IMG/VR virus record: IMGVR_UViG_3300032092_000057
Coordinates: 1 to 46,723 of that record
Direction: 5' to 3' (one strand)
DNA length: 46,723 nucleotides
From: a virus
The position numbers were made by a program, and so were the translations under genes. This document shows positions 1 through 46,723 of this stretch, piece by piece (position 1 is the first letter of the stretch; each line of letters starts with the position of its first letter). The notes under the pieces were generated by a model. The model did not search any database. It was given only the letters and a program-made list of their open reading frames with translations, and had not been told where the DNA came from.

Positions 1-46
1 ACTCATAATCCTTTGGTGGAGTGTTCGAATCACTCACGGCCCACCA
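1..46 (+). tRNA. tRNA with CAT anticodon (Met or Ile2), 3' part
   Basis: Only the 3' part lies in the window, starting at the last base of the 5' anticodon stem. The loop CTCATAA carries the anticodon CAT at 4-6. The 3' anticodon stem is TCCTT, the T arm is GAGTG-TTCGAAT-CACTC, and the 3' acceptor strand ACGGCCC is followed by ACCA, so CCA is encoded. A CAT anticodon could be elongator Met or, with lysidine modification, Ile. The missing 5' half is needed to decide. Confidence 0.85.
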
Positions 47-51
47 AGTTT

Positions 52-126
52 CTGGCGGTAGTTCAATGGACAGAACAGTAGCCTTCTAAGCTATCAATCC
101 AGGTTCGATTCCTGGTCGCCGGACCA
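52..126 (+). tRNA. tRNA-Arg (TCT)
   Basis: A complete cloverleaf can be drawn by hand. The acceptor pairs CTGGCGG with TCGCCGG (two G-U pairs), the D arm is GTTC/GAAC, and the anticodon arm is GTAGC-CTTCTAA-GCTAT with anticodon TCT at 85-87. The T arm is CCAGG-TTCGATT-CCTGG, and CCA is encoded at the 3' end. It decodes AGA, a codon favoured by AT-rich phage genes. It lies 5 nt after the CAT tRNA, so the two probably belong to one tRNA cluster. Confidence 0.93.
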
Positions 127-127
127 C

Positions 128-156
128 TTGACATCTTGCCCTTTTGGCGTTATACT
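128..156 (+). promoter_or_regulatory. sigma70 promoter P1
   Basis: TTGACA at 128-133 and TATACT at 151-156 are separated by 17 nt. The promoter starts right after the tRNA CCA end and faces the 56-residue gene. It is the first of ten promoters of the same build in the module. Confidence 0.8.
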
Positions 157-183
157 GTAGTTACAGTAAAAGAAAGGGATTAT

Positions 184-354
184 ATGTCCAAATATACTTT
201 CATCGTTAATCACAAAGTCAAAGAGATCCTGGAACTTGCTGACAGTCTCCGCAAATGCCTAGAGTATCCTAACAGCGAAAACTCCGGCGATGAGCGTCGC
301 TATTCGGAGCATTTTGAACAGAAGATCCTAGAAGTCATCAAAAAACGCAAATAA
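184..354 (+). CDS. small hypothetical early protein (56 aa)
   Basis: Function not recognised. The open frame extends further upstream, but those codons overlap promoter P1. The ATG chosen here follows a GAAAGGGA ribosome-binding site and lies 27 nt after the -10 box. The protein is charged and probably helical, with a lysine-rich C terminus ending KKRK and no membrane segment or Cys motif. It is the first gene of a run of small genes each with its own promoter, the usual arrangement of host-takeover early genes in T4-like phages. That role is inferred from position only. Confidence 0.7.
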   Translation: MSKYTFIVNHKVKEILELADSLRKCLEYPNSENSGDERRYSEHFEQKILEVIKKRK

Positions 355-362
355 CCTTTTGG

Positions 363-391
363 TTGACAGGGTCTTTGTTTGGTGCTATAAT
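363..391 (+). promoter_or_regulatory. sigma70 promoter P2 with extended -10
   Basis: TTGACA at 363-368, a 17-nt spacer and TATAAT at 386-391, preceded by TGC (extended -10). It starts a few bases after the stop codon of the 56-residue gene. The downstream leader ends in AAAAGGAGCGCG. Confidence 0.9.
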
Positions 392-421
392 ACTTACATA
401 CAGACACAAAAGGAGCGCGAT

Positions 422-619
422 ATGGGTTACAAGGTTCTTAACACCGTAGACAACATGCGTGACAACTATGGCCCACGCAAGGGCTTAGAAGGCCCGTACA
501 ATTTCAACGGCAGAGTGTTGTATTATGACAACAAAGAGGGCAAGTACTATGACCCACGCTCAGACTTCTACGTGAGCCATTCAGAGTACTTCCAAATCGT
601 AGGGTTGTTGACAGCCTGA
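422..619 (+). CDS. small hypothetical early protein (65 aa)
   Basis: Function not recognised. An upstream in-frame start would lie inside promoter P2, so the ATG 8 nt after the GGAGCG ribosome-binding site was chosen. The protein is rich in Tyr, Asn, Asp and Gly, with a DNYG motif near residue 17 and several YYD-type pairs. Related NYG motifs occur in three of the following small proteins (665-1543). The 3' end of the gene contains the -35 box of the next promoter. Confidence 0.72.
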   Translation: MGYKVLNTVDNMRDNYGPRKGLEGPYNFNGRVLYYDNKEGKYYDPRSDFYVSHSEYFQIVGLLTA

Positions 620-636
620 GCATTTGGCAGTATAAT
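608..636 (+). promoter_or_regulatory. sigma70 promoter P3
   Basis: TTGACA at 608-613, a 17-nt spacer and TATAAT at 631-636. The -35 box lies within the last codons of the upstream gene, and the stop codon falls in the spacer. The leader carries ACAAAGGAGCGAACG before ATG. Confidence 0.9.
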
Positions 637-665
637 TAACACATAGACACACAAAGGAGCGAACG

Positions 666-911
666 ATGAAATTGGAAAAAGCATTGAAACTATTAAACCG
701 TGAACGTCTAGATTACCTAGAATCATTCACCAGCTCCGTCACTGGGGTTGAGCGAGCAGGCACATTGAGTGCATGGGTTGACTTCCGAGCCAACTACGGT
801 TGTCCAGACGTAGATGAGAAAGAGCATAAGGCGCTTGAAGCCGTGCAGAAGTATGTGGCAAAAATACAACAAGAAGCTCTAGACCAACTAGGCCAGACAT
901 ATACCTATTGA
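666..911 (+). CDS. small hypothetical early protein (81 aa)
   Basis: Function not recognised. The sequence suggests a helical, acidic soluble protein with a central FRANYG motif. ATG follows AAAGGAGCGAACG, one of the three exact GGAGCGAA sites in the module that are complementary to the RNA loops at 4086-4175. The stop codon TGA (909-911) is embedded in the -35 box TTGACA of the next promoter, so gene and promoter share bases. Confidence 0.75.
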   Translation: MKLEKALKLLNRERLDYLESFTSSVTGVERAGTLSAWVDFRANYGCPDVDEKEHKALEAVQKYVAKIQQEALDQLGQTYTY

Positions 912-936
912 CAGGTTTGCCAAAAGGCAGTATAAT
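908..936 (+). promoter_or_regulatory. sigma70 promoter P4
   Basis: TTGACA at 908-913, a 17-nt spacer and TATAAT at 931-936. The -35 hexamer contains the TGA stop of the upstream gene. Confidence 0.9.
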
Positions 937-964
937 CAATACATACAGACACAAAGGAGCCCAA

Positions 965-1174
965 ATGTTTCATACAGACAATCAAGTAGAGTTTAAAGAG
1001 ATCCTGCGCAAGTTCTCCGATGCTACATACGAGAACTATGGTTCACACGCCTATGCCGCTGGCTACTTGGAGAGCATGGCTGTACAGATGCTGGCGCTGA
1101 TGAGCAAGCGCGAGCAAAAGGGCTTTATCGACAGCATGGCGGCTGTTGTTAAAAAACAACGTGAACTGGCTTGA
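965..1174 (+). CDS. small hypothetical early protein (69 aa)
   Basis: Function not recognised. The first ATG after the AAAGGAGCCC ribosome-binding site was chosen; the frame extends upstream only into the promoter. The motif TYENYGSHAY near residue 20 closely matches TYENYGAHDW in the next gene, so the two may be distant paralogues or bind the same partner. The C-terminal half is probably helical and basic. The stop TGA (1172-1174) lies inside the next -35 box. Confidence 0.75.
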   Translation: MFHTDNQVEFKEILRKFSDATYENYGSHAYAAGYLESMAVQMLALMSKREQKGFIDSMAAVVKKQRELA

Positions 1175-1199
1175 CACTCTAGCCCAAAGACAGTATAAT
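1171..1199 (+). promoter_or_regulatory. sigma70 promoter P5
   Basis: TTGACA at 1171-1176, a 17-nt spacer and TATAAT at 1194-1199. The -35 contains the upstream stop codon. The leader ends in AACAAGGAGCGAACCAA. Confidence 0.9.
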
Positions 1200-1231
1200 A
1201 GACACATAGACAGCAACAAGGAGCGAACCAA

Positions 1232-1543
1232 ATGGCTAAACTATTAATCACTACACAGACTTACGAGAACTACGGTGCCCATGATTGGGACGGTACAGGC
1301 CAGTGCCCACAGTACTGGAAAGCCAAGGGTGGTTCAGACTACGTGGTCAAGAAGGTCAACGTCAACAAGGTCACAGAGACTGTGATGGGTGTGCGTGGGC
1401 AGATCGAGTGCGACAACTATGCATTCCGTGAGACGATCATTGATTGGACTATCGTTGCTGACGATGCGCTCACAGAGTTTGAGCAGAGCCAATTGGACTA
1501 CGAAGGCAAGATCCGCTACGGTTCTAAAGAGATTGCCTGGTAA
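1232..1543 (+). CDS. hypothetical early protein with TYENYGAHDW motif (103 aa)
   Basis: Function not recognised. ATG follows AAGGAGCGAACCAA, an exact GGAGCGAA site. The N terminus is a short hydrophobic strand followed by TYENYGAHDW and a stretch rich in Trp, Gly and Lys; the C-terminal half is acidic. One Cys near residue 24 and one near residue 60 do not form an obvious zinc motif. It is one of four neighbouring small proteins with an x-NYG motif. Confidence 0.75.
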   Translation: MAKLLITTQTYENYGAHDWDGTGQCPQYWKAKGGSDYVVKKVNVNKVTETVMGVRGQIECDNYAFRETIIDWTIVADDALTEFEQSQLDYEGKIRYGSKEIAW

Positions 1544-1551
1544 CCCTTTGG

Positions 1552-1580
1552 TTGACTGGGTTATTGATTGGTGCTATAAT
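1552..1580 (+). promoter_or_regulatory. sigma70 promoter P6 with extended -10
   Basis: TTGACT at 1552-1557, a 17-nt spacer and TGC-TATAAT with the -10 at 1575-1580. Its core is nearly identical to P2 and P7. Confidence 0.88.
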
Positions 1581-1606
1581 ACATACATAGACAACAAGGA
1601 GCAGAG

Positions 1607-1690
1607 ATGACAGGCTTAGAAATTATTGTAACAGTGGTGGTGGTGGCAGTGATTTTTGCTGTCAAGGTTTGGATCCTCACAAAGATTTAA
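1607..1690 (+). CDS. 27-residue single-span membrane peptide
   Basis: A very short ORF. ATG is 6 nt after AAGGAGC and 27 nt downstream of the P6 -10 box. The peptide is almost entirely a hydrophobic segment (residues 4-25, rich in Val and Ile) with a lysine near the C terminus, as expected of a single transmembrane helix. The stop TAA is immediately followed by a second ribosome-binding site for the next gene. Small phage membrane peptides can act on host membrane proteins, but nothing here shows the target. Confidence 0.65.
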   Translation: MTGLEIIVTVVVVAVIFAVKVWILTKI

Positions 1691-1699
1691 GGAGCAGAG

Positions 1700-1927
1700 A
1701 TGAGCGTTAGAGAACACATTGTAATTGATACCCGCCACGGTGGCCCATACGATCGCGGCATGGCAGACAGCTACTACCGCAGAGGCAGGACGCCACACTA
1801 CTACATGGCAGACACAGGCAGTTCACCTCGTGTAGGCTACAAGGACATGACGCCTGATGAAGTAGAAGCCTATAACGCAGGCTATGATGACAACGAAGAA
1901 GCTGGTGACTATAAGGAGTGGTTATGA
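1700..1927 (+). CDS. small hypothetical early protein (75 aa)
   Basis: Function not recognised. It is rich in Tyr, Arg, Gly and Asp, acidic towards the C terminus, and ends in a DNEEAG-type tail. Its start region repeats that of the preceding membrane peptide: the 15-mer AAGGAGCAGAGATGA occurs at both starts. It is co-transcribed from P6. The stop codon TGA overlaps the ATG of the next gene (ATGA), so translation is probably coupled. Confidence 0.7.
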   Translation: MSVREHIVIDTRHGGPYDRGMADSYYRRGRTPHYYMADTGSSPRVGYKDMTPDEVEAYNAGYDDNEEAGDYKEWL

Positions 1928-2076
1928 AACTGTTTGAAGCTACTGTACGCAGGCCCGATGGCTCAGAGTTCAAAGACCGGGTGGGTGCAATGGATGCACA
2001 AGAAGCCCGCAGACTGTTGCAAGAACGCCACGGTCCTAGAGCTGTGCCCTATATGCCGCATATGATTCCTAGTTAA
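1924..2076 (+). CDS. 50-residue hypothetical protein
   Basis: Short ORF overlapping the upstream stop by 4 nt (ATGA). The upstream gene end contains AAGGAGTGG, a suitable ribosome-binding site. The protein starts with a beta-like segment, then a region resembling AxEARRLLQERHG, a helix seen in many small phage proteins, and ends Pro-rich. Function not recognised. It is the last gene of the P6 transcript before P7. Confidence 0.65.
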   Translation: MKLFEATVRRPDGSEFKDRVGAMDAQEARRLLQERHGPRAVPYMPHMIPS

Positions 2077-2084
2077 CCCTACGG

Positions 2085-2113
2085 TTGACTAGGTTATTGA
2101 TTGGTGCTATAAT
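2085..2113 (+). promoter_or_regulatory. sigma70 promoter P7 with extended -10
   Basis: TTGACT at 2085-2090, a 17-nt spacer and TGC-TATAAT with the -10 at 2108-2113. No ORF follows for 160 nt, and a second complete promoter (P8) lies before the next gene. Confidence 0.88.
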
Positions 2114-2119
2114 TAACAC

Positions 2120-2218
2120 ATAATAAGAAATAAGGTTGCTGAAGTAAAGAGCATTTAAGGACGCTGAGGAACAGTGTTCTAGCCCTAGAGGAACTAGGGC
2201 ACTTAGATGGGGCAACGA
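2120..2218 (+). ncRNA. possible small RNA or long leader between P7 and P8
   Basis: About 100 nt lie between the expected P7 start site and P8. No ATG ORF with a ribosome-binding site was found. A perfect 7-bp hairpin GCCCTAG-aggaa-CTAGGGC spans 2182-2200, but no U-run follows it, so it is not a clear terminator. It may be a small RNA or the 5' part of a long leader for the 129-residue gene. No known RNA family was recognised. Confidence 0.35.
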
Positions 2219-2247
2219 TTGACAGAGCGATAGATTGGTGCTATAAT
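2219..2247 (+). promoter_or_regulatory. sigma70 promoter P8 with extended -10
   Basis: TTGACA at 2219-2224, a 17-nt spacer and TGC-TATAAT with the -10 at 2242-2247. The leader reads ACACAAAAGGAGCGAGAG before ATG. Confidence 0.9.
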
Positions 2248-2277
2248 ACATACATACACACACAAAAGGAGCGAGAG

Positions 2278-2667
2278 ATGACTAAAGTAAATTATGACCG
2301 TTTTGCTAGTTTTGACATTAACGAAGCCTGTGACCACTTTGACAGCACAGACCAAAAGGCCTGGAAGAAGATTGGCAAGTTCATCGTAGCAGATGGACAG
2401 GACTATGCGAACGTTATGGTAGAGGGTTTTGACTATGACCAAGAAGATGTAGGCGATGGCGAGTACGCGGCATTTGACGCAGGTGTTAAGTATGCACTGA
2501 CTAAGATGAACATTGCCTTTGAGGCGGCAGGCATTGACCTCCAAGTATGCGAGATAGACTTGGTAGAGAGCATGGGCTTTGTGCTTGTACGTGCAGACGA
2601 CGAGCCCGAGGACTTTGTAAAACGAGTGCTTAAGAAGCCCGTCTTAATGGTTGACAGCTGGATCTAA
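2278..2667 (+). CDS. acidic hypothetical early protein (129 aa)
   Basis: Function not recognised. It is strongly acidic, rich in Asp, Glu, Phe and Tyr, with the motif FDYDQEDVGDGEYAAFDAG near the middle and a basic patch only near the C terminus. Such acidic small phage proteins are often DNA mimics or inhibitors of host enzymes; that is speculation here. ATG follows AAAAGGAGCGAGAG. Its 3' end carries the -35 box of P9. Confidence 0.75.
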   Translation: MTKVNYDRFASFDINEACDHFDSTDQKAWKKIGKFIVADGQDYANVMVEGFDYDQEDVGDGEYAAFDAGVKYALTKMNIAFEAAGIDLQVCEIDLVESMGFVLVRADDEPEDFVKRVLKKPVLMVDSWI

Positions 2668-2679
2668 AGCTGTTATAAT
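2651..2679 (+). promoter_or_regulatory. sigma70 promoter P9 with extended -10
   Basis: TTGACA at 2651-2656 (inside the end of the 129-residue gene), a 17-nt spacer and TGT-TATAAT with the -10 at 2674-2679. It is followed by a leader of about 120 nt. Confidence 0.88.
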
Positions 2680-2685
2680 AGATAC

Positions 2686-2790
2686 ATAGCAAGGCGATCC
2701 TCGTATGTAAGAACCCAGCAGAAATGCAAAAAGGGTTGTAACTAAAGGATACGGAGAGAGTTTAGAGACTCTGCCTAAGCTAAACAACAA
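2686..2790 (+). ncRNA. structured leader or small RNA downstream of P9
   Basis: The P9 transcript has an unusually long leader compared with the 25-30 nt leaders of the other module genes. Possible pairings are AACCC with GGGTT near 2711-2737 and GTTTAG with CTAAAC near 2760-2787. No credible ORF was found. It may regulate the 97-residue gene or be a separate RNA. No known riboswitch was recognised. Confidence 0.3.
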
Positions 2791-2804
2791 ATAGGAGCGA
2801 CACT

Positions 2805-3098
2805 ATGCGTACAGTACAAGAGATCAACCAAGCCATTATGTTTGGCGACTTCACCAACACAGACCTAGTATCAATCATTGATGCAGTCAAATGGAAACGT
2901 GCTACCCTAGCCAAACTGACCAAAGCGAGTTTGGCAGTAGGTGATTCAGTAGAGTTTACCAGCTCAAAGACAGGCATGACATTGATTGGCCGTGTAGAGA
3001 AGATAGCCATTAAATATGTAACGGTCAGAACCAATCAGGGTGCATGGCGAGTGCCGGCTAACATGTTGTCCAAATTGGATGACTTAGTAGCCGCTTAA
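2805..3098 (+). CDS. hypothetical protein with SH3-like/KOW-type beta region (97 aa)
   Basis: Residues 1-40 look helical. Residues 45-90 have the alternating pattern of a small beta barrel (VGDSVEFTSS, GRVEKIAIKYVTVRT, WRVPANML), which resembles SH3-like nucleic-acid or protein binding modules seen in several phage small proteins. The specific family is not recognised. ATG follows ATAGGAGCGACACT, so it shares the GGAGCGA ribosome-binding site. Confidence 0.72.
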   Translation: MRTVQEINQAIMFGDFTNTDLVSIIDAVKWKRATLAKLTKASLAVGDSVEFTSSKTGMTLIGRVEKIAIKYVTVRTNQGAWRVPANMLSKLDDLVAA

Positions 3099-3107
3099 TA
3101 GTATAAT
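3079..3107 (+). promoter_or_regulatory. sigma70 promoter P10 (weaker -35)
   Basis: ATGACT at 3079-3084 (one mismatch to TTGACT), a 17-nt spacer and TATAAT at 3102-3107. The leader is a CA-rich stretch ending in ATAGGAGCGAACTTG before the ATPase ATG. Confidence 0.75.
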
Positions 3108-3142
3108 AGACACACACACAAACACACATAGGAGCGAACTTG

Positions 3143-4048
3143 ATGACTAAAGGATACAGAGTTTTGAGCTTAGAGACCGCAAAGAGCAAGCCATCAAAGG
3201 CTACTAGTACAGGCTTTGACATCGACACAGATGCGCTCAAAGCCAAAGAACAACAACTGGCAGGCGTAACAGATGACGAGATCATGGAACGCTTGCGCAC
3301 ACGATTCAACATCTTGGACGACATGACACGTGCCGTTAAGAAGGGTGATGTACGTGCTATGATCGTTACAGGCCCTCCGGGTGTAGGCAAATCGTTTGGT
3401 GTAGAGAAGGTACTGTCAAAGCACGATGTGTTCGCAGATGTAGCACAGAACGAGAAGCTGAAGAAGTATGAAGTGGTCAAGGGCGCTATGAGTGCTATTG
3501 GACTCTACAGTAAGCTGTACGAGTACTCAGACAAGAAGAGCATCCTAGTGTTCGATGACTGTGACTCAGTGCTGTTAGATGACCTTAGCCTTAACATCCT
3601 TAAGGCAGCATTGGACAGCTCAAAGAAGCGTATGATCCATTGGAACACAGACTCACGCTTGTTGCGCTCAGAGGGTGTGCCTAACTCATTCGAGTTTAAG
3701 GGTGGTGCTATCTTTATTACTAACATCAAGTTTGACAACGTGCGCTCTAAGAAGCTACGTGATCACTTGGAAGCATTAGAGAGCCGTTGCCACTACTTGG
3801 ACTTGACTATTGACACAGAGCGTGAGAAGTTGTTGCGTATTAGACAAGTGGTTAGCGAGTGCGGTATGCTAGATGACTACGAGTTTAGCGACTTAGAGAA
3901 AGAAGTATTGATTGACTTTGTAGATGATAACAAGAAGAAGCTGCGGGAACTGTCATTGCGTACAGTACTAAAGATAGCAGACTTGAAGCGTAGTATGCCC
4001 AGCAATTGGCGTGCTGTTGCAGAGGTTACATGTATGCGTAGAGCATAA
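3143..4048 (+). CDS. AAA-family ATPase
   Basis: A P-loop ATPase of 301 residues. The Walker A motif GPPGVGKS is at about residues 77-84, Walker B ILVFDD at about 134-139, and a sensor-like FITN at about 191-194. An Arg near residue 215 could act as an arginine finger. The length suits a single AAA module with a helical C-terminal lid. Partner and substrate are unknown. A TTG one codon earlier is open, but the ATG at the GGAGCGAACTTG site is preferred. It is the last and largest gene of the early module and is directly followed by a structured RNA whose loops are complementary to this gene's own ribosome-binding site. Confidence 0.88.
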   Translation: MTKGYRVLSLETAKSKPSKATSTGFDIDTDALKAKEQQLAGVTDDEIMERLRTRFNILDDMTRAVKKGDVRAMIVTGPPGVGKSFGVEKVLSKHDVFADVAQNEKLKKYEVVKGAMSAIGLYSKLYEYSDKKSILVFDDCDSVLLDDLSLNILKAALDSSKKRMIHWNTDSRLLRSEGVPNSFEFKGGAIFITNIKFDNVRSKKLRDHLEALESRCHYLDLTIDTEREKLLRIRQVVSECGMLDDYEFSDLEKEVLIDFVDDNKKKLRELSLRTVLKIADLKRSMPSNWRAVAEVTCMRRA

Positions 4049-4050
4049 CT

Positions 4051-4193
4051 GTAGCAGGGCTAGGCCCTGTAGAGTACACTCTAAGTCCGATTCGCTCCCG
4101 GCTGTGTATTTAGCAGGCTAGCCCATGTAAACACTGAGAGGTGTTTCAATCCTAACTGATCCGATTCGCTCCCGGTAGGTTAGGATTTTTTTT
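4051..4193 (+). ncRNA. candidate small RNA with two anti-Shine-Dalgarno loops
   Basis: The segment contains two copies of the 16-mer TCCGATTCGCTCCCGG (4086-4101 and 4160-4175). In each, CCG and CGG can close a 9-nt loop ATTCGCTCC; TTCGCTCC is the reverse complement of GGAGCGAA at the starts of the genes at 666, 1232 and 3143. Outer stems are TACAC/GTGTA (4075-4079 with 4104-4108) for copy 1 and AATCCTAAC/GTTAGGATT (4148-4156 with 4179-4187) for copy 2, the latter being a terminator. Other hairpins are CAGGGC/GCCCTG (4055-4069), TAGAGT/ACTCTA (4070-4083, excluding the copy 1 stem) and AAACAC/GTGTTT (4129-4146). No dedicated promoter was found, so it may be cut from the ATPase mRNA. The regulatory role is inferred. 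Confidence 0.55.
4148..4193 (+). terminator. intrinsic terminator of the early module
   Basis: A 9-bp perfect stem AATCCTAAC/GTTAGGATT is followed by a run of eight T (4186-4193). Its 22-nt apical part is unusually large for a terminator and contains the second anti-Shine-Dalgarno sequence. Confidence 0.8.
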
Positions 4194-4463
4194 CTCTCTG
4201 GTGGCCGGCCGGTGAGGCAATTGGTGGGGTCGGGGTATACAAATATAATCTTAATACTTACTTACTATACGCTTAACACCCCACATGTGCTAAATCACCA
4301 CCACAGAAAGAAAAGTACTCCACCTAAATTTTTTGCGCGGTAATTTTTTTTTGGGCTGTAGACCCATTTCGGGCTACTCTGCTTATACGGTGTTTTTATT
4401 GATTTTTTAAAACCTCTACTGCGAAGCAGTGTGCTAGAGCGTAGCCGCTAGCACTGATAGTCT
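4194..4463. other. gene-free convergent junction
   Basis: Plus-strand genes end before this stretch and minus-strand genes end after it. No credible ORF was seen on either strand. It holds a GC-rich palindromic patch (GGCCGGCC near 4203), a GTGGGGT/ACCCCAC inverted repeat near 4223 and 4278, several A/T tracts, and two hairpins near the right end. No att site or origin could be identified with confidence. Confidence 0.6.
4418..4454 (-). terminator. tandem hairpins, possible minus-strand terminator
   Basis: Read on the minus strand, GTGCTAG/CTAGCAC (4431-4437 with 4448-4454) is followed at once by ACTGC-TTC-GCAGT (4418-4430), then AGAGGTTTT. They lie 10 nt after the end of the 202-residue gene, where a terminator is expected. 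The T run is short, so function is uncertain. The second hairpin contains GCGAAGC on the plus strand. Confidence 0.45.
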
Positions 4464-5072
4464 TTATACGCGAGCCAACTGTTTAATACGCTCTAGTTCA
4501 TCTGTTGCTGTAGCTGTTACGGGTGCGGTTTGTGGTGCCATCTTAGCTTGTAGTGCTGATACAGCCTGTCCTGCACCTTTACTCACATTACCCACTGCAC
4601 CAGCAATGTCACCTTGTGCTAGACTAGTGGCAGCACTGATACTTTTGGCTGCTGTTGCTGCCGTACCACCTGCTGCCAATGCGGCCTGCTTGACATCACC
4701 TTGTGCCAGTGCTGAGCCAACATTAACAGCTCGTGCTACTTGTGCTAGATTACCACCTACTGCACCAGCTAGTGCATTTAGAGCAGTCTTACTGTCACCA
4801 GCTTCTATAGCATCTGCGGCAGCGGCTATAGCTTTGATCAGTCGAGTCTGTGGTATAATGTCCGTTACTTTGTCTAGTATAGGATAAGTTTTCATCCAAC
4901 CAGACAGCTTGTTTAACAGCGTTTGTGGTTGTTCTTTTTGTGGATCTATTGTGCCTATGAGTGCTTGTATATCAGCTACGTCTTTTGGCGTGGGTTCTGG
5001 GTCCTGTGCAGTGGGTGTGGCAACTACGGGTGCGCCCGTTGCAGGAGGTTGAATCAGTTCTCTTAGTAACAT
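4464..5072 (-). CDS. Ala-rich probable virion-associated protein (202 aa)
   Basis: Function not recognised. Low-complexity, Ala/Gly-rich helical protein with a Pro-rich N-terminal segment (about residues 10-35) and internal near-repeats built on LAQGDV/LAQGDI. The C terminus ELERIKQLARV resembles the RLRQLAGV segment of the partial gene at the right edge of the window, a motif I associate with structural or internal proteins of this phage group. A late-promoter element GATAAATA lies only 5 nt before ATG and no ribosome-binding site is visible, so the mRNA may be leaderless. Late expression and a virion role are inferred. Confidence 0.65.
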   Translation of the reverse strand: MLLRELIQPPATGAPVVATPTAQDPEPTPKDVADIQALIGTIDPQKEQPQTLLNKLSGWMKTYPILDKVTDIIPQTRLIKAIAAAADAIEAGDSKTALNALAGAVGGNLAQVARAVNVGSALAQGDVKQAALAAGGTAATAAKSISAATSLAQGDIAGAVGNVSKGAGQAVSALQAKMAPQTAPVTATATDELERIKQLARV

Positions 5073-5077
5073 AAGTG

Positions 5078-5085
5078 TATTTATC
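5078..5085 (-). promoter_or_regulatory. T4-type late promoter element, GATAAATA
   Basis: On the minus strand GATAAATAC matches the T4 late consensus TATAAATA at 7 of 8 positions. It ends 5 nt before the ATG of the Ala-rich protein, so the start site would fall at or very near the start codon. Confidence 0.6.
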
Positions 5086-5204
5086 GATTGGCCTATTTGT
5101 GCGAGGTTATTAACTAGGGTTTTAACTGTTGTAAATTTTGTTTTTGCGCTTCGCCGCTTCGCGGCTGGACTCTGGTGCCGATCTGGGCGGGTTCTAGGGG
5201 TGGT

Positions 5205-5228
5205 AAAAAAAGCCCATGTGCGGGCTTT
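5205..5228 (-). terminator. intrinsic terminator after the giant fibre gene
   Basis: On the minus strand AAAGCCC-gcacat-GGGCTTT is a perfect 7-bp stem followed by a T run (A tract 5205-5211 on the plus strand). It lies 20 nt after the stop codon of the fibre gene. Confidence 0.85.
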
Positions 5229-5247
5229 CTTTGAGTGGCAACGGCCC

Positions 5248-8200
5248 TTAGGCCTGCGCTTCTCCCCAACGTAGAATCAAGTTGGCATTGGTTGCACCGC
5301 CTGCTACTTTAAACACATTGATAGCCAACACGTCTGGACCATTGGGGAATGTACCTCGTCCACCAATGGTAGTACTGGTAAGTTCTTTTAAGGCATCTAA
5401 ACTTAACGAATTAGTTTCCCCGGGGTTAGCCACGAATGAGAATACAGTTTCACCTGGTAGAGCAAACAAACTACCGAACTGGAATGTTAATGTTCCGCCG
5501 GCGCTAACCGATGTGGTCATTGACTGTGTGAATGTAATCCTGTAGACAGTGGTAGCTCCATATGTCCTACTGGAAATTACGCTTACACTGGTACCAGCTG
5601 GGAATTTAGTATCTGTTGTAGCGACCCTGGTGTTGGCCACTGCCCCACTGGCCGTCCAGGTGGCTGATGTGAAGAACAAGAAGTTAGTACCCGTGTAAGT
5701 GTTGGCAGAACCAGCTGCTGTTACAACCACTGTTTGATCGTTGCCCGAACCTGCAGTGCTGTTGCTGTTGGCCGCGGCACTCATGACAATACGTGTATGA
5801 CTCACAGTGGCCAAAGTGATATAGCTTCTTGTTACACTAAGGATAGTTTGACCGCCTGTGATGAATGTGGCCAAACTCAACGAGTCACCTACTGCAATAC
5901 TACCAGCTCCTCCTAGAGCGTCGTATGCAGCATCAGTAATCAAGAAGTCAGTTCTACCTGTGCTAAGAGCTTGTGTGTATGTACCACTGCTCGCGGAAGT
6001 CACTGTTACTGTTACATTATTGCCTGTGCCTGCTGTACTGCTGGCAGAGCCTGCTGAACTCATAACAACACGACTGTAGAGAGTTCCATTAATTCTAACA
6101 TAGTTAGCAGTAATACTACTGATAGTTTGACTGCCTGTGAGGAATGTAGTAGCACTCAACGGGTCAGTGACTGCGCTAGTGCCAGTCGATGTAGTTAAAA
6201 AGTCTGTTCTAGCAGAACTGATCGCTGAAGAATAAGTTGTGGGCAACACAGAAGTCAATGTAACGCTGACGTTACTATCACCTACAAAAACGCCTTGGGG
6301 ACTAGAACTATTGGGGAATTGCGTTAGGTTTATACGGGTGTAAGCTACGCTGTTGTAGGTAGTATAATTTCTTGTAACTGAGCTTATGCGCTGCCCACTT
6401 ACAAGATAAGTGGCTGCAAACAGTTGATCGCCTGATGCACCTGTAATAACTGTTGTATTTGAAGTTAGTGCATCGTATGCCGCAGTAGTAACTAAGAAGT
6501 CATTTCTAGAGGTAGAAATTGCTCGTCGATAATTTCCAATGAATGCACCACTATCTAAGTTAACAGCAGTTAGTGTAGCTGTGACACTGCCCGGACTAAA
6601 CGACACGGCTGTTACAGTTTGTGTACTTGCAGCGAACGATTTAGCCACCAAGTTGGCTGTGAATGCACCCTGTATTGTGGCATTGGTAGTTGTCAAGCTG
6701 CCACCCCATGATACAGAACCACCTGATGCAATCTGTGCAAAGCTAGGTTGTCCACCAGCGGCTTGACCGCTTAGTCCAGTCCAAGTGATCTTAGTAGGAT
6801 CAGTAGGATAGTTAATAGGATTCAATACACCTTCAATAACGATACCACCAGCATTATTAGGAGTAACGCCGGCCCATGTTAGGTTAACACCATATGTACC
6901 GCTAGCACCTGTACCTGATGCAAACTCTGGGGCAGTTGAACTGAATGTTCCTGTGCTAGTAGCTTGATACCAGTTCTTAACACCTGCTGCGGTTGTACGT
7001 GTGTAATATTGTCCACTAGTAGCAGTACCGCCACTAGACCATGTGTTACCAACAAACGGATCTGCTGACGACACTGGGTCACTGGTAATGCTAATACTTG
7101 ACAGTAGTAACTGCGCTCTGTTTAACAGTTCTTTTTCACCTAGGTCACCAATCTGAGCATTGCTAACACTAGGTGCTAGACGAATCAAGAATGCAGTTTT
7201 CTTTTCTACGCTAATCGCTGTATTAGTTGCAGCATAGTTAAAGATGTAGCCACGATCACTGTCAAACTGACCGTCAATCATAAACGCTGAACCCCAGTGA
7301 CTAATAATAGGAGTGACTGTGTTTGAAACCAGCACAACTCCTGCCTTGGCTGCGTGTGTTGTAGCTGCCGCTGCTGTAAATGTACGTTGGCTACCTGCTG
7401 TGAATTGTGTTAGACCTGCAGCACGAGTACAACCTGTTAAGGCAGTATTTGTTCGTCCAGTAAATCGTATTAGTTCATTGTCAATATAAACAGTGCCGCT
7501 GTTCGGGAACCAGTAGGTATTTTCCAACGGAATAGTGGTCTGTGTAATGGTCATTGCTTCAGATAACTTACCAATAGCACCTTCGTTACTGACTTCATAT
7601 CGAACAGGTTGGTTACCGGTACGCATATATGCTTCAGAGTTCACGTTTGAGTTACGGAATCTGTGAGCAAATACATAATTACCATCGCTGCCCCTTAGCA
7701 TGAAGTCAATAAATCCTGCACCGTACCATGTATGTTGAATACCGATCATCTGCATTTTAGTGACATCAAGATTGTAACCGCTAGGACCAGTGCCGTTTAA
7801 TGCATCTAGATTCCAGTCTTCTTGAGGAACTTGTAGATCAACTGTCTTCATCATCTTAGCATCGACAACATTGAAAACACCTCGAAAATCTGGAGTTACA
7901 GTTAGGATCGTATCACTAATAATGTTACTAACCACATGAGTCATACCTCGAATAACCACTCGTTCACCTGCAGCTAATTGTTCTGTAAATCTACTATTTG
8001 TACCTGTAACAGTATTTGAGTTAGAGTTAATAGCAATACTACCAGCAATCTGGAACGTACTTGATCGTCTAACCACTGCCATTCTTACACCGTCATATTG
8101 ATAGAACATACCGTTTTGATCGTCAAATATGCCTGCGCGAATTGTTGCACCGTGCCAATTTTTAACAGACATTTGGCAAGGGCTACCAAGTGAGGCAATA

Positions 8201-11200
8201 TTTGCACCTAGTGTGCGTTGCGCAATAATTGATAGCTGTCTTTCATTTGCAACGTCAGTAACTGTATATGTTCCGTTAAACCCACTGGTTATTACACCGC
8301 TAATAATAATGATGCCACCTACTTGACATCCGTGATCAGTGTCGTCAGTGACTAGCGTAATAATAGCGCCAACTGCAGTACTAGTAGCAGTTAATGATCT
8401 TATATCATAGCTAGGCGCAAATAGAGCACCAGTATTGTACGTAACACCTTTACCTGATTGATAACGAATGTATTTCTTACTCATACGTAGAGCATTTGCT
8501 CCATGGCTCGGACTGGCTGTACCTAGCTGGACTCCACCGTCAAAAGGTCTATGAACAAAGAAGCTGTCAGGACGAGCATATACAACTCCAACTAAGGTAT
8601 TATCAATTGTTCCAGTCGTTCTTGCTGTGTATCTAATAGTATCTCTGTCAGGAACAGATTCTACAAAAAACGGGCCAGCTGCAAGTTGAGCTCCTGTGCC
8701 AACACTAGATATTGCAGTGGTAATTGTAGATCCAGGAACTAATCCGTGTGCAGTATTAAACGCAACCTGAATAGTGGCAATAGCACTATATGTTATACCA
8801 GTGTTCCCGCTGGCTATTTGGCTTGTAGTTACTTCGCTGGTTGTAAATGCACTATAAAAATCCTTAGAAGGAGAACTAATAGGAGTACCTGCTGTAGTTA
8901 CACTTTGAATGGCTCCGCCTGAGTTTACACTAGCTACTTCAATAGATGCTGCAGTAGATACAGTAGATACAGTAAATTCTCCGTTGTATGTTGTTACAGT
9001 GGCAACATTGAATGTTGCAGTTCCTGTGCCACCTGTGATAGTTAATGTTTGTCCAGCAATAAATCCTGTACCACCGTTAGCAACAGTAATACTAGTAACT
9101 GCACCGTTACCTACTGTCTGTACATTAAAAGTAGCATTGCCGTCGCCGCCTGGGATTGTTAAAGTATTACCGACAGTATATCCACTGCCACCATTAGTAA
9201 TGGTAATACCTTTAACAGCGTTAAGCTCGACAGAGTAGTTAATAACTAATCCAGTTCCAGACCCGCCGGTTGGGCTAACTGCAGACCCAGCAGTGGTATA
9301 TCCAGTACCTCCTACTAGAGTATTAAAAGCACTAACTGAGCCTATAATGTTAGCAATAATATCTACAGTAGCACTTGAACCACTACCGCCTGAGACACTT
9401 ACTCCGTTAGCAGTGGTATAGCCACTGCCGCCTACTAGAGTGTCGGTAGTAAGAATTGTACCTCGGGCAGCGCCACCGATAATGCTTACAGTATCACTAG
9501 GAGCATAACCAACTCCCGGATTTACAATAGTAATAGATGTTATTCCGCCAGAGACGGCAACAATATTAGCAGTAAGTCCTGTGCCTGATCCGCTAGTAGA
9601 AGTTAACAACCCATTGGCAGTTGTATAACCAGTTCCTACGGGGTTCGGTGCACTGTACGTCAATACTGCCCCTATTCCTAACGGGTTAGTAATAGTAATA
9701 ACTGCACCTGGCGAATATCCGGTACCTCCAGAATTTACAGCTACCGCAGTTACCACACCGCTTGATTGGGTAACATTAACAGTTAGTCCAGTACCTGCAC
9801 CGCTACTAGTAGCAACTCCTGTTGCTGTAGAATAGCCAGAGCCCCCAATTAGTGTGCCATTATCTAAAGTTGATACAGTGAATGCAGGGGTAGCTCCTGT
9901 AACAGTAATAGTTGCGTTGTTTGTTGGAGTTGTTCCTCCTAACTGATTACCATTTATAGTAATAGTATCATTTTCTACATAGCCGCCGCCTGTGCTAGTT
10001 ACAGTTGTTGAATAGGTGCTGCCGCTTCGGGCAACAGTAAACACTGCCGAACTACCACTACCACTTGTTGCATTTTGCGTTAAACTTGTATAGTTCTCTG
10101 AACTTCCTAAAATAGTACTTGTTAACGACCCACCTAGACTAATAGTATTTCCTACAATATTAGTAACAGCTACACCTACGCCGTCACCTCGATCAAATAA
10201 CATACCCGGACTAATGCCCGTAGTACTATTAACAACAATGTCAGTATCCCCAATACTAGCAGGATTAGCAAGCGTAGTAGATGCGGATACTCCGCCATTA
10301 CCTACAACACTGGTTACTTGTGTACCTGTAGAAATTCCAGTTCCGGACAACGGAGCTCCAATTGGCGGAATTGTTCCAGTAAATCCAATAAAGTCTCTAC
10401 CTAAAGGAGTAATTAATACAGTGGTAACAGTTCCGCTACTACCGCTAGAAAATACGCTAAATGCAGGAGTTCCAATTGCTGACCCTGTATAGAACCCGCC
10501 TTTTCTTAGCTGTGTAGCTGATGTAGCTAGAACTTGGCCGTTTGTGCCAACTTTAGATTTTGCATAAAAACTTAAAGTAGTCGCCGATCCTACAGCAGCT
10601 ATTAGGAACGTACCTTCTGCTCTACTGAATCCGCTAACGGCATTGTTTAATGCTTTAATTGTAATAGGGTCGCCTACTAGTAGACTATGAGCACTTACTG
10701 TAGTAACAGTAATTAAACTGGCTCCAATGTTACCAGTCCCGGAACTTCCGTCTGTAACTACATTAGATACTGGAATATCTGATCCCGGAATTTCGTAGAT
10801 ACTGGGATAGTTACGCATCTGTGCAATAGCCTGCCACTTAGTTGGTTGTAATCCGTATTCAAAGTCAGCGTCAAGCATTGACTGCGGAATACCAATTTTC
10901 ATACGTTCCATTGCATCAGTGGCAATCGGATTTAGTCTTACCTGTTGGTCTTTGCCTTCAACAAATATTTGAATGTTGTCAGTAACCATCATATCACTAG
11001 TATCAACACTAAACGTTAATTTTGTGATTTTATCAACACCGTAAATTGCACCGCCAAAGTCTGCATCATATTCTTCGCTGTATGTAACTTCGGCTCCTAG
11101 TGTAGAGTCTGCAAAGTTAAACATAATTTGATTTCTTGAGGCGTTAGTAATTAATAAGAAATCTTTTAATTTAAAAAATCCTGGAACTTTAATATATGCT

Positions 11201-12264
11201 GTATTAGAAATTTCAGTAGGGAGGAAATCTATTCCATCACTAATTACATCGAGAATAGTATTGCTTAATTCTTTAATTCGAGTGTTTGCAAATACCTCTG
11301 GTACATTAGCATTATCTGTTACTTGGTTAACTAAAATTTGTCTAGAACTAAATCCTACATTATCCCAAATATAATTTTCAATTAGATCTCGAATAAAGGT
11401 ATGTACTGATATTTCAGGTTCTCTATCACCGTCGACTTGAGCAACACCGTTTTCCCAATATTTGCTGGCATTAAAGTTAGTCTGTCGATTACCGCCATTT
11501 TTAAGATCGCTAATATATCCTTCTAAAATATAACTTACGTCTCGTCGACATTTTTCTGCGTTGTATGTATAGAATACAAACGGTGATATATTGTTATCAA
11601 TATTATATTGTATAAATGCCAGTGCTTCCTCTTGAATATATTTTTTATTTCTATTAAGTAATGATACTGCATTTGGTAATAGGCCGCCATTTTGTCTGTC
11701 TGGCGCAACTGGTGCGGGCAATGTACTAAGACCGGTGTCGATCACATCAATGATGATGTCAGCCAATGCAACAAATTCAGAATATGCGCCTGCTTCTGCG
11801 GCAGCGCCTAACAGAACCTGCGATTCACCTACAAGATTTAACACAGACGAATCAGCATCGTTGTTTAGAATAAAATCATTAATTAGTGTCTTAATTGTAG
11901 TTTGTACATCGACTTCAACATCACCCGATACTACCTGTAACACACCGCCGATATAATATCGCGAGGCGTTAGCATAGGTTAAAGAATTTCCGCCATATGT
12001 AAGATCGTAGATATAACCATCTAGTACATACCCTATGTCCCTTTTACATTTTAATTCTCTCGTAGCATCATAAACGTACCCGTACCAAATACTGCCGATA
12101 GTGCCACCGTTGGCGTCTATTTGATTTTTAATGTACTGGTTAGCTTCTTCTATTACAAAAGTTTTATTAGCAGTAATTAACGCTACTGCATTGGGAAATT
12201 CGTCATAAGCAGGCGGTATTACCCCTGGATAAAACTTATAATTGCTCAGCTGCTTCTTTGCCAT
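5248..12264 (-). CDS. giant tail fibre / structural protein (2338 aa)
   Basis: A virion fibre-type protein, probably at the tail and involved in host contact. Residues about 15-170 and 190-345 are tandem copies of one domain (shared pattern: PNAV..L..NK..I.EEA, then C-R-D-.-.Y.L.GYI.DL..GGN). Residues about 725-1090 are Gly-rich repeats of the GGxGYxxG...TI type. A middle region resembles conserved structural proteins of marine T4-like phages. Residues about 1900-2195 contain three tandem repeats of about 90-100 residues, each with TDFL and QTISSVTRNY-like segments. The C terminus has IGGRGTFPNGPD and ends in ILRWGEAQA. Start ATG follows AAGGACA. It is first to be terminated at a strong terminator. 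Symmetry and receptor are unknown. Confidence 0.85.
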   Translation of the reverse strand: MAKKQLSNYKFYPGVIPPAYDEFPNAVALITANKTFVIEEANQYIKNQIDANGGTIGSIWYGYVYDATRELKCKRDIGYVLDGYIYDLTYGGNSLTYANASRYYIGGVLQVVSGDVEVDVQTTIKTLINDFILNNDADSSVLNLVGESQVLLGAAAEAGAYSEFVALADIIIDVIDTGLSTLPAPVAPDRQNGGLLPNAVSLLNRNKKYIQEEALAFIQYNIDNNISPFVFYTYNAEKCRRDVSYILEGYISDLKNGGNRQTNFNASKYWENGVAQVDGDREPEISVHTFIRDLIENYIWDNVGFSSRQILVNQVTDNANVPEVFANTRIKELSNTILDVISDGIDFLPTEISNTAYIKVPGFFKLKDFLLITNASRNQIMFNFADSTLGAEVTYSEEYDADFGGAIYGVDKITKLTFSVDTSDMMVTDNIQIFVEGKDQQVRLNPIATDAMERMKIGIPQSMLDADFEYGLQPTKWQAIAQMRNYPSIYEIPGSDIPVSNVVTDGSSGTGNIGASLITVTTVSAHSLLVGDPITIKALNNAVSGFSRAEGTFLIAAVGSATTLSFYAKSKVGTNGQVLATSATQLRKGGFYTGSAIGTPAFSVFSSGSSGTVTTVLITPLGRDFIGFTGTIPPIGAPLSGTGISTGTQVTSVVGNGGVSASTTLANPASIGDTDIVVNSTTGISPGMLFDRGDGVGVAVTNIVGNTISLGGSLTSTILGSSENYTSLTQNATSGSGSSAVFTVARSGSTYSTTVTSTGGGYVENDTITINGNQLGGTTPTNNATITVTGATPAFTVSTLDNGTLIGGSGYSTATGVATSSGAGTGLTVNVTQSSGVVTAVAVNSGGTGYSPGAVITITNPLGIGAVLTYSAPNPVGTGYTTANGLLTSTSGSGTGLTANIVAVSGGITSITIVNPGVGYAPSDTVSIIGGAARGTILTTDTLVGGSGYTTANGVSVSGGSGSSATVDIIANIIGSVSAFNTLVGGTGYTTAGSAVSPTGGSGTGLVINYSVELNAVKGITITNGGSGYTVGNTLTIPGGDGNATFNVQTVGNGAVTSITVANGGTGFIAGQTLTITGGTGTATFNVATVTTYNGEFTVSTVSTAASIEVASVNSGGAIQSVTTAGTPISSPSKDFYSAFTTSEVTTSQIASGNTGITYSAIATIQVAFNTAHGLVPGSTITTAISSVGTGAQLAAGPFFVESVPDRDTIRYTARTTGTIDNTLVGVVYARPDSFFVHRPFDGGVQLGTASPSHGANALRMSKKYIRYQSGKGVTYNTGALFAPSYDIRSLTATSTAVGAIITLVTDDTDHGCQVGGIIIISGVITSGFNGTYTVTDVANERQLSIIAQRTLGANIASLGSPCQMSVKNWHGATIRAGIFDDQNGMFYQYDGVRMAVVRRSSTFQIAGSIAINSNSNTVTGTNSRFTEQLAAGERVVIRGMTHVVSNIISDTILTVTPDFRGVFNVVDAKMMKTVDLQVPQEDWNLDALNGTGPSGYNLDVTKMQMIGIQHTWYGAGFIDFMLRGSDGNYVFAHRFRNSNVNSEAYMRTGNQPVRYEVSNEGAIGKLSEAMTITQTTIPLENTYWFPNSGTVYIDNELIRFTGRTNTALTGCTRAAGLTQFTAGSQRTFTAAAATTHAAKAGVVLVSNTVTPIISHWGSAFMIDGQFDSDRGYIFNYAATNTAISVEKKTAFLIRLAPSVSNAQIGDLGEKELLNRAQLLLSSISITSDPVSSADPFVGNTWSSGGTATSGQYYTRTTAAGVKNWYQATSTGTFSSTAPEFASGTGASGTYGVNLTWAGVTPNNAGGIVIEGVLNPINYPTDPTKITWTGLSGQAAGGQPSFAQIASGGSVSWGGSLTTTNATIQGAFTANLVAKSFAASTQTVTAVSFSPGSVTATLTAVNLDSGAFIGNYRRAISTSRNDFLVTTAAYDALTSNTTVITGASGDQLFAATYLVSGQRISSVTRNYTTYNSVAYTRINLTQFPNSSSPQGVFVGDSNVSVTLTSVLPTTYSSAISSARTDFLTTSTGTSAVTDPLSATTFLTGSQTISSITANYVRINGTLYSRVVMSSAGSASSTAGTGNNVTVTVTSASSGTYTQALSTGRTDFLITDAAYDALGGAGSIAVGDSLSLATFITGGQTILSVTRSYITLATVSHTRIVMSAAANSNSTAGSGNDQTVVVTAAGSANTYTGTNFLFFTSATWTASGAVANTRVATTDTKFPAGTSVSVISSRTYGATTVYRITFTQSMTTSVSAGGTLTFQFGSLFALPGETVFSFVANPGETNSLSLDALKELTSTTIGGRGTFPNGPDVLAINVFKVAGGATNANLILRWGEAQA

Positions 12265-12282
12265 TTAACTCTGTCCTTGTTT

Positions 12283-12834
12283 TTAACTTAATGCTACTGC
12301 CATTGCTGCTGATCGTGCGTCGACATATTGTTTGTTGGTTGCATGGGTAGTAGCAGACGGTGCCTGTGCTACTACCACATTAGCGTTGGCTGTGATATTA
12401 TTGGTTACTGTTAAACTGTTTAGTGTGCCCACGCTGGTAAGACTAGATGACGTTACCGTTGAATTTATAGTAGAACCAGTTAACGCTTCTGCTGATGCTG
12501 TTGCCGGTATGGTAATATTTGCGCTGCCATTAAAACTTACACCATTTATCAATCTTGCGGTTCGTAGTGTTGTTGCAGTTGTAGCATTTCCAACAACTGC
12601 GCCAGTATGTGTACCTGCGGTATTACCAGTAACATTACCAGTAACATTACCAGTAACATTACCAGTAACATTACCAACTAATGTGCCTGTAATAGTTCCA
12701 GAAGCCGTAATGTTGTTGAAACTAGGAGATACAATCGGTTGTACTTCCCACGATATTCCGTTCCACAGCCATGTATCGGCACCCACAGCTAGGGTGTCAT
12801 TTACTGCTGGACTGCTTGGAAAATTTATTGCCAT
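12283..12834 (-). CDS. short tail-fibre-like protein with GNVT repeats (183 aa)
   Basis: The N terminus has the pattern MAINFPSSPAVNDT...WLWNGISWEV, typical of small adhesin or fibre adaptor proteins of aquatic phages. Residues about 54-71 are four GNVT units encoded by a 12-bp tandem repeat, followed by GTHTG and the ...ATTLRTARLINGVSFNGSANITI segment known from many tail fibres. The C terminus is helical (ATNKQYVDARSAAMAVALS). It lies between two large fibre genes and is probably co-expressed with them. ATG follows AGGATAATAAT. Confidence 0.8.
   Translation of the reverse strand: MAINFPSSPAVNDTLAVGADTWLWNGISWEVQPIVSPSFNNITASGTITGTLVGNVTGNVTGNVTGNVTGNTAGTHTGAVVGNATTATTLRTARLINGVSFNGSANITIPATASAEALTGSTINSTVTSSSLTSVGTLNSLTVTNNITANANVVVAQAPSATTHATNKQYVDARSAAMAVALS
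12622..12675. repeat. 12-bp coding tandem repeat, 4.5 copies
   Basis: The unit ATTACCAGTAAC is repeated exactly four times, then ATTACC. On the minus strand it encodes the VTGN/GNVT repeats of the short fibre protein. Exact copies suggest recent slippage. Confidence 0.9.
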
Positions 12835-12893
12835 ATTATTATCCTATATACCATATTTAGTTATATTGCCGTGTTGTATCAACTGTTTTCATA

Positions 12894-14207
12894 TTAGAAT
12901 GTTATCACAGTAGGAGTACCTGTACCTGCTGCATTAGTTAACGCAATATCAGATAATGTTAATGAACTGGTTGCTCCGCTTAGTGATCCAATATTGTCAG
13001 CTAATGTACTTGTTGCAGGTGTAAGTGTACTTGCGGCATAGGTATAGGTGAATCCACCCAGTGAATATGTTCCAGTTAACGTACCGTCGCTAGGAAACTT
13101 GGTTAATAATGCAACAGCAACACCACTAACATATGTAACTCCAATATTGTACATACTGCCGGAGGAATCTAGTGCTATACCGTAAGATTGATCGCTGGCA
13201 GTAGTGGACAACTTTCTTTGCCATTGTAGCGTACCAGCTGAATCATATTTAGCAGTAAAAATATCATAATTTGCACCGCCGCTGCCACTGATATCTCCGT
13301 AGGCAGTAACATAAACATTATTAGATGAATCTACTGCTGCCCCAACGGCAAATATTGTTGCACTTCCAGTCAAACTTCTTTGCCATTCAATGGCACCACT
13401 AGAATTATACTTAGCTACAAGAATTCCTATACCATTTATCAATCCAGTAACATAGATATTGTTGGCGGAATCAACCACTACACCGTTACCAGCGTCACTT
13501 CCTCCAGTATTATTTCCTAATGTTCTTTGCCATTGTAGTGTACCGGTAGTATTATATTTGGCAAGCACAAGATCGTATGTGCTATTGTTGTCAGAAAATC
13601 CAGTAACATACACATTGCTGGCAGAATCTAGTGCTATACCAATTCCAAAATCAGTGCCGGTGCCGCCGGTGCCGCCCAAACTGCGTTGCCATGACATATT
13701 ACCAAAACTGTCTAATTTAAATGTTAAAATATCATAGGTGGCACCGCCTGCATTTGAATAGGCACTAACGTATACGTTACTGGCAGAATCTACTGCTATG
13801 CTAGTACCATATTCATTTTTAGTACCGACACCTGCTAATTGTTTTTGCCATTGAATTGTACCACTAGTATTGTACTTAGCTATAATAACATTATTAGCTT
13901 GTCCAGCAACATCAGCATAACCAGTAATATATACATTTTCAGATGGGTCTATTGCTATTGCCCAACCCTCTTCTGCATTTGATACTGCACCCAACGATCT
14001 TTGCCATTGTAGTGTACCAGAACTGTTGTACTTGGCTATCAGCATGAAAGTAGATATATTGCCCACTATATAACTATTACCTGATGATGCAACTGCTACA
14101 CCTCTACCATTTGCTCCTGATGATAAATTTGCTATAAAATACGCGGAGGGTGATCTAATACCTATGTTATTAAATGGACGCGAACTAAGTGCAGATAATC
14201 GTGGCAT
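12894..14207 (-). CDS. SBBP-type seven-repeat beta-propeller protein (437 aa)
   Basis: Seven repeats of about 45-55 residues can be counted, each with a pattern like G.A.DS..NVYVTG...YDI..AKY...GTLQWQRSLG, running from about residue 30 to 370. This matches the SBBP beta-propeller repeat and the number expected for one seven-bladed propeller. The C-terminal 60 residues are Thr/Ser/Ala-rich. The gene starts 4 nt after the stop of the upstream fibre gene and lies in the fibre operon, so it is probably a virion surface protein that binds a ligand such as a glycan. No catalytic motif was seen. A clear ribosome-binding site is not visible; coupling is likely. Confidence 0.85.
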   Translation of the reverse strand: MPRLSALSSRPFNNIGIRSPSAYFIANLSSGANGRGVAVASSGNSYIVGNISTFMLIAKYNSSGTLQWQRSLGAVSNAEEGWAIAIDPSENVYITGYADVAGQANNVIIAKYNTSGTIQWQKQLAGVGTKNEYGTSIAVDSASNVYVSAYSNAGGATYDILTFKLDSFGNMSWQRSLGGTGGTGTDFGIGIALDSASNVYVTGFSDNNSTYDLVLAKYNTTGTLQWQRTLGNNTGGSDAGNGVVVDSANNIYVTGLINGIGILVAKYNSSGAIEWQRSLTGSATIFAVGAAVDSSNNVYVTAYGDISGSGGANYDIFTAKYDSAGTLQWQRKLSTTASDQSYGIALDSSGSMYNIGVTYVSGVAVALLTKFPSDGTLTGTYSLGGFTYTYAASTLTPATSTLADNIGSLSGATSSLTLSDIALTNAAGTGTPTVITF

Positions 14208-14211
14208 GTGA

Positions 14212-16242
14212 TTATCCGTATGAAGTTAATGATCCTAGCACAGTCCAAGCTGGTCCAGCTGCTGATCGAATCAGCGTAAAACTTACAATTTCTTTTTTAT
14301 TTGCACCACCAGCTGGTGCTGCCCCACCTTGCCAGTTTAAAGTTTGACCAACACCGTCAATAAGCACATCAGTTGGAATATAAGGTGTAGCACCTTGTAG
14401 TAATATTAATGATAAAACTATAGTACGGTTAACAGTAGTAGGCACATTTGTAAAGTTGGCGGTAAAGTTTGATGCTATGCTGGCATGAGACCAAATTGCC
14501 CCAGTTGAAAAATCATGTACTACTGTGCCAGTTGCCCCTGTTTTAGCAGCATACACTTCTGTACTTTGCTGAGATGTCATTAACTCGGTAAATGTTGGTG
14601 TTATTGCAATTCTAGCAATGGTTCCGCCAATTGTTTGTTGGGTAGCAGTAACGCTAGCTCCTTCAAAATTTAAAGCTGTGTATGTTCCCGATAATGGTAC
14701 ATCTTCTTCGTATATTACTAGACCACCACTACCTGAAACTGTAATAACACCGACCATGCCAGCATGATTACCGCAAATGTATTGATAATTACCAGCTACA
14801 CTTGCCGGAATTTGCCAGTATAATGTTCCTGTAACTTTACCCTGAGCATTTGATCCTGTAGACACTGTTCCGTCAACCGCCACATGAATCAGTCCAGTGT
14901 TGTAATTCGACCCACCGCTTGTTCGTATTAAGAATGGGTGTCCGGTGACATTTAAATTAAATGCAATAGTTGTTCCAGTGATTGCAGTTATTGTTGGATT
15001 ATTTCCACTATACTGATTGTTAAACAAATATGCAGTGTTTCCATTATTTGTAACGTCTAATGCTGTAGTAGCAGGATATGCAAACTGATGGAAAAGTCTA
15101 TTAGAGTAGTTTACAAAATTGTTATCATTGTATATTAAAATTTGCCCAGAAGCTGCACTAATTATTTCAACATCATCAAGCTCGTCTAACCTAGTAACTC
15201 CGCCAGAAACTGTAATAGTCCCTCCGAGGCTGACTGAAGTACCATTAATAGTAATGCTGCTGTTAGTTAGAGATGAGTTAGGAATATTTGCTACATCAGC
15301 ATTTAATGCATTACTGCCGTCTATATAGGTAAATGTAATACCGGTATGTGAACCATTTGAAAATAAAGTTGCAGCACCGTCCTGTGCTTGTTCGAGAGTT
15401 ATGCCCCCGCCGCCTCCCCCTACTACAGCATTTATTGTGTATGTACCAGAATTGTTGGTGATTGTTACATTGTCTCCTGCTAAAATATTTGTAACGCCGC
15501 TATTGCCGCTACCTATTGCAGTTCCATTAATTGTTGATCCAGCTGGTAAATTAACGGCAGTGCCCGTAGCAGTTATAGTTGCTTCGCCTAATTTAATACT
15601 AGATCCGCTTAAATACAAATCTCTCCAACGGTAAGTAGCACTGCCTAAATCATAGGTAACATTAGATGTGGGCAATAGACTCTCACTGAGATTTAATTTA
15701 GCCGGAGTAATTAAAGCGTTTGGAATTTGTTCGAGTGTAATCTGTCCGGTTAGTTGACTAAAACTAGAAGCGCCACCTCCGTCACCTCCGCCGACACTGG
15801 GAGTCATAGGCTGGATCCACTGCAGACTATTCCCATCATCGTAATAGATATACAATTTACCTGTGCTGGTGTTCAACCAAAGAGTTCCGGTCTGTACAGG
15901 TGCTTCCGGAGGACTATCCCCTAAAACAGCGCCACCTAATGCTACTGTACCGCCGCCTGCTCCAATAATTTTACTAGCATCTATACTAACAATCCAACTA
16001 GGATTTACATATGCACCTGTAGTAACTACGGCATTTGATGCCGATAATTTTTCATCAAATGCTTCAGTGGGAATATTTTCTAAATCAGTTCTTGCTAATT
16101 CAAAACCACCCGGAGTTTCACCGTCGTAACATCGTAGACTGTTAGATGTTTTATCAAAGAAAATTTCACCAGCGATACCTCTTTTCCGATCTAAATATGC
16201 ATCGTCGCGAGGCCTAATTCTAAGATTATTATCTTGTTTCAT
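14212..16242 (-). CDS. tail fibre protein with cupredoxin-like segment (676 aa)
   Basis: Fibre-type protein. Residues about 22-50 have the GEIFFDKTSNSLRCYDG pattern found at fibre N termini. A DLGS..YRWRDLYLSGS segment near residue 205, as in many phage fibres, is followed by beta-rich repeats. About residues 410-505 resemble a cupredoxin: a His in GHPFLIRT, then YQYICGNHAGMVGVI with the Cys-His-Met spacing of type 1 copper ligands. The remainder is beta-rich, ending in a domain with AGPAWTVLGSLTSYG. A late element AATAAATA lies 5 nt before ATG, with no visible ribosome-binding site. It is the first gene of the fibre operon. Copper binding is inferred from residues only. Confidence 0.82.
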   Translation of the reverse strand: MKQDNNLRIRPRDDAYLDRKRGIAGEIFFDKTSNSLRCYDGETPGGFELARTDLENIPTEAFDEKLSASNAVVTTGAYVNPSWIVSIDASKIIGAGGGTVALGGAVLGDSPPEAPVQTGTLWLNTSTGKLYIYYDDGNSLQWIQPMTPSVGGGDGGGASSFSQLTGQITLEQIPNALITPAKLNLSESLLPTSNVTYDLGSATYRWRDLYLSGSSIKLGEATITATGTAVNLPAGSTINGTAIGSGNSGVTNILAGDNVTITNNSGTYTINAVVGGGGGGITLEQAQDGAATLFSNGSHTGITFTYIDGSNALNADVANIPNSSLTNSSITINGTSVSLGGTITVSGGVTRLDELDDVEIISAASGQILIYNDNNFVNYSNRLFHQFAYPATTALDVTNNGNTAYLFNNQYSGNNPTITAITGTTIAFNLNVTGHPFLIRTSGGSNYNTGLIHVAVDGTVSTGSNAQGKVTGTLYWQIPASVAGNYQYICGNHAGMVGVITVSGSGGLVIYEEDVPLSGTYTALNFEGASVTATQQTIGGTIARIAITPTFTELMTSQQSTEVYAAKTGATGTVVHDFSTGAIWSHASIASNFTANFTNVPTTVNRTIVLSLILLQGATPYIPTDVLIDGVGQTLNWQGGAAPAGGANKKEIVSFTLIRSAAGPAWTVLGSLTSYG

Positions 16243-16247
16243 ACATG

Positions 16248-16255
16248 TATTTATT
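16248..16255 (-). promoter_or_regulatory. late promoter element AATAAATA of the fibre operon
   Basis: The minus strand reads AATAAATACATGTATG, where the last three bases are the start codon. It matches 7 of 8 positions of TATAAATA, with the same 5-nt gap to ATG as at 5078 and 42706. Confidence 0.55.
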
Positions 16256-16311
16256 GGTTTAACAAATCAAATATAAGTAATTTTAGGTAAATAATTTATA
16301 GGAACACAATA

Positions 16312-16524
16312 ATGACAGATCGTTATCTATTACCAAAAGCTCGCAACACAATTACAAAACAGACTGTAAAAACTCAAGACCTTACAGGTGCTCGTTTTAC
16401 ACTAGCACAACGATCTATAGCCATGGAAGTAGCAGAGCAAATAGCTGTTAAAATGACCCGACGTACCGGCGATGCTTGGGTTGGCTTTGTTGAAGAATAC
16501 ACCCCTACCTATCGTCGAAGTTAA
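16312..16524 (+). CDS. small basic hypothetical protein (70 aa)
   Basis: Function not recognised. Basic, probably helical protein with several Arg and Lys residues (LPKARNTITKQ, then TGARFTLAQRS) and an aromatic C terminus. It is alone on the plus strand between two minus-strand operons. ATG follows TTATAGGAACACA, giving a moderate ribosome-binding site. Its end abuts the convergent GNAT-like gene by one base. Confidence 0.65.
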   Translation: MTDRYLLPKARNTITKQTVKTQDLTGARFTLAQRSIAMEVAEQIAVKMTRRTGDAWVGFVEEYTPTYRRS

Positions 16525-16950
16525 TTACTGATATTCGTAATTAATAGTTTCGAGATTTTCTTGTAGAGTAAATGCACCGTTTTTGTGATGAAATACACGG
16601 GCCATTTCTGTTTTAGGGCTTAATGTTACCCAACGCTTTATAGACTGTTTATTTTCTTTAATATACAGTTGAGCTTCTCTAATCAATTTACGACCAGCTC
16701 CTGGTGTGTAACTCCAAATAGTGTAAAATGCCGCAACGTTTTCACCCGTTGTACCTAACTCACTTTCAGTTGTAGGAACTGCATCAAGATAGGCAACACA
16801 AGTTACTGCCGCTGGAACATTATCATTTAACAGTACAAAAATTTCTGCATGGTCGTGTACTCTACTGCTACTTGGAATAGCAGGACGGACTGGGTCGTCT
16901 TTGATTAGATCGATTAAGGGATCGTTAAGATCTTTGATTATGTGCAACAT
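16525..16950 (-). CDS. GNAT-like acetyltransferase (141 aa)
   Basis: Length and pattern fit a compact GNAT fold. An N-terminal strand is followed by a central strand VAAFYTIWSYTPGAGRKLIREA, where GAGRKLI occupies the position of the acetyl-CoA binding loop and helix. Next come IKRWVTLSP and a C-terminal part with ARVFHHKNGAF, which resembles the late GNAT motif. Substrate unknown. Its leader contains an 8-bp inverted repeat (16952-16959 with 16990-16997), and the bases just before ATG (AGCGAATC) are complementary to the loops of the RNA at 4051-4193. Confidence 0.6.
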   Translation of the reverse strand: MLHIIKDLNDPLIDLIKDDPVRPAIPSSSRVHDHAEIFVLLNDNVPAAVTCVAYLDAVPTTESELGTTGENVAAFYTIWSYTPGAGRKLIREAQLYIKENKQSIKRWVTLSPKTEMARVFHHKNGAFTLQENLETINYEYQ

Positions 16951-16951
16951 G

Positions 16952-16997
16952 ATTCGCTACCTGGTTGTATATATACATACTTATCATCATAGCGAAT
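16952..16997 (-). promoter_or_regulatory. inverted repeat in the leader of the GNAT-like gene
   Basis: ATTCGCTA (16952-16959) and TAGCGAAT (16990-16997) form an 8-bp perfect inverted repeat around a 30-nt interior that contains a second palindrome, GTATATATAC. The arm next to the gene ends 1 nt before ATG, so the folded RNA would hide the initiation region. Confidence 0.5.
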
Positions 16998-17014
16998 TTT
17001 TAATAAAATTGTAA

Positions 17015-18286
17015 TCAGGCAGTCTGTTTTTGTTTGTTATATTGTGCCATAACTTCTGGCGGATAGCTGTTACCCATGTCCATAGCCATTTTTATAACTG
17101 CCATTTGTTTTTGGCTTAAAGGTTGTCCAGGAACTACTAATTCGTTAGCAATTCTATATTCATTTTTAGTAGTAACAGTAGGCTCGGACTTGCTAGTTGA
17201 TTGAGGTGCAGGAGGTTTCTCTGCAGTTGTTGTACTAGGAGGAGTAACTGCTCCAACATCAACTGCTAGAGAATTCAATCCTTTAGCTACATTACTAACA
17301 CGTAATTGTAGCTCGTTTGGCAGTGTTGCTAACATCTTAGGATCTTGCTCATAGGCCATTACTGTCTTTAAGTTATCGGTAATAATCTTTTGATCGGCAG
17401 GATCTAAGTCGGCAATTTCTGTACTGGTAAATGTATCGTAAAGAGCTTTGCCAATGTCATATGCTGTCCATGCAGCCAATCCCGCTCCTACTGCTAGTGC
17501 TGCTGGTCCGGATACTGCCGTAGCTGCTGCTCTACCTGCTATTTTCCTTCCTATGCCTTTTGCACCACCTAACTTACCTGCAAACTTTGATAGTTTGCTT
17601 TGTTTAGTTGTTAGACCACCTAGATAAGTTTTACTACCGTTTGGACCTACAGTATAATAATTGCCTGTTGCCCTATCAAATTTAGCACCAGGGGGAAGTC
17701 TAGGTTTATCTTCTTCTGTAAGTGTTCGCCAAATTTCAAGTTGTTCTTGTTGTGAATATTCGTTGATATTTTCTAAAATATAAGCATCAATTTGTTCTTC
17801 AATGCTTTCAGTTTTAATTTTATATTTTGCTAGAACTGCTTCAATTGCACCTAGTGCGTTTGCTAAACTGTTATTATCAGCGGCAGCACCTTTGTTTTTA
17901 ATAGCTTCAATATCTTTAACTGTAATAGTGCCAGTTGGCTTACGACCCAAGACCATTTCGGCTGCTTTTATAGCTGCCTGTGTTTCTGGACCCATCTTGC
18001 CGTCAACACCAAATCTAGGCAATTCAAATCCGGCATCTACTAGAGCTTGCTGTATTGCTGTTACGTCATCAGCTGGCTGTTCTTTCTCTGCTGGTTTCTC
18101 TGCAGCTGGCTTTTCTGCGGCTGGTTCAGTTGCAGCAGGCTTAGGTGTTGTAGGTGTTGCGGCGGCAGTTTTAGGAGATTTCGTAGTAGGTGCAGTAGTG
18201 TCGGGCCCAAATCCAAAATTGCTAAAGGTAGAAAAATCATCTTCCTTAAGAATATCAATATATTGTCGTAATTGTGTGGAACTCAT
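17015..18286 (-). CDS. peptidoglycan-binding-domain protein, probable virion protein (423 aa)
   Basis: After a helical N terminus (SSTQLRQYIDILKED) and a Pro/Ala/Glu-rich linker (about residues 28-75), residues about 75-135 match the PG_binding_1 fold (IQQALVDAGFE, then GVDGKMGPETQAAIKA). A region with YYTVGPNGSKTYLGG follows. About residues 245-275 are Ala/Gly-rich and could be a membrane-active segment (AAATAVSGPAALAVGAGLAAWTA). No lytic catalytic residues were recognised, so it is better called a cell-wall-binding virion protein than a lysin. ATG follows CCGGAGAG, with a late element GATAAATA upstream. Confidence 0.75.
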   Translation of the reverse strand: MSSTQLRQYIDILKEDDFSTFSNFGFGPDTTAPTTKSPKTAAATPTTPKPAATEPAAEKPAAEKPAEKEQPADDVTAIQQALVDAGFELPRFGVDGKMGPETQAAIKAAEMVLGRKPTGTITVKDIEAIKNKGAAADNNSLANALGAIEAVLAKYKIKTESIEEQIDAYILENINEYSQQEQLEIWRTLTEEDKPRLPPGAKFDRATGNYYTVGPNGSKTYLGGLTTKQSKLSKFAGKLGGAKGIGRKIAGRAAATAVSGPAALAVGAGLAAWTAYDIGKALYDTFTSTEIADLDPADQKIITDNLKTVMAYEQDPKMLATLPNELQLRVSNVAKGLNSLAVDVGAVTPPSTTTAEKPPAPQSTSKSEPTVTTKNEYRIANELVVPGQPLSQKQMAVIKMAMDMGNSYPPEVMAQYNKQKQTA

Positions 18287-18304
18287 CTAACTCTCCGGAT
18301 ATGA

Positions 18305-18312
18305 TATTTATC
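18305..18312 (-). promoter_or_regulatory. late promoter element GATAAATA
   Basis: GATAAATA on the minus strand lies 18 nt before the ATG of the peptidoglycan-binding protein. Unlike the leaderless examples, it leaves room for the GGAGAG ribosome-binding site. It overlaps the last codons of the helicase gene. Confidence 0.6.
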
Positions 18313-19780
18313 ATATATCACTGGGTAGATTATTCAATAACTGTCTTAGTTTAGTGCTTTCTACTTGGGCTGATGTTTTCTTAACTGCAATACCAGATAA
18401 AGGATCTATGCCGTCTTTAGGCTGTGCTCGTTCCCACTGATCAGTTGGTGCAGTAGTGCTAGTTCTTTGTAAGTTATTAAGAATACTAGAACCTTTACTT
18501 ACTGGAACAAAACTACCACCTGAGTTCTCAGTTTGTCCTTCTTCGCCTGGATCTGTAATACGTAGTGTATCAATATTAAAATCTAAATCAATCTTCATGC
18601 CCACACCGCTTGAACTACGAGTTTTCATCAACTGTATCTGATACTTGCCACGCTCACGCATAGCACGACTTGTAAAGATACCAAATACATTATCCGCAGT
18701 TTGAATCTTAGATAGTCCACCTGAAATGTGACTGTGATCAAACTCAACTTCTTCTACAGCACCACGATTTAACTGTGCGGCTGTGACTAGCACACATTGT
18801 TTTTCCACTGCTAGATTACGCAATTCTTCTGATACATACTTGTCCTTAATAAACAAGTTTTCTGCTGAAATCTTCTTGCTGATTGGCATTAACAAATCTA
18901 AGTAATCTAACAACAGGATATCAACTTTACGCCCTAATTTAATTTCATACTCTTTCAAATAACTGCGCACATCGTTAGCAGTCTTACCAGAGGGCAAATA
19001 CTTGACTTGATATGTGCCAGACTTCTTGCCAATGATCTTAACACGCATTTCAACTTCGTCAATCTGCTTGAATACATCACGCGATGGGATCTCAGTAACC
19101 ATACTATCTACACGCATTGAAACTAGTTCTTCACTAAGTTCAAGCGTCAGGTACACTACATTTAAGCCCTGTAGTGCCCAGTTCACACCTAGGTTCGCTA
19201 GGAATAGCGATTTACCTGCACCTGATCCACCTGCAAAGATATTCAACTCTCCGCGGTTAAAGCCACCAAACAACCGTTTATCTACAGTATCCCAGCCAGT
19301 CTTTAACTGTCCGTTGTTGTCTTTGATCTTCATTAATCGAGCACGTGGATCTAAGAAATAGTCTGTGCCTAGATCCTTAGTCAACCCAACTTGTACGGCC
19401 TTCTTAACCAGTTCTTCTACTGGACCGTACTCACCTTTTTCTAACAGGTCAGCCGATGCTAGAATAGCTTTCTCTAGGCCCTTGTGACGGATGAATGTTT
19501 CAAAGTCTTGTAACAACCAGTCGTAGTGTTCTTCTTTAAGTTCGTCAGTAAACTTGAATGTAGAGCCTGTGGCTGCATTAACAATGTCGTATGTAGGCAA
19601 TACATTATGTTCTACTACATAGTCATTGATAAACTTAGCCGATGGTTGTAGCTTGCGATCAAACAGTTCGTGATCAAAAATACTTTGGCAGCGTACAAAT
19701 GTTTCTGCATCACTTAGCATCATCTCTAAATAAAGTCGTTGGATTTCGTATCCGTAGTCTGCGTTTTGTCTTGTGGTCAT
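18311..19780 (-). CDS. 41: replicative DNA helicase, T4 gp41 type
   Basis: DnaB-family hexameric helicase that unwinds DNA at the fork and works with the primase. It is 489 residues, close to T4 gp41. A helical N-terminal domain is followed by a RecA-like core: Walker A GGSGAGKS at about 184-191, Walker B LLLDYLD at about 289-295, and AAQLNRG near 335. The C terminus is Ser/Thr-rich and likely flexible. Upstream are the carbamoyltransferase, a 37-residue gene and the primase. A sigma70-type promoter ends 6 nt before ATG, so a separate leaderless mRNA is possible. Confidence 0.93.
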   Translation of the reverse strand: MTTRQNADYGYEIQRLYLEMMLSDAETFVRCQSIFDHELFDRKLQPSAKFINDYVVEHNVLPTYDIVNAATGSTFKFTDELKEEHYDWLLQDFETFIRHKGLEKAILASADLLEKGEYGPVEELVKKAVQVGLTKDLGTDYFLDPRARLMKIKDNNGQLKTGWDTVDKRLFGGFNRGELNIFAGGSGAGKSLFLANLGVNWALQGLNVVYLTLELSEELVSMRVDSMVTEIPSRDVFKQIDEVEMRVKIIGKKSGTYQVKYLPSGKTANDVRSYLKEYEIKLGRKVDILLLDYLDLLMPISKKISAENLFIKDKYVSEELRNLAVEKQCVLVTAAQLNRGAVEEVEFDHSHISGGLSKIQTADNVFGIFTSRAMRERGKYQIQLMKTRSSSGVGMKIDLDFNIDTLRITDPGEEGQTENSGGSFVPVSKGSSILNNLQRTSTTAPTDQWERAQPKDGIDPLSGIAVKKTSAQVESTKLRQLLNNLPSDI

Positions 19781-19786
19781 TGTTCT

Positions 19787-19815
19787 ATTATACTTTCTTT
19801 ATACATTAATTGCAA
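19787..19815 (-). promoter_or_regulatory. sigma70-type promoter of the helicase gene
   Basis: On the minus strand TTGCAA (19810-19815), a 17-nt spacer and TATAAT (19787-19792). It overlaps the end of the carbamoyltransferase gene. Only 6 nt separate the -10 box from ATG. Confidence 0.65.
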
Positions 19816-20752
19816 TATGTTTGACTGGGTTCCAGTCATCTTTTTTAATTCTTTGTTTGGTATGATACAGTACTGCACCTAGGCTGCTGCTGGGATCTCC
19901 GGGATCAGCTAAACTCCATCTGTACTTAAACATAGGCTCTACTTGAGTTCGATTTGCCTGACTGTTCATAGCACACCCACCCATATAAACTAGACATTCA
20001 GCATTGGTTAATCGTTTGGCCTCAACCATTACATAGTTAACTTCGAATTCAAATCGTTCTTGTACGGCTGCGGCAATATCACACTGCTCCTGTATAGTTG
20101 CTGGCTCAGGACTCCAGTTTAGTACGCCACGATGAAAATTGTACTTAAGATCAACTATGCCCGTGCCAAAGTAGTGGCCGACCTCTTGTCTAAATCTAGC
20201 AGGGTCACCTTGTTCGGCCATTTTCTGTAGTAGGTATTCGTCACGTATGGGAGTAAGGCCTAGTAGTTTAGTAAATGCACTATAGAATAGGCCTAGACTG
20301 TTTGGATACCTAGCAGACCAAAGTTTCTTCATTTCTCCATTCCGTCCTTGCCAAATACTAGCACATTCAAACTCACCTATAGCATCTAGTACTACAATGG
20401 CACAGTGATTAAATGGACTAGTATAATAGCCCGCGGCCGCATGGCTGGCATGATGGGCTGTGTAGGTAACGGGTGCATAGCCTAACCCCCATTTCTTAAG
20501 ATGATGCTTGGGAAGATTATCTAACCTAAATGCTGTCTTATATTGTCCGGCTTTGATTTGCCTAGCTTTCTTAACCCAGGGATCTTCATACCAAAAGATA
20601 TGATCTGGCTCCCAACCTTTGAGCATGGCGTCACTTATTAGGTTGTGTGGATTGTCACGAGTCTTATCAACACTATTAAATATCAGTTGGCCGTTATCAA
20701 ACACAGCAAGGCTACTGCCATGATTAAGTGCGTTAATTCCCCACTGTATCAT
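19799..20752 (-). CDS. carbamoyltransferase, NodU/CmcH family, Kae1-like domain only
   Basis: A 317-residue protein matching the N-terminal Kae1-like domain of NodU/CmcH/TobZ carbamoyltransferases. It has GINALNHGSSLAV at the start, a putative metal-binding HHASHAA near residue 100, VLDAIGEFECAS, and GGCAMNSQAN plus DPGDPSSSLGAVL towards the end. Full family members are about 550-600 residues and carry a C-terminal YrdC-like domain that makes carbamoyl-adenylate; here that part is missing. The frame ends cleanly, so a short form is more likely than a recent break. Substrate unknown: a nucleotide sugar or modified DNA base are options. It lies between primase and helicase and overlaps its upstream neighbour (ATGA). 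Confidence 0.85.
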   Translation of the reverse strand: MIQWGINALNHGSSLAVFDNGQLIFNSVDKTRDNPHNLISDAMLKGWEPDHIFWYEDPWVKKARQIKAGQYKTAFRLDNLPKHHLKKWGLGYAPVTYTAHHASHAAAGYYTSPFNHCAIVVLDAIGEFECASIWQGRNGEMKKLWSARYPNSLGLFYSAFTKLLGLTPIRDEYLLQKMAEQGDPARFRQEVGHYFGTGIVDLKYNFHRGVLNWSPEPATIQEQCDIAAAVQERFEFEVNYVMVEAKRLTNAECLVYMGGCAMNSQANRTQVEPMFKYRWSLADPGDPSSSLGAVLYHTKQRIKKDDWNPVKHIAINV

Positions 20753-20862
20753 TTGTAAATAAACGGATCTTGTTTACGCAATTCTTCTATGCGCTTTTTA
20801 ATTCTTTGTTTTTCTTTCCACTTTGCCCAGGGCCATGTCATATAGTACCATATTGTTTTCAT
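20749..20862 (-). CDS. 37-residue Trp-rich basic protein
   Basis: A short ORF between primase and carbamoyltransferase. ATG follows AAGGAAGAAAA. Its start overlaps the primase stop and its stop overlaps the next start, both as ATGA, so it is tightly coupled. The N terminus is aromatic (IWYYMTWPWAKW), and the rest is a charged helix ending RKQDPFIYK. An N-terminal membrane-anchoring helix with a basic tail is possible. Similar small genes with a DPFIY ending are, to my recollection, common in marine T4-like phages. Function unknown. Confidence 0.75.
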   Translation of the reverse strand: MKTIWYYMTWPWAKWKEKQRIKKRIEELRKQDPFIYK

Positions 20863-21848
20863 TTTTCTTCCTTAAACCATTGTTTAGCATTTAAACGTAT
20901 TTTAAGTTCTGTACTTACAGAATTTTTTACAATAGTATATAATGTATATAGTCTTCCGTATTTTTTAACAGAATCATTTATATCTTTTATACCGTCTCCC
21001 CAGCTAGGAAAACTGACACTCCATCCAAATTCTATAGCTTGCTCTATCATTTTAGGACCATCATGATCTCTATCTGGTACAACTATAACTTCTTTGTTTA
21101 GCTGATTTATTAATAATCGTTGTCCTGCACCTACTTCAGAACTCATAACTGCTACGCCACCTACGCAGATAGCATCCATAGGACCTTCACACACAATAAC
21201 AAACTTTTTATTCCAGGGTTGATTGTCTAAGTTAAACACATAGTTAGGTTGTTGTTCGCTTATGTACTTTGGTTTGCCTTCGGTAATTTTTCTAGCAGTA
21301 TAACCAACTGTATTGCCTTTGTAGTAAAAAGGAATAATAAATCTGTTGTTAAACCCATCTTCAGGTGTCCAATAAAAAGGATAGTCTTCTAAATATAAAT
21401 TTCTACCTAATAGATATTCAACTACTGGCAGTAATTCTTCAGGAGGATTATCTAAAAAGTTAGCAATGGGTTCTGCACCTTTAGGCAGTGCTTTGTCAAA
21501 AAATGTAGGTATTAGGCTTTCATGTACAGCATTAGGGCCGTCTTCTTTAAGACGCAGTGCATCTAATGCACACTTGGTTATTTGATCATCTGGTACATTT
21601 AACCATTGTAATAGTTTTTTAAATTTAGTAGTAATCGGTCTACCAGGTTGCCAACTAGCTTTAAATTGACAATTAAAACAATGATAACTAACTCCGTCAC
21701 CATTGACTATAATACCACCACGTTGTCTATTATCATGCCCAGATCCAGTATGGTGGCAGCAGACGGCGTTAAAACTTACCCAACCGCTAGGAGTAACTTT
21801 TCTTTTCGGAGGTAAAAATGACTGTACTGTATCTGTGATAATACTCAT
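20859..21848 (-). CDS. 61: DNA primase, T4 gp61 type
   Basis: Makes RNA primers for lagging-strand synthesis together with gp41. It is 329 residues, close to T4 gp61. The N terminus has a zinc-binding region with CCHH near 30-33 and CFNC near 57-60. A Toprim region follows with EGPMD (near residue 218) and PDRDHDG (near 258), which carry the metal-binding acidic residues. It heads the operon primase, 37-residue gene, carbamoyltransferase, and is followed by the helicase. ATG sits 10 nt before the end of the divergent virion-like gene with no strong ribosome-binding site. Confidence 0.92.
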   Translation of the reverse strand: MSIITDTVQSFLPPKRKVTPSGWVSFNAVCCHHTGSGHDNRQRGGIIVNGDGVSYHCFNCQFKASWQPGRPITTKFKKLLQWLNVPDDQITKCALDALRLKEDGPNAVHESLIPTFFDKALPKGAEPIANFLDNPPEELLPVVEYLLGRNLYLEDYPFYWTPEDGFNNRFIIPFYYKGNTVGYTARKITEGKPKYISEQQPNYVFNLDNQPWNKKFVIVCEGPMDAICVGGVAVMSSEVGAGQRLLINQLNKEVIVVPDRDHDGPKMIEQAIEFGWSVSFPSWGDGIKDINDSVKKYGRLYTLYTIVKNSVSTELKIRLNAKQWFKEEK

Positions 21849-21857
21849 ACATACATT

Positions 21858-22667
21858 TTAACGTCTTACTAAAACTTTGTCAACAGTTCCGGTGTTTTCG
21901 TTAAGATGAGTGTACTTGATTCTTAGCCAACCAAGATTGTTAGAATAATCTATAATTGAATTATAGACTTTTGAAACTCTGTCAGTAGTGGTTGCTACAT
22001 TGAATGTTTCAACTGTGCGCCATTCTGTAAAGGCATGTACAATAACATCTTCAGTTAGTTGTACTTCAATTTCAGCCTCTAAACTATCCAACCAAAATTC
22101 TAAACTTAGAGTGTTTACAGTTGAAATGTCATTAGGAAAATTAACTTCAGCTGCTTCGCTAGTATATACTCTTACCCACGGATTAACTGTTTGATCTTCT
22201 GAATAATTAAACGTGTCAATTATTATAGGCTCTAGTGCTTTAGGCATCGCAGTACCTATGAAATCAAAAGTGCCCGATACTCCGAACTGAGTGTCTCCAT
22301 ACACTGGAGTTTTACTACCGTTTGGATTTTCAACATAGATAGTATAGTTTAAAAATTGCGGTGCTAGGGTAGTTAACGCAGTAGAAGGGATAGTAAACGT
22401 AGCAAGTCCAGGTGTTGTGCTGTGTGCCACAGTAGAGGTATACACCTCTTGTTGTAGTTCATCCATTACAACAACTTTGATTGTTTTGTTGCTAACATCA
22501 ATTCGCTTTTGGTCTGCGTTCTTAATGTCTAATAAGAGCTCATTATCTAGCCCTTTGTATATTTTAAATTTTCTTTGGTACACGATTCTATACTCCGTTG
22601 GATGTACAGCCAAATCAGTAGTTAGCAGAATTCTGTTTGGGTATAAATAACTTGAAATTTTTTGCAT
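21858..22667 (-). CDS. probable virion structural protein (269 aa)
   Basis: Function not recognised. The sequence is beta-rich, with an Ig-like alternation in residues about 40-130 (VVVMDELQQEVYTSTV, then FTIPSTALTTLAP) and a C-terminal beta sandwich-like part. No catalytic motifs. An exact late consensus TATAAATA lies 21 nt upstream of ATG, which supports late expression and a structural role. It shares its control region with the divergent 125-residue gene. Confidence 0.7.
   Translation of the reverse strand: MQKISSYLYPNRILLTTDLAVHPTEYRIVYQRKFKIYKGLDNELLLDIKNADQKRIDVSNKTIKVVVMDELQQEVYTSTVAHSTTPGLATFTIPSTALTTLAPQFLNYTIYVENPNGSKTPVYGDTQFGVSGTFDFIGTAMPKALEPIIIDTFNYSEDQTVNPWVRVYTSEAAEVNFPNDISTVNTLSLEFWLDSLEAEIEVQLTEDVIVHAFTEWRTVETFNVATTTDRVSKVYNSIIDYSNNLGWLRIKYTHLNENTGTVDKVLVRR
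22652..22659 (+). promoter_or_regulatory. late promoter TATAAATA for the 125-residue gene
   Basis: Exact T4 late consensus on the plus strand, 36 nt before the plus-strand ATG and within the first codons of the divergent minus-strand gene. Confidence 0.6.
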
Positions 22668-22688
22668 TTGGTGACTTCGCCTTAACAG

Positions 22689-22696
22689 TATTTATA
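22689..22696 (-). promoter_or_regulatory. late promoter TATAAATA for the 269-residue gene
   Basis: Exact T4 late consensus on the minus strand, overlapping the first base of the plus-strand start codon. With the plus-strand copy at 22652 it makes two overlapping divergent transcription units. Confidence 0.65.
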
Positions 22697-23073
22697 TGGT
22701 AAAACTAAGAGATAATATACAAGAACAACTACCCTTTATTTCAGTACTACACTACGGTGAAGATGAATATGTCGGAATTATAATAAACCAGGATCAGTTT
22801 GTAACCAGCTTCTACGACCTAGAGCTGATTAAAACACCTGAAGAAAAGTCTGTTCTTTTAGAAATAGGAGAAGTTTGGTGGTGGGAATCAAACCGTCAAA
22901 TACCTATCAGCATTTTTTGTCGTAGGGAAATTGAACCGTATCGATATGCAATTAAAACATTTAACAGCAAAGATGTACGCATAATTTTGGGTCCTGTAGT
23001 TAACCTAATGAATATGACCCTCAAACGTGTTAAACGTAAAAGTGTACAGCTAGTTAAAACACCAAAGCGTTAA
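22696..23073 (+). CDS. hypothetical protein (125 aa)
   Basis: Function not recognised. Small alpha/beta-type protein with an acidic N-terminal half (DNIQEQLPFISVLHYGEDEYVG) and a basic C terminus ending in several Lys/Arg residues. EVWWWES near residue 55 is a notable Trp cluster. No strong ribosome-binding site. Its stop codon overlaps the stop of the convergent DnaE-like gene by 3 nt. The late promoter upstream suggests late expression. Confidence 0.7.
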   Translation: MVKLRDNIQEQLPFISVLHYGEDEYVGIIINQDQFVTSFYDLELIKTPEEKSVLLEIGEVWWWESNRQIPISIFCRREIEPYRYAIKTFNSKDVRIILGPVVNLMNMTLKRVKRKSVQLVKTPKR

Positions 23074-23648
23074 CTGTAACCGTAACTAACACCTTCACAG
23101 ATTAGATTCATCTGTACTGCCACCGCCATAGCATAGGCCACGGCGTGAGCCTTCTTAAAATAGTATTCACCATCTGTGGGTTTCGTCCAAATCGTCTCCA
23201 TCACAGTCGTCCATGTCTCTCCAATCAAATGTCTCTTGGCGGGTCTTATCATGGCCAAAACTGCCGCTAGTTGGAGTATACTCTTCGGTTTCATCTGACG
23301 CAAAATGCTGCCGTGACCGTTGACGTGAAAAAGTAAACTGCTGAAATCGTCCTGCTCTAAAAGGTCCCATAGTGGTTCGGTCTCCATCAAAGTTTTAAGA
23401 TGCTCTTCATCTCTTACATCTTTGTAGATGCTAACATTAAGAAAGTCTAATTTAAAATATCCCCGATCTTCTGCTGTTTTGTAATCTATAGTTGATAGAT
23501 TAGTTATAGGATTCACAGGTATACTTTGAAGATATATGCCAGTATTGTGTGGAACTGTGTCGTTGCGATCTAACCTACTTGCTCGTATGTGTTTAATACG
23601 AGAAAGTGCTAGATCTCTGTCTGCAAAATCAATGTCGATATCGGGCAT
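23070..23648 (-). CDS. miniature DnaE-like (family C polymerase) protein (192 aa)
   Basis: Short protein that follows the order of conserved motifs in bacterial DNA polymerase III alpha. Residues 2-8 PDIDIDF match the motif with two catalytic Asp. HNTGIYL near 34-40 sits where the HAGG segment lies. FKLDFLN near 65-71 matches the KFDFLGL motif with the third Asp. VNGHGSILRQMKPKSILQLAAVLAMIRP near 108-135 matches the finger segment ending in RPG, and KKAHAVAYA near the C terminus matches the NKSHAAAYA motif. PHP, thumb and most of the palm spacers are absent (bacterial enzymes exceed 1100 residues). TAATG couples it to the upstream gene. Enzyme activity is uncertain; it may be a regulator or remnant. 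Confidence 0.72.
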   Translation of the reverse strand: MPDIDIDFADRDLALSRIKHIRASRLDRNDTVPHNTGIYLQSIPVNPITNLSTIDYKTAEDRGYFKLDFLNVSIYKDVRDEEHLKTLMETEPLWDLLEQDDFSSLLFHVNGHGSILRQMKPKSILQLAAVLAMIRPAKRHLIGETWTTVMETIWTKPTDGEYYFKKAHAVAYAMAVAVQMNLICEGVSYGYS

Positions 23649-23836
23649 TAGTGCAGTACCTCTGATTCAAAAAGTAACAATGGTAAGTTTTCTTGCAAGA
23701 ACACGGCATACTGATCTGCGTCAGCATTATTTTCAAAACCAGTCAATTTTACATATATGGTAGTGTCATCTTCAGAAAGAATGATCTCCATATCTAATTC
23801 AGTTTTTCGAATATCACTTGTAGATACCTGACTCAT
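23648..23836 (-). CDS. small hypothetical protein (62 aa)
   Basis: Function not recognised. Acidic protein, with a likely beta hairpin (MEIILSEDDTTIYVKLTGF) followed by a helix. It overlaps the upstream gene stop by 4 nt (ATGA) and the downstream start by 1-3 nt (TAATG), so it is translated within the six-gene operon that ends with the DnaE-like gene. The coupling suggests it may be a partner of that protein. Confidence 0.72.
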   Translation of the reverse strand: MSQVSTSDIRKTELDMEIILSEDDTTIYVKLTGFENNADADQYAVFLQENLPLLLFESEVLH

Positions 23837-24531
23837 AAATTAGCCTCCTTGACTATTTTTTTTACTAGTTCCAGATCAAATGTGTGTGCTTTAAACTTCT
23901 TAACCCATACTTGAGGATCTATTATATTACTTATAGCCGCAAGCTGATCGTCTCTAAAGCCCTGTAACATTTCTTTACCGCTAGCAGAGTTTAAAATAAT
24001 CCAAGGACTTACTTTACCATCTTTAACATCATATACTGCACGATTAGTGCTTACATATTTAAAGTAATGATTCCACAAGCTGTTGTTCTCAGTGGCCCAT
24101 GACTGCATGTGAGCAACACTTCTTTCTAATGCAGTCTCGACAGCTTCTGTGTGGATTAAATTAATTACATATTTTTCGTACAGCTCGTCACGACACCAGT
24201 GATCTAATTTAACACCACTACGTACCACGTAATCAATAAACTTATCTGGATATAAGGGATTAATATTGCTGACAAAACTGCCAAACTTTATAAATGCATT
24301 ATAATAAGGACTATGTGCAAATTCATCATATGTTTTGTTTTGTCCTTTGCCCTGCGTCAGTTGAAAGAATCTATTAAATGTTTGATAGCCAACTACTGCA
24401 GACTTGCTATCTTTTGCAAGATATCTACGTTTTTGCTCACATACATGTACTGCAAGAGTTTTTTCTTGCATATATTTGTGACCACAAAATTGACATACGT
24501 AAGGTTTATTCACACTTAATTCTAGCATCAT
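23833..24531 (-). CDS. conserved zinc-finger protein (232 aa)
   Basis: The N terminus has a C-x2-C-x12-H-x-C zinc finger (CQFCGHKYMQEKTLAVHVC, residues about 13-31) followed by KRRY. The remaining 190 residues are helical, with a SPYYNAFIKFG segment and SPWIILN towards the end. I recall this architecture as a conserved, uncharacterised family in marine T4-like phages. Nucleic-acid binding, possibly in transcription or replication control, is inferred from the finger. ATG overlaps the upstream stop as TAATG. Confidence 0.75.
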   Translation of the reverse strand: MMLELSVNKPYVCQFCGHKYMQEKTLAVHVCEQKRRYLAKDSKSAVVGYQTFNRFFQLTQGKGQNKTYDEFAHSPYYNAFIKFGSFVSNINPLYPDKFIDYVVRSGVKLDHWCRDELYEKYVINLIHTEAVETALERSVAHMQSWATENNSLWNHYFKYVSTNRAVYDVKDGKVSPWIILNSASGKEMLQGFRDDQLAAISNIIDPQVWVKKFKAHTFDLELVKKIVKEANL

Positions 24532-25007
24532 TAAAACATTTTTGCAATTTCTGATTCTTCATGACCTAAGTCCCTAGCGAGTTCTTTAGCTTCTGCTTTA
24601 CTAGTCATTTTAGCCAGCAGCTCAATTTCATCATTCTTTTTATCTGGGTAGATTGTAGATAAAAATTTTGTCATTTTATTGCTGGCAGCATCTTTCTTTT
24701 TAAATCCAATCCATTCATGGAAGAAAATACTCTTACTTTCGTGTCCGCACATACAAAGAAGTTGCCACATTAATTGTGGATGTCCTTGTAGGTCGTTCCA
24801 GTATTTGTTAAAATATTCATTAACTGCTAGTACGTAGTGTTCCTTTGCGTCTCTGCTGTTTGTTTTGGCACTGCTAATATATCTATTCAATATAAAAAAT
24901 TCTTGTTTGAGATTTTTACGTTGATCTTCGTCGATCTCATCCCACAAGCCTTTATAGTTCATGTCAACGGCTGCAAGTTTATCTTTTAGTTCAATCTTTT
25001 CGCTCAT
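24531..25007 (-). CDS. possible small clamp-loader-like subunit (gp62-like) or hypothetical (158 aa)
   Basis: Helical protein. The order EFF.LNRYISSAK, then YVLAVNEYF...HPQLMWQLLCMCG, then WIGFKKKD, then a C terminus with ELLAKMTSKAEAKELARDLG resembles the layout of marine T4-like gp62 proteins. Similarity is weak and gp44, its usual neighbour, is not next to it, so the assignment is tentative. It overlaps both neighbours in a coupled operon. Confidence 0.4.
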   Translation of the reverse strand: MSEKIELKDKLAAVDMNYKGLWDEIDEDQRKNLKQEFFILNRYISSAKTNSRDAKEHYVLAVNEYFNKYWNDLQGHPQLMWQLLCMCGHESKSIFFHEWIGFKKKDAASNKMTKFLSTIYPDKKNDEIELLAKMTSKAEAKELARDLGHEESEIAKMF

Positions 25008-25311
25008 CTTCGTCCTTTATAGGTAATCCGTTACTGTGTCTATCTGTAACTTTTTCTACGTCTTGAAACAATCTTTTTTCTTGTGCAGTTAATTTATCTT
25101 TGTGAGTTTTTCGAGGATTACCGCACATGTAGCATTCTGGATTGCCACAATCCATTGCGTGATGTTTATGATACCTATGCGGTTGATCTATCCCACTAGG
25201 ATTATATTCGGACGCTTTGTGTTCCTTAGCAATTTTAACTTGCTTTTTAATAGCATTTTCGTCTTTGAGTAGACGTTTTGAATGTTTGAATTTATCTTCT
25301 TCTTTACTCAT
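24991..25311 (-). CDS. conserved hypothetical protein with CxxxxCxxC cluster (106 aa)
   Basis: Basic, Lys/His-rich protein with CGNPECYMCGNPRK near residues 55-68, a likely zinc or metal site, preceded by RYHKHHAMD. I recall this motif from conserved small proteins of marine phages, function unknown. It overlaps the upstream gene as ATGA and the downstream gene by 17 nt. Confidence 0.75.
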   Translation of the reverse strand: MSKEEDKFKHSKRLLKDENAIKKQVKIAKEHKASEYNPSGIDQPHRYHKHHAMDCGNPECYMCGNPRKTHKDKLTAQEKRLFQDVEKVTDRHSNGLPIKDEDERKD

Positions 25312-25586
25312 TCTGGATTGTCCTTGCTAAGTCTATATATCATTATAGCACGATCCAATGCCTTTTGTAAAGCAGGATTGGTTGGAGCAGCACGACGAAT
25401 TTCACCCCAGAGTTTATCTTCCATTATGTGTTCGTGCAGCGGTCGACCGTCGGGTGTACGGGGGTCAATTTTGTTTTCATATTGATAACCGATCAATTTA
25501 CGTTCCGTTGATCCCGATTCTCGAGCGTAAATTTCTTCACCGTTTCTCTCATAGATATAAGTTACGCCAGGTGTAAGAGTCCCCAT
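25308..25586 (-). CDS. conserved hypothetical protein (92 aa)
   Basis: The N terminus MGTLTPGVTYIYER and the central DGRPLHEHI...LWGEIRRAAPTNPALQKAL match a small family I recall from T4-like cyanophages and pelagiphages. Beta N-terminal half, helical C-terminal half. ATG follows AAAGGTTTAAA. It is the first gene of the six-gene operon that ends at 23070. Function unknown. Confidence 0.78.
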   Translation of the reverse strand: MGTLTPGVTYIYERNGEEIYARESGSTERKLIGYQYENKIDPRTPDGRPLHEHIMEDKLWGEIRRAAPTNPALQKALDRAIMIYRLSKDNPE

Positions 25587-25587
25587 T

Positions 25588-26424
25588 TTAAACCTTTAAT
25601 AAATCTTCCATTGTGTATAATTTTTGCATAAACGTTGAAGGATTATCAAGTACACTACTTTCAAGATCCCCGTGTCTCCTTGGGCAAAGTACAGTTTTAA
25701 AATTACAGTTGTTAACTTGTTTATATAATTTAATCATTTGTTTAACAGTGATACCAGTACCGTGTCCTAAATTTTCTATTTGATTAGTAGATTTATTAAT
25801 CGCTTGTTTTAGAGCATTACAAATTTCGTTAACATGTGTGTAATCTCGTACAGCAGACCCATCTATAGTATTATAGTCATCTCCAAATAGATTAAATATT
25901 CCTGTTTTTTGAGCATTTATTAAATTCCACATTAATCCGTCCGGATTAGTTGGTAATATCCCAGCTGTACCTGTAACATTATAAAATCTAAATGTAGTAT
26001 ACGGTATGGAATTTTCTCTGCAATATTGATCTACTATTTCTTCTGAGGCTCGTTTACTTATTCCATAGGGATTGTTCATAGGTCCTGCAGATCCAGTAGA
26101 GGCATGAACAAATCTTCGAAATTTTATATTTTTAAGAATCTTTAGTGTTCCTAAGGTATTAGTAAGATAATAATTTATAGGGTCGTTTACACTACGACTC
26201 ACAGATATTTCTGCAGCCAAATGTATGACACAGTCAAACTCTATGTTTTCGGCCTGCCATCGACAAGCTGTTGATGATAGTATATTATGTTGATCAAAAT
26301 TTGCTATGTGTATTTTAGGAGTATCTTTATCAAGTCCGTAAAGTCTTAAATCAGTTTGACTATTTAATATTTGAGTTAGATGACTTCCGATATAACCAGA
26401 ATTACCAGTAATTAATATTTTCAT
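25588..26424 (-). CDS. galE: UDP-glucose 4-epimerase-like SDR enzyme
   Basis: Extended short-chain dehydrogenase that inverts C4 of a UDP-hexose using bound NAD. The N terminus has GNSGYIGSH (NAD loop), NPYGISK carries the Tyr-x3-Lys pair, and a GalE-type signature GSAVRDYTHV is near residue 200. PRRHGD lies towards the end. At 278 residues it is shorter than typical GalE (about 330), mainly in the C-terminal substrate part, so substrate range may differ. It is the 3' end of the first half of the glycan cassette. Confidence 0.85.
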   Translation of the reverse strand: MKILITGNSGYIGSHLTQILNSQTDLRLYGLDKDTPKIHIANFDQHNILSSTACRWQAENIEFDCVIHLAAEISVSRSVNDPINYYLTNTLGTLKILKNIKFRRFVHASTGSAGPMNNPYGISKRASEEIVDQYCRENSIPYTTFRFYNVTGTAGILPTNPDGLMWNLINAQKTGIFNLFGDDYNTIDGSAVRDYTHVNEICNALKQAINKSTNQIENLGHGTGITVKQMIKLYKQVNNCNFKTVLCPRRHGDLESSVLDNPSTFMQKLYTMEDLLKV

Positions 26425-26448
26425 TTTTTAACACTGTTCCTATAGTTA

Positions 26449-27087
26449 TTAATTGTTAATTTTTTCTAATTTTTCTAAATAGTTTGGTAGATATTTGCCG
26501 CTGACTTTTTGTGTGCCTTTTAAGGTTAAGAATGTGCCAACGCCCTTGCCAAAACTAACCCATCCACCGATCCTAATGGGTTCATAATTATACTCTGACT
26601 GCAGGGCATTTAATACTTCTTGGTCCCATCCAAACGTCCAGTCTTTAAAATCTTTTTGTAATAGTGCGTCTTTGAATCTATGTCTAAAATTGCCTTGACC
26701 GTAGGTAACAAAGCCAGCTAACCATCTATTTTCTTTGTGGTGTTTTAGTATGTGTACCTTTCTGCAAACTTGATCGAATTCAACAGGTGTAAACGACCTA
26801 GTGCAGATTGTGTCAACATCTAAAGTCAATACCAGTTCGTTGTCTTTGTACAACTCTGGAACTTTAATAAATCTAAGAGCTTGATAGTAACCTACAGCTT
26901 CATCATCGTTAGTAAATTTTTTATGTTCGTAAACATATCGAACACCTGGCAATTCTTCTACGTTAACTGGATTAACAACTACAGCAGTTATCTTAATCCA
27001 CGGATTGTAATGTTGTATACTTCGAATACAATTTACAGCCCATTGTGTGTAATAGAGTGTGTCGCAGGCAAGTAAAATATTATACAT
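26449..27087 (-). CDS. GT-A type glycosyltransferase-like protein (212 aa)
   Basis: Probable nucleotide-diphospho-sugar transferase. Starts with a beta strand (YNILLACDTLYY) and has LTLDVDTIC near residue 90, where DVD is the metal/UDP-sugar motif. Near the C terminus WDQEVLNAL resembles the acceptor-side motif of GT8-like enzymes. Donor and acceptor unknown. It overlaps the upstream reductase gene by 8 nt, so it probably belongs to the same pathway operon. Confidence 0.72.
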   Translation of the reverse strand: MYNILLACDTLYYTQWAVNCIRSIQHYNPWIKITAVVVNPVNVEELPGVRYVYEHKKFTNDDEAVGYYQALRFIKVPELYKDNELVLTLDVDTICTRSFTPVEFDQVCRKVHILKHHKENRWLAGFVTYGQGNFRHRFKDALLQKDFKDWTFGWDQEVLNALQSEYNYEPIRIGGWVSFGKGVGTFLTLKGTQKVSGKYLPNYLEKLEKINN

Positions 27088-27910
27088 GTTTTTCGCACCA
27101 AAGTTTTAATTCTAGTAACATTGTATCATAATCTGGAATATCAAAATCTATTAATTGTCTAGTATCTACTAATATTTTATTAACGTCTTTAGGTCCTGAT
27201 GTTTCATTAACTATTTTTTTCAATACAAATATCTTGTTAATCTTAGTTAGCAGTTTAAATTTATTAATTTTATTGTCATTGTTAACTAGATGATATACAC
27301 CAGTAATTATAGGATTTGACATGTATGTGTCAATACATTTAGCTAATTCTAATGTTGTGATGCCATTCCAGAGTGCATTATTCCATCCATTAATTTCTTT
27401 GTCTGGGGTGGTTACAATCCAATTAAATAGTCCAGTGCCGTTAGATTTTATTTCTGGACCTATGATGCTCATTCTAAATGTAACATCTTTATCGTTGTTA
27501 ACTTCTCCCATAGATTTTGACTTTCCGTAGACATTCATTTCTGAGTGTATAGCATCTTCTTTATAATTACCTTTACTACCATCAAATACACAGTCTGTTG
27601 ATAAGTGTATGAGTGTTGTTCTAGTATTCTTTAATAAATATTCAAGGTAGTGCGGAAACCATCCGTTAATATAAGCGGCACGATCCGGTCTAGCAATACT
27701 ATCTTTAACTAATAATCCTATACAGTTAATTACATAATCGAAATTGTACAGAATTCGAGTAAGACTTTGAACTTCTAAGCTATTCTCAATATCAACGCAA
27801 TAACTAGCATCAGTTTTTGCTACTGTACTCACAGTATGCCCTTGCTGTCGTAGATATTTTGTAATAACATGTCCGGCCATGCCGTTACTGCCAATTACTA
27901 ATACTTTCAT
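27080..27910 (-). CDS. RmlD/WbvR-type nucleotide-sugar reductase
   Basis: SDR enzyme of 276 residues with VIGSNGMAGHV at the N terminus, the RmlD-type signature LSTDCVFDG near residue 105, and YGKSKSMGE with the Tyr-x3-Lys pair. RmlD reduces dTDP-4-keto-rhamnose; the same fold in WbvR/CapF reduces UDP-4-keto-6-deoxy-L-HexNAc. CapF has a C-terminal cupin (about 370 residues); this protein lacks it and fits the WbvR type. It sits next to a 4,6-dehydratase and in the same operon as a UDP-GlcNAc 2-epimerase, which supports the UDP-L-amino-sugar route. It overlaps the upstream gene as ATGA. Confidence 0.82.
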   Translation of the reverse strand: MKVLVIGSNGMAGHVITKYLRQQGHTVSTVAKTDASYCVDIENSLEVQSLTRILYNFDYVINCIGLLVKDSIARPDRAAYINGWFPHYLEYLLKNTRTTLIHLSTDCVFDGSKGNYKEDAIHSEMNVYGKSKSMGEVNNDKDVTFRMSIIGPEIKSNGTGLFNWIVTTPDKEINGWNNALWNGITTLELAKCIDTYMSNPIITGVYHLVNNDNKINKFKLLTKINKIFVLKKIVNETSGPKDVNKILVDTRQLIDFDIPDYDTMLLELKLWCEKHV

Positions 27911-28887
27911 ATAAAATTACCTTTATTAAGCATTTCTGCAATTTCTTGTTTATTCATTATTTTAGTTTTAGATGAAAATTCATTATAAGGGAATTTTTTT
28001 AAATCTTTATAAGTTGTTAACATTTCGTCGCTGTAATTCACAGGCAACGTTACAAAATAGTTTTCATCATAACAATAAGACAATGTTGAATCATGAGATG
28101 ATATTAACATTTCATCTAATTTTTCTCCTGGGCGACTGCCAGTTTCTTTAACATCAACAATTCCATATACGTTCATGAGAACTTCTGCAAGATCTTTGAT
28201 ATAACAAGCAGGCATATTCATTACAAATGTTTCTCCACCTACACTTTTTTCAGCAGCTTTGAATAATAAACTGATAGCTTCTTCTAATGTTAAAAAGAAT
28301 CGTGTCATTCTTGTATCAGTAATAGTAATTGGGCCGCCGGATTTAATCTGGTCAATAAAGAATGGAATAACTGATCCGTTTGATCCCATAACATTACCGC
28401 CTCTGATACAAACAAATTTGGTATAATCACTTAATTCATTTGCATGGATAATAACTTTTTCTCCGACTGCTTTTGTCATTCCGTATAAGTTTAATGGTTC
28501 TACTGCTTTATCCGTAGATACATCAATAACTTTTTTAACATGATTTTCGATAGCAGCGTTTACAATATTAGTAGTTCCGTTAATGTTGGTCTTAATTGCT
28601 TCTTGAGGATGCTCTTCACAGATAGGAACATGTTTAAGGGCGGCCAAATGAAATATATAGTCGACTTTTTTAGTGACAAATTTAACCGATTCATAATCCC
28701 TAATATCCCCTATAACAAATTTTAATTTTTTATTTTTAAATTTGCGTTGCATCAATACTTGCTGTAATTCGCCTCTAGAAAAAATAATGATTTCTTTTAC
28801 ATCATATTTTTCCAACAGCATTTGAGTTAGAGTTTGTCCCCATGAACCGGTGCCACCGGTAATTAAAATTCTTGCATTATTAAACAT
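27907..28887 (-). CDS. UDP-GlcNAc 4,6-dehydratase (CapE/FnlA/PseB type)
   Basis: Extended SDR of the FlaA1/CapD family, 326 residues, soluble (no membrane domain). It has GGTGSWG at 11-17, HLAALKHVP near 80-88, the signature VSTDKAVEP near 123-131, and Y135-x3-K139. Proposed reaction: dehydration of UDP-GlcNAc to a 4-keto-6-deoxy sugar, with 5-epimerisation in the CapE/FnlA type. Choice between the D (PseB) and L (CapE) outcome cannot be read from motifs; the 2-epimerase and RmlD-like neighbours favour the L series. It overlaps both neighbours. Confidence 0.87.
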   Translation of the reverse strand: MFNNARILITGGTGSWGQTLTQMLLEKYDVKEIIIFSRGELQQVLMQRKFKNKKLKFVIGDIRDYESVKFVTKKVDYIFHLAALKHVPICEEHPQEAIKTNINGTTNIVNAAIENHVKKVIDVSTDKAVEPLNLYGMTKAVGEKVIIHANELSDYTKFVCIRGGNVMGSNGSVIPFFIDQIKSGGPITITDTRMTRFFLTLEEAISLLFKAAEKSVGGETFVMNMPACYIKDLAEVLMNVYGIVDVKETGSRPGEKLDEMLISSHDSTLSYCYDENYFVTLPVNYSDEMLTTYKDLKKFPYNEFSSKTKIMNKQEIAEMLNKGNFI

Positions 28888-29894
28888 TATGATTTCCTTG
28901 CTTTAGTCGAATAGGAACCATCTTTTTTTCCAAAATAAGCATTTAGGCTTTCTGTTCTTTTTCCTCGACCACTGTTTATACGATCAATATCATCTAGTTC
29001 TAACGGATCTATTTGATAATCTAGATTTAATCCAGAGTTCTCATATATAAATTTATAATTTCCATCGAGGTTGTATCGACCTCCGTAAATATTAAAATAC
29101 ATATTTAAAATACCTCCTAAATATATAGATTTTTTGTTTAAAGAGTCTTTAATATAATTTCCAAGATACATGGCATATGATCCGCAGGTTAACAAGGCAA
29201 TGTCGAAATCTATGTCTTTTATTTCCTCAGCCATGCGATGCGCTTCTTCATTCCAATTATCTGTAGTTATTCCTAAAGTTTCGTTGGTCTCAGCGGCGTT
29301 GCTGTATGTTATCGATGTATTATAAGTTTTTAATTCAAAATTTGGAAATTGATAATTTTTATACAGTAGATGTTTTTGCGCAAATTGATGTTGAATGCTT
29401 TTTGACAACGGACTCACAATTAATATTTTTTTATTTTCGCCCCAGCTTTTAAAAGATTCTAAAAACGGAACCATACTTTCAATGAATGTATAAGAGAATA
29501 TAGTTTTATGTTCTATAGTATTATTTAAAAGTTTATTATGATCTGCAATGTATTTTTTAGATTCTATTTCTAAAATTAAATCCTGATTACCATAGCTAAC
29601 ATAATCTGTATTTTTATATGCATCGATCATTGTTTCAAGATATCTTTTAAAATTGTCTTTACTGTTAGTAAAATCAAAATACCCGTTGAATCGTTTTACA
29701 CGATACACACTATGTTCGTACCAAGCATCATCATTAAATAATTCCTTATTATTGTAATATTCTTTTACAACATCCCAATCAGATCCACCTATTCTTCCGA
29801 TAAAAATAGATTGATCTTGTTGCAGTACATCATTTAGGAAAGATATAACTTCTTGGTTATCTGTGATATGTTTTACATTTTGTGATTGAATCAT
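28887..29894 (-). CDS. probable glycosyltransferase, GT-D-like (335 aa)
   Basis: Contains segments like FIGRIGGSDWDVV near residue 32 and a C-terminal region with ILIVSPLSKSIQHQF, DIALLTCGSYAMYLGNYI and SIYLGGILNMYFNIYGGR, which resemble the GT-D fold (formerly DUF1792) of bacterial glycan glucosyltransferases. There is no DxD of the GT-A type. It lies between the 2-epimerase and the dehydratase, so it may use the sugar they make. Ends Lys/Arg-rich. Confidence 0.6.
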   Translation of the reverse strand: MIQSQNVKHITDNQEVISFLNDVLQQDQSIFIGRIGGSDWDVVKEYYNNKELFNDDAWYEHSVYRVKRFNGYFDFTNSKDNFKRYLETMIDAYKNTDYVSYGNQDLILEIESKKYIADHNKLLNNTIEHKTIFSYTFIESMVPFLESFKSWGENKKILIVSPLSKSIQHQFAQKHLLYKNYQFPNFELKTYNTSITYSNAAETNETLGITTDNWNEEAHRMAEEIKDIDFDIALLTCGSYAMYLGNYIKDSLNKKSIYLGGILNMYFNIYGGRYNLDGNYKFIYENSGLNLDYQIDPLELDDIDRINSGRGKRTESLNAYFGKKDGSYSTKARKS

Positions 29895-29899
29895 ATATT

Positions 29900-30985
29900 T
29901 TAATTTCCTAGTAATATTTGAACTACGGTATCTGATACATTGTTTTTAATATATTCGACGGGAATAGTCCAATCTCTTTCAACTATTTTAGAAACGTTAA
30001 AACAATTAATTATGTCTTGTTCCTTTAACCCACTTACAATATTTGATCCACACCATACTGTTTCTGGTCTCTCAGTAGTGTCTCTAATTGTAACTGTTGG
30101 TATACCAAATAAACACATTTCTTCTTGGACTGTTCCGGAATCGCTAATTGCCATATAGGCGTTTTTTTCTAATTTTACAAAATCAAAAAAACCCAATGGT
30201 TCTAGTATTACAATATTTGGACTATTAACTGAAATATTAAATTTTTCTAATTTTTGTTTGGTTCGAGGATGACAACTAAAGACTATTTTATAGTCTTTGG
30301 CTATCTCTTCAAAACTTTTAAAAATATTAATTAATCGCTCATCAACATCGACATTTTCTGCTCGATGTGCTGTGGCTATAATATAATTATTTTTTTCAAG
30401 ATTGAGAGTTGATAAGATAGATGAATTGTTTATTTTATCTTTGTAGAAGTCTATCACTTCCTTAATAGGATTACCAGTGACAAATACTTTATTGTTTGTA
30501 GCACCTTCACGCAGTAAATTTTGTCGGCTTAATTCAGTATAAGGCAAGTTTATAGTTGAAACAGCATCGATAATTTTTCTGTTTTTTTCTTCTGGAACTT
30601 TAAGATCGTAGCAGCGATTACCTGCCTCCATATGATATACAGGCACACCTAATCGTTCACAAATAATTGCAGCCAGTCCCGAATTAGTGTCACCTAAGAT
30701 CAAAACTTTGTCAGGTTTAAATTCTTGTAGATATTTTTCTACTCCAACAAACATCTTGCCAAGTTGTTCAGCCGTAGTACCTTTACTGTCTATTATTACA
30801 TCAGGTTTGCGAATGCCAAGATCTTCAAAGAAAATATCGTTAAGTGTAGGATCATAGTTTTGTCCAGTATGCAATACACGGTGATTACACACAAGATCTA
30901 ATTTAGGTATGATCCTCGAAAGGCGTATAATTTCTGGGCGGGTACCTAAAATAGTTAATATTCTTAGTGATTGTTTTTCTTTCAT
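29900..30985 (-). CDS. wecB: UDP-N-acetylglucosamine 2-epimerase (WecB family)
   Basis: WecB/CapG/FnlC family, GT-B-like fold, 361 residues as usual. Motifs: LGTRPEIIRLS at the N terminus, HTGQNYD near 39-45, ILGDTNS near 92, AHRAENVD near 206, and SDSGTVQEE near 280. It interconverts UDP-GlcNAc and UDP-ManNAc, or inverts C2 of a UDP-6-deoxy-HexNAc at the end of the UDP-L-FucNAc/QuiNAc route. A longer TTG start is open, but the ATG overlapping the upstream stop (TAATG) is preferred. Confidence 0.92.
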   Translation of the reverse strand: MKEKQSLRILTILGTRPEIIRLSRIIPKLDLVCNHRVLHTGQNYDPTLNDIFFEDLGIRKPDVIIDSKGTTAEQLGKMFVGVEKYLQEFKPDKVLILGDTNSGLAAIICERLGVPVYHMEAGNRCYDLKVPEEKNRKIIDAVSTINLPYTELSRQNLLREGATNNKVFVTGNPIKEVIDFYKDKINNSSILSTLNLEKNNYIIATAHRAENVDVDERLINIFKSFEEIAKDYKIVFSCHPRTKQKLEKFNISVNSPNIVILEPLGFFDFVKLEKNAYMAISDSGTVQEEMCLFGIPTVTIRDTTERPETVWCGSNIVSGLKEQDIINCFNVSKIVERDWTIPVEYIKNNVSDTVVQILLGN

Positions 30986-31647
30986 TATTTTAAAATCATT
31001 AAATCTTGGTCTATCCCAACGGTTTCGCAATAGTTGTTAATATGCGATTTAATTATATTTCTTAGATTGTGTTCTGCATTAAGCGATTTCTTTATAAAAC
31101 ATCCAGTCCATGCTGCCGGACATGTTAAAATAAAATTATCATATTTTTGATACAATGATTCTGAAAATGTATACTCGTACCATGTAACTCCGGCAGGTTC
31201 GCAGTCATGGTATACGATAATGTCGAATGAATCAAACATATTATTAATTGCTGAGGTTCTTGCACAGGCAAAATGGTCAACAAATAAAAACTTTAATGAT
31301 AGATCAATATTATCAATGGTTGTTGCAAAGTTTTTATAATAGTTTGCAATCTCGAGTCGTTTCTCTTGAGGTAGTTTTCTATTTTTAGTAGAATTAATAA
31401 TGCCTTCACCTAAAGACTGATAGATAATTTCACACCGATCGTCAAAACTAAAATTTGATTTAATGTGGTCAATCCACTGTGAATCGTTTTCGATAAAAAA
31501 TAATTTTTCTGCGGCTGATTCTAAAAATAACGGAGTAGAATGTAGCCCAGTCCCCATTTCTACAATTAAGCAAGGATTAAATAATTCTATTAGTGCCTTA
31601 TTCATCGGAGAGTGAGTGCTCCATGCATACTCATTTGCTATTTTCAT
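30985..31647 (-). CDS. class I methyltransferase-like protein (220 aa)
   Basis: The N-terminal part has LIVEMGTGLHSTP near residue 30, which fits motif I of a Rossmann methyltransferase, then KLFFIENDSQWIDHIK, like the acidic ribose-binding position, and LKFLFVDHFACAR and FDIIVYHDCEPAG further on. Acceptor unknown; sugar O- or N-methylation is plausible from the neighbours. An earlier ATG is open but lies inside the upstream gene; the chosen ATG follows AAAGGAAAGATAAA. Confidence 0.65.
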   Translation of the reverse strand: MKIANEYAWSTHSPMNKALIELFNPCLIVEMGTGLHSTPLFLESAAEKLFFIENDSQWIDHIKSNFSFDDRCEIIYQSLGEGIINSTKNRKLPQEKRLEIANYYKNFATTIDNIDLSLKFLFVDHFACARTSAINNMFDSFDIIVYHDCEPAGVTWYEYTFSESLYQKYDNFILTCPAAWTGCFIKKSLNAEHNLRNIIKSHINNYCETVGIDQDLMILK

Positions 31648-31648
31648 T

Positions 31649-32506
31649 TTATCTTTCCTTTGTTTTCTTAATTGCAGCCGATAAAATATTATCAAACTGC
31701 TCTACATTAGATTCGTCTATTGCAGACTCAAACTGCTGAGATTTAGGATGGCCTGCAAACCAATGAAGTCCTAGCACTGAAGGATCTGCAAGAATAGCTG
31801 TTAATTCTTTGTCCATTGGGTCAAAGAATCTAGGTATATTACTTGGACTAATAGGATAAACGCATTTTTCGTCCATTAGTAAAAATATATTAGCTGGATT
31901 TTGTTTTCTTAATTTTCCAGGACGATGCCAATTATTGTTAATTAGCTCGCTACCAATTGATTGATATCTACTTGCGTCATAGTGTGTATTAGATAGTTCG
32001 TGAATTTTCTTAAAAAATGTATTACCAGCTGATGCTAGTATAAACGAAATAGCATATTTGCCATTTTCGGCATATCTAGAAAATCCTGCATCAATTTTGT
32101 TTTCTTCTGTAGTATTTTCTAACATGTTATTCATAGGATTAATATAAATGATATCAATATCAGACCAAACGCCGCCTTCGCCACATAACAATGTCCATCT
32201 ATAATAGTCAGACTTATGCACTTCGTGAGCATTATTATCAAAATTATCAAACGGTGGAATTTTAACTATTTCTACATTAAGTTCGTCTAATTTTGACCAA
32301 TAGTCATTTTCTATTCCTGCATTTTTTTGTTCGTCAGTCCCCCATGTTGGTGCTATCATACTCAATGCCTCGGGTACATGAATCTTAATTTTCCAATCCG
32401 GGTTTAACTTTCTAAAAGAATAAACTGATATGTATCTAAGATACGATAGTTTTTCATTTCCCCAGTAGAAATGCACGATTTTTGGTATATTAGTTAAATG
32501 CCACAT
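31649..32506 (-). CDS. GT32-type glycosyltransferase with DxD motif (285 aa)
   Basis: Starts with IPKIVHFYWGNEKL, the opening strand of GT32 capsular and toxin-type glycosyltransferases, and has HKSDYYRWTLLCGEGGVWSDIDIIY near residues 96-120, where the SDYYRW/GGVWSDID pattern with DID is the donor and metal site. Towards the end LHWFAGHPKS completes the usual layout. Donor and acceptor unknown. It overlaps the upstream GT2 gene by 13 nt. Confidence 0.83.
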   Translation of the reverse strand: MWHLTNIPKIVHFYWGNEKLSYLRYISVYSFRKLNPDWKIKIHVPEALSMIAPTWGTDEQKNAGIENDYWSKLDELNVEIVKIPPFDNFDNNAHEVHKSDYYRWTLLCGEGGVWSDIDIIYINPMNNMLENTTEENKIDAGFSRYAENGKYAISFILASAGNTFFKKIHELSNTHYDASRYQSIGSELINNNWHRPGKLRKQNPANIFLLMDEKCVYPISPSNIPRFFDPMDKELTAILADPSVLGLHWFAGHPKSQQFESAIDESNVEQFDNILSAAIKKTKER

Positions 32507-33264
32507 ATATTTTCTTTATTCTCTGCTCTAATTTTTTTAGAGTTTATAGTATGTTGAAACAACACCTGATTGTCAACTGTAGGTATTGGGTTATCTGGGT
32601 GTCCATAACTCTTGCTATGGTATTGATGAATTACATACGGATCTGAAATAAATTTAATGTTAAGATTCATATGTTTAATACGTTGTAAAAATTCGTTATC
32701 ATCATAGTTGAATCCCATAGAGAAACTTTCATCAAATCCATTGAGTTCTATTAAATTTTTTCTTGTAATTGCACAAGCAAAGTGTAAAGCAACAGGTCTT
32801 TTAACTTGGTGATTGTACCATTTGGCTTTGCCCTGCTCTGCGCCAACTGCGATTTTTTTACCTTGGTGAAGTGCAGTAGCATCAGGCCGTGTACAGGCCC
32901 AACAATGGTACGTTAAATAATCAAAATCATTCAACTGAGTAGTAACATGATCGAGAACATCTCCTACATGGCAACATTCTGGATTTTGTATTAAAATTTT
33001 ATCTCCAGAACTAGCACGGAATCCTACATTATAAGGAATACAAGGATTGCAATAATTTTTATGAGGAACTATGTCTCTCATATGAATAATTTTAATGTTT
33101 ATATAATGAAATTCTTGTTGAATTGTATTCAAACTATTTTCAACATTACTAAAGTCATCAACTATAATTATTTCGGCATCTTTTATTACACTACTAGCAA
33201 TGGTTTTTAAAGTATATCTTAATTGTGTAAGCCTATTATAGTAGGCCATTACCACCGATATCAT
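32494..33264 (-). CDS. GT2 family glycosyltransferase
   Basis: MISVVMAYYNRLTQLRYTLKTI and EIIIVDDFSN (near residue 30-40) are the start of a GT2 nucleotide-sugar domain. IQNPECCHVGDVL stands at the DxD-equivalent region, and LNGFDESFSMGFNYDDNEFLQRI is the typical acceptor-side ED-like motif. Soluble, 256 residues. The start overlaps the upstream cupin stop by 4 nt. Confidence 0.87.
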   Translation of the reverse strand: MISVVMAYYNRLTQLRYTLKTIASSVIKDAEIIIVDDFSNVENSLNTIQQEFHYINIKIIHMRDIVPHKNYCNPCIPYNVGFRASSGDKILIQNPECCHVGDVLDHVTTQLNDFDYLTYHCWACTRPDATALHQGKKIAVGAEQGKAKWYNHQVKRPVALHFACAITRKNLIELNGFDESFSMGFNYDDNEFLQRIKHMNLNIKFISDPYVIHQYHSKSYGHPDNPIPTVDNQVLFQHTINSKKIRAENKENICGI

Positions 33265-33605
33265 TTTGTAAATCCTATCGTTTCACGTTGGATGTCGTCG
33301 TGATTAAATTCAGCCCAGTATAATTCAAATGCAACGCAGTCTTCTACAGCTTCAAATTGATGATATTCGCCCGGTGCAACTTTTGTATACTGCCCTGCTT
33401 CTAAAACAGTTTCGTCTACTAGGTCGTAACTGTTCTTCCATACACGAATAATCATCTTTCCTTTTTCAACAAAGAATCCATTCCATTTATGTTTATGTGT
33501 GTGTTTAGAGCATACTCCGCCAGCCTTGGCTTCAATACGATGGAATTCTAAAACACCGTTAGCTTCAAGGAGTTCAGTTACTCCCCATACTTTTCCTGCT
33601 TTCAT
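33261..33605 (-). CDS. cupin-domain protein (114 aa)
   Basis: A single cupin barrel: CSKHTHKHKWNGFFVEKGKMII near residues 32-54 carries the first His cluster and Glu, and the second motif is PGEYHQFEA near 88-96. Such small cupins are sugar isomerases or epimerases or bind nucleotide sugars. It is the first gene of the glycan operon that runs down to 25588. A different cupin is fused to a nucleotidyltransferase at 41948. Specific reaction unknown. Confidence 0.78.
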   Translation of the reverse strand: MKAGKVWGVTELLEANGVLEFHRIEAKAGGVCSKHTHKHKWNGFFVEKGKMIIRVWKNSYDLVDETVLEAGQYTKVAPGEYHQFEAVEDCVAFELYWAEFNHDDIQRETIGFTK

Positions 33606-33614
33606 ACTAGTCCT

Positions 33615-34121
33615 TTAAAGTATTTTACTTAAATCAATTAATTCACTTTGTCTACTTATTTCTTTGACAAAATATACGCACAAAGGTTTAGGATCAGTAT
33701 TTAACGGTATTGCAAGGAGTTGTCCATTTTTCATCTTTGGAAAATACCACTTAACATCATTATAGAAATTTACAATTTCAATCTTTTTAAACTCTACTCT
33801 AAAACCAGTTAAAGGATTAAAACAAAACGCTTCGAATCCCCTATCGTTTAGACTAGTTAATGGTAGTATTTCAATATCACTTGCACTAGAACTATCTCCT
33901 ACAGCAATTGACCAATCAATAGGCATGGTAATTTCATCATTGCCTATTTTAAGTACCATTGCAGGACTGTTGAAGCTTTCTAGAAAAATTAGTGGTTGAA
34001 AAAAGAAGTCAGGTTCACGTGCATCGCTGTTATCGAGCACAGCAAATCTCATGTCGTCATCTACCTCATCGGGTAAATTATTCAAGTCAAATGCTTGATT
34101 ATCTAAAGTTAGTATTTGCAT
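33615..34121 (-). CDS. conserved hypothetical protein (168 aa)
   Basis: Function not recognised. Acidic, beta-rich protein with FFFQPLIFLESF near residue 40, a SSSASDIEI segment, and a C-terminal strand-rich part. It directly follows UvsW on the same strand and is a likely member of that transcript rather than of the glycan operon. No membrane or Cys motif. Confidence 0.68.
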   Translation of the reverse strand: MQILTLDNQAFDLNNLPDEVDDDMRFAVLDNSDAREPDFFFQPLIFLESFNSPAMVLKIGNDEITMPIDWSIAVGDSSSASDIEILPLTSLNDRGFEAFCFNPLTGFRVEFKKIEIVNFYNDVKWYFPKMKNGQLLAIPLNTDPKPLCVYFVKEISRQSELIDLSKIL

Positions 34122-34131
34122 AATTTTATTG

Positions 34132-35592
34132 TTATTTCCAGTCTATTTTCTCAATCGTGAACGGGTACTTAGCGTCCTTGTAAAACTTCTTACGTTGTGT
34201 GAGATGTCGTTTGGCGTATTTACAGGTACTTGTGACGTCCCAGATTTGGACAAAGTCTTTGTCGTCTGCACGTCTAATGCCTCGCCCAATGCTTTGTATA
34301 ACCCTTGTAAAGCTCTTTCCGGACTCCACCATAACCAGATTAAAAATACGGGGGATATTAATACCCACAGCGGCCACACCGTAAGTCGCCACAATAATCT
34401 TGTTATCAACAGTTTTAACTTCATCATATTCACTCTTTCTATCTTTAGTTTTTACTTCGCCACTAATAAAAACCGAATCAGGAATTTCGTTAACGATAAA
34501 TTTTCCGGTCTCTATTCGATTTACCAGTACAAGTGTATTTCCACTATTAGAAATACCATTTACTAGTTTTGATATAAAAATCATCCTATCTTCATCAGTG
34601 ACAAGATATTTGTATTCTTCTGCATATGACTTAAATTCTGGTAAGTCGATAAGTTGTGTAATGTTTACGTGACATGCTGACAATACACCTTGTGCTTGTA
34701 ATTCATGTGCATGAACTTCGTGTACACAAGGTCCAAGGCTGGCAAAAATCTGTTCAGCTTCAAAATCTTCTTTAGGCACAGTACCAGTTAATCCCCAGCG
34801 AATTGGAGCATTATTAAAGTTTTGTGTTAACAAATTTCTCAGCACAGTGGCCTTGGCCATGTGTACTTCATCAACCATGATGGTAGTAACACCATCAAGA
34901 AACTCTGCAAGTGTTAGTATATCTTGCTCATGATTTTTACTTTTCTTGTCAAGTATGTTAAGACTTTGCCAAGTGGCAATGGTGTGAGTTTTATAGAGAT
35001 CTTTGCGGTCACCATAGTAGACACCTACGTCTAATCCGCAGTTGATAAAGTCTTCTTCTGTTTGCTCAACAAGACTTTTGTTAGGAACAATAGTAAATGT
35101 GCGACCATATGGTTCACAAATCTTTGCCAATGTTGCAGTGGTAATTGTCTTTCCAAACCCAGTGGCAATTTCTTGTAAGCATTGCGGATTTTCAAGAAAC
35201 TTATTAACTACCTCTACTTGATCTTCACGTAGTCTAATAGGCTCGCCTGCAAATCTGTGTCCAACTGGCCATGTCTGATCTCCCCAAAAGTCTGTTTCAA
35301 CTTTAGGAAAAGTTAAATTAATAGGATTCCTGTTATCAACTACTTCAGAAACTTCTACCCCAGATTTTTCTAGGACTTCTAGTATTTTTGGCAATTGGCT
35401 TAGATAGCCGTTGCCTCCTAACCCGAATAAGGTAATTGCACCGTCCCACCTTCCTAATTTGTATGCCGGACGATATCTTGCAGTAGGGTCTTCGTACTTA
35501 AATGTATTAGCTAATCTACGTCTAACGTCTACTGCGAGACCTTCAATTTTAAGATTTACTTCATCCTGAATAATTAGTTTACACGATGGCAT
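34132..35592 (-). CDS. uvsW: UvsW-type superfamily 2 helicase
   Basis: ATP-dependent helicase for recombination intermediates and R-loops, involved in the switch to recombination-dependent replication in T4. It is 486 residues, close to T4 UvsW. The N-terminal cap domain is followed by motif I ATGFGKT (143-149), motif II DEVH (241-244), TGTVP, and motif VI QSIGRGIRR. A GTG two codons earlier is open, but the ATG is 5 nt after AGGAGG. The gene overlaps the preceding gene of unknown function by 14 nt. Confidence 0.93.
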   Translation of the reverse strand: MPSCKLIIQDEVNLKIEGLAVDVRRRLANTFKYEDPTARYRPAYKLGRWDGAITLFGLGGNGYLSQLPKILEVLEKSGVEVSEVVDNRNPINLTFPKVETDFWGDQTWPVGHRFAGEPIRLREDQVEVVNKFLENPQCLQEIATGFGKTITTATLAKICEPYGRTFTIVPNKSLVEQTEEDFINCGLDVGVYYGDRKDLYKTHTIATWQSLNILDKKSKNHEQDILTLAEFLDGVTTIMVDEVHMAKATVLRNLLTQNFNNAPIRWGLTGTVPKEDFEAEQIFASLGPCVHEVHAHELQAQGVLSACHVNITQLIDLPEFKSYAEEYKYLVTDEDRMIFISKLVNGISNSGNTLVLVNRIETGKFIVNEIPDSVFISGEVKTKDRKSEYDEVKTVDNKIIVATYGVAAVGINIPRIFNLVMVESGKSFTRVIQSIGRGIRRADDKDFVQIWDVTSTCKYAKRHLTQRKKFYKDAKYPFTIEKIDWK

Positions 35593-36760
35593 CGACACCT
35601 CCTACTATAGGTTGTTTGTCGTTATAGTATACTATCAAATCAACTGAATCGCAATAGAAACTAGTTTTATTATTTCTAAAATTGTTGGAAAATGTTATGA
35701 CAGTTTTTGGATACCATTCATGGTTTATTATAAATTTTGGTAATTTATTATTAGCAATGCCTACTACCTTAGTATCACTGTTTAAATTCTTATTAAATTC
35801 CATTTCAGATATACTACTGTTAAATTTTTTATTGTTATCAGTGTTATTGTCAAATCTAAAGTAGATTCCTACATTGTCGTCTAACTGTGAATTTTTAAGG
35901 GATATTTGCAATTTTGTTAGATGCTGGTAACACTCTTTAGAGTCGTGTCCGTTAAACACTACTAACAATGGTAGCCTATCTAATTCTGTCAAAGAGCCTA
36001 ATAGTTGGTCAAGACTATATTCTTGACTGCTTATCCACACTCTAGTTGACGGCCTGTTAGCTATGCTGTTTTTTAGTGAATTTTCTGGATTTTTTGGAAA
36101 GATTGAGTATTGAAATTTAAATCTACGATCATTGAGCATTGTTAGATTTTCTTCCGAAACTTCTCCAACTTCTTCTTTAACTTTTTCTAATATTTTTTCG
36201 TTAGTGGTAGAAAATATGTCAAACGGTGATTTGTTATTTTTTAAAATTCCTGAAATTTCTTCATAAAATTTCATCAATACGGAGTCAATTTCAAATCGTT
36301 GGGGTTGAAGAGCCTTCACTAGAGTAAAGATATTTTTTTCGGTGAGTAATATCGAATACTGTTTTGCATTCAGTGCTATCAGCTGGCCTTCTAAATGTTT
36401 TCCTAGATCATATATCAATTGACGTATACGCTTATTGTAAGTAAATTCTATCAAAATACTATGTTCATGGTCTTTACTTAGAACAACTTTTCTAACCTGT
36501 TCAATAACTCTAAATGGTTGACTCCATTCAGGGGAGTCTAGGAGATTAAGTTGCTCGTTAGGAATTGTAACTAGAAACTGTTTATTTTCTGTTAGAATTT
36601 TTATCAGTAATTTTCCCTGATTTTCGGTTAAAAAATGACCATATTTTATTTGTTTGGTTAGACTGACTAAAATCTTTTTATCTCTTGCCGGCATTGCACT
36701 ATCTAGTTTTGCAATACCTTTATTTTCAAGCTCTATGAGCAGTTCGTCAATTGTGATCAT
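35579..36760 (-). CDS. uncharacterised 393-residue protein upstream of uvsW
   Basis: Family not recognised. Helical N-terminal half with a KKILVSLTKQIKYGHFLTENQGKLLIKILTEN-like segment (about 28-60), then a mixed alpha/beta C-terminal half with VVFNGHDS and an aromatic FIINHEWYPKTVITFSNN. No Walker or nuclease motif was seen. The short region ENQGKLLI and overlap with uvsW suggest a recombination or repair role, which is only positional. A perfect sigma70 promoter ends 6 nt before ATG. Confidence 0.7.
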   Translation of the reverse strand: MITIDELLIELENKGIAKLDSAMPARDKKILVSLTKQIKYGHFLTENQGKLLIKILTENKQFLVTIPNEQLNLLDSPEWSQPFRVIEQVRKVVLSKDHEHSILIEFTYNKRIRQLIYDLGKHLEGQLIALNAKQYSILLTEKNIFTLVKALQPQRFEIDSVLMKFYEEISGILKNNKSPFDIFSTTNEKILEKVKEEVGEVSEENLTMLNDRRFKFQYSIFPKNPENSLKNSIANRPSTRVWISSQEYSLDQLLGSLTELDRLPLLVVFNGHDSKECYQHLTKLQISLKNSQLDDNVGIYFRFDNNTDNNKKFNSSISEMEFNKNLNSDTKVVGIANNKLPKFIINHEWYPKTVITFSNNFRNNKTSFYCDSVDLIVYYNDKQPIVGGVDAIV

Positions 36761-36766
36761 TTTTAT

Positions 36767-36795
36767 ATTATATAGGAACTGTTAACGAATGTCAA
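36767..36795 (-). promoter_or_regulatory. perfect sigma70 promoter of the uvsW operon
   Basis: On the minus strand TTGACA (36790-36795), a 17-nt spacer and TATAAT (36767-36772), with ATAAAA then ATG. It lies partly in the end of the upstream glycan gene. The 6-nt gap predicts a leaderless mRNA. Confidence 0.85.
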
Positions 36796-37648
36796 GTCTT
36801 TTGTTAAAAATTCTAGATAATGGTATACCATGTCCAATCTCTTCTACAGTCCACTCGGTGTGACATAGTTTTTCCAACCACTCAGTCCTGTCTGGCATAC
36901 TAGGTTGTTCAATAGTTAATACATCATAGTTGCCAACATCAAATGCCAGACTGTCTTTATCACAAAAAACTGGTATACCTGCAATGGCCGCTTGGATGCC
37001 AGTGTTAGATGTTGGATTTATAACACACCACGCATCTTTAAAATCATCATCGTGGTTGTAACTATCATATGTGTTAGTTAATTTTTGTGGGAGTTGGATT
37101 TTTATAGTTTTATCTTTAATTCGGTGTACCCATTTGGTATCTCTAGGGTGCGGTCTAACTATAATTTCTCGAGTTGATACCAATTTAATCTTTTTAACTA
37201 GGTCTTCAATCCATAGTTCTGGAATGGCTCTATTTCGCCATTGTTCACTTTGTGTGTGTTGCCCGCATATAAGAATATGCTTGCCAGTTTGCCTCCATGG
37301 TTTAAGAAAAATACCTAATTTTTTAGAACGCTCAATCTCTAAGTTTGTGTCATTATTAAAAGTGCCAAGTCTATTAACATGATTTAAACCAATTCTCCAT
37401 GTTTCGCCTCTTTTTAAACCACCAACCTCTAAAATTATAATAGGTTTGCCGATAGTAGTTGCATACCTATACAGTTCTTGGTTAGACGACATGCGGCCAC
37501 TCCACAAAATTGACCATATAACATAAACATCAGCTTCCCGGTCATTTTCTACTACAGTGTATCCTAATTTTTCAGCACCTTTTCGAAAGGCTTCAAATAT
37601 AGGGGTACTGTTTAATGCGCCATGTTGAGTAAAAATAGACAGTTTCAT
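36782..37648 (-). CDS. GT-B-like glycan protein, paralogue A (288 aa)
   Basis: Family of glycosyltransferase-like or capsule-synthesis proteins. Shared segments: FLKPWRQTGKHILICGQ near residue 115, EIIVRPHPRD near 160, DAWCVINPTSNTGIQAAIAGIPVFCD near 205-230, and a C-terminal MPDRTEWLEKL...EEIGHG. The HPxD and AGIP motifs are like the GT-B donor site of capsule and teichoic-acid enzymes. Three more members follow at 38493-41272. Donor and acceptor unknown. No strong ribosome-binding site. Confidence 0.7.
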   Translation of the reverse strand: MKLSIFTQHGALNSTPIFEAFRKGAEKLGYTVVENDREADVYVIWSILWSGRMSSNQELYRYATTIGKPIIILEVGGLKRGETWRIGLNHVNRLGTFNNDTNLEIERSKKLGIFLKPWRQTGKHILICGQHTQSEQWRNRAIPELWIEDLVKKIKLVSTREIIVRPHPRDTKWVHRIKDKTIKIQLPQKLTNTYDSYNHDDDFKDAWCVINPTSNTGIQAAIAGIPVFCDKDSLAFDVGNYDVLTIEQPSMPDRTEWLEKLCHTEWTVEEIGHGIPLSRIFNKRLDIR

Positions 37649-37686
37649 ATGAAAGATAAGTAATATATGTATTTAATGAGGAACCT

Positions 37687-38496
37687 ATGACAAAGTATGT
37701 AGTAGTAACAACTTTTCACACCAAAGGCTATAATCAATATGCCCAAAAATTTATAAACACATTTATAAAAACCTGGCCTAAGGAAATTACATTATACACT
37801 TATGCAGAAGATTGTCAAGTTTTAGAGTCTGCTCCTAATTTAGTAGTAATGGACCTTCATGCATCTAGTCCTGAACTAGTAACTTTCAAAAAAACATGGA
37901 AAGATGTTCCTAAAGCCAATGGCGATGTTAGTAAAGACCCAATTCGTAGTAAAAGACGCGATGCAGGCAAGGGATTTAAGTGGGATGCTGTTAGATTTAG
38001 TCATAAAGTTTATTCAATTTTTCACTGTGCAAAAATATCCAACGCCGATGTGTTGATTTGGATGGATGCCGACATGATTTGTCACACTCCTATTAACTTA
38101 GACAAAATAAATTCATTAATTCCCAAAGACAAAGACCTTTGTTTCCTAGGCAGAGAAGGAAAATTCTCAGAATGTGGCTTATATTCCATAAATCTCAACA
38201 GTCCGTCAGCTTTAAATTTTTTAAGGCAATTTCAACAGGTGTATGACCATGCAGAAAGTGGAATTTTTACCATGGCCGAGTGGCATGACAGTTTTGTATT
38301 CGATGAAGTTCGAAAAACTGTCAAATTAAATGAACTAAACTGGACTGCAGGGTTAATTAAAGGTGAAGGACATCCATTAATTAACGGTCCTTGGGGTGCA
38401 TACCTAGATCACCTTAAAGGCGGAAGAAAATCAGAAGGAAAAAGTCGAGCCACTGACCTTGTAGTTGATAGGATTGAAGAATACTGGAAAAATTAA
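37687..38496 (+). CDS. GT-A glycosyltransferase-like protein on the opposite strand (269 aa)
   Basis: Probable nucleotide-sugar transferase. KYVVVTTFHTKGYNQYAQKF begins the fold, and LIWMDADMICHTPI near residue 120 contains the DAD metal/UDP-sugar motif. AEWHDSFVFDEV in the C-terminal half is the probable acceptor-side motif. It is the only plus-strand gene in the glycan cassette, flanked by two members of the GT-B-like family. ATG follows GAGGAACCT. It overlaps the convergent gene end by 4 nt. Confidence 0.75.
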   Translation: MTKYVVVTTFHTKGYNQYAQKFINTFIKTWPKEITLYTYAEDCQVLESAPNLVVMDLHASSPELVTFKKTWKDVPKANGDVSKDPIRSKRRDAGKGFKWDAVRFSHKVYSIFHCAKISNADVLIWMDADMICHTPINLDKINSLIPKDKDLCFLGREGKFSECGLYSINLNSPSALNFLRQFQQVYDHAESGIFTMAEWHDSFVFDEVRKTVKLNELNWTAGLIKGEGHPLINGPWGAYLDHLKGGRKSEGKSRATDLVVDRIEEYWKN

Positions 38497-39419
38497 ACGT
38501 ATTTTTTGAAAAATTGCCAAGCTTCGCCTGATCTTAATTCGTCAAAGTTCCAGTGGCACATGGCTAACTTCTCAATCCAGGATTGTCTATCAGGCATTTC
38601 TGGATTTTCTATAAGTGAAAGTTTAATATTTGCTACTTGACAGCTTTGACTGTTTGTAGGAACAGGATCTGTTATAAAAACTGGGACTCCTTCTATTAAA
38701 CTAGCAACACTAGGACTACTATTGTATACCACTGTTGCCCAAGCATCTATGAGATCATCTTTTAAATTTTCCTTAGTACTTAAAGATACGTTAGGATGAT
38801 TAACCTGTAAGATTTTTTTTATTTTTTTGTCGCCTGGGTGCGCTCTAACAATAATATGTCTTGAAGGAGAATATTTCCTAATGTCTTTTATAGTATTTTC
38901 CATCCAATCTATAGTAGACAAATTTCCCATGCTCCAACCACCGTTTCTTTGTAAACACATTAGTATGTGATTGCCAGTTTTACGATACGGCTTTAAAGAA
39001 ATTTTTAAATGCTTACTAATTTGTTGCCATCTATTAGGATCAACATGTTTATCAAAGTAAAATCCAGTAGTTGGAAACACGCCATCAAAACTATACCTAA
39101 GATAGTGAGCAGAATTACTGGGGTCTGCATATAAAAATAAATTACTGTCAACTATCAATGATCGTTTTTTATTTTGTTTTTGTGTTTGAATAGCATCGTA
39201 TCGTAATTTTAAATGTGCGCCTTCTTTTCCGTGCTCATGCACAAATCCCTGTATAAGAGCTACATCACATGGTAAAATATTCATGCCAGTATGTTTAATT
39301 GCATGATCTCCGGCTTGAATAACTCCTTGACAAAAATAATCGAGTATCATGGGTTTTTCTAGATTATTGTTCTTAGGCGGAATTCCTCCGTAGTACGCAA
39401 CCGCAGTTAATTTAGACAT
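38493..39419 (-). CDS. GT-B-like glycan protein, paralogue B (308 aa)
   Basis: Same family as the proteins at 36782, 39412 and 40490. It has LKPYRKTGNHILMCLQ near 160, HIIVRAHPGDKK near 200, DAWATVVYNSSPSVASLIEGVPVFI near 235-260 and MPDRQSWIEKL at the end. The first 100 residues differ from paralogue A and are less conserved (ILPCDVALIQGF near 45). Overlaps the upstream gene by 8 nt. Confidence 0.7.
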   Translation of the reverse strand: MSKLTAVAYYGGIPPKNNNLEKPMILDYFCQGVIQAGDHAIKHTGMNILPCDVALIQGFVHEHGKEGAHLKLRYDAIQTQKQNKKRSLIVDSNLFLYADPSNSAHYLRYSFDGVFPTTGFYFDKHVDPNRWQQISKHLKISLKPYRKTGNHILMCLQRNGGWSMGNLSTIDWMENTIKDIRKYSPSRHIIVRAHPGDKKIKKILQVNHPNVSLSTKENLKDDLIDAWATVVYNSSPSVASLIEGVPVFITDPVPTNSQSCQVANIKLSLIENPEMPDRQSWIEKLAMCHWNFDELRSGEAWQFFKKYV

Positions 39420-40509
39420 GATATTTGTTAACTATCTTTCCGGCTGTGCCATTAACTAGTTCATCATATGTAAATTGACTATAACTTAGTACTGATAACC
39501 AATTTGCTAAATTAGGCCTATACAAATTATTAATATCAGATAAATTATTTCTACTTACATAATTAGTAATGTGTTTATCTAATGTAATAACTGGTATACC
39601 TGCCCAAATAGATTCAGTGGCAGCATTTGAATTGATGTTTACAACACAATAATAATCTTCATTTAGCAGTTCATGAAACAATTTTGGTCGTTGTTTTTTA
39701 GGAGCCTTTTCACGAAATACAATAGGTTTGTCAGTGTATTTTCTAAGCTCTGCTTCTACATTGTATCGCCACGTAGTCATGTCTACATGAAATATTTTAG
39801 CCGCAAATGCTCCAGGTTCTATTACTAGAATTTTCTCTCCGTTTTCTCTCCACGGTTTAGGAAAAATTTTAAAATTACTCAGTCTATCAACAGGAGCATT
39901 GAAAAAATCACCGTAGTGCAAATGACTACGTACAAGCCTGTGCCATTTTTTGTTTGGTTCTAAGAAATTAGTATAACCACTATCTATAAACCAAAATGGA
40001 TAATTATTATCTATTTTAGTTACTAGTAGATCTTCATTACCTACAGTATTTCTAATTAGGCAATCTTCAGTATTATCATCAACAAATGTTTTTCTTCTAA
40101 CAAATGTCGAGTTTGAGTTTAAATTAAATCCAACACTTTTAACAAAATTAATCTTCTTATGTTTTTGATATAGATCAAAAACAACATCTTCACCTATAGT
40201 TGTTAACACTCGATCTATATTTTCAAAGAATAATTTATAGTAGTGTTTTTTCCTAGCAATAATCATTGCCTTTGCATTGTTGAAATACTCATCATAATCT
40301 TCAACAATTGCTTTGTGAATTTTTTTCTTATTTTTAGGAATATCTTTTTCAGGTTTATATTTGACAGACTGTGTTCGTTCTACAAAATCATTTATTGCCA
40401 TGTCTGTTCTAAGAAATTCTATTTTAGAAAACTGATAGAATTTTTGATCGTTACAAAATACTTCTACAAGAAAATGAATTATTTCTTTGTCATTTAGCAG
40501 TAATTTCAT
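39412..40509 (-). CDS. GT-B-like glycan protein, paralogue C (365 aa)
   Basis: Longest member of the paralogous set. A Lys-rich N-terminal extension of about 100 residues precedes the shared part: WFIDSGYTNF, KKWHRLVRSHLHYGD, FPKPWRENGEKILVIEPG, KPIVFREKAPKKQ, CVVNINSNAATESIWAGIPVITLD and a C-terminal YSQFTYDELVNGTA. The closest relative in the window is the next gene upstream. Overlaps the neighbours by 8 and 20 nt. Function inferred as glycan synthesis. Confidence 0.7.
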   Translation of the reverse strand: MKLLLNDKEIIHFLVEVFCNDQKFYQFSKIEFLRTDMAINDFVERTQSVKYKPEKDIPKNKKKIHKAIVEDYDEYFNNAKAMIIARKKHYYKLFFENIDRVLTTIGEDVVFDLYQKHKKINFVKSVGFNLNSNSTFVRRKTFVDDNTEDCLIRNTVGNEDLLVTKIDNNYPFWFIDSGYTNFLEPNKKWHRLVRSHLHYGDFFNAPVDRLSNFKIFPKPWRENGEKILVIEPGAFAAKIFHVDMTTWRYNVEAELRKYTDKPIVFREKAPKKQRPKLFHELLNEDYYCVVNINSNAATESIWAGIPVITLDKHITNYVSRNNLSDINNLYRPNLANWLSVLSYSQFTYDELVNGTAGKIVNKYHV

Positions 40510-41272
40510 TTTTTAAAATATTCCATGCTGCGCCATTAGTCATTTCTTCTATAGTAAATTGACCGTAGGCTAAATTGTAACACTGACGTTTAATTGTAGA
40601 TTCGTCTGGTTTAAACGGCGTCATTAATTGTGTCAGGTCAGTGCTGACTAACGGACTAGCTGCACATGGTACTGCTACAAACGCTGGTATACCATATAAT
40701 ACCGACTCTAAACTTGCAATACTGTTAAAAGAAACAGTAGCGTATACGCCACTGTCAAATGCATCATATATAGAATATTCGTGATTTCGATAGACTCGAG
40801 ATCCCTTTTCTCTTATCTCAATAGGCATGTCAGTTTGACGTTTAATTATTTCAGTCGTTGACTTGATCCATTCTTCGCAGTTAATGCCGAACGAATTACA
40901 TGCTTTAGGATTAGGTAACACTAGTAATATTTTATTACCAGGTTTCTTCCAACCTTTCCATTCTAATCTAGGATCTTGCTTGACTAGTGCATTCCATCGA
41001 TCAGCTGGCACATCTCTAATAACATCATGTTGCATTTTATTTTTAACAATTCTATGCCACAATTTTTTACCACTAGGATTACCTACAGATGGAAAGTTTC
41101 CAAGATATCCGGTATCAATATAATAACAATCTCTGTTGCATTCTGCACATTGATCCATTAGATGTTTTTTAGTAATGCCTCTAACTACAAACGGCAACGT
41201 AGATTCAAAATCGCAAGTTACACCGCCTCGTGTACCTTTTGCAAATACTTCTTGTAAATTTATATCAGCCAT
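40490..41272 (-). CDS. GT-B-like glycan protein, paralogue D (260 aa)
   Basis: Fourth member of the set, closest to paralogue C. It has YYIDTGYLGNF, KKLWHRIVKNKMQHD, WKKPGNKILLVLPN, MPIEIREKGSRVYRN, ATVSFNSIASLESVLYGIPAFVAV and GQFTIEEMTNGAAW. Two Cys pairs near residue 47 (CAECNRDC) could bind a metal. A longer frame is open, but the ATG overlapping the upstream GT8 stop by 8 nt, with AGGG upstream, is preferred. Confidence 0.68.
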   Translation of the reverse strand: MADINLQEVFAKGTRGGVTCDFESTLPFVVRGITKKHLMDQCAECNRDCYYIDTGYLGNFPSVGNPSGKKLWHRIVKNKMQHDVIRDVPADRWNALVKQDPRLEWKGWKKPGNKILLVLPNPKACNSFGINCEEWIKSTTEIIKRQTDMPIEIREKGSRVYRNHEYSIYDAFDSGVYATVSFNSIASLESVLYGIPAFVAVPCAASPLVSTDLTQLMTPFKPDESTIKRQCYNLAYGQFTIEEMTNGAAWNILKNEITAK

Positions 41273-41951
41273 TAAGCCCTCGTTGTAAACAGTACTCTGT
41301 ATAGATTCTTTCTTTATGCCACTCGTTGGCAAAGTTTCCTTGATCAGAAAATTCATGGAAACATGGTGTACCTAATGTATAGTGTACTAATTTAGCATGG
41401 GGATTCCAGTCGTATTCAACATCTAACCAGTTCCATTCTTTAGGAAGTTCTCCAATTAGATCGTCAGTGAGCCAGGTAAATCTGTGGACCTGTGCTCCTG
41501 TTGCTGACTGTACAAATTCGGGGGTAACTCCAACATTAGCGGGGTGCCCGCAATTCCATAAGATGACACTTGACCAATTCTTTCTAGGATAATTTTCATT
41601 TTTTGCTCCGAGATATTTTTCAGCCATCTTAGTTTGATAATCATGTTTAACAACCATAACTGCTTTTGTGTCATCACGCATCTCCCATAGTTCGTTAATA
41701 TCATCACGTACTATCATATCGCCGTCAATAAAGATAGCCCAACCTTTGTAGTTCATTAAATGAGGAACTAAAAATCTTGAGTATATAAAATGATTACTAC
41801 CGTCGGTATGTTTTTCGTCGTATCCCTTTAGTGCATTTAATGCAAGAGGATTTAATGCTACAGGTTGACTACTTCTTCTAATAATACTGTTTGTACATAC
41901 ATGATATGCAATAGCTTCGCGCGGATCGTATCCGATAAAAATTGGAATCAT
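41265..41951 (-). CDS. GT8-like glycosyltransferase (228 aa)
   Basis: IPIFIGYDPREAIAYHVC is the opening strand and helix typical of GT8-like enzymes of marine phages and bacteria. GWAIFIDGDMIVRDDINELW near residue 70-90 carries DGD, the metal and UDP-sugar site, and a C-terminal KLVHYTLGTPCF matches the HxxG-like donor motif region. Substrate unknown. It overlaps the upstream fusion gene by 4 nt (ATGA), so it may use the product of that enzyme. Confidence 0.8.
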   Translation of the reverse strand: MIPIFIGYDPREAIAYHVCTNSIIRRSSQPVALNPLALNALKGYDEKHTDGSNHFIYSRFLVPHLMNYKGWAIFIDGDMIVRDDINELWEMRDDTKAVMVVKHDYQTKMAEKYLGAKNENYPRKNWSSVILWNCGHPANVGVTPEFVQSATGAQVHRFTWLTDDLIGELPKEWNWLDVEYDWNPHAKLVHYTLGTPCFHEFSDQGNFANEWHKERIYTEYCLQRGLNG

Positions 41952-42700
41952 TTTCTTTCTATGTCCTCTTCAATACAATTTTCCCCGTATTGTATTTCAA
42001 CTACTTTAACAGGTACATCATACGGATTAGTTAGTTGGTGCCATTCAGTAACAGGCACACAATATTCATCATGTGTTTGTAAAATAACAGGCGGTAATAT
42101 ATACCCGGTATCCATTGTTCTGTTTACAATAGCTTGCCCTTCACTAACAATCCAATATTCTGCACGTAAATTATGACGTTGCATGGATAGTTGTTGTTTA
42201 GGTTCAACTGTTAATTCTTTAACTTTCATACCAAAAACTTCGTGTAGTACACGATAGTATCCCCATGGACGTTCTGTTCTAGGAGCCTTCCATTCTTCTA
42301 ATATCCAACTGCTACTGTTTGCTTTGTTAGTTCCACCTACACCAAAAACAAATTCTACATCGTCAAATACCATCTCCGGAATATTGTCTCTAGTACGATC
42401 GCCGCCGTTGGCAAAGATAATATGATCCCTAGGAAACATTGCCTTTACTTTACGAATAGCATCAATAGCACTATTATCAGTGTCGTCAAATTCTATTACT
42501 TTGTGTACTTGATAGATATTTTCAATAATGGCTTTGCGTTCACATGCAGGCATAAAAGATCTGCCTTTTTTGCGTGTAAGCCAATCGTCACTGTTTACGC
42601 CCACAACTAATAAATTACCTAGTTGTTTGGCTGCTTTAAAATAAGCAATGTGACCAGAGTGTAAGGGATCAAACCCACCTGTTACTAAGACTATTTTCAT
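41948..42700 (-). CDS. nucleotidyltransferase-cupin fusion protein (250 aa)
   Basis: Two domains. Residues 1-130 are a RfaE/GCT-type nucleotidyltransferase with GGFDPLHSGHIAYF (HxGH motif) and FANGGDRTRDNIPE. Residues about 140-245 match the C-terminal cupin of type II mannose-6-phosphate isomerase / mannose-1-phosphate guanylyltransferase enzymes (ERPWGYYRVL, QLSMQRHNLRAEYWIV, CVPVTEWHQLTNP, VVEIQYGENC). The fusion suggests activation of a sugar or heptose phosphate together with isomerisation or product binding. TATAAATA lies 5 nt before ATG and no ribosome-binding site is visible. Confidence 0.85.
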   Translation of the reverse strand: MKIVLVTGGFDPLHSGHIAYFKAAKQLGNLLVVGVNSDDWLTRKKGRSFMPACERKAIIENIYQVHKVIEFDDTDNSAIDAIRKVKAMFPRDHIIFANGGDRTRDNIPEMVFDDVEFVFGVGGTNKANSSSWILEEWKAPRTERPWGYYRVLHEVFGMKVKELTVEPKQQLSMQRHNLRAEYWIVSEGQAIVNRTMDTGYILPPVILQTHDEYCVPVTEWHQLTNPYDVPVKVVEIQYGENCIEEDIERK

Positions 42701-42705
42701 AGTCT

Positions 42706-42713
42706 TATTTATA
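42706..42713 (-). promoter_or_regulatory. late promoter TATAAATA, 5 nt before ATG
   Basis: Exact T4 late consensus on the minus strand followed by AGACT and the ATG of the fusion gene. It suggests late, leaderless expression of this part of the glycan cassette. Confidence 0.65.
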
Positions 42714-42729
42714 TGGGTGTTTTATTTGA

Positions 42730-43398
42730 TTAATTTTTCTTAAGAATAAATGTCAAACTATTCCAGCCTAGTAAGGGTAATCCAAATGCATTGACTATTT
42801 CTTGTTGTGCTGGAATAATGCTGTTTTTAAAAAATTTTAAATTAGTTTTAAGAAACAGTTTACCGTTTGGATTTAAATGTTCAAACATTTGATTTTTCCA
42901 TTCTATCCAATCGTCGGATTTATAATAACCATCTTCTTCGTCAAACACAGTTCTAGATGCAACAATGATGTCGTATTGTTTAGGTAATACAATCTTTTCT
43001 GATTTTTTAATTACTAATTCGAACAGGTCAATATTATAGTGTTTATAAAGATCACTAACTGGCGAACTAATTATCTCTGGTACTTCTGTACCATACGCAT
43101 CATGTCCATACTCTGAACACAATTTAAGAAACAACCCTGGACCTGCGCCTACATCTAAAATGCTTAACGGAGGTGAGTCTTTTAATTTTAAAAAATTAAC
43201 TATAGAGATAGCATCTCCTAGTTTTCTAATGTCTGGAGGGAAATAACCTTGAGAAGTGTAACCAGCTGTTGGATTCTTTTCAAGCCATTCAATAACAAAA
43301 GAATCGTATAATATCGATTTTGCACACCTCATATCGTCATCTGATATTATCATAGACGATCTATCTTGTCTATATTTTGCATTATTAAAGGGTTGCAT
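42730..43398 (-). CDS. class I SAM-dependent methyltransferase (222 aa)
   Basis: Rossmann methyltransferase: SILDVGAGPGLFLKLC near residue 80 is motif I, YGTEVPE is the acidic position after strand 2, and DIIVASRTVF near residue 135 and HLNPNGKLFLKTN near 175 complete the core. The N terminus has a helical region with AKSILYDSFVIEW that resembles sugar O-methyltransferases. Acceptor unknown. It overlaps the uvsY-like gene by 14 nt, so glycan and recombination genes are joined here. Confidence 0.83.
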   Translation of the reverse strand: MQPFNNAKYRQDRSSMIISDDDMRCAKSILYDSFVIEWLEKNPTAGYTSQGYFPPDIRKLGDAISIVNFLKLKDSPPLSILDVGAGPGLFLKLCSEYGHDAYGTEVPEIISSPVSDLYKHYNIDLFELVIKKSEKIVLPKQYDIIVASRTVFDEEDGYYKSDDWIEWKNQMFEHLNPNGKLFLKTNLKFFKNSIIPAQQEIVNAFGLPLLGWNSLTFILKKN

Positions 43399-43840
43399 CT
43401 TCCATTCCTGCTACTCTGAGCTTAACTATATTAGTGAGTTGCCACTGTTTTTGATCAAGTGCTTTAGTAATACCTAACCACTTGTTTCTTAGCAATGCAA
43501 ATTCGTTAATAATTTTTTCAAAATCAACCACATCAGACTCGCCTTCTACAAACTTTTCACAGTCTCTAGAAGACAATGCTCTTTGATAGTTTTCTAAATA
43601 CTTACGAAAGTGTTGACTCTTAAGTCTACGTAATTCAATATTTAAATATTCCAAAATTGCTTCAATCTCTTGTAGCTGATTAAATCGTTCTTCCACAATG
43701 CCGGGCATCCTGGCAGCGGCCTTTTCAATGTTCCCCGCTATGCGAGCATCTGTCTTTGCTGCCTGTAATTCAAGATCAAAGTGTGCCACGGCATCGGGAA
43801 TGTACGAAATGTCTTTTGAAACTTTTGTATACCAACTCAT
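43385..43840 (-). CDS. uvsY: UvsY-like recombination mediator
   Basis: T4 UvsY loads UvsX onto gp32-covered single-stranded DNA. This protein of 151 residues is helical throughout; residues 50-150 have the layout of marine UvsY (EAILEYLNIELRRLKSQHFRKYLENYQ, then LLRNKWLGITKALDQKQWQLTNIVKLRV). The similarity is in pattern rather than strong motifs. The location, two genes after uvsX and with gp32 nearby, supports the call. Confidence 0.62.
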   Translation of the reverse strand: MSWYTKVSKDISYIPDAVAHFDLELQAAKTDARIAGNIEKAAARMPGIVEERFNQLQEIEAILEYLNIELRRLKSQHFRKYLENYQRALSSRDCEKFVEGESDVVDFEKIINEFALLRNKWLGITKALDQKQWQLTNIVKLRVAGMEDATL

Positions 43841-43843
43841 AGA

Positions 43844-44092
43844 TTATTCGTCATCTTCGTATGAATCTAAATCTTCTTCGTCTAAATCTTCTTCTTCACT
43901 ATCTTGATCAAGATAAAAGTCAATAGCGTTATCTAGGTCCTCGTCAAATCCACTAGCAGCAGCCATAGTTTTATCACTAATTCCATGATCAGCTAGTAGA
44001 TCAACATATCGTTCTGCTAGAACGTCAAGTACCTTTTTATCCGCATACTCTTTGAAAAGTAACCAAATATCACCAATATGATTTTCATTCAT
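43844..44092 (-). CDS. acidic conserved hypothetical protein (82 aa)
   Basis: Function not recognised. The N-terminal 60 residues are helical (HIGDIWLLFKEYADKKVLDVLAERYVDLLADHG) and the last 20 are almost all Asp and Glu. I recall a similar small gene next to uvsX in other marine T4-like phages. It overlaps the uvsX stop by 8 nt and precedes the uvsY-like gene by 3 nt, so it may be part of the recombination complex. The acidic tail could mimic DNA or contact a protein. Confidence 0.72.
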   Translation of the reverse strand: MNENHIGDIWLLFKEYADKKVLDVLAERYVDLLADHGISDKTMAAASGFDEDLDNAIDFYLDQDSEEEDLDEEDLDSYEDDE

Positions 44093-45161
44093 GTTCTACA
44101 ATTTCTCCAGTTTCGAGGTCAATGTTAGATTGTACTGCAACAGCGTCATCAAATGCAAGCATGATTTTATCCAGGCCGCCTTCTTCGTTGCGTTCCCATT
44201 CTTTGCGATACATCTTTAACTCTGTATCATCCTTAGAAACGTATTTAAGTCTATTGCCATCTTTTGTAAGAATACCTTTTGCTTCACACAGGTCAACCAT
44301 ACCACTGTAAGGACTCATACCTGTAGCATAAGGAATCTCAACTTGAACTGATTCAAATGGTTTAGCATAACGAGTTTTCATAATCTTACAGGCTGCACGG
44401 ATACCGTTAACAGTTGTAGTCTTATTACCATCTGCGTCTGTTTTCAATTTTAATTTACGCATAGCAACTACAATACTGCTGGCATAGATAAAACCTTGGC
44501 CACCTGAGATCTTGTCATCTGGGTCAAACATGTCTTGTGACGCATAGGTATGATTGGTACAAACTAATCCAACATTGTAGCTACCAAACATGTTTACACA
44601 GTTACGAACTAGCGAGGTAAGTGCTTTAGGTTTACGACCCATATCACCTTTCATTTCGCCTGCTTCGAACTGATTAACGTCTGTCGGAGTCAACAACATG
44701 CCCAATGAGTCAATGACAAACAGTACCTTAGGACGAGTTGCTTCATCCATTGTTTTGTACTCTTTCATGAATTCACTAATGGTTTTTGCCACGTCGTCAA
44801 TCATAGCCATGTTGAGCTTTAACAATTTTTGTTCACTTGTATCAACGCCTAGTGCGTGAAGCCATTTCTCATCAAGCGCATTTTCACTATCAACAAGGAT
44901 AACATAAATGCCTTGTTCTTGTGCGTTGCGAATTAGATTGCCAGAACACACATAACTTTTGCCAGCGCCTGACTCGCCAGCAAATACAGTAACTTTGCCC
45001 AAAGGAATGCCTTTGTTAAAGTCTGCACTAATAAGATAGTTTAAGGCATAATTACCTGTCGAGACCCAATCAGTTGGGTCATTAAAGCCAACACCTAATC
45101 CGTCAATAGACTTAGTTAGTGTTTTGCGGAATTTAGATAAGTCAAATGCTTTTGTTGCCAT
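44085..45161 (-). CDS. uvsX: RecA-like recombinase UvsX
   Basis: Strand-exchange recombinase of T4-like phages, 358 residues. Walker A GESGAGKS at about 62-69, a Walker B-like LFVIDSLG near residue 150, and the L2-type region with GGQGFIYASSIV. It acts with UvsY and gp32 in recombination-dependent replication and repair. It follows a 63-residue gene and gp32 on the same strand, the same order of partners as in related phages. Confidence 0.95.
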   Translation of the reverse strand: MATKAFDLSKFRKTLTKSIDGLGVGFNDPTDWVSTGNYALNYLISADFNKGIPLGKVTVFAGESGAGKSYVCSGNLIRNAQEQGIYVILVDSENALDEKWLHALGVDTSEQKLLKLNMAMIDDVAKTISEFMKEYKTMDEATRPKVLFVIDSLGMLLTPTDVNQFEAGEMKGDMGRKPKALTSLVRNCVNMFGSYNVGLVCTNHTYASQDMFDPDDKISGGQGFIYASSIVVAMRKLKLKTDADGNKTTTVNGIRAACKIMKTRYAKPFESVQVEIPYATGMSPYSGMVDLCEAKGILTKDGNRLKYVSKDDTELKMYRKEWERNEEGGLDKIMLAFDDAVAVQSNIDLETGEIVEHE

Positions 45162-45163
45162 AA

Positions 45164-45355
45164 TTAATTATCCAAGTCCATTGCGACCCATTCTTTGACC
45201 ACTGCAATAAGTTCTTCTTCTGTATTGCACATGACCTTAGCGGTCTTCCATTCTTCTTTCTTATCGCGACCACTAACTTCTATCATAAAGCCGTTGTCAT
45301 AGCGATTAAGACTGATATTTTCATTTACTTTTGCAAGTTTGTTTAATTTAGCCAT
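45164..45355 (-). CDS. small hypothetical protein between gp32 and uvsX (63 aa)
   Basis: Function not recognised. Basic N-terminal part (MAKLNKLAKVNENISL) and a mixed alpha/beta rest with KKEEWKTAKVMCNTEEELIAVV, a pattern like small single-domain phage regulators. A longer frame is open, but the ATG 8 nt after TAGGAG is preferred because upstream codons run into a strong hairpin. Confidence 0.72.
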   Translation of the reverse strand: MAKLNKLAKVNENISLNRYDNGFMIEVSGRDKKEEWKTAKVMCNTEEELIAVVKEWVAMDLDN

Positions 45356-45375
45356 AGTTATTCTCCTAGATGGTG

Positions 45376-45401
45376 GCAATAGGGGCAACCGCCCCTATTG
45401 C
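45376..45401 (-). promoter_or_regulatory. 11-bp hairpin between gp32 and the next gene
   Basis: On the minus strand GCAATAGGGGC-GGTT-GCCCCTATTGC is a perfect 11-bp stem after the gp32 stop. No T run follows, so it is not a standard terminator. It may stabilise the gp32 mRNA 3' end or adjust read-through to uvsX. Confidence 0.6.
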
Positions 45402-45409
45402 TATTTTGC

Positions 45410-46420
45410 TTATTGCTTACGATTGCGGATCATAGCAAGAATGTCTTCTGCACGACTACCGCCTGCGGCAGCTGGTGCTGATTCTTGCTTAGGTGCTGAG
45501 AATGATTTCTCTGCTGTAGCAACCTCATCTTCCCAAGGTGCTACATCTTCTGCGGCTGGTGCTGCCACTGGTGCAGGACGAGCAACAGAAGTTGCCTTAG
45601 GTGCAGAGTTAGGATCACCAGTAGCCTGGCCCATACCTGCTGGTTTGAAGTATTGCCCCCAACGATCCATGTCAAAAGCTTCGCCATCAACTGATGCTTC
45701 AAACATCTCTTTCATTACTTTGACTTCAACGTCAGTTGGTTTCTTAGGCAAGTAATCTTTAAGATTAAACAAGCCATGTGTTTCCAAGTTAGCAACTTCT
45801 GCTGTATCTAATGGGCGGGTACGACGGCTCCATTTGCTAGTAGAATAGTCAGCATAACCACCTTTTGAAGTCTTGATCAACTTGAAGTCAACTCCGTTAA
45901 CTGCGTCAGTTGGCAAGTCATCCATTTCTGGATCAAGCAATGCGCCACGAATAAGTTGGAAAATCTGTGGGCCGATAATGAAACGACGGTTTGCATTTTC
46001 TGGACGATTTTCTTCTTTAAGACCGTCTTCAACAACGTATCCTTGGAAGATATAACTACGTTTCTTCCAGTACTTGCGACCCATATCTTCTAGTGCTGGA
46101 TCTTTGAACCAACCACGTACTTCGGACAAGATAGGACATGTCTCTCCGTACATTTCCATACAAGGAACGTTAACAGTCACTGGTTTACTGTCAGTAGAAC
46201 CCTTTACTCCGGCGAATGGCAGTTTAATCATTGCCCTCTCGACCCAGAAAAATGTATTGTCAGGATTTCCGTCAGGTAAAAAACGGACTGTTGATTCGGA
46301 ACCTTCTTTCAAGTTCCAGAAAGGGTAAATGGAATTGTCTCCACCGGTACGTTCACCGCCACCTTTCGAATTACCTTCTTGCTCTTTGAGCTTTGCTCTG
46401 ATTTCAGCTAATGATGCCAT
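45410..46420 (-). CDS. 32: single-stranded DNA-binding protein gp32
   Basis: T4 gp32-type protein of 336 residues that coats single-stranded DNA in replication and recombination. The N-terminal basic cooperativity region (ASLAEIRAKLKEQEG) is followed by an OB-fold core with YPFWNLKEGSESTVRFLPDG and the metal-binding region VPCMEMYGETCPILSEVRGW. The C-terminal tail (about 275-336) is Ala/Pro/Glu-rich, as in gp32, and is the usual protein interaction segment. ATG follows ATAGGAGATAATC. Its leader contains a 9-bp inverted repeat. Confidence 0.94.
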   Translation of the reverse strand: MASLAEIRAKLKEQEGNSKGGGERTGGDNSIYPFWNLKEGSESTVRFLPDGNPDNTFFWVERAMIKLPFAGVKGSTDSKPVTVNVPCMEMYGETCPILSEVRGWFKDPALEDMGRKYWKKRSYIFQGYVVEDGLKEENRPENANRRFIIGPQIFQLIRGALLDPEMDDLPTDAVNGVDFKLIKTSKGGYADYSTSKWSRRTRPLDTAEVANLETHGLFNLKDYLPKKPTDVEVKVMKEMFEASVDGEAFDMDRWGQYFKPAGMGQATGDPNSAPKATSVARPAPVAAPAAEDVAPWEDEVATAEKSFSAPKQESAPAAAGGSRAEDILAMIRNRKQ

Positions 46421-46478
46421 GATTATCTCCTATTGTTAGCCTAAGTTTATTTTGCATTTCTGCTAGTTTGCCTATATC

Positions 46479-46500
46479 TACTTTACACCATTGTAAAGTA
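46479..46500 (-). promoter_or_regulatory. inverted repeat in the gp32 leader
   Basis: TACTTTACA (46479-46487) and TGTAAAGTA (46492-46500) form a 9-bp perfect inverted repeat with loop CCAT, about 60 nt upstream of the gp32 start. T4 gp32 represses its own translation through a structured leader; this hairpin is a candidate for the same role, or an operator at DNA level. Confidence 0.4.
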
Positions 46501-46501
46501 A

Positions 46502-46533
46502 AAAAGTGCATACATGTTATTGTACGCACTTTT
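46502..46533 (-). terminator. intrinsic terminator upstream of gp32
   Basis: On the minus strand AAAAGTGCGTACA pairs with TGTATGCACTTTT (one G-U), with loop ATAACA and a following T run. It ends transcription of the gene at 46584-46723. Confidence 0.8.
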
Positions 46534-46583
46534 ATTTAGCTTTGCAAGAGATTTCTTGCTTAATTATGATTTATTTTTGCCAA

Positions 46584-46723
46584 TTATCTAAACATAGCAT
46601 TGAAGTGTTTGAACATTTCGGAAACATCGGCTTGTGGCTTTTGTAAACCATTTTCAGTAACACCGGCTAATTGACGTAATCTTTTTGACTCGTATATTTG
46701 TGATAGTTCACTAATAACTCCGT
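46584..46723 (-). CDS. C-terminal end of a further gene (45 residues in window)
   Basis: Incomplete: the frame is open to the window edge and ends at TAA. The visible C terminus contains SELSQIYESKRLRQLAGV and ends FKHFNAMFR. The RLRQLAG motif resembles a recurring segment in virion or internal proteins of this phage group and the C terminus of the Ala-rich protein at 4464. A terminator follows. Function not recognised. Confidence 0.6.
   Translation of the reverse strand, partial: GVISELSQIYESKRLRQLAGVTENGLQKPQADVSEMFKHFNAMFR

Follow-up and report, generated by a model that had tools for sequence, protein, structure and literature searches.

What is the role of the 145 nt that follow the stop codon of an AAA ATPase gene in the early module of an uncultivated phage, and do the two copies of an anti-Shine-Dalgarno (anti-SD) motif in this segment act on the ribosome-binding sites (RBSs) of the same module? 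The window, by which we mean the whole viral contig of 46,723 bp that was analyzed, carries a T4-like gene set with UvsX, a DNA helicase, a DnaB-like helicase, a single-strand DNA-binding protein and a baseplate wedge/tail-fiber connector. The early module consists of small genes on the + strand in the first 4 kb, of which the AAA ATPase gene is the last, and most of them have their own near-perfect sigma70 promoter and an A-rich leader. The replication and structural genes are on the minus strand, and several genes on that strand are preceded by a TAAATA box of the T4-late type. A tRNA-Arg (TCT) is located at positions 52-126, at the very start of the early module and immediately 5' of the first promoter. 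DNA similarity to named phages was restricted to short tail-fiber matches for the first 20 kb of the window, and a search of genome contigs for ATPase relatives that might name the host found none.

The segment is predicted to fold as two hairpins, the second a spacer, followed by an intrinsic terminator. The promoters, the source gene and the parts of the element are as follows:

363..391, + strand: perfect TTGACA-17-TATAAT promoter, one of six in the early module (the others start at 608, 908, 1171, 2219 and 2651)
3079..3107, + strand: sigma70-like promoter ATGACT-17-TATAAT, the nearest strong candidate for transcribing the ATPase gene and the RNA
3143..4048, + strand: AAA ATPase (phrog_1250, 301 aa), both source gene and putative target
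4049..4193, + strand: candidate regulatory RNA, either the 3' UTR belonging to the AAA-ATPase mRNA or a small RNA released from this mRNA by processing; the 3' end is the terminator U-run
4086..4101, + strand: core of hairpin 1 (CCG stem, AUUCGCUCC loop, CGG stem) with the anti-SD loop at 4090-4098, from repeat search, predicted fold and unpaired probability
4129..4146, + strand: spacer hairpin AAACAC..GUGUUU without an anti-SD loop, from the predicted fold
4148..4193, + strand: intrinsic terminator hairpin, whose loop at 4164-4172 (AUUCGCUCC) is the second anti-SD loop, with U8 at 4186-4193, from predicted fold and unpaired probability

The first and last hairpins display the identical loop AUUCGCUCC, in both cases 9 nt long and closed by a G-C pair, with mean predicted unpaired probabilities of 0.96 and 0.99. 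The repeated unit TCCGATTCGCTCCCGG is found at 4086-4101 and 4160-4175 (two copies at no more than 3 mismatches, as compared to 0.04 expected), and the MFE z-score of the element is -3.7. Furthermore, UUCGCUCC is exactly complementary to GGAGCGAA, which several early genes share as their RBS. An earlier note on this DNA had described two copies of the unit after the ATPase gene, with exposed loops exactly complementary to the early RBS and the second copy in the loop of the intrinsic terminator, and the coordinates, the predicted unpaired probabilities and the U8 run behind the hairpin agree with this description. The same note had suggested that pairing of TAGAGT/ACTCTA as an alternative to TACAC/GTGTA could act as a switch. 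This idea was rejected: relatives do not keep TAGAGT/ACTCTA, whereas the outer helix TACAC/GTGTA is kept (as TACTG/CAGTA in loci L007 and L012, and as TACGC/GTGTA in L033). The sequence immediately 5' of the element did not reveal a strong promoter dedicated to it, and the element may thus be only a 3' UTR. The anatomy and the predicted hairpin loops are read from the sequence itself, and the 5' end, processing and any need for Hfq are inferred, as there are no RNA data for these phages.

The early RBSs that match the loop are listed below, with the predicted duplex energies for the loop versus the 16S anti-SD:

656..663, + strand: GGAGCGAA, gene 666-911 (-13.9 vs -8.6 kcal/mol)
1220..1227, + strand: GGAGCGAA, gene 1232-1543 (-14.3 vs -7.7 kcal/mol)
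3131..3138, + strand: GGAGCGAA, AAA ATPase (ATG at 3143), putative autoregulatory target (-13.9 vs -7.5 kcal/mol)
2268..2274, + strand: GGAGCGA, gene 2278-2667, 7/8 nt match (-13.4 vs -8.6 kcal/mol)
2794..2800, + strand: GGAGCGA, gene 2805-3098, 7/8 nt match (-13.1 vs -6.5 kcal/mol)
412..417, + strand: GGAGCG, gene 422-619, weaker candidate (-11.2 vs -11.2 kcal/mol)

Five copies of GGAGCGAA are present in the window as compared to 0.48 expected, a number not reached in any of 100 shuffles. Three are RBSs of early genes on the + strand, two are inverted in the loops (4091-4098 and 4165-4172), and there are no others in the window. For the five best leaders, the predicted energy of pairing with one loop ranged from -13.1 to -14.3 kcal/mol, as compared to -6.5 to -8.6 kcal/mol for the 16S anti-SD, and masking of the SD is the likely effect since the former pairing is predicted to be stronger. 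The mean predicted loop pairing of the minus-strand leaders was -4.5 kcal/mol, and GGAGCG was observed in the leaders of none of the 38 minus-strand genes. All sites named in the earlier note were located, namely the shared RBS ahead of the ATGs at 666, 1232 and 3143, GGAGCGA before 2278 and 2805, and GGAGCG before 422. Its proposal that one RNA could reach most of the early module, including its own upstream gene, was only partly upheld: the ATPase RBS does match, but approximately 5-6 of the 11 early genes are covered, because different SDs precede those at 965, 1607, 1700 and 1924 (GGAGCCCA, GGAGCAGAG in two cases, and GGAGTGG). Even a 6-nt match is missing from 5 of the 11. On the minus strand, the leader of gene 16525-16950 (141 aa, no family) ends in AGCGAATC-ATG, which matches the other half of the loop over 8 nt, and an upstream ATTCGCTA could pair in cis with this AGCGAATC.

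Three scans of viral contigs with ATPase proteins provided more than 200 related viral loci. The candidate RNA is kept 3' of the ATPase gene in the 65 distinct loci of the window's clade, where both loops are retained in nearly all and everything around them varies. Around the ATPase gene in these loci, the module strand contains 283 copies of GGAGCGA, 272 of them at an RBS, while each of nine control heptamers was found at 3-41 RBSs. For the L077 clade (27 loci), the corresponding number for GAGGGCA was 147 of 155, and the target heptamers are thus near-exclusive to early RBSs in both clades (>94%). The L082 clade has a matching RBS on the ATPase gene only (56 of 62 loci). The four letters that follow GGAG in 342 early leaders were C in 92%, G in 69%, A in 66% and A in 65%, and the tetramer CGAA alone accounted for 40%. 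The loop decamer GATTCGCTCC was counted exactly twice per contig in G001 (383 kb), G002, G004 and four others, with contig sizes of 383, 223, 148, 107, 95, 89 and 81 kb, and the control count was 0. The 148-kb contig G004 contains 14 genes with GGAGCG, clustered in a 10-kb early module beside the loop. The loop is nearly unique per genome and its complement marks the RBSs of the early module. Chance as the origin of the match between loop and RBS was rejected based on the shuffles, the repeat expectation and the whole-contig and heptamer counts. A simple reading is that the ATPase is autoregulated in one lineage (L082) and that the regulon is enlarged in the two others, with no evolutionary direction implied.

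The sequences of RBS and loop were compared across the related loci. The pair is GGAGCGA/UCGCUCC in the window's clade. The L077 clade combines GAGGGCA as RBS with 2-6 hairpins after the ATPase gene, which have UGCCCUC or UGUGCCCUC loops. Sub-groups of the L082 clade have GGAGCAA/UUGCUCC, AGGAGCAUUC/GAAUGCUCCU (10 nt), GGAGCUA/UAGCUCC and, with a single bulge, AGGAGC(N)UAGAC/GUCUAGCUCCU, and a further pair among the related loci is AGGAGCUA/UAGCUCCU. Pairing of the ATPase leader with the loops of its own locus, as predicted with RNAduplex across clades, gave a mean of -14.1 kcal/mol versus -11.5 kcal/mol for permuted partners (0 of 5000 permutations). The L082 clade alone showed -14.8 versus -13.6 kcal/mol (0 of 5000, also without duplicates). 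The test is powerless within the window's clade alone and within the L077 clade alone, since loop and RBS hardly vary there. The longest complement between loop and RBS was 7.0-7.3 within clades as compared to 5.4-6.3 between clades. Matched states of loop and RBS sit in separate clades of the ATPase trees, and of eight loop changes, a coarse parsimony placement on these trees put five on branches where the RBS changes as well (approximately 0.7 expected), three of them to an identical new state. Joint change of loop and RBS had been set beforehand as the test of the proposal, and it holds over several independent switches. The pattern that would have refuted the proposal, a loop kept while the early RBSs differ, is not what the relatives show, though in the window's clade about 10% of the individual ATPase RBSs have moved away from the consensus (CGC, CGT, CGG, CTG). 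As judged from this co-evolution, complementarity to the target RBS is under selection.

A few loci displayed other combinations. The loops of L070 are GUCGCUCC and its early RBSs are mixed (GGAGCGAAC, GGAGCACAAG and GGAGCAAAG), while in L066 one standard loop is accompanied by a terminator loop UAGGCUCC. For the L072 phage, with GGAGCACA as early RBSs, no matching UGUGCUCC loop was found in the 10 kb of sequence searched, and the element is either elsewhere or absent. The nearest named relatives of the ATPase (PA5oct, 45.5% identity, and Klebsiella Tevenvirinae) have no such element after the gene.

The comparison also bears on whether the motif is displayed in RNA. At least two hairpins carry the same anti-SD loop motif, two in the window and 2-6 in relatives. 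Of 111 distinct loop contexts from the window's clade, 72% were predicted to fold with the exact 9-nt hairpin loop, as compared to 0% with shuffled flanks. The closing pair was G-C in 110 of the 111, and the second stem pair was paired in 97%, as C-G, U-A or G-C. The loop is thus conserved while the stems diverge with pairing kept by compensatory pair types. The test for an exact 9-nt loop failed in the L077 clade, whose predicted loop is 6 nt long (UGCCCU), the final C being part of the closing pair; the motif does sit in a hairpin in the folds of this clade.

An exact scan for CCGATTCGCTCCCGG, from which unrelated matches in GC-rich coding sequences were excluded by eye, located this hairpin also downstream of genes from two other families, encoding a winged-HTH protein of approximately 91 aa (PF14090) and a protein of approximately 100 aa without family. 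In about 45 phages the loop is located in the 3' UTR of one of these genes, with AGGAAA or GAGGUA as the RBS of the source gene; a GGAGCGA RBS was present on the source gene in none of 56 such entries. In the neighborhoods of the two types of source genes, GGAGCGA was found at RBSs in 135 of 146 and 41 of 45 occurrences, often including the ATPase gene. A trans-acting RNA fits this arrangement better than feedback in cis, because the source transcript would not be its own target. Loops behind unrelated, non-matching genes point to action in trans, which is an inference from gene arrangement. In loci L088, L172 and L191, the winged-HTH gene is followed by two or three consecutive anti-SD loops, and L172 has an additional loop behind its ATPase gene, approximately 6.5 kb away. 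A sense version, CCGGGAGCGAATCGG, which places the RBS within a potential hairpin and is a perfect 15-nt complement of the antisense hairpin, was observed in L110, L111, L112, L131, L132, L163 and L166. It is located directly 5' of start codons, including those of endonuclease VII (PF02945) and a protein with a sub-threshold CsgF match, in several cases with a TAAATA late-type box upstream. The genes led by CCGGGAGCGAATCGG are possibly late targets read by loop-loop pairing.

Taken together, we consider it likely, with a probability of roughly 0.78, that 4049-4193 is a 3'-UTR regulatory RNA with multiple anti-SD loops that represses an early regulon; its accumulation, its action in trans, repression as the outcome and the timing are inferred. 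The RNA would be made as the 3' end of the early AAA-ATPase mRNA, and the two AUUCGCUCC loops would pair over 7-8 bp with the GGAGCGA(A) RBS of about half of the early genes, including the ATPase gene, and block binding of the 30S subunit. As early transcripts accumulate, the RNA would accumulate as well and shut down translation of the early regulon, a negative feedback by which early transcription acts back on early translation. The replication and structural genes on the other strand, which lack this RBS, would escape. Several observations do not favor this model: a cis or autoregulatory role is enough in the L082 clade, where only the ATPase RBS matches; the window has five unmatched early genes; some ATPase RBSs of its clade have drifted; the element has no evident strong promoter of its own; and the other-strand gene 16525-16950 is predicted to pair at -15.2 kcal/mol.

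The first of these observations would also be expected if the 3' UTR loops of an ATPase mRNA paired solely with the RBS at its own 5' end, for feedback or circularization, and the other early genes shared the RBS via duplicated leader cassettes. The location of the loop 3' of the ATPase gene in three clades and the resemblance of the early leaders to repeated cassettes are consistent with such autoregulation in cis. However, the phages of types B and C have the loop behind genes with a non-matching RBS, and GGAGCGA ahead of the ATPase and other genes, there are 2-6 loops per RNA, and the other early genes of the L077 clade have also switched to GAGGGCA. We therefore regard autoregulation in cis alone as unlikely, although it deserves to be kept in mind.

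The sign of the effect is not given by the sequence evidence, and activation or protection of the early mRNAs, for example by keeping a nuclease or host RNAs away from the SD, would leave the same signature as repression. T4 RegB, which cuts GGAG in early SDs (PMC3014915), provides a precedent for such a nuclease. However, RegB was not detected in 12 related contigs by a search that finds it in a Tevenvirinae control, the pairing covers the SD and is predicted to be stronger than that of 16S, and the characterized RNAs with anti-SD loops block initiation of translation (PMC4132741), so we give protection or activation little credence. It is even harder to sustain that a single DNA-binding protein reads GGAGCGAA/TTCGCTCC as a double-stranded site near early promoters and terminators, without RNA pairing. 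Complementarity alone cannot exclude a DNA site, because reverse complements represent the same duplex site, but the sites are almost absent outside RBSs and hairpin loops, their orientation is fixed, and the conserved block begins at the SD itself. Moreover, a DNA site needs no hairpin, whereas the loops are found in hairpins with compensatory stem changes that shuffled flanks do not form.

In anatomy and putative mode of action, the element resembles known bacterial RNAs. The LhrC sRNAs of Listeria share a C-rich motif between loop A and the terminator loop, and these redundant sites bind and block the SD region of a target mRNA; unlike the element, they are cellular and multicopy with a generic UCCC motif, and no regulon of tailored RBSs has been shown to co-vary with the loop (PMC4132741). 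SmelA075/SmelA099 of Rhizobiales have three or four hairpins with the same anti-SD loop motif CCUCCUCCC and highly variable stems, but they are bacterial, the loop fits a generic SD rather than an extended RBS tag, and co-evolution of loop and target was not seen described (PMC3927594). The phage antisense RNAs P22 sar, lambda OOP and PAK_P4as15 are phage-encoded and act on phage mRNA, yet the accessible part of a phage-sRNA review (PMC12197685) presents them as antisense to single targets, with none recognizing an RBS common to many genes, and describes no comparable RNA. A cis-encoded antisense RNA of the sar/OOP type was rejected, as loops and targets are on the same strand at separate places. 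Rfam release 15 matched only the tRNA in the window at the curated gathering threshold, and neither the element nor an RNA of the L077 clade gave a relevant match at E<=1. DNA similarity of the element to named phages gave no meaningful match. The earlier note knew of no described phage RNA of such design, and a full-text literature search, which did not cover most subscription journals, found no phage equivalent either. New features are that the RNA is phage-encoded, that its loop co-evolves with an extended, clade-specific tag in the RBSs of a whole early regulon, and that it is present in unrelated 3' UTRs.

In T4, RegA and RegB provide post-transcriptional shut-off of many early mRNAs at translation initiation regions, RegB acting on GGAG, but these are proteins rather than RNA (PMC3014915). 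Neither regA nor regB was detected in the 12 related contigs, and both were found in the Klebsiella control; the absence is suggestive only, since the contigs may be incomplete. On balance, we lean towards a family of phage riboregulators in which the extended RBS serves as a regulon-wide password: a multi-loop RNA would read GGAG plus a clade-specific tag as a co-evolving lock and key, and may replace RegA/RegB as the early-to-late translational switch.

The element would represent an RNA-based counterpart, recorded in many uncultivated phages, to the shut-off of early genes that is known as the work of proteins in T4-like phages. Because loop and RBS co-vary, such a riboregulator can be read from sequence alone, which suggests a search rule for phages without expression data: 3' UTR loops complementary to the phage's own RBS consensus. 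The system also offers an orthogonal RBS/anti-RBS code. For this family, the relation between a one-gene autoregulatory form, as in the L082 clade, and a many-gene sRNA regulon, as in the clades of the window and L077, becomes directly testable.
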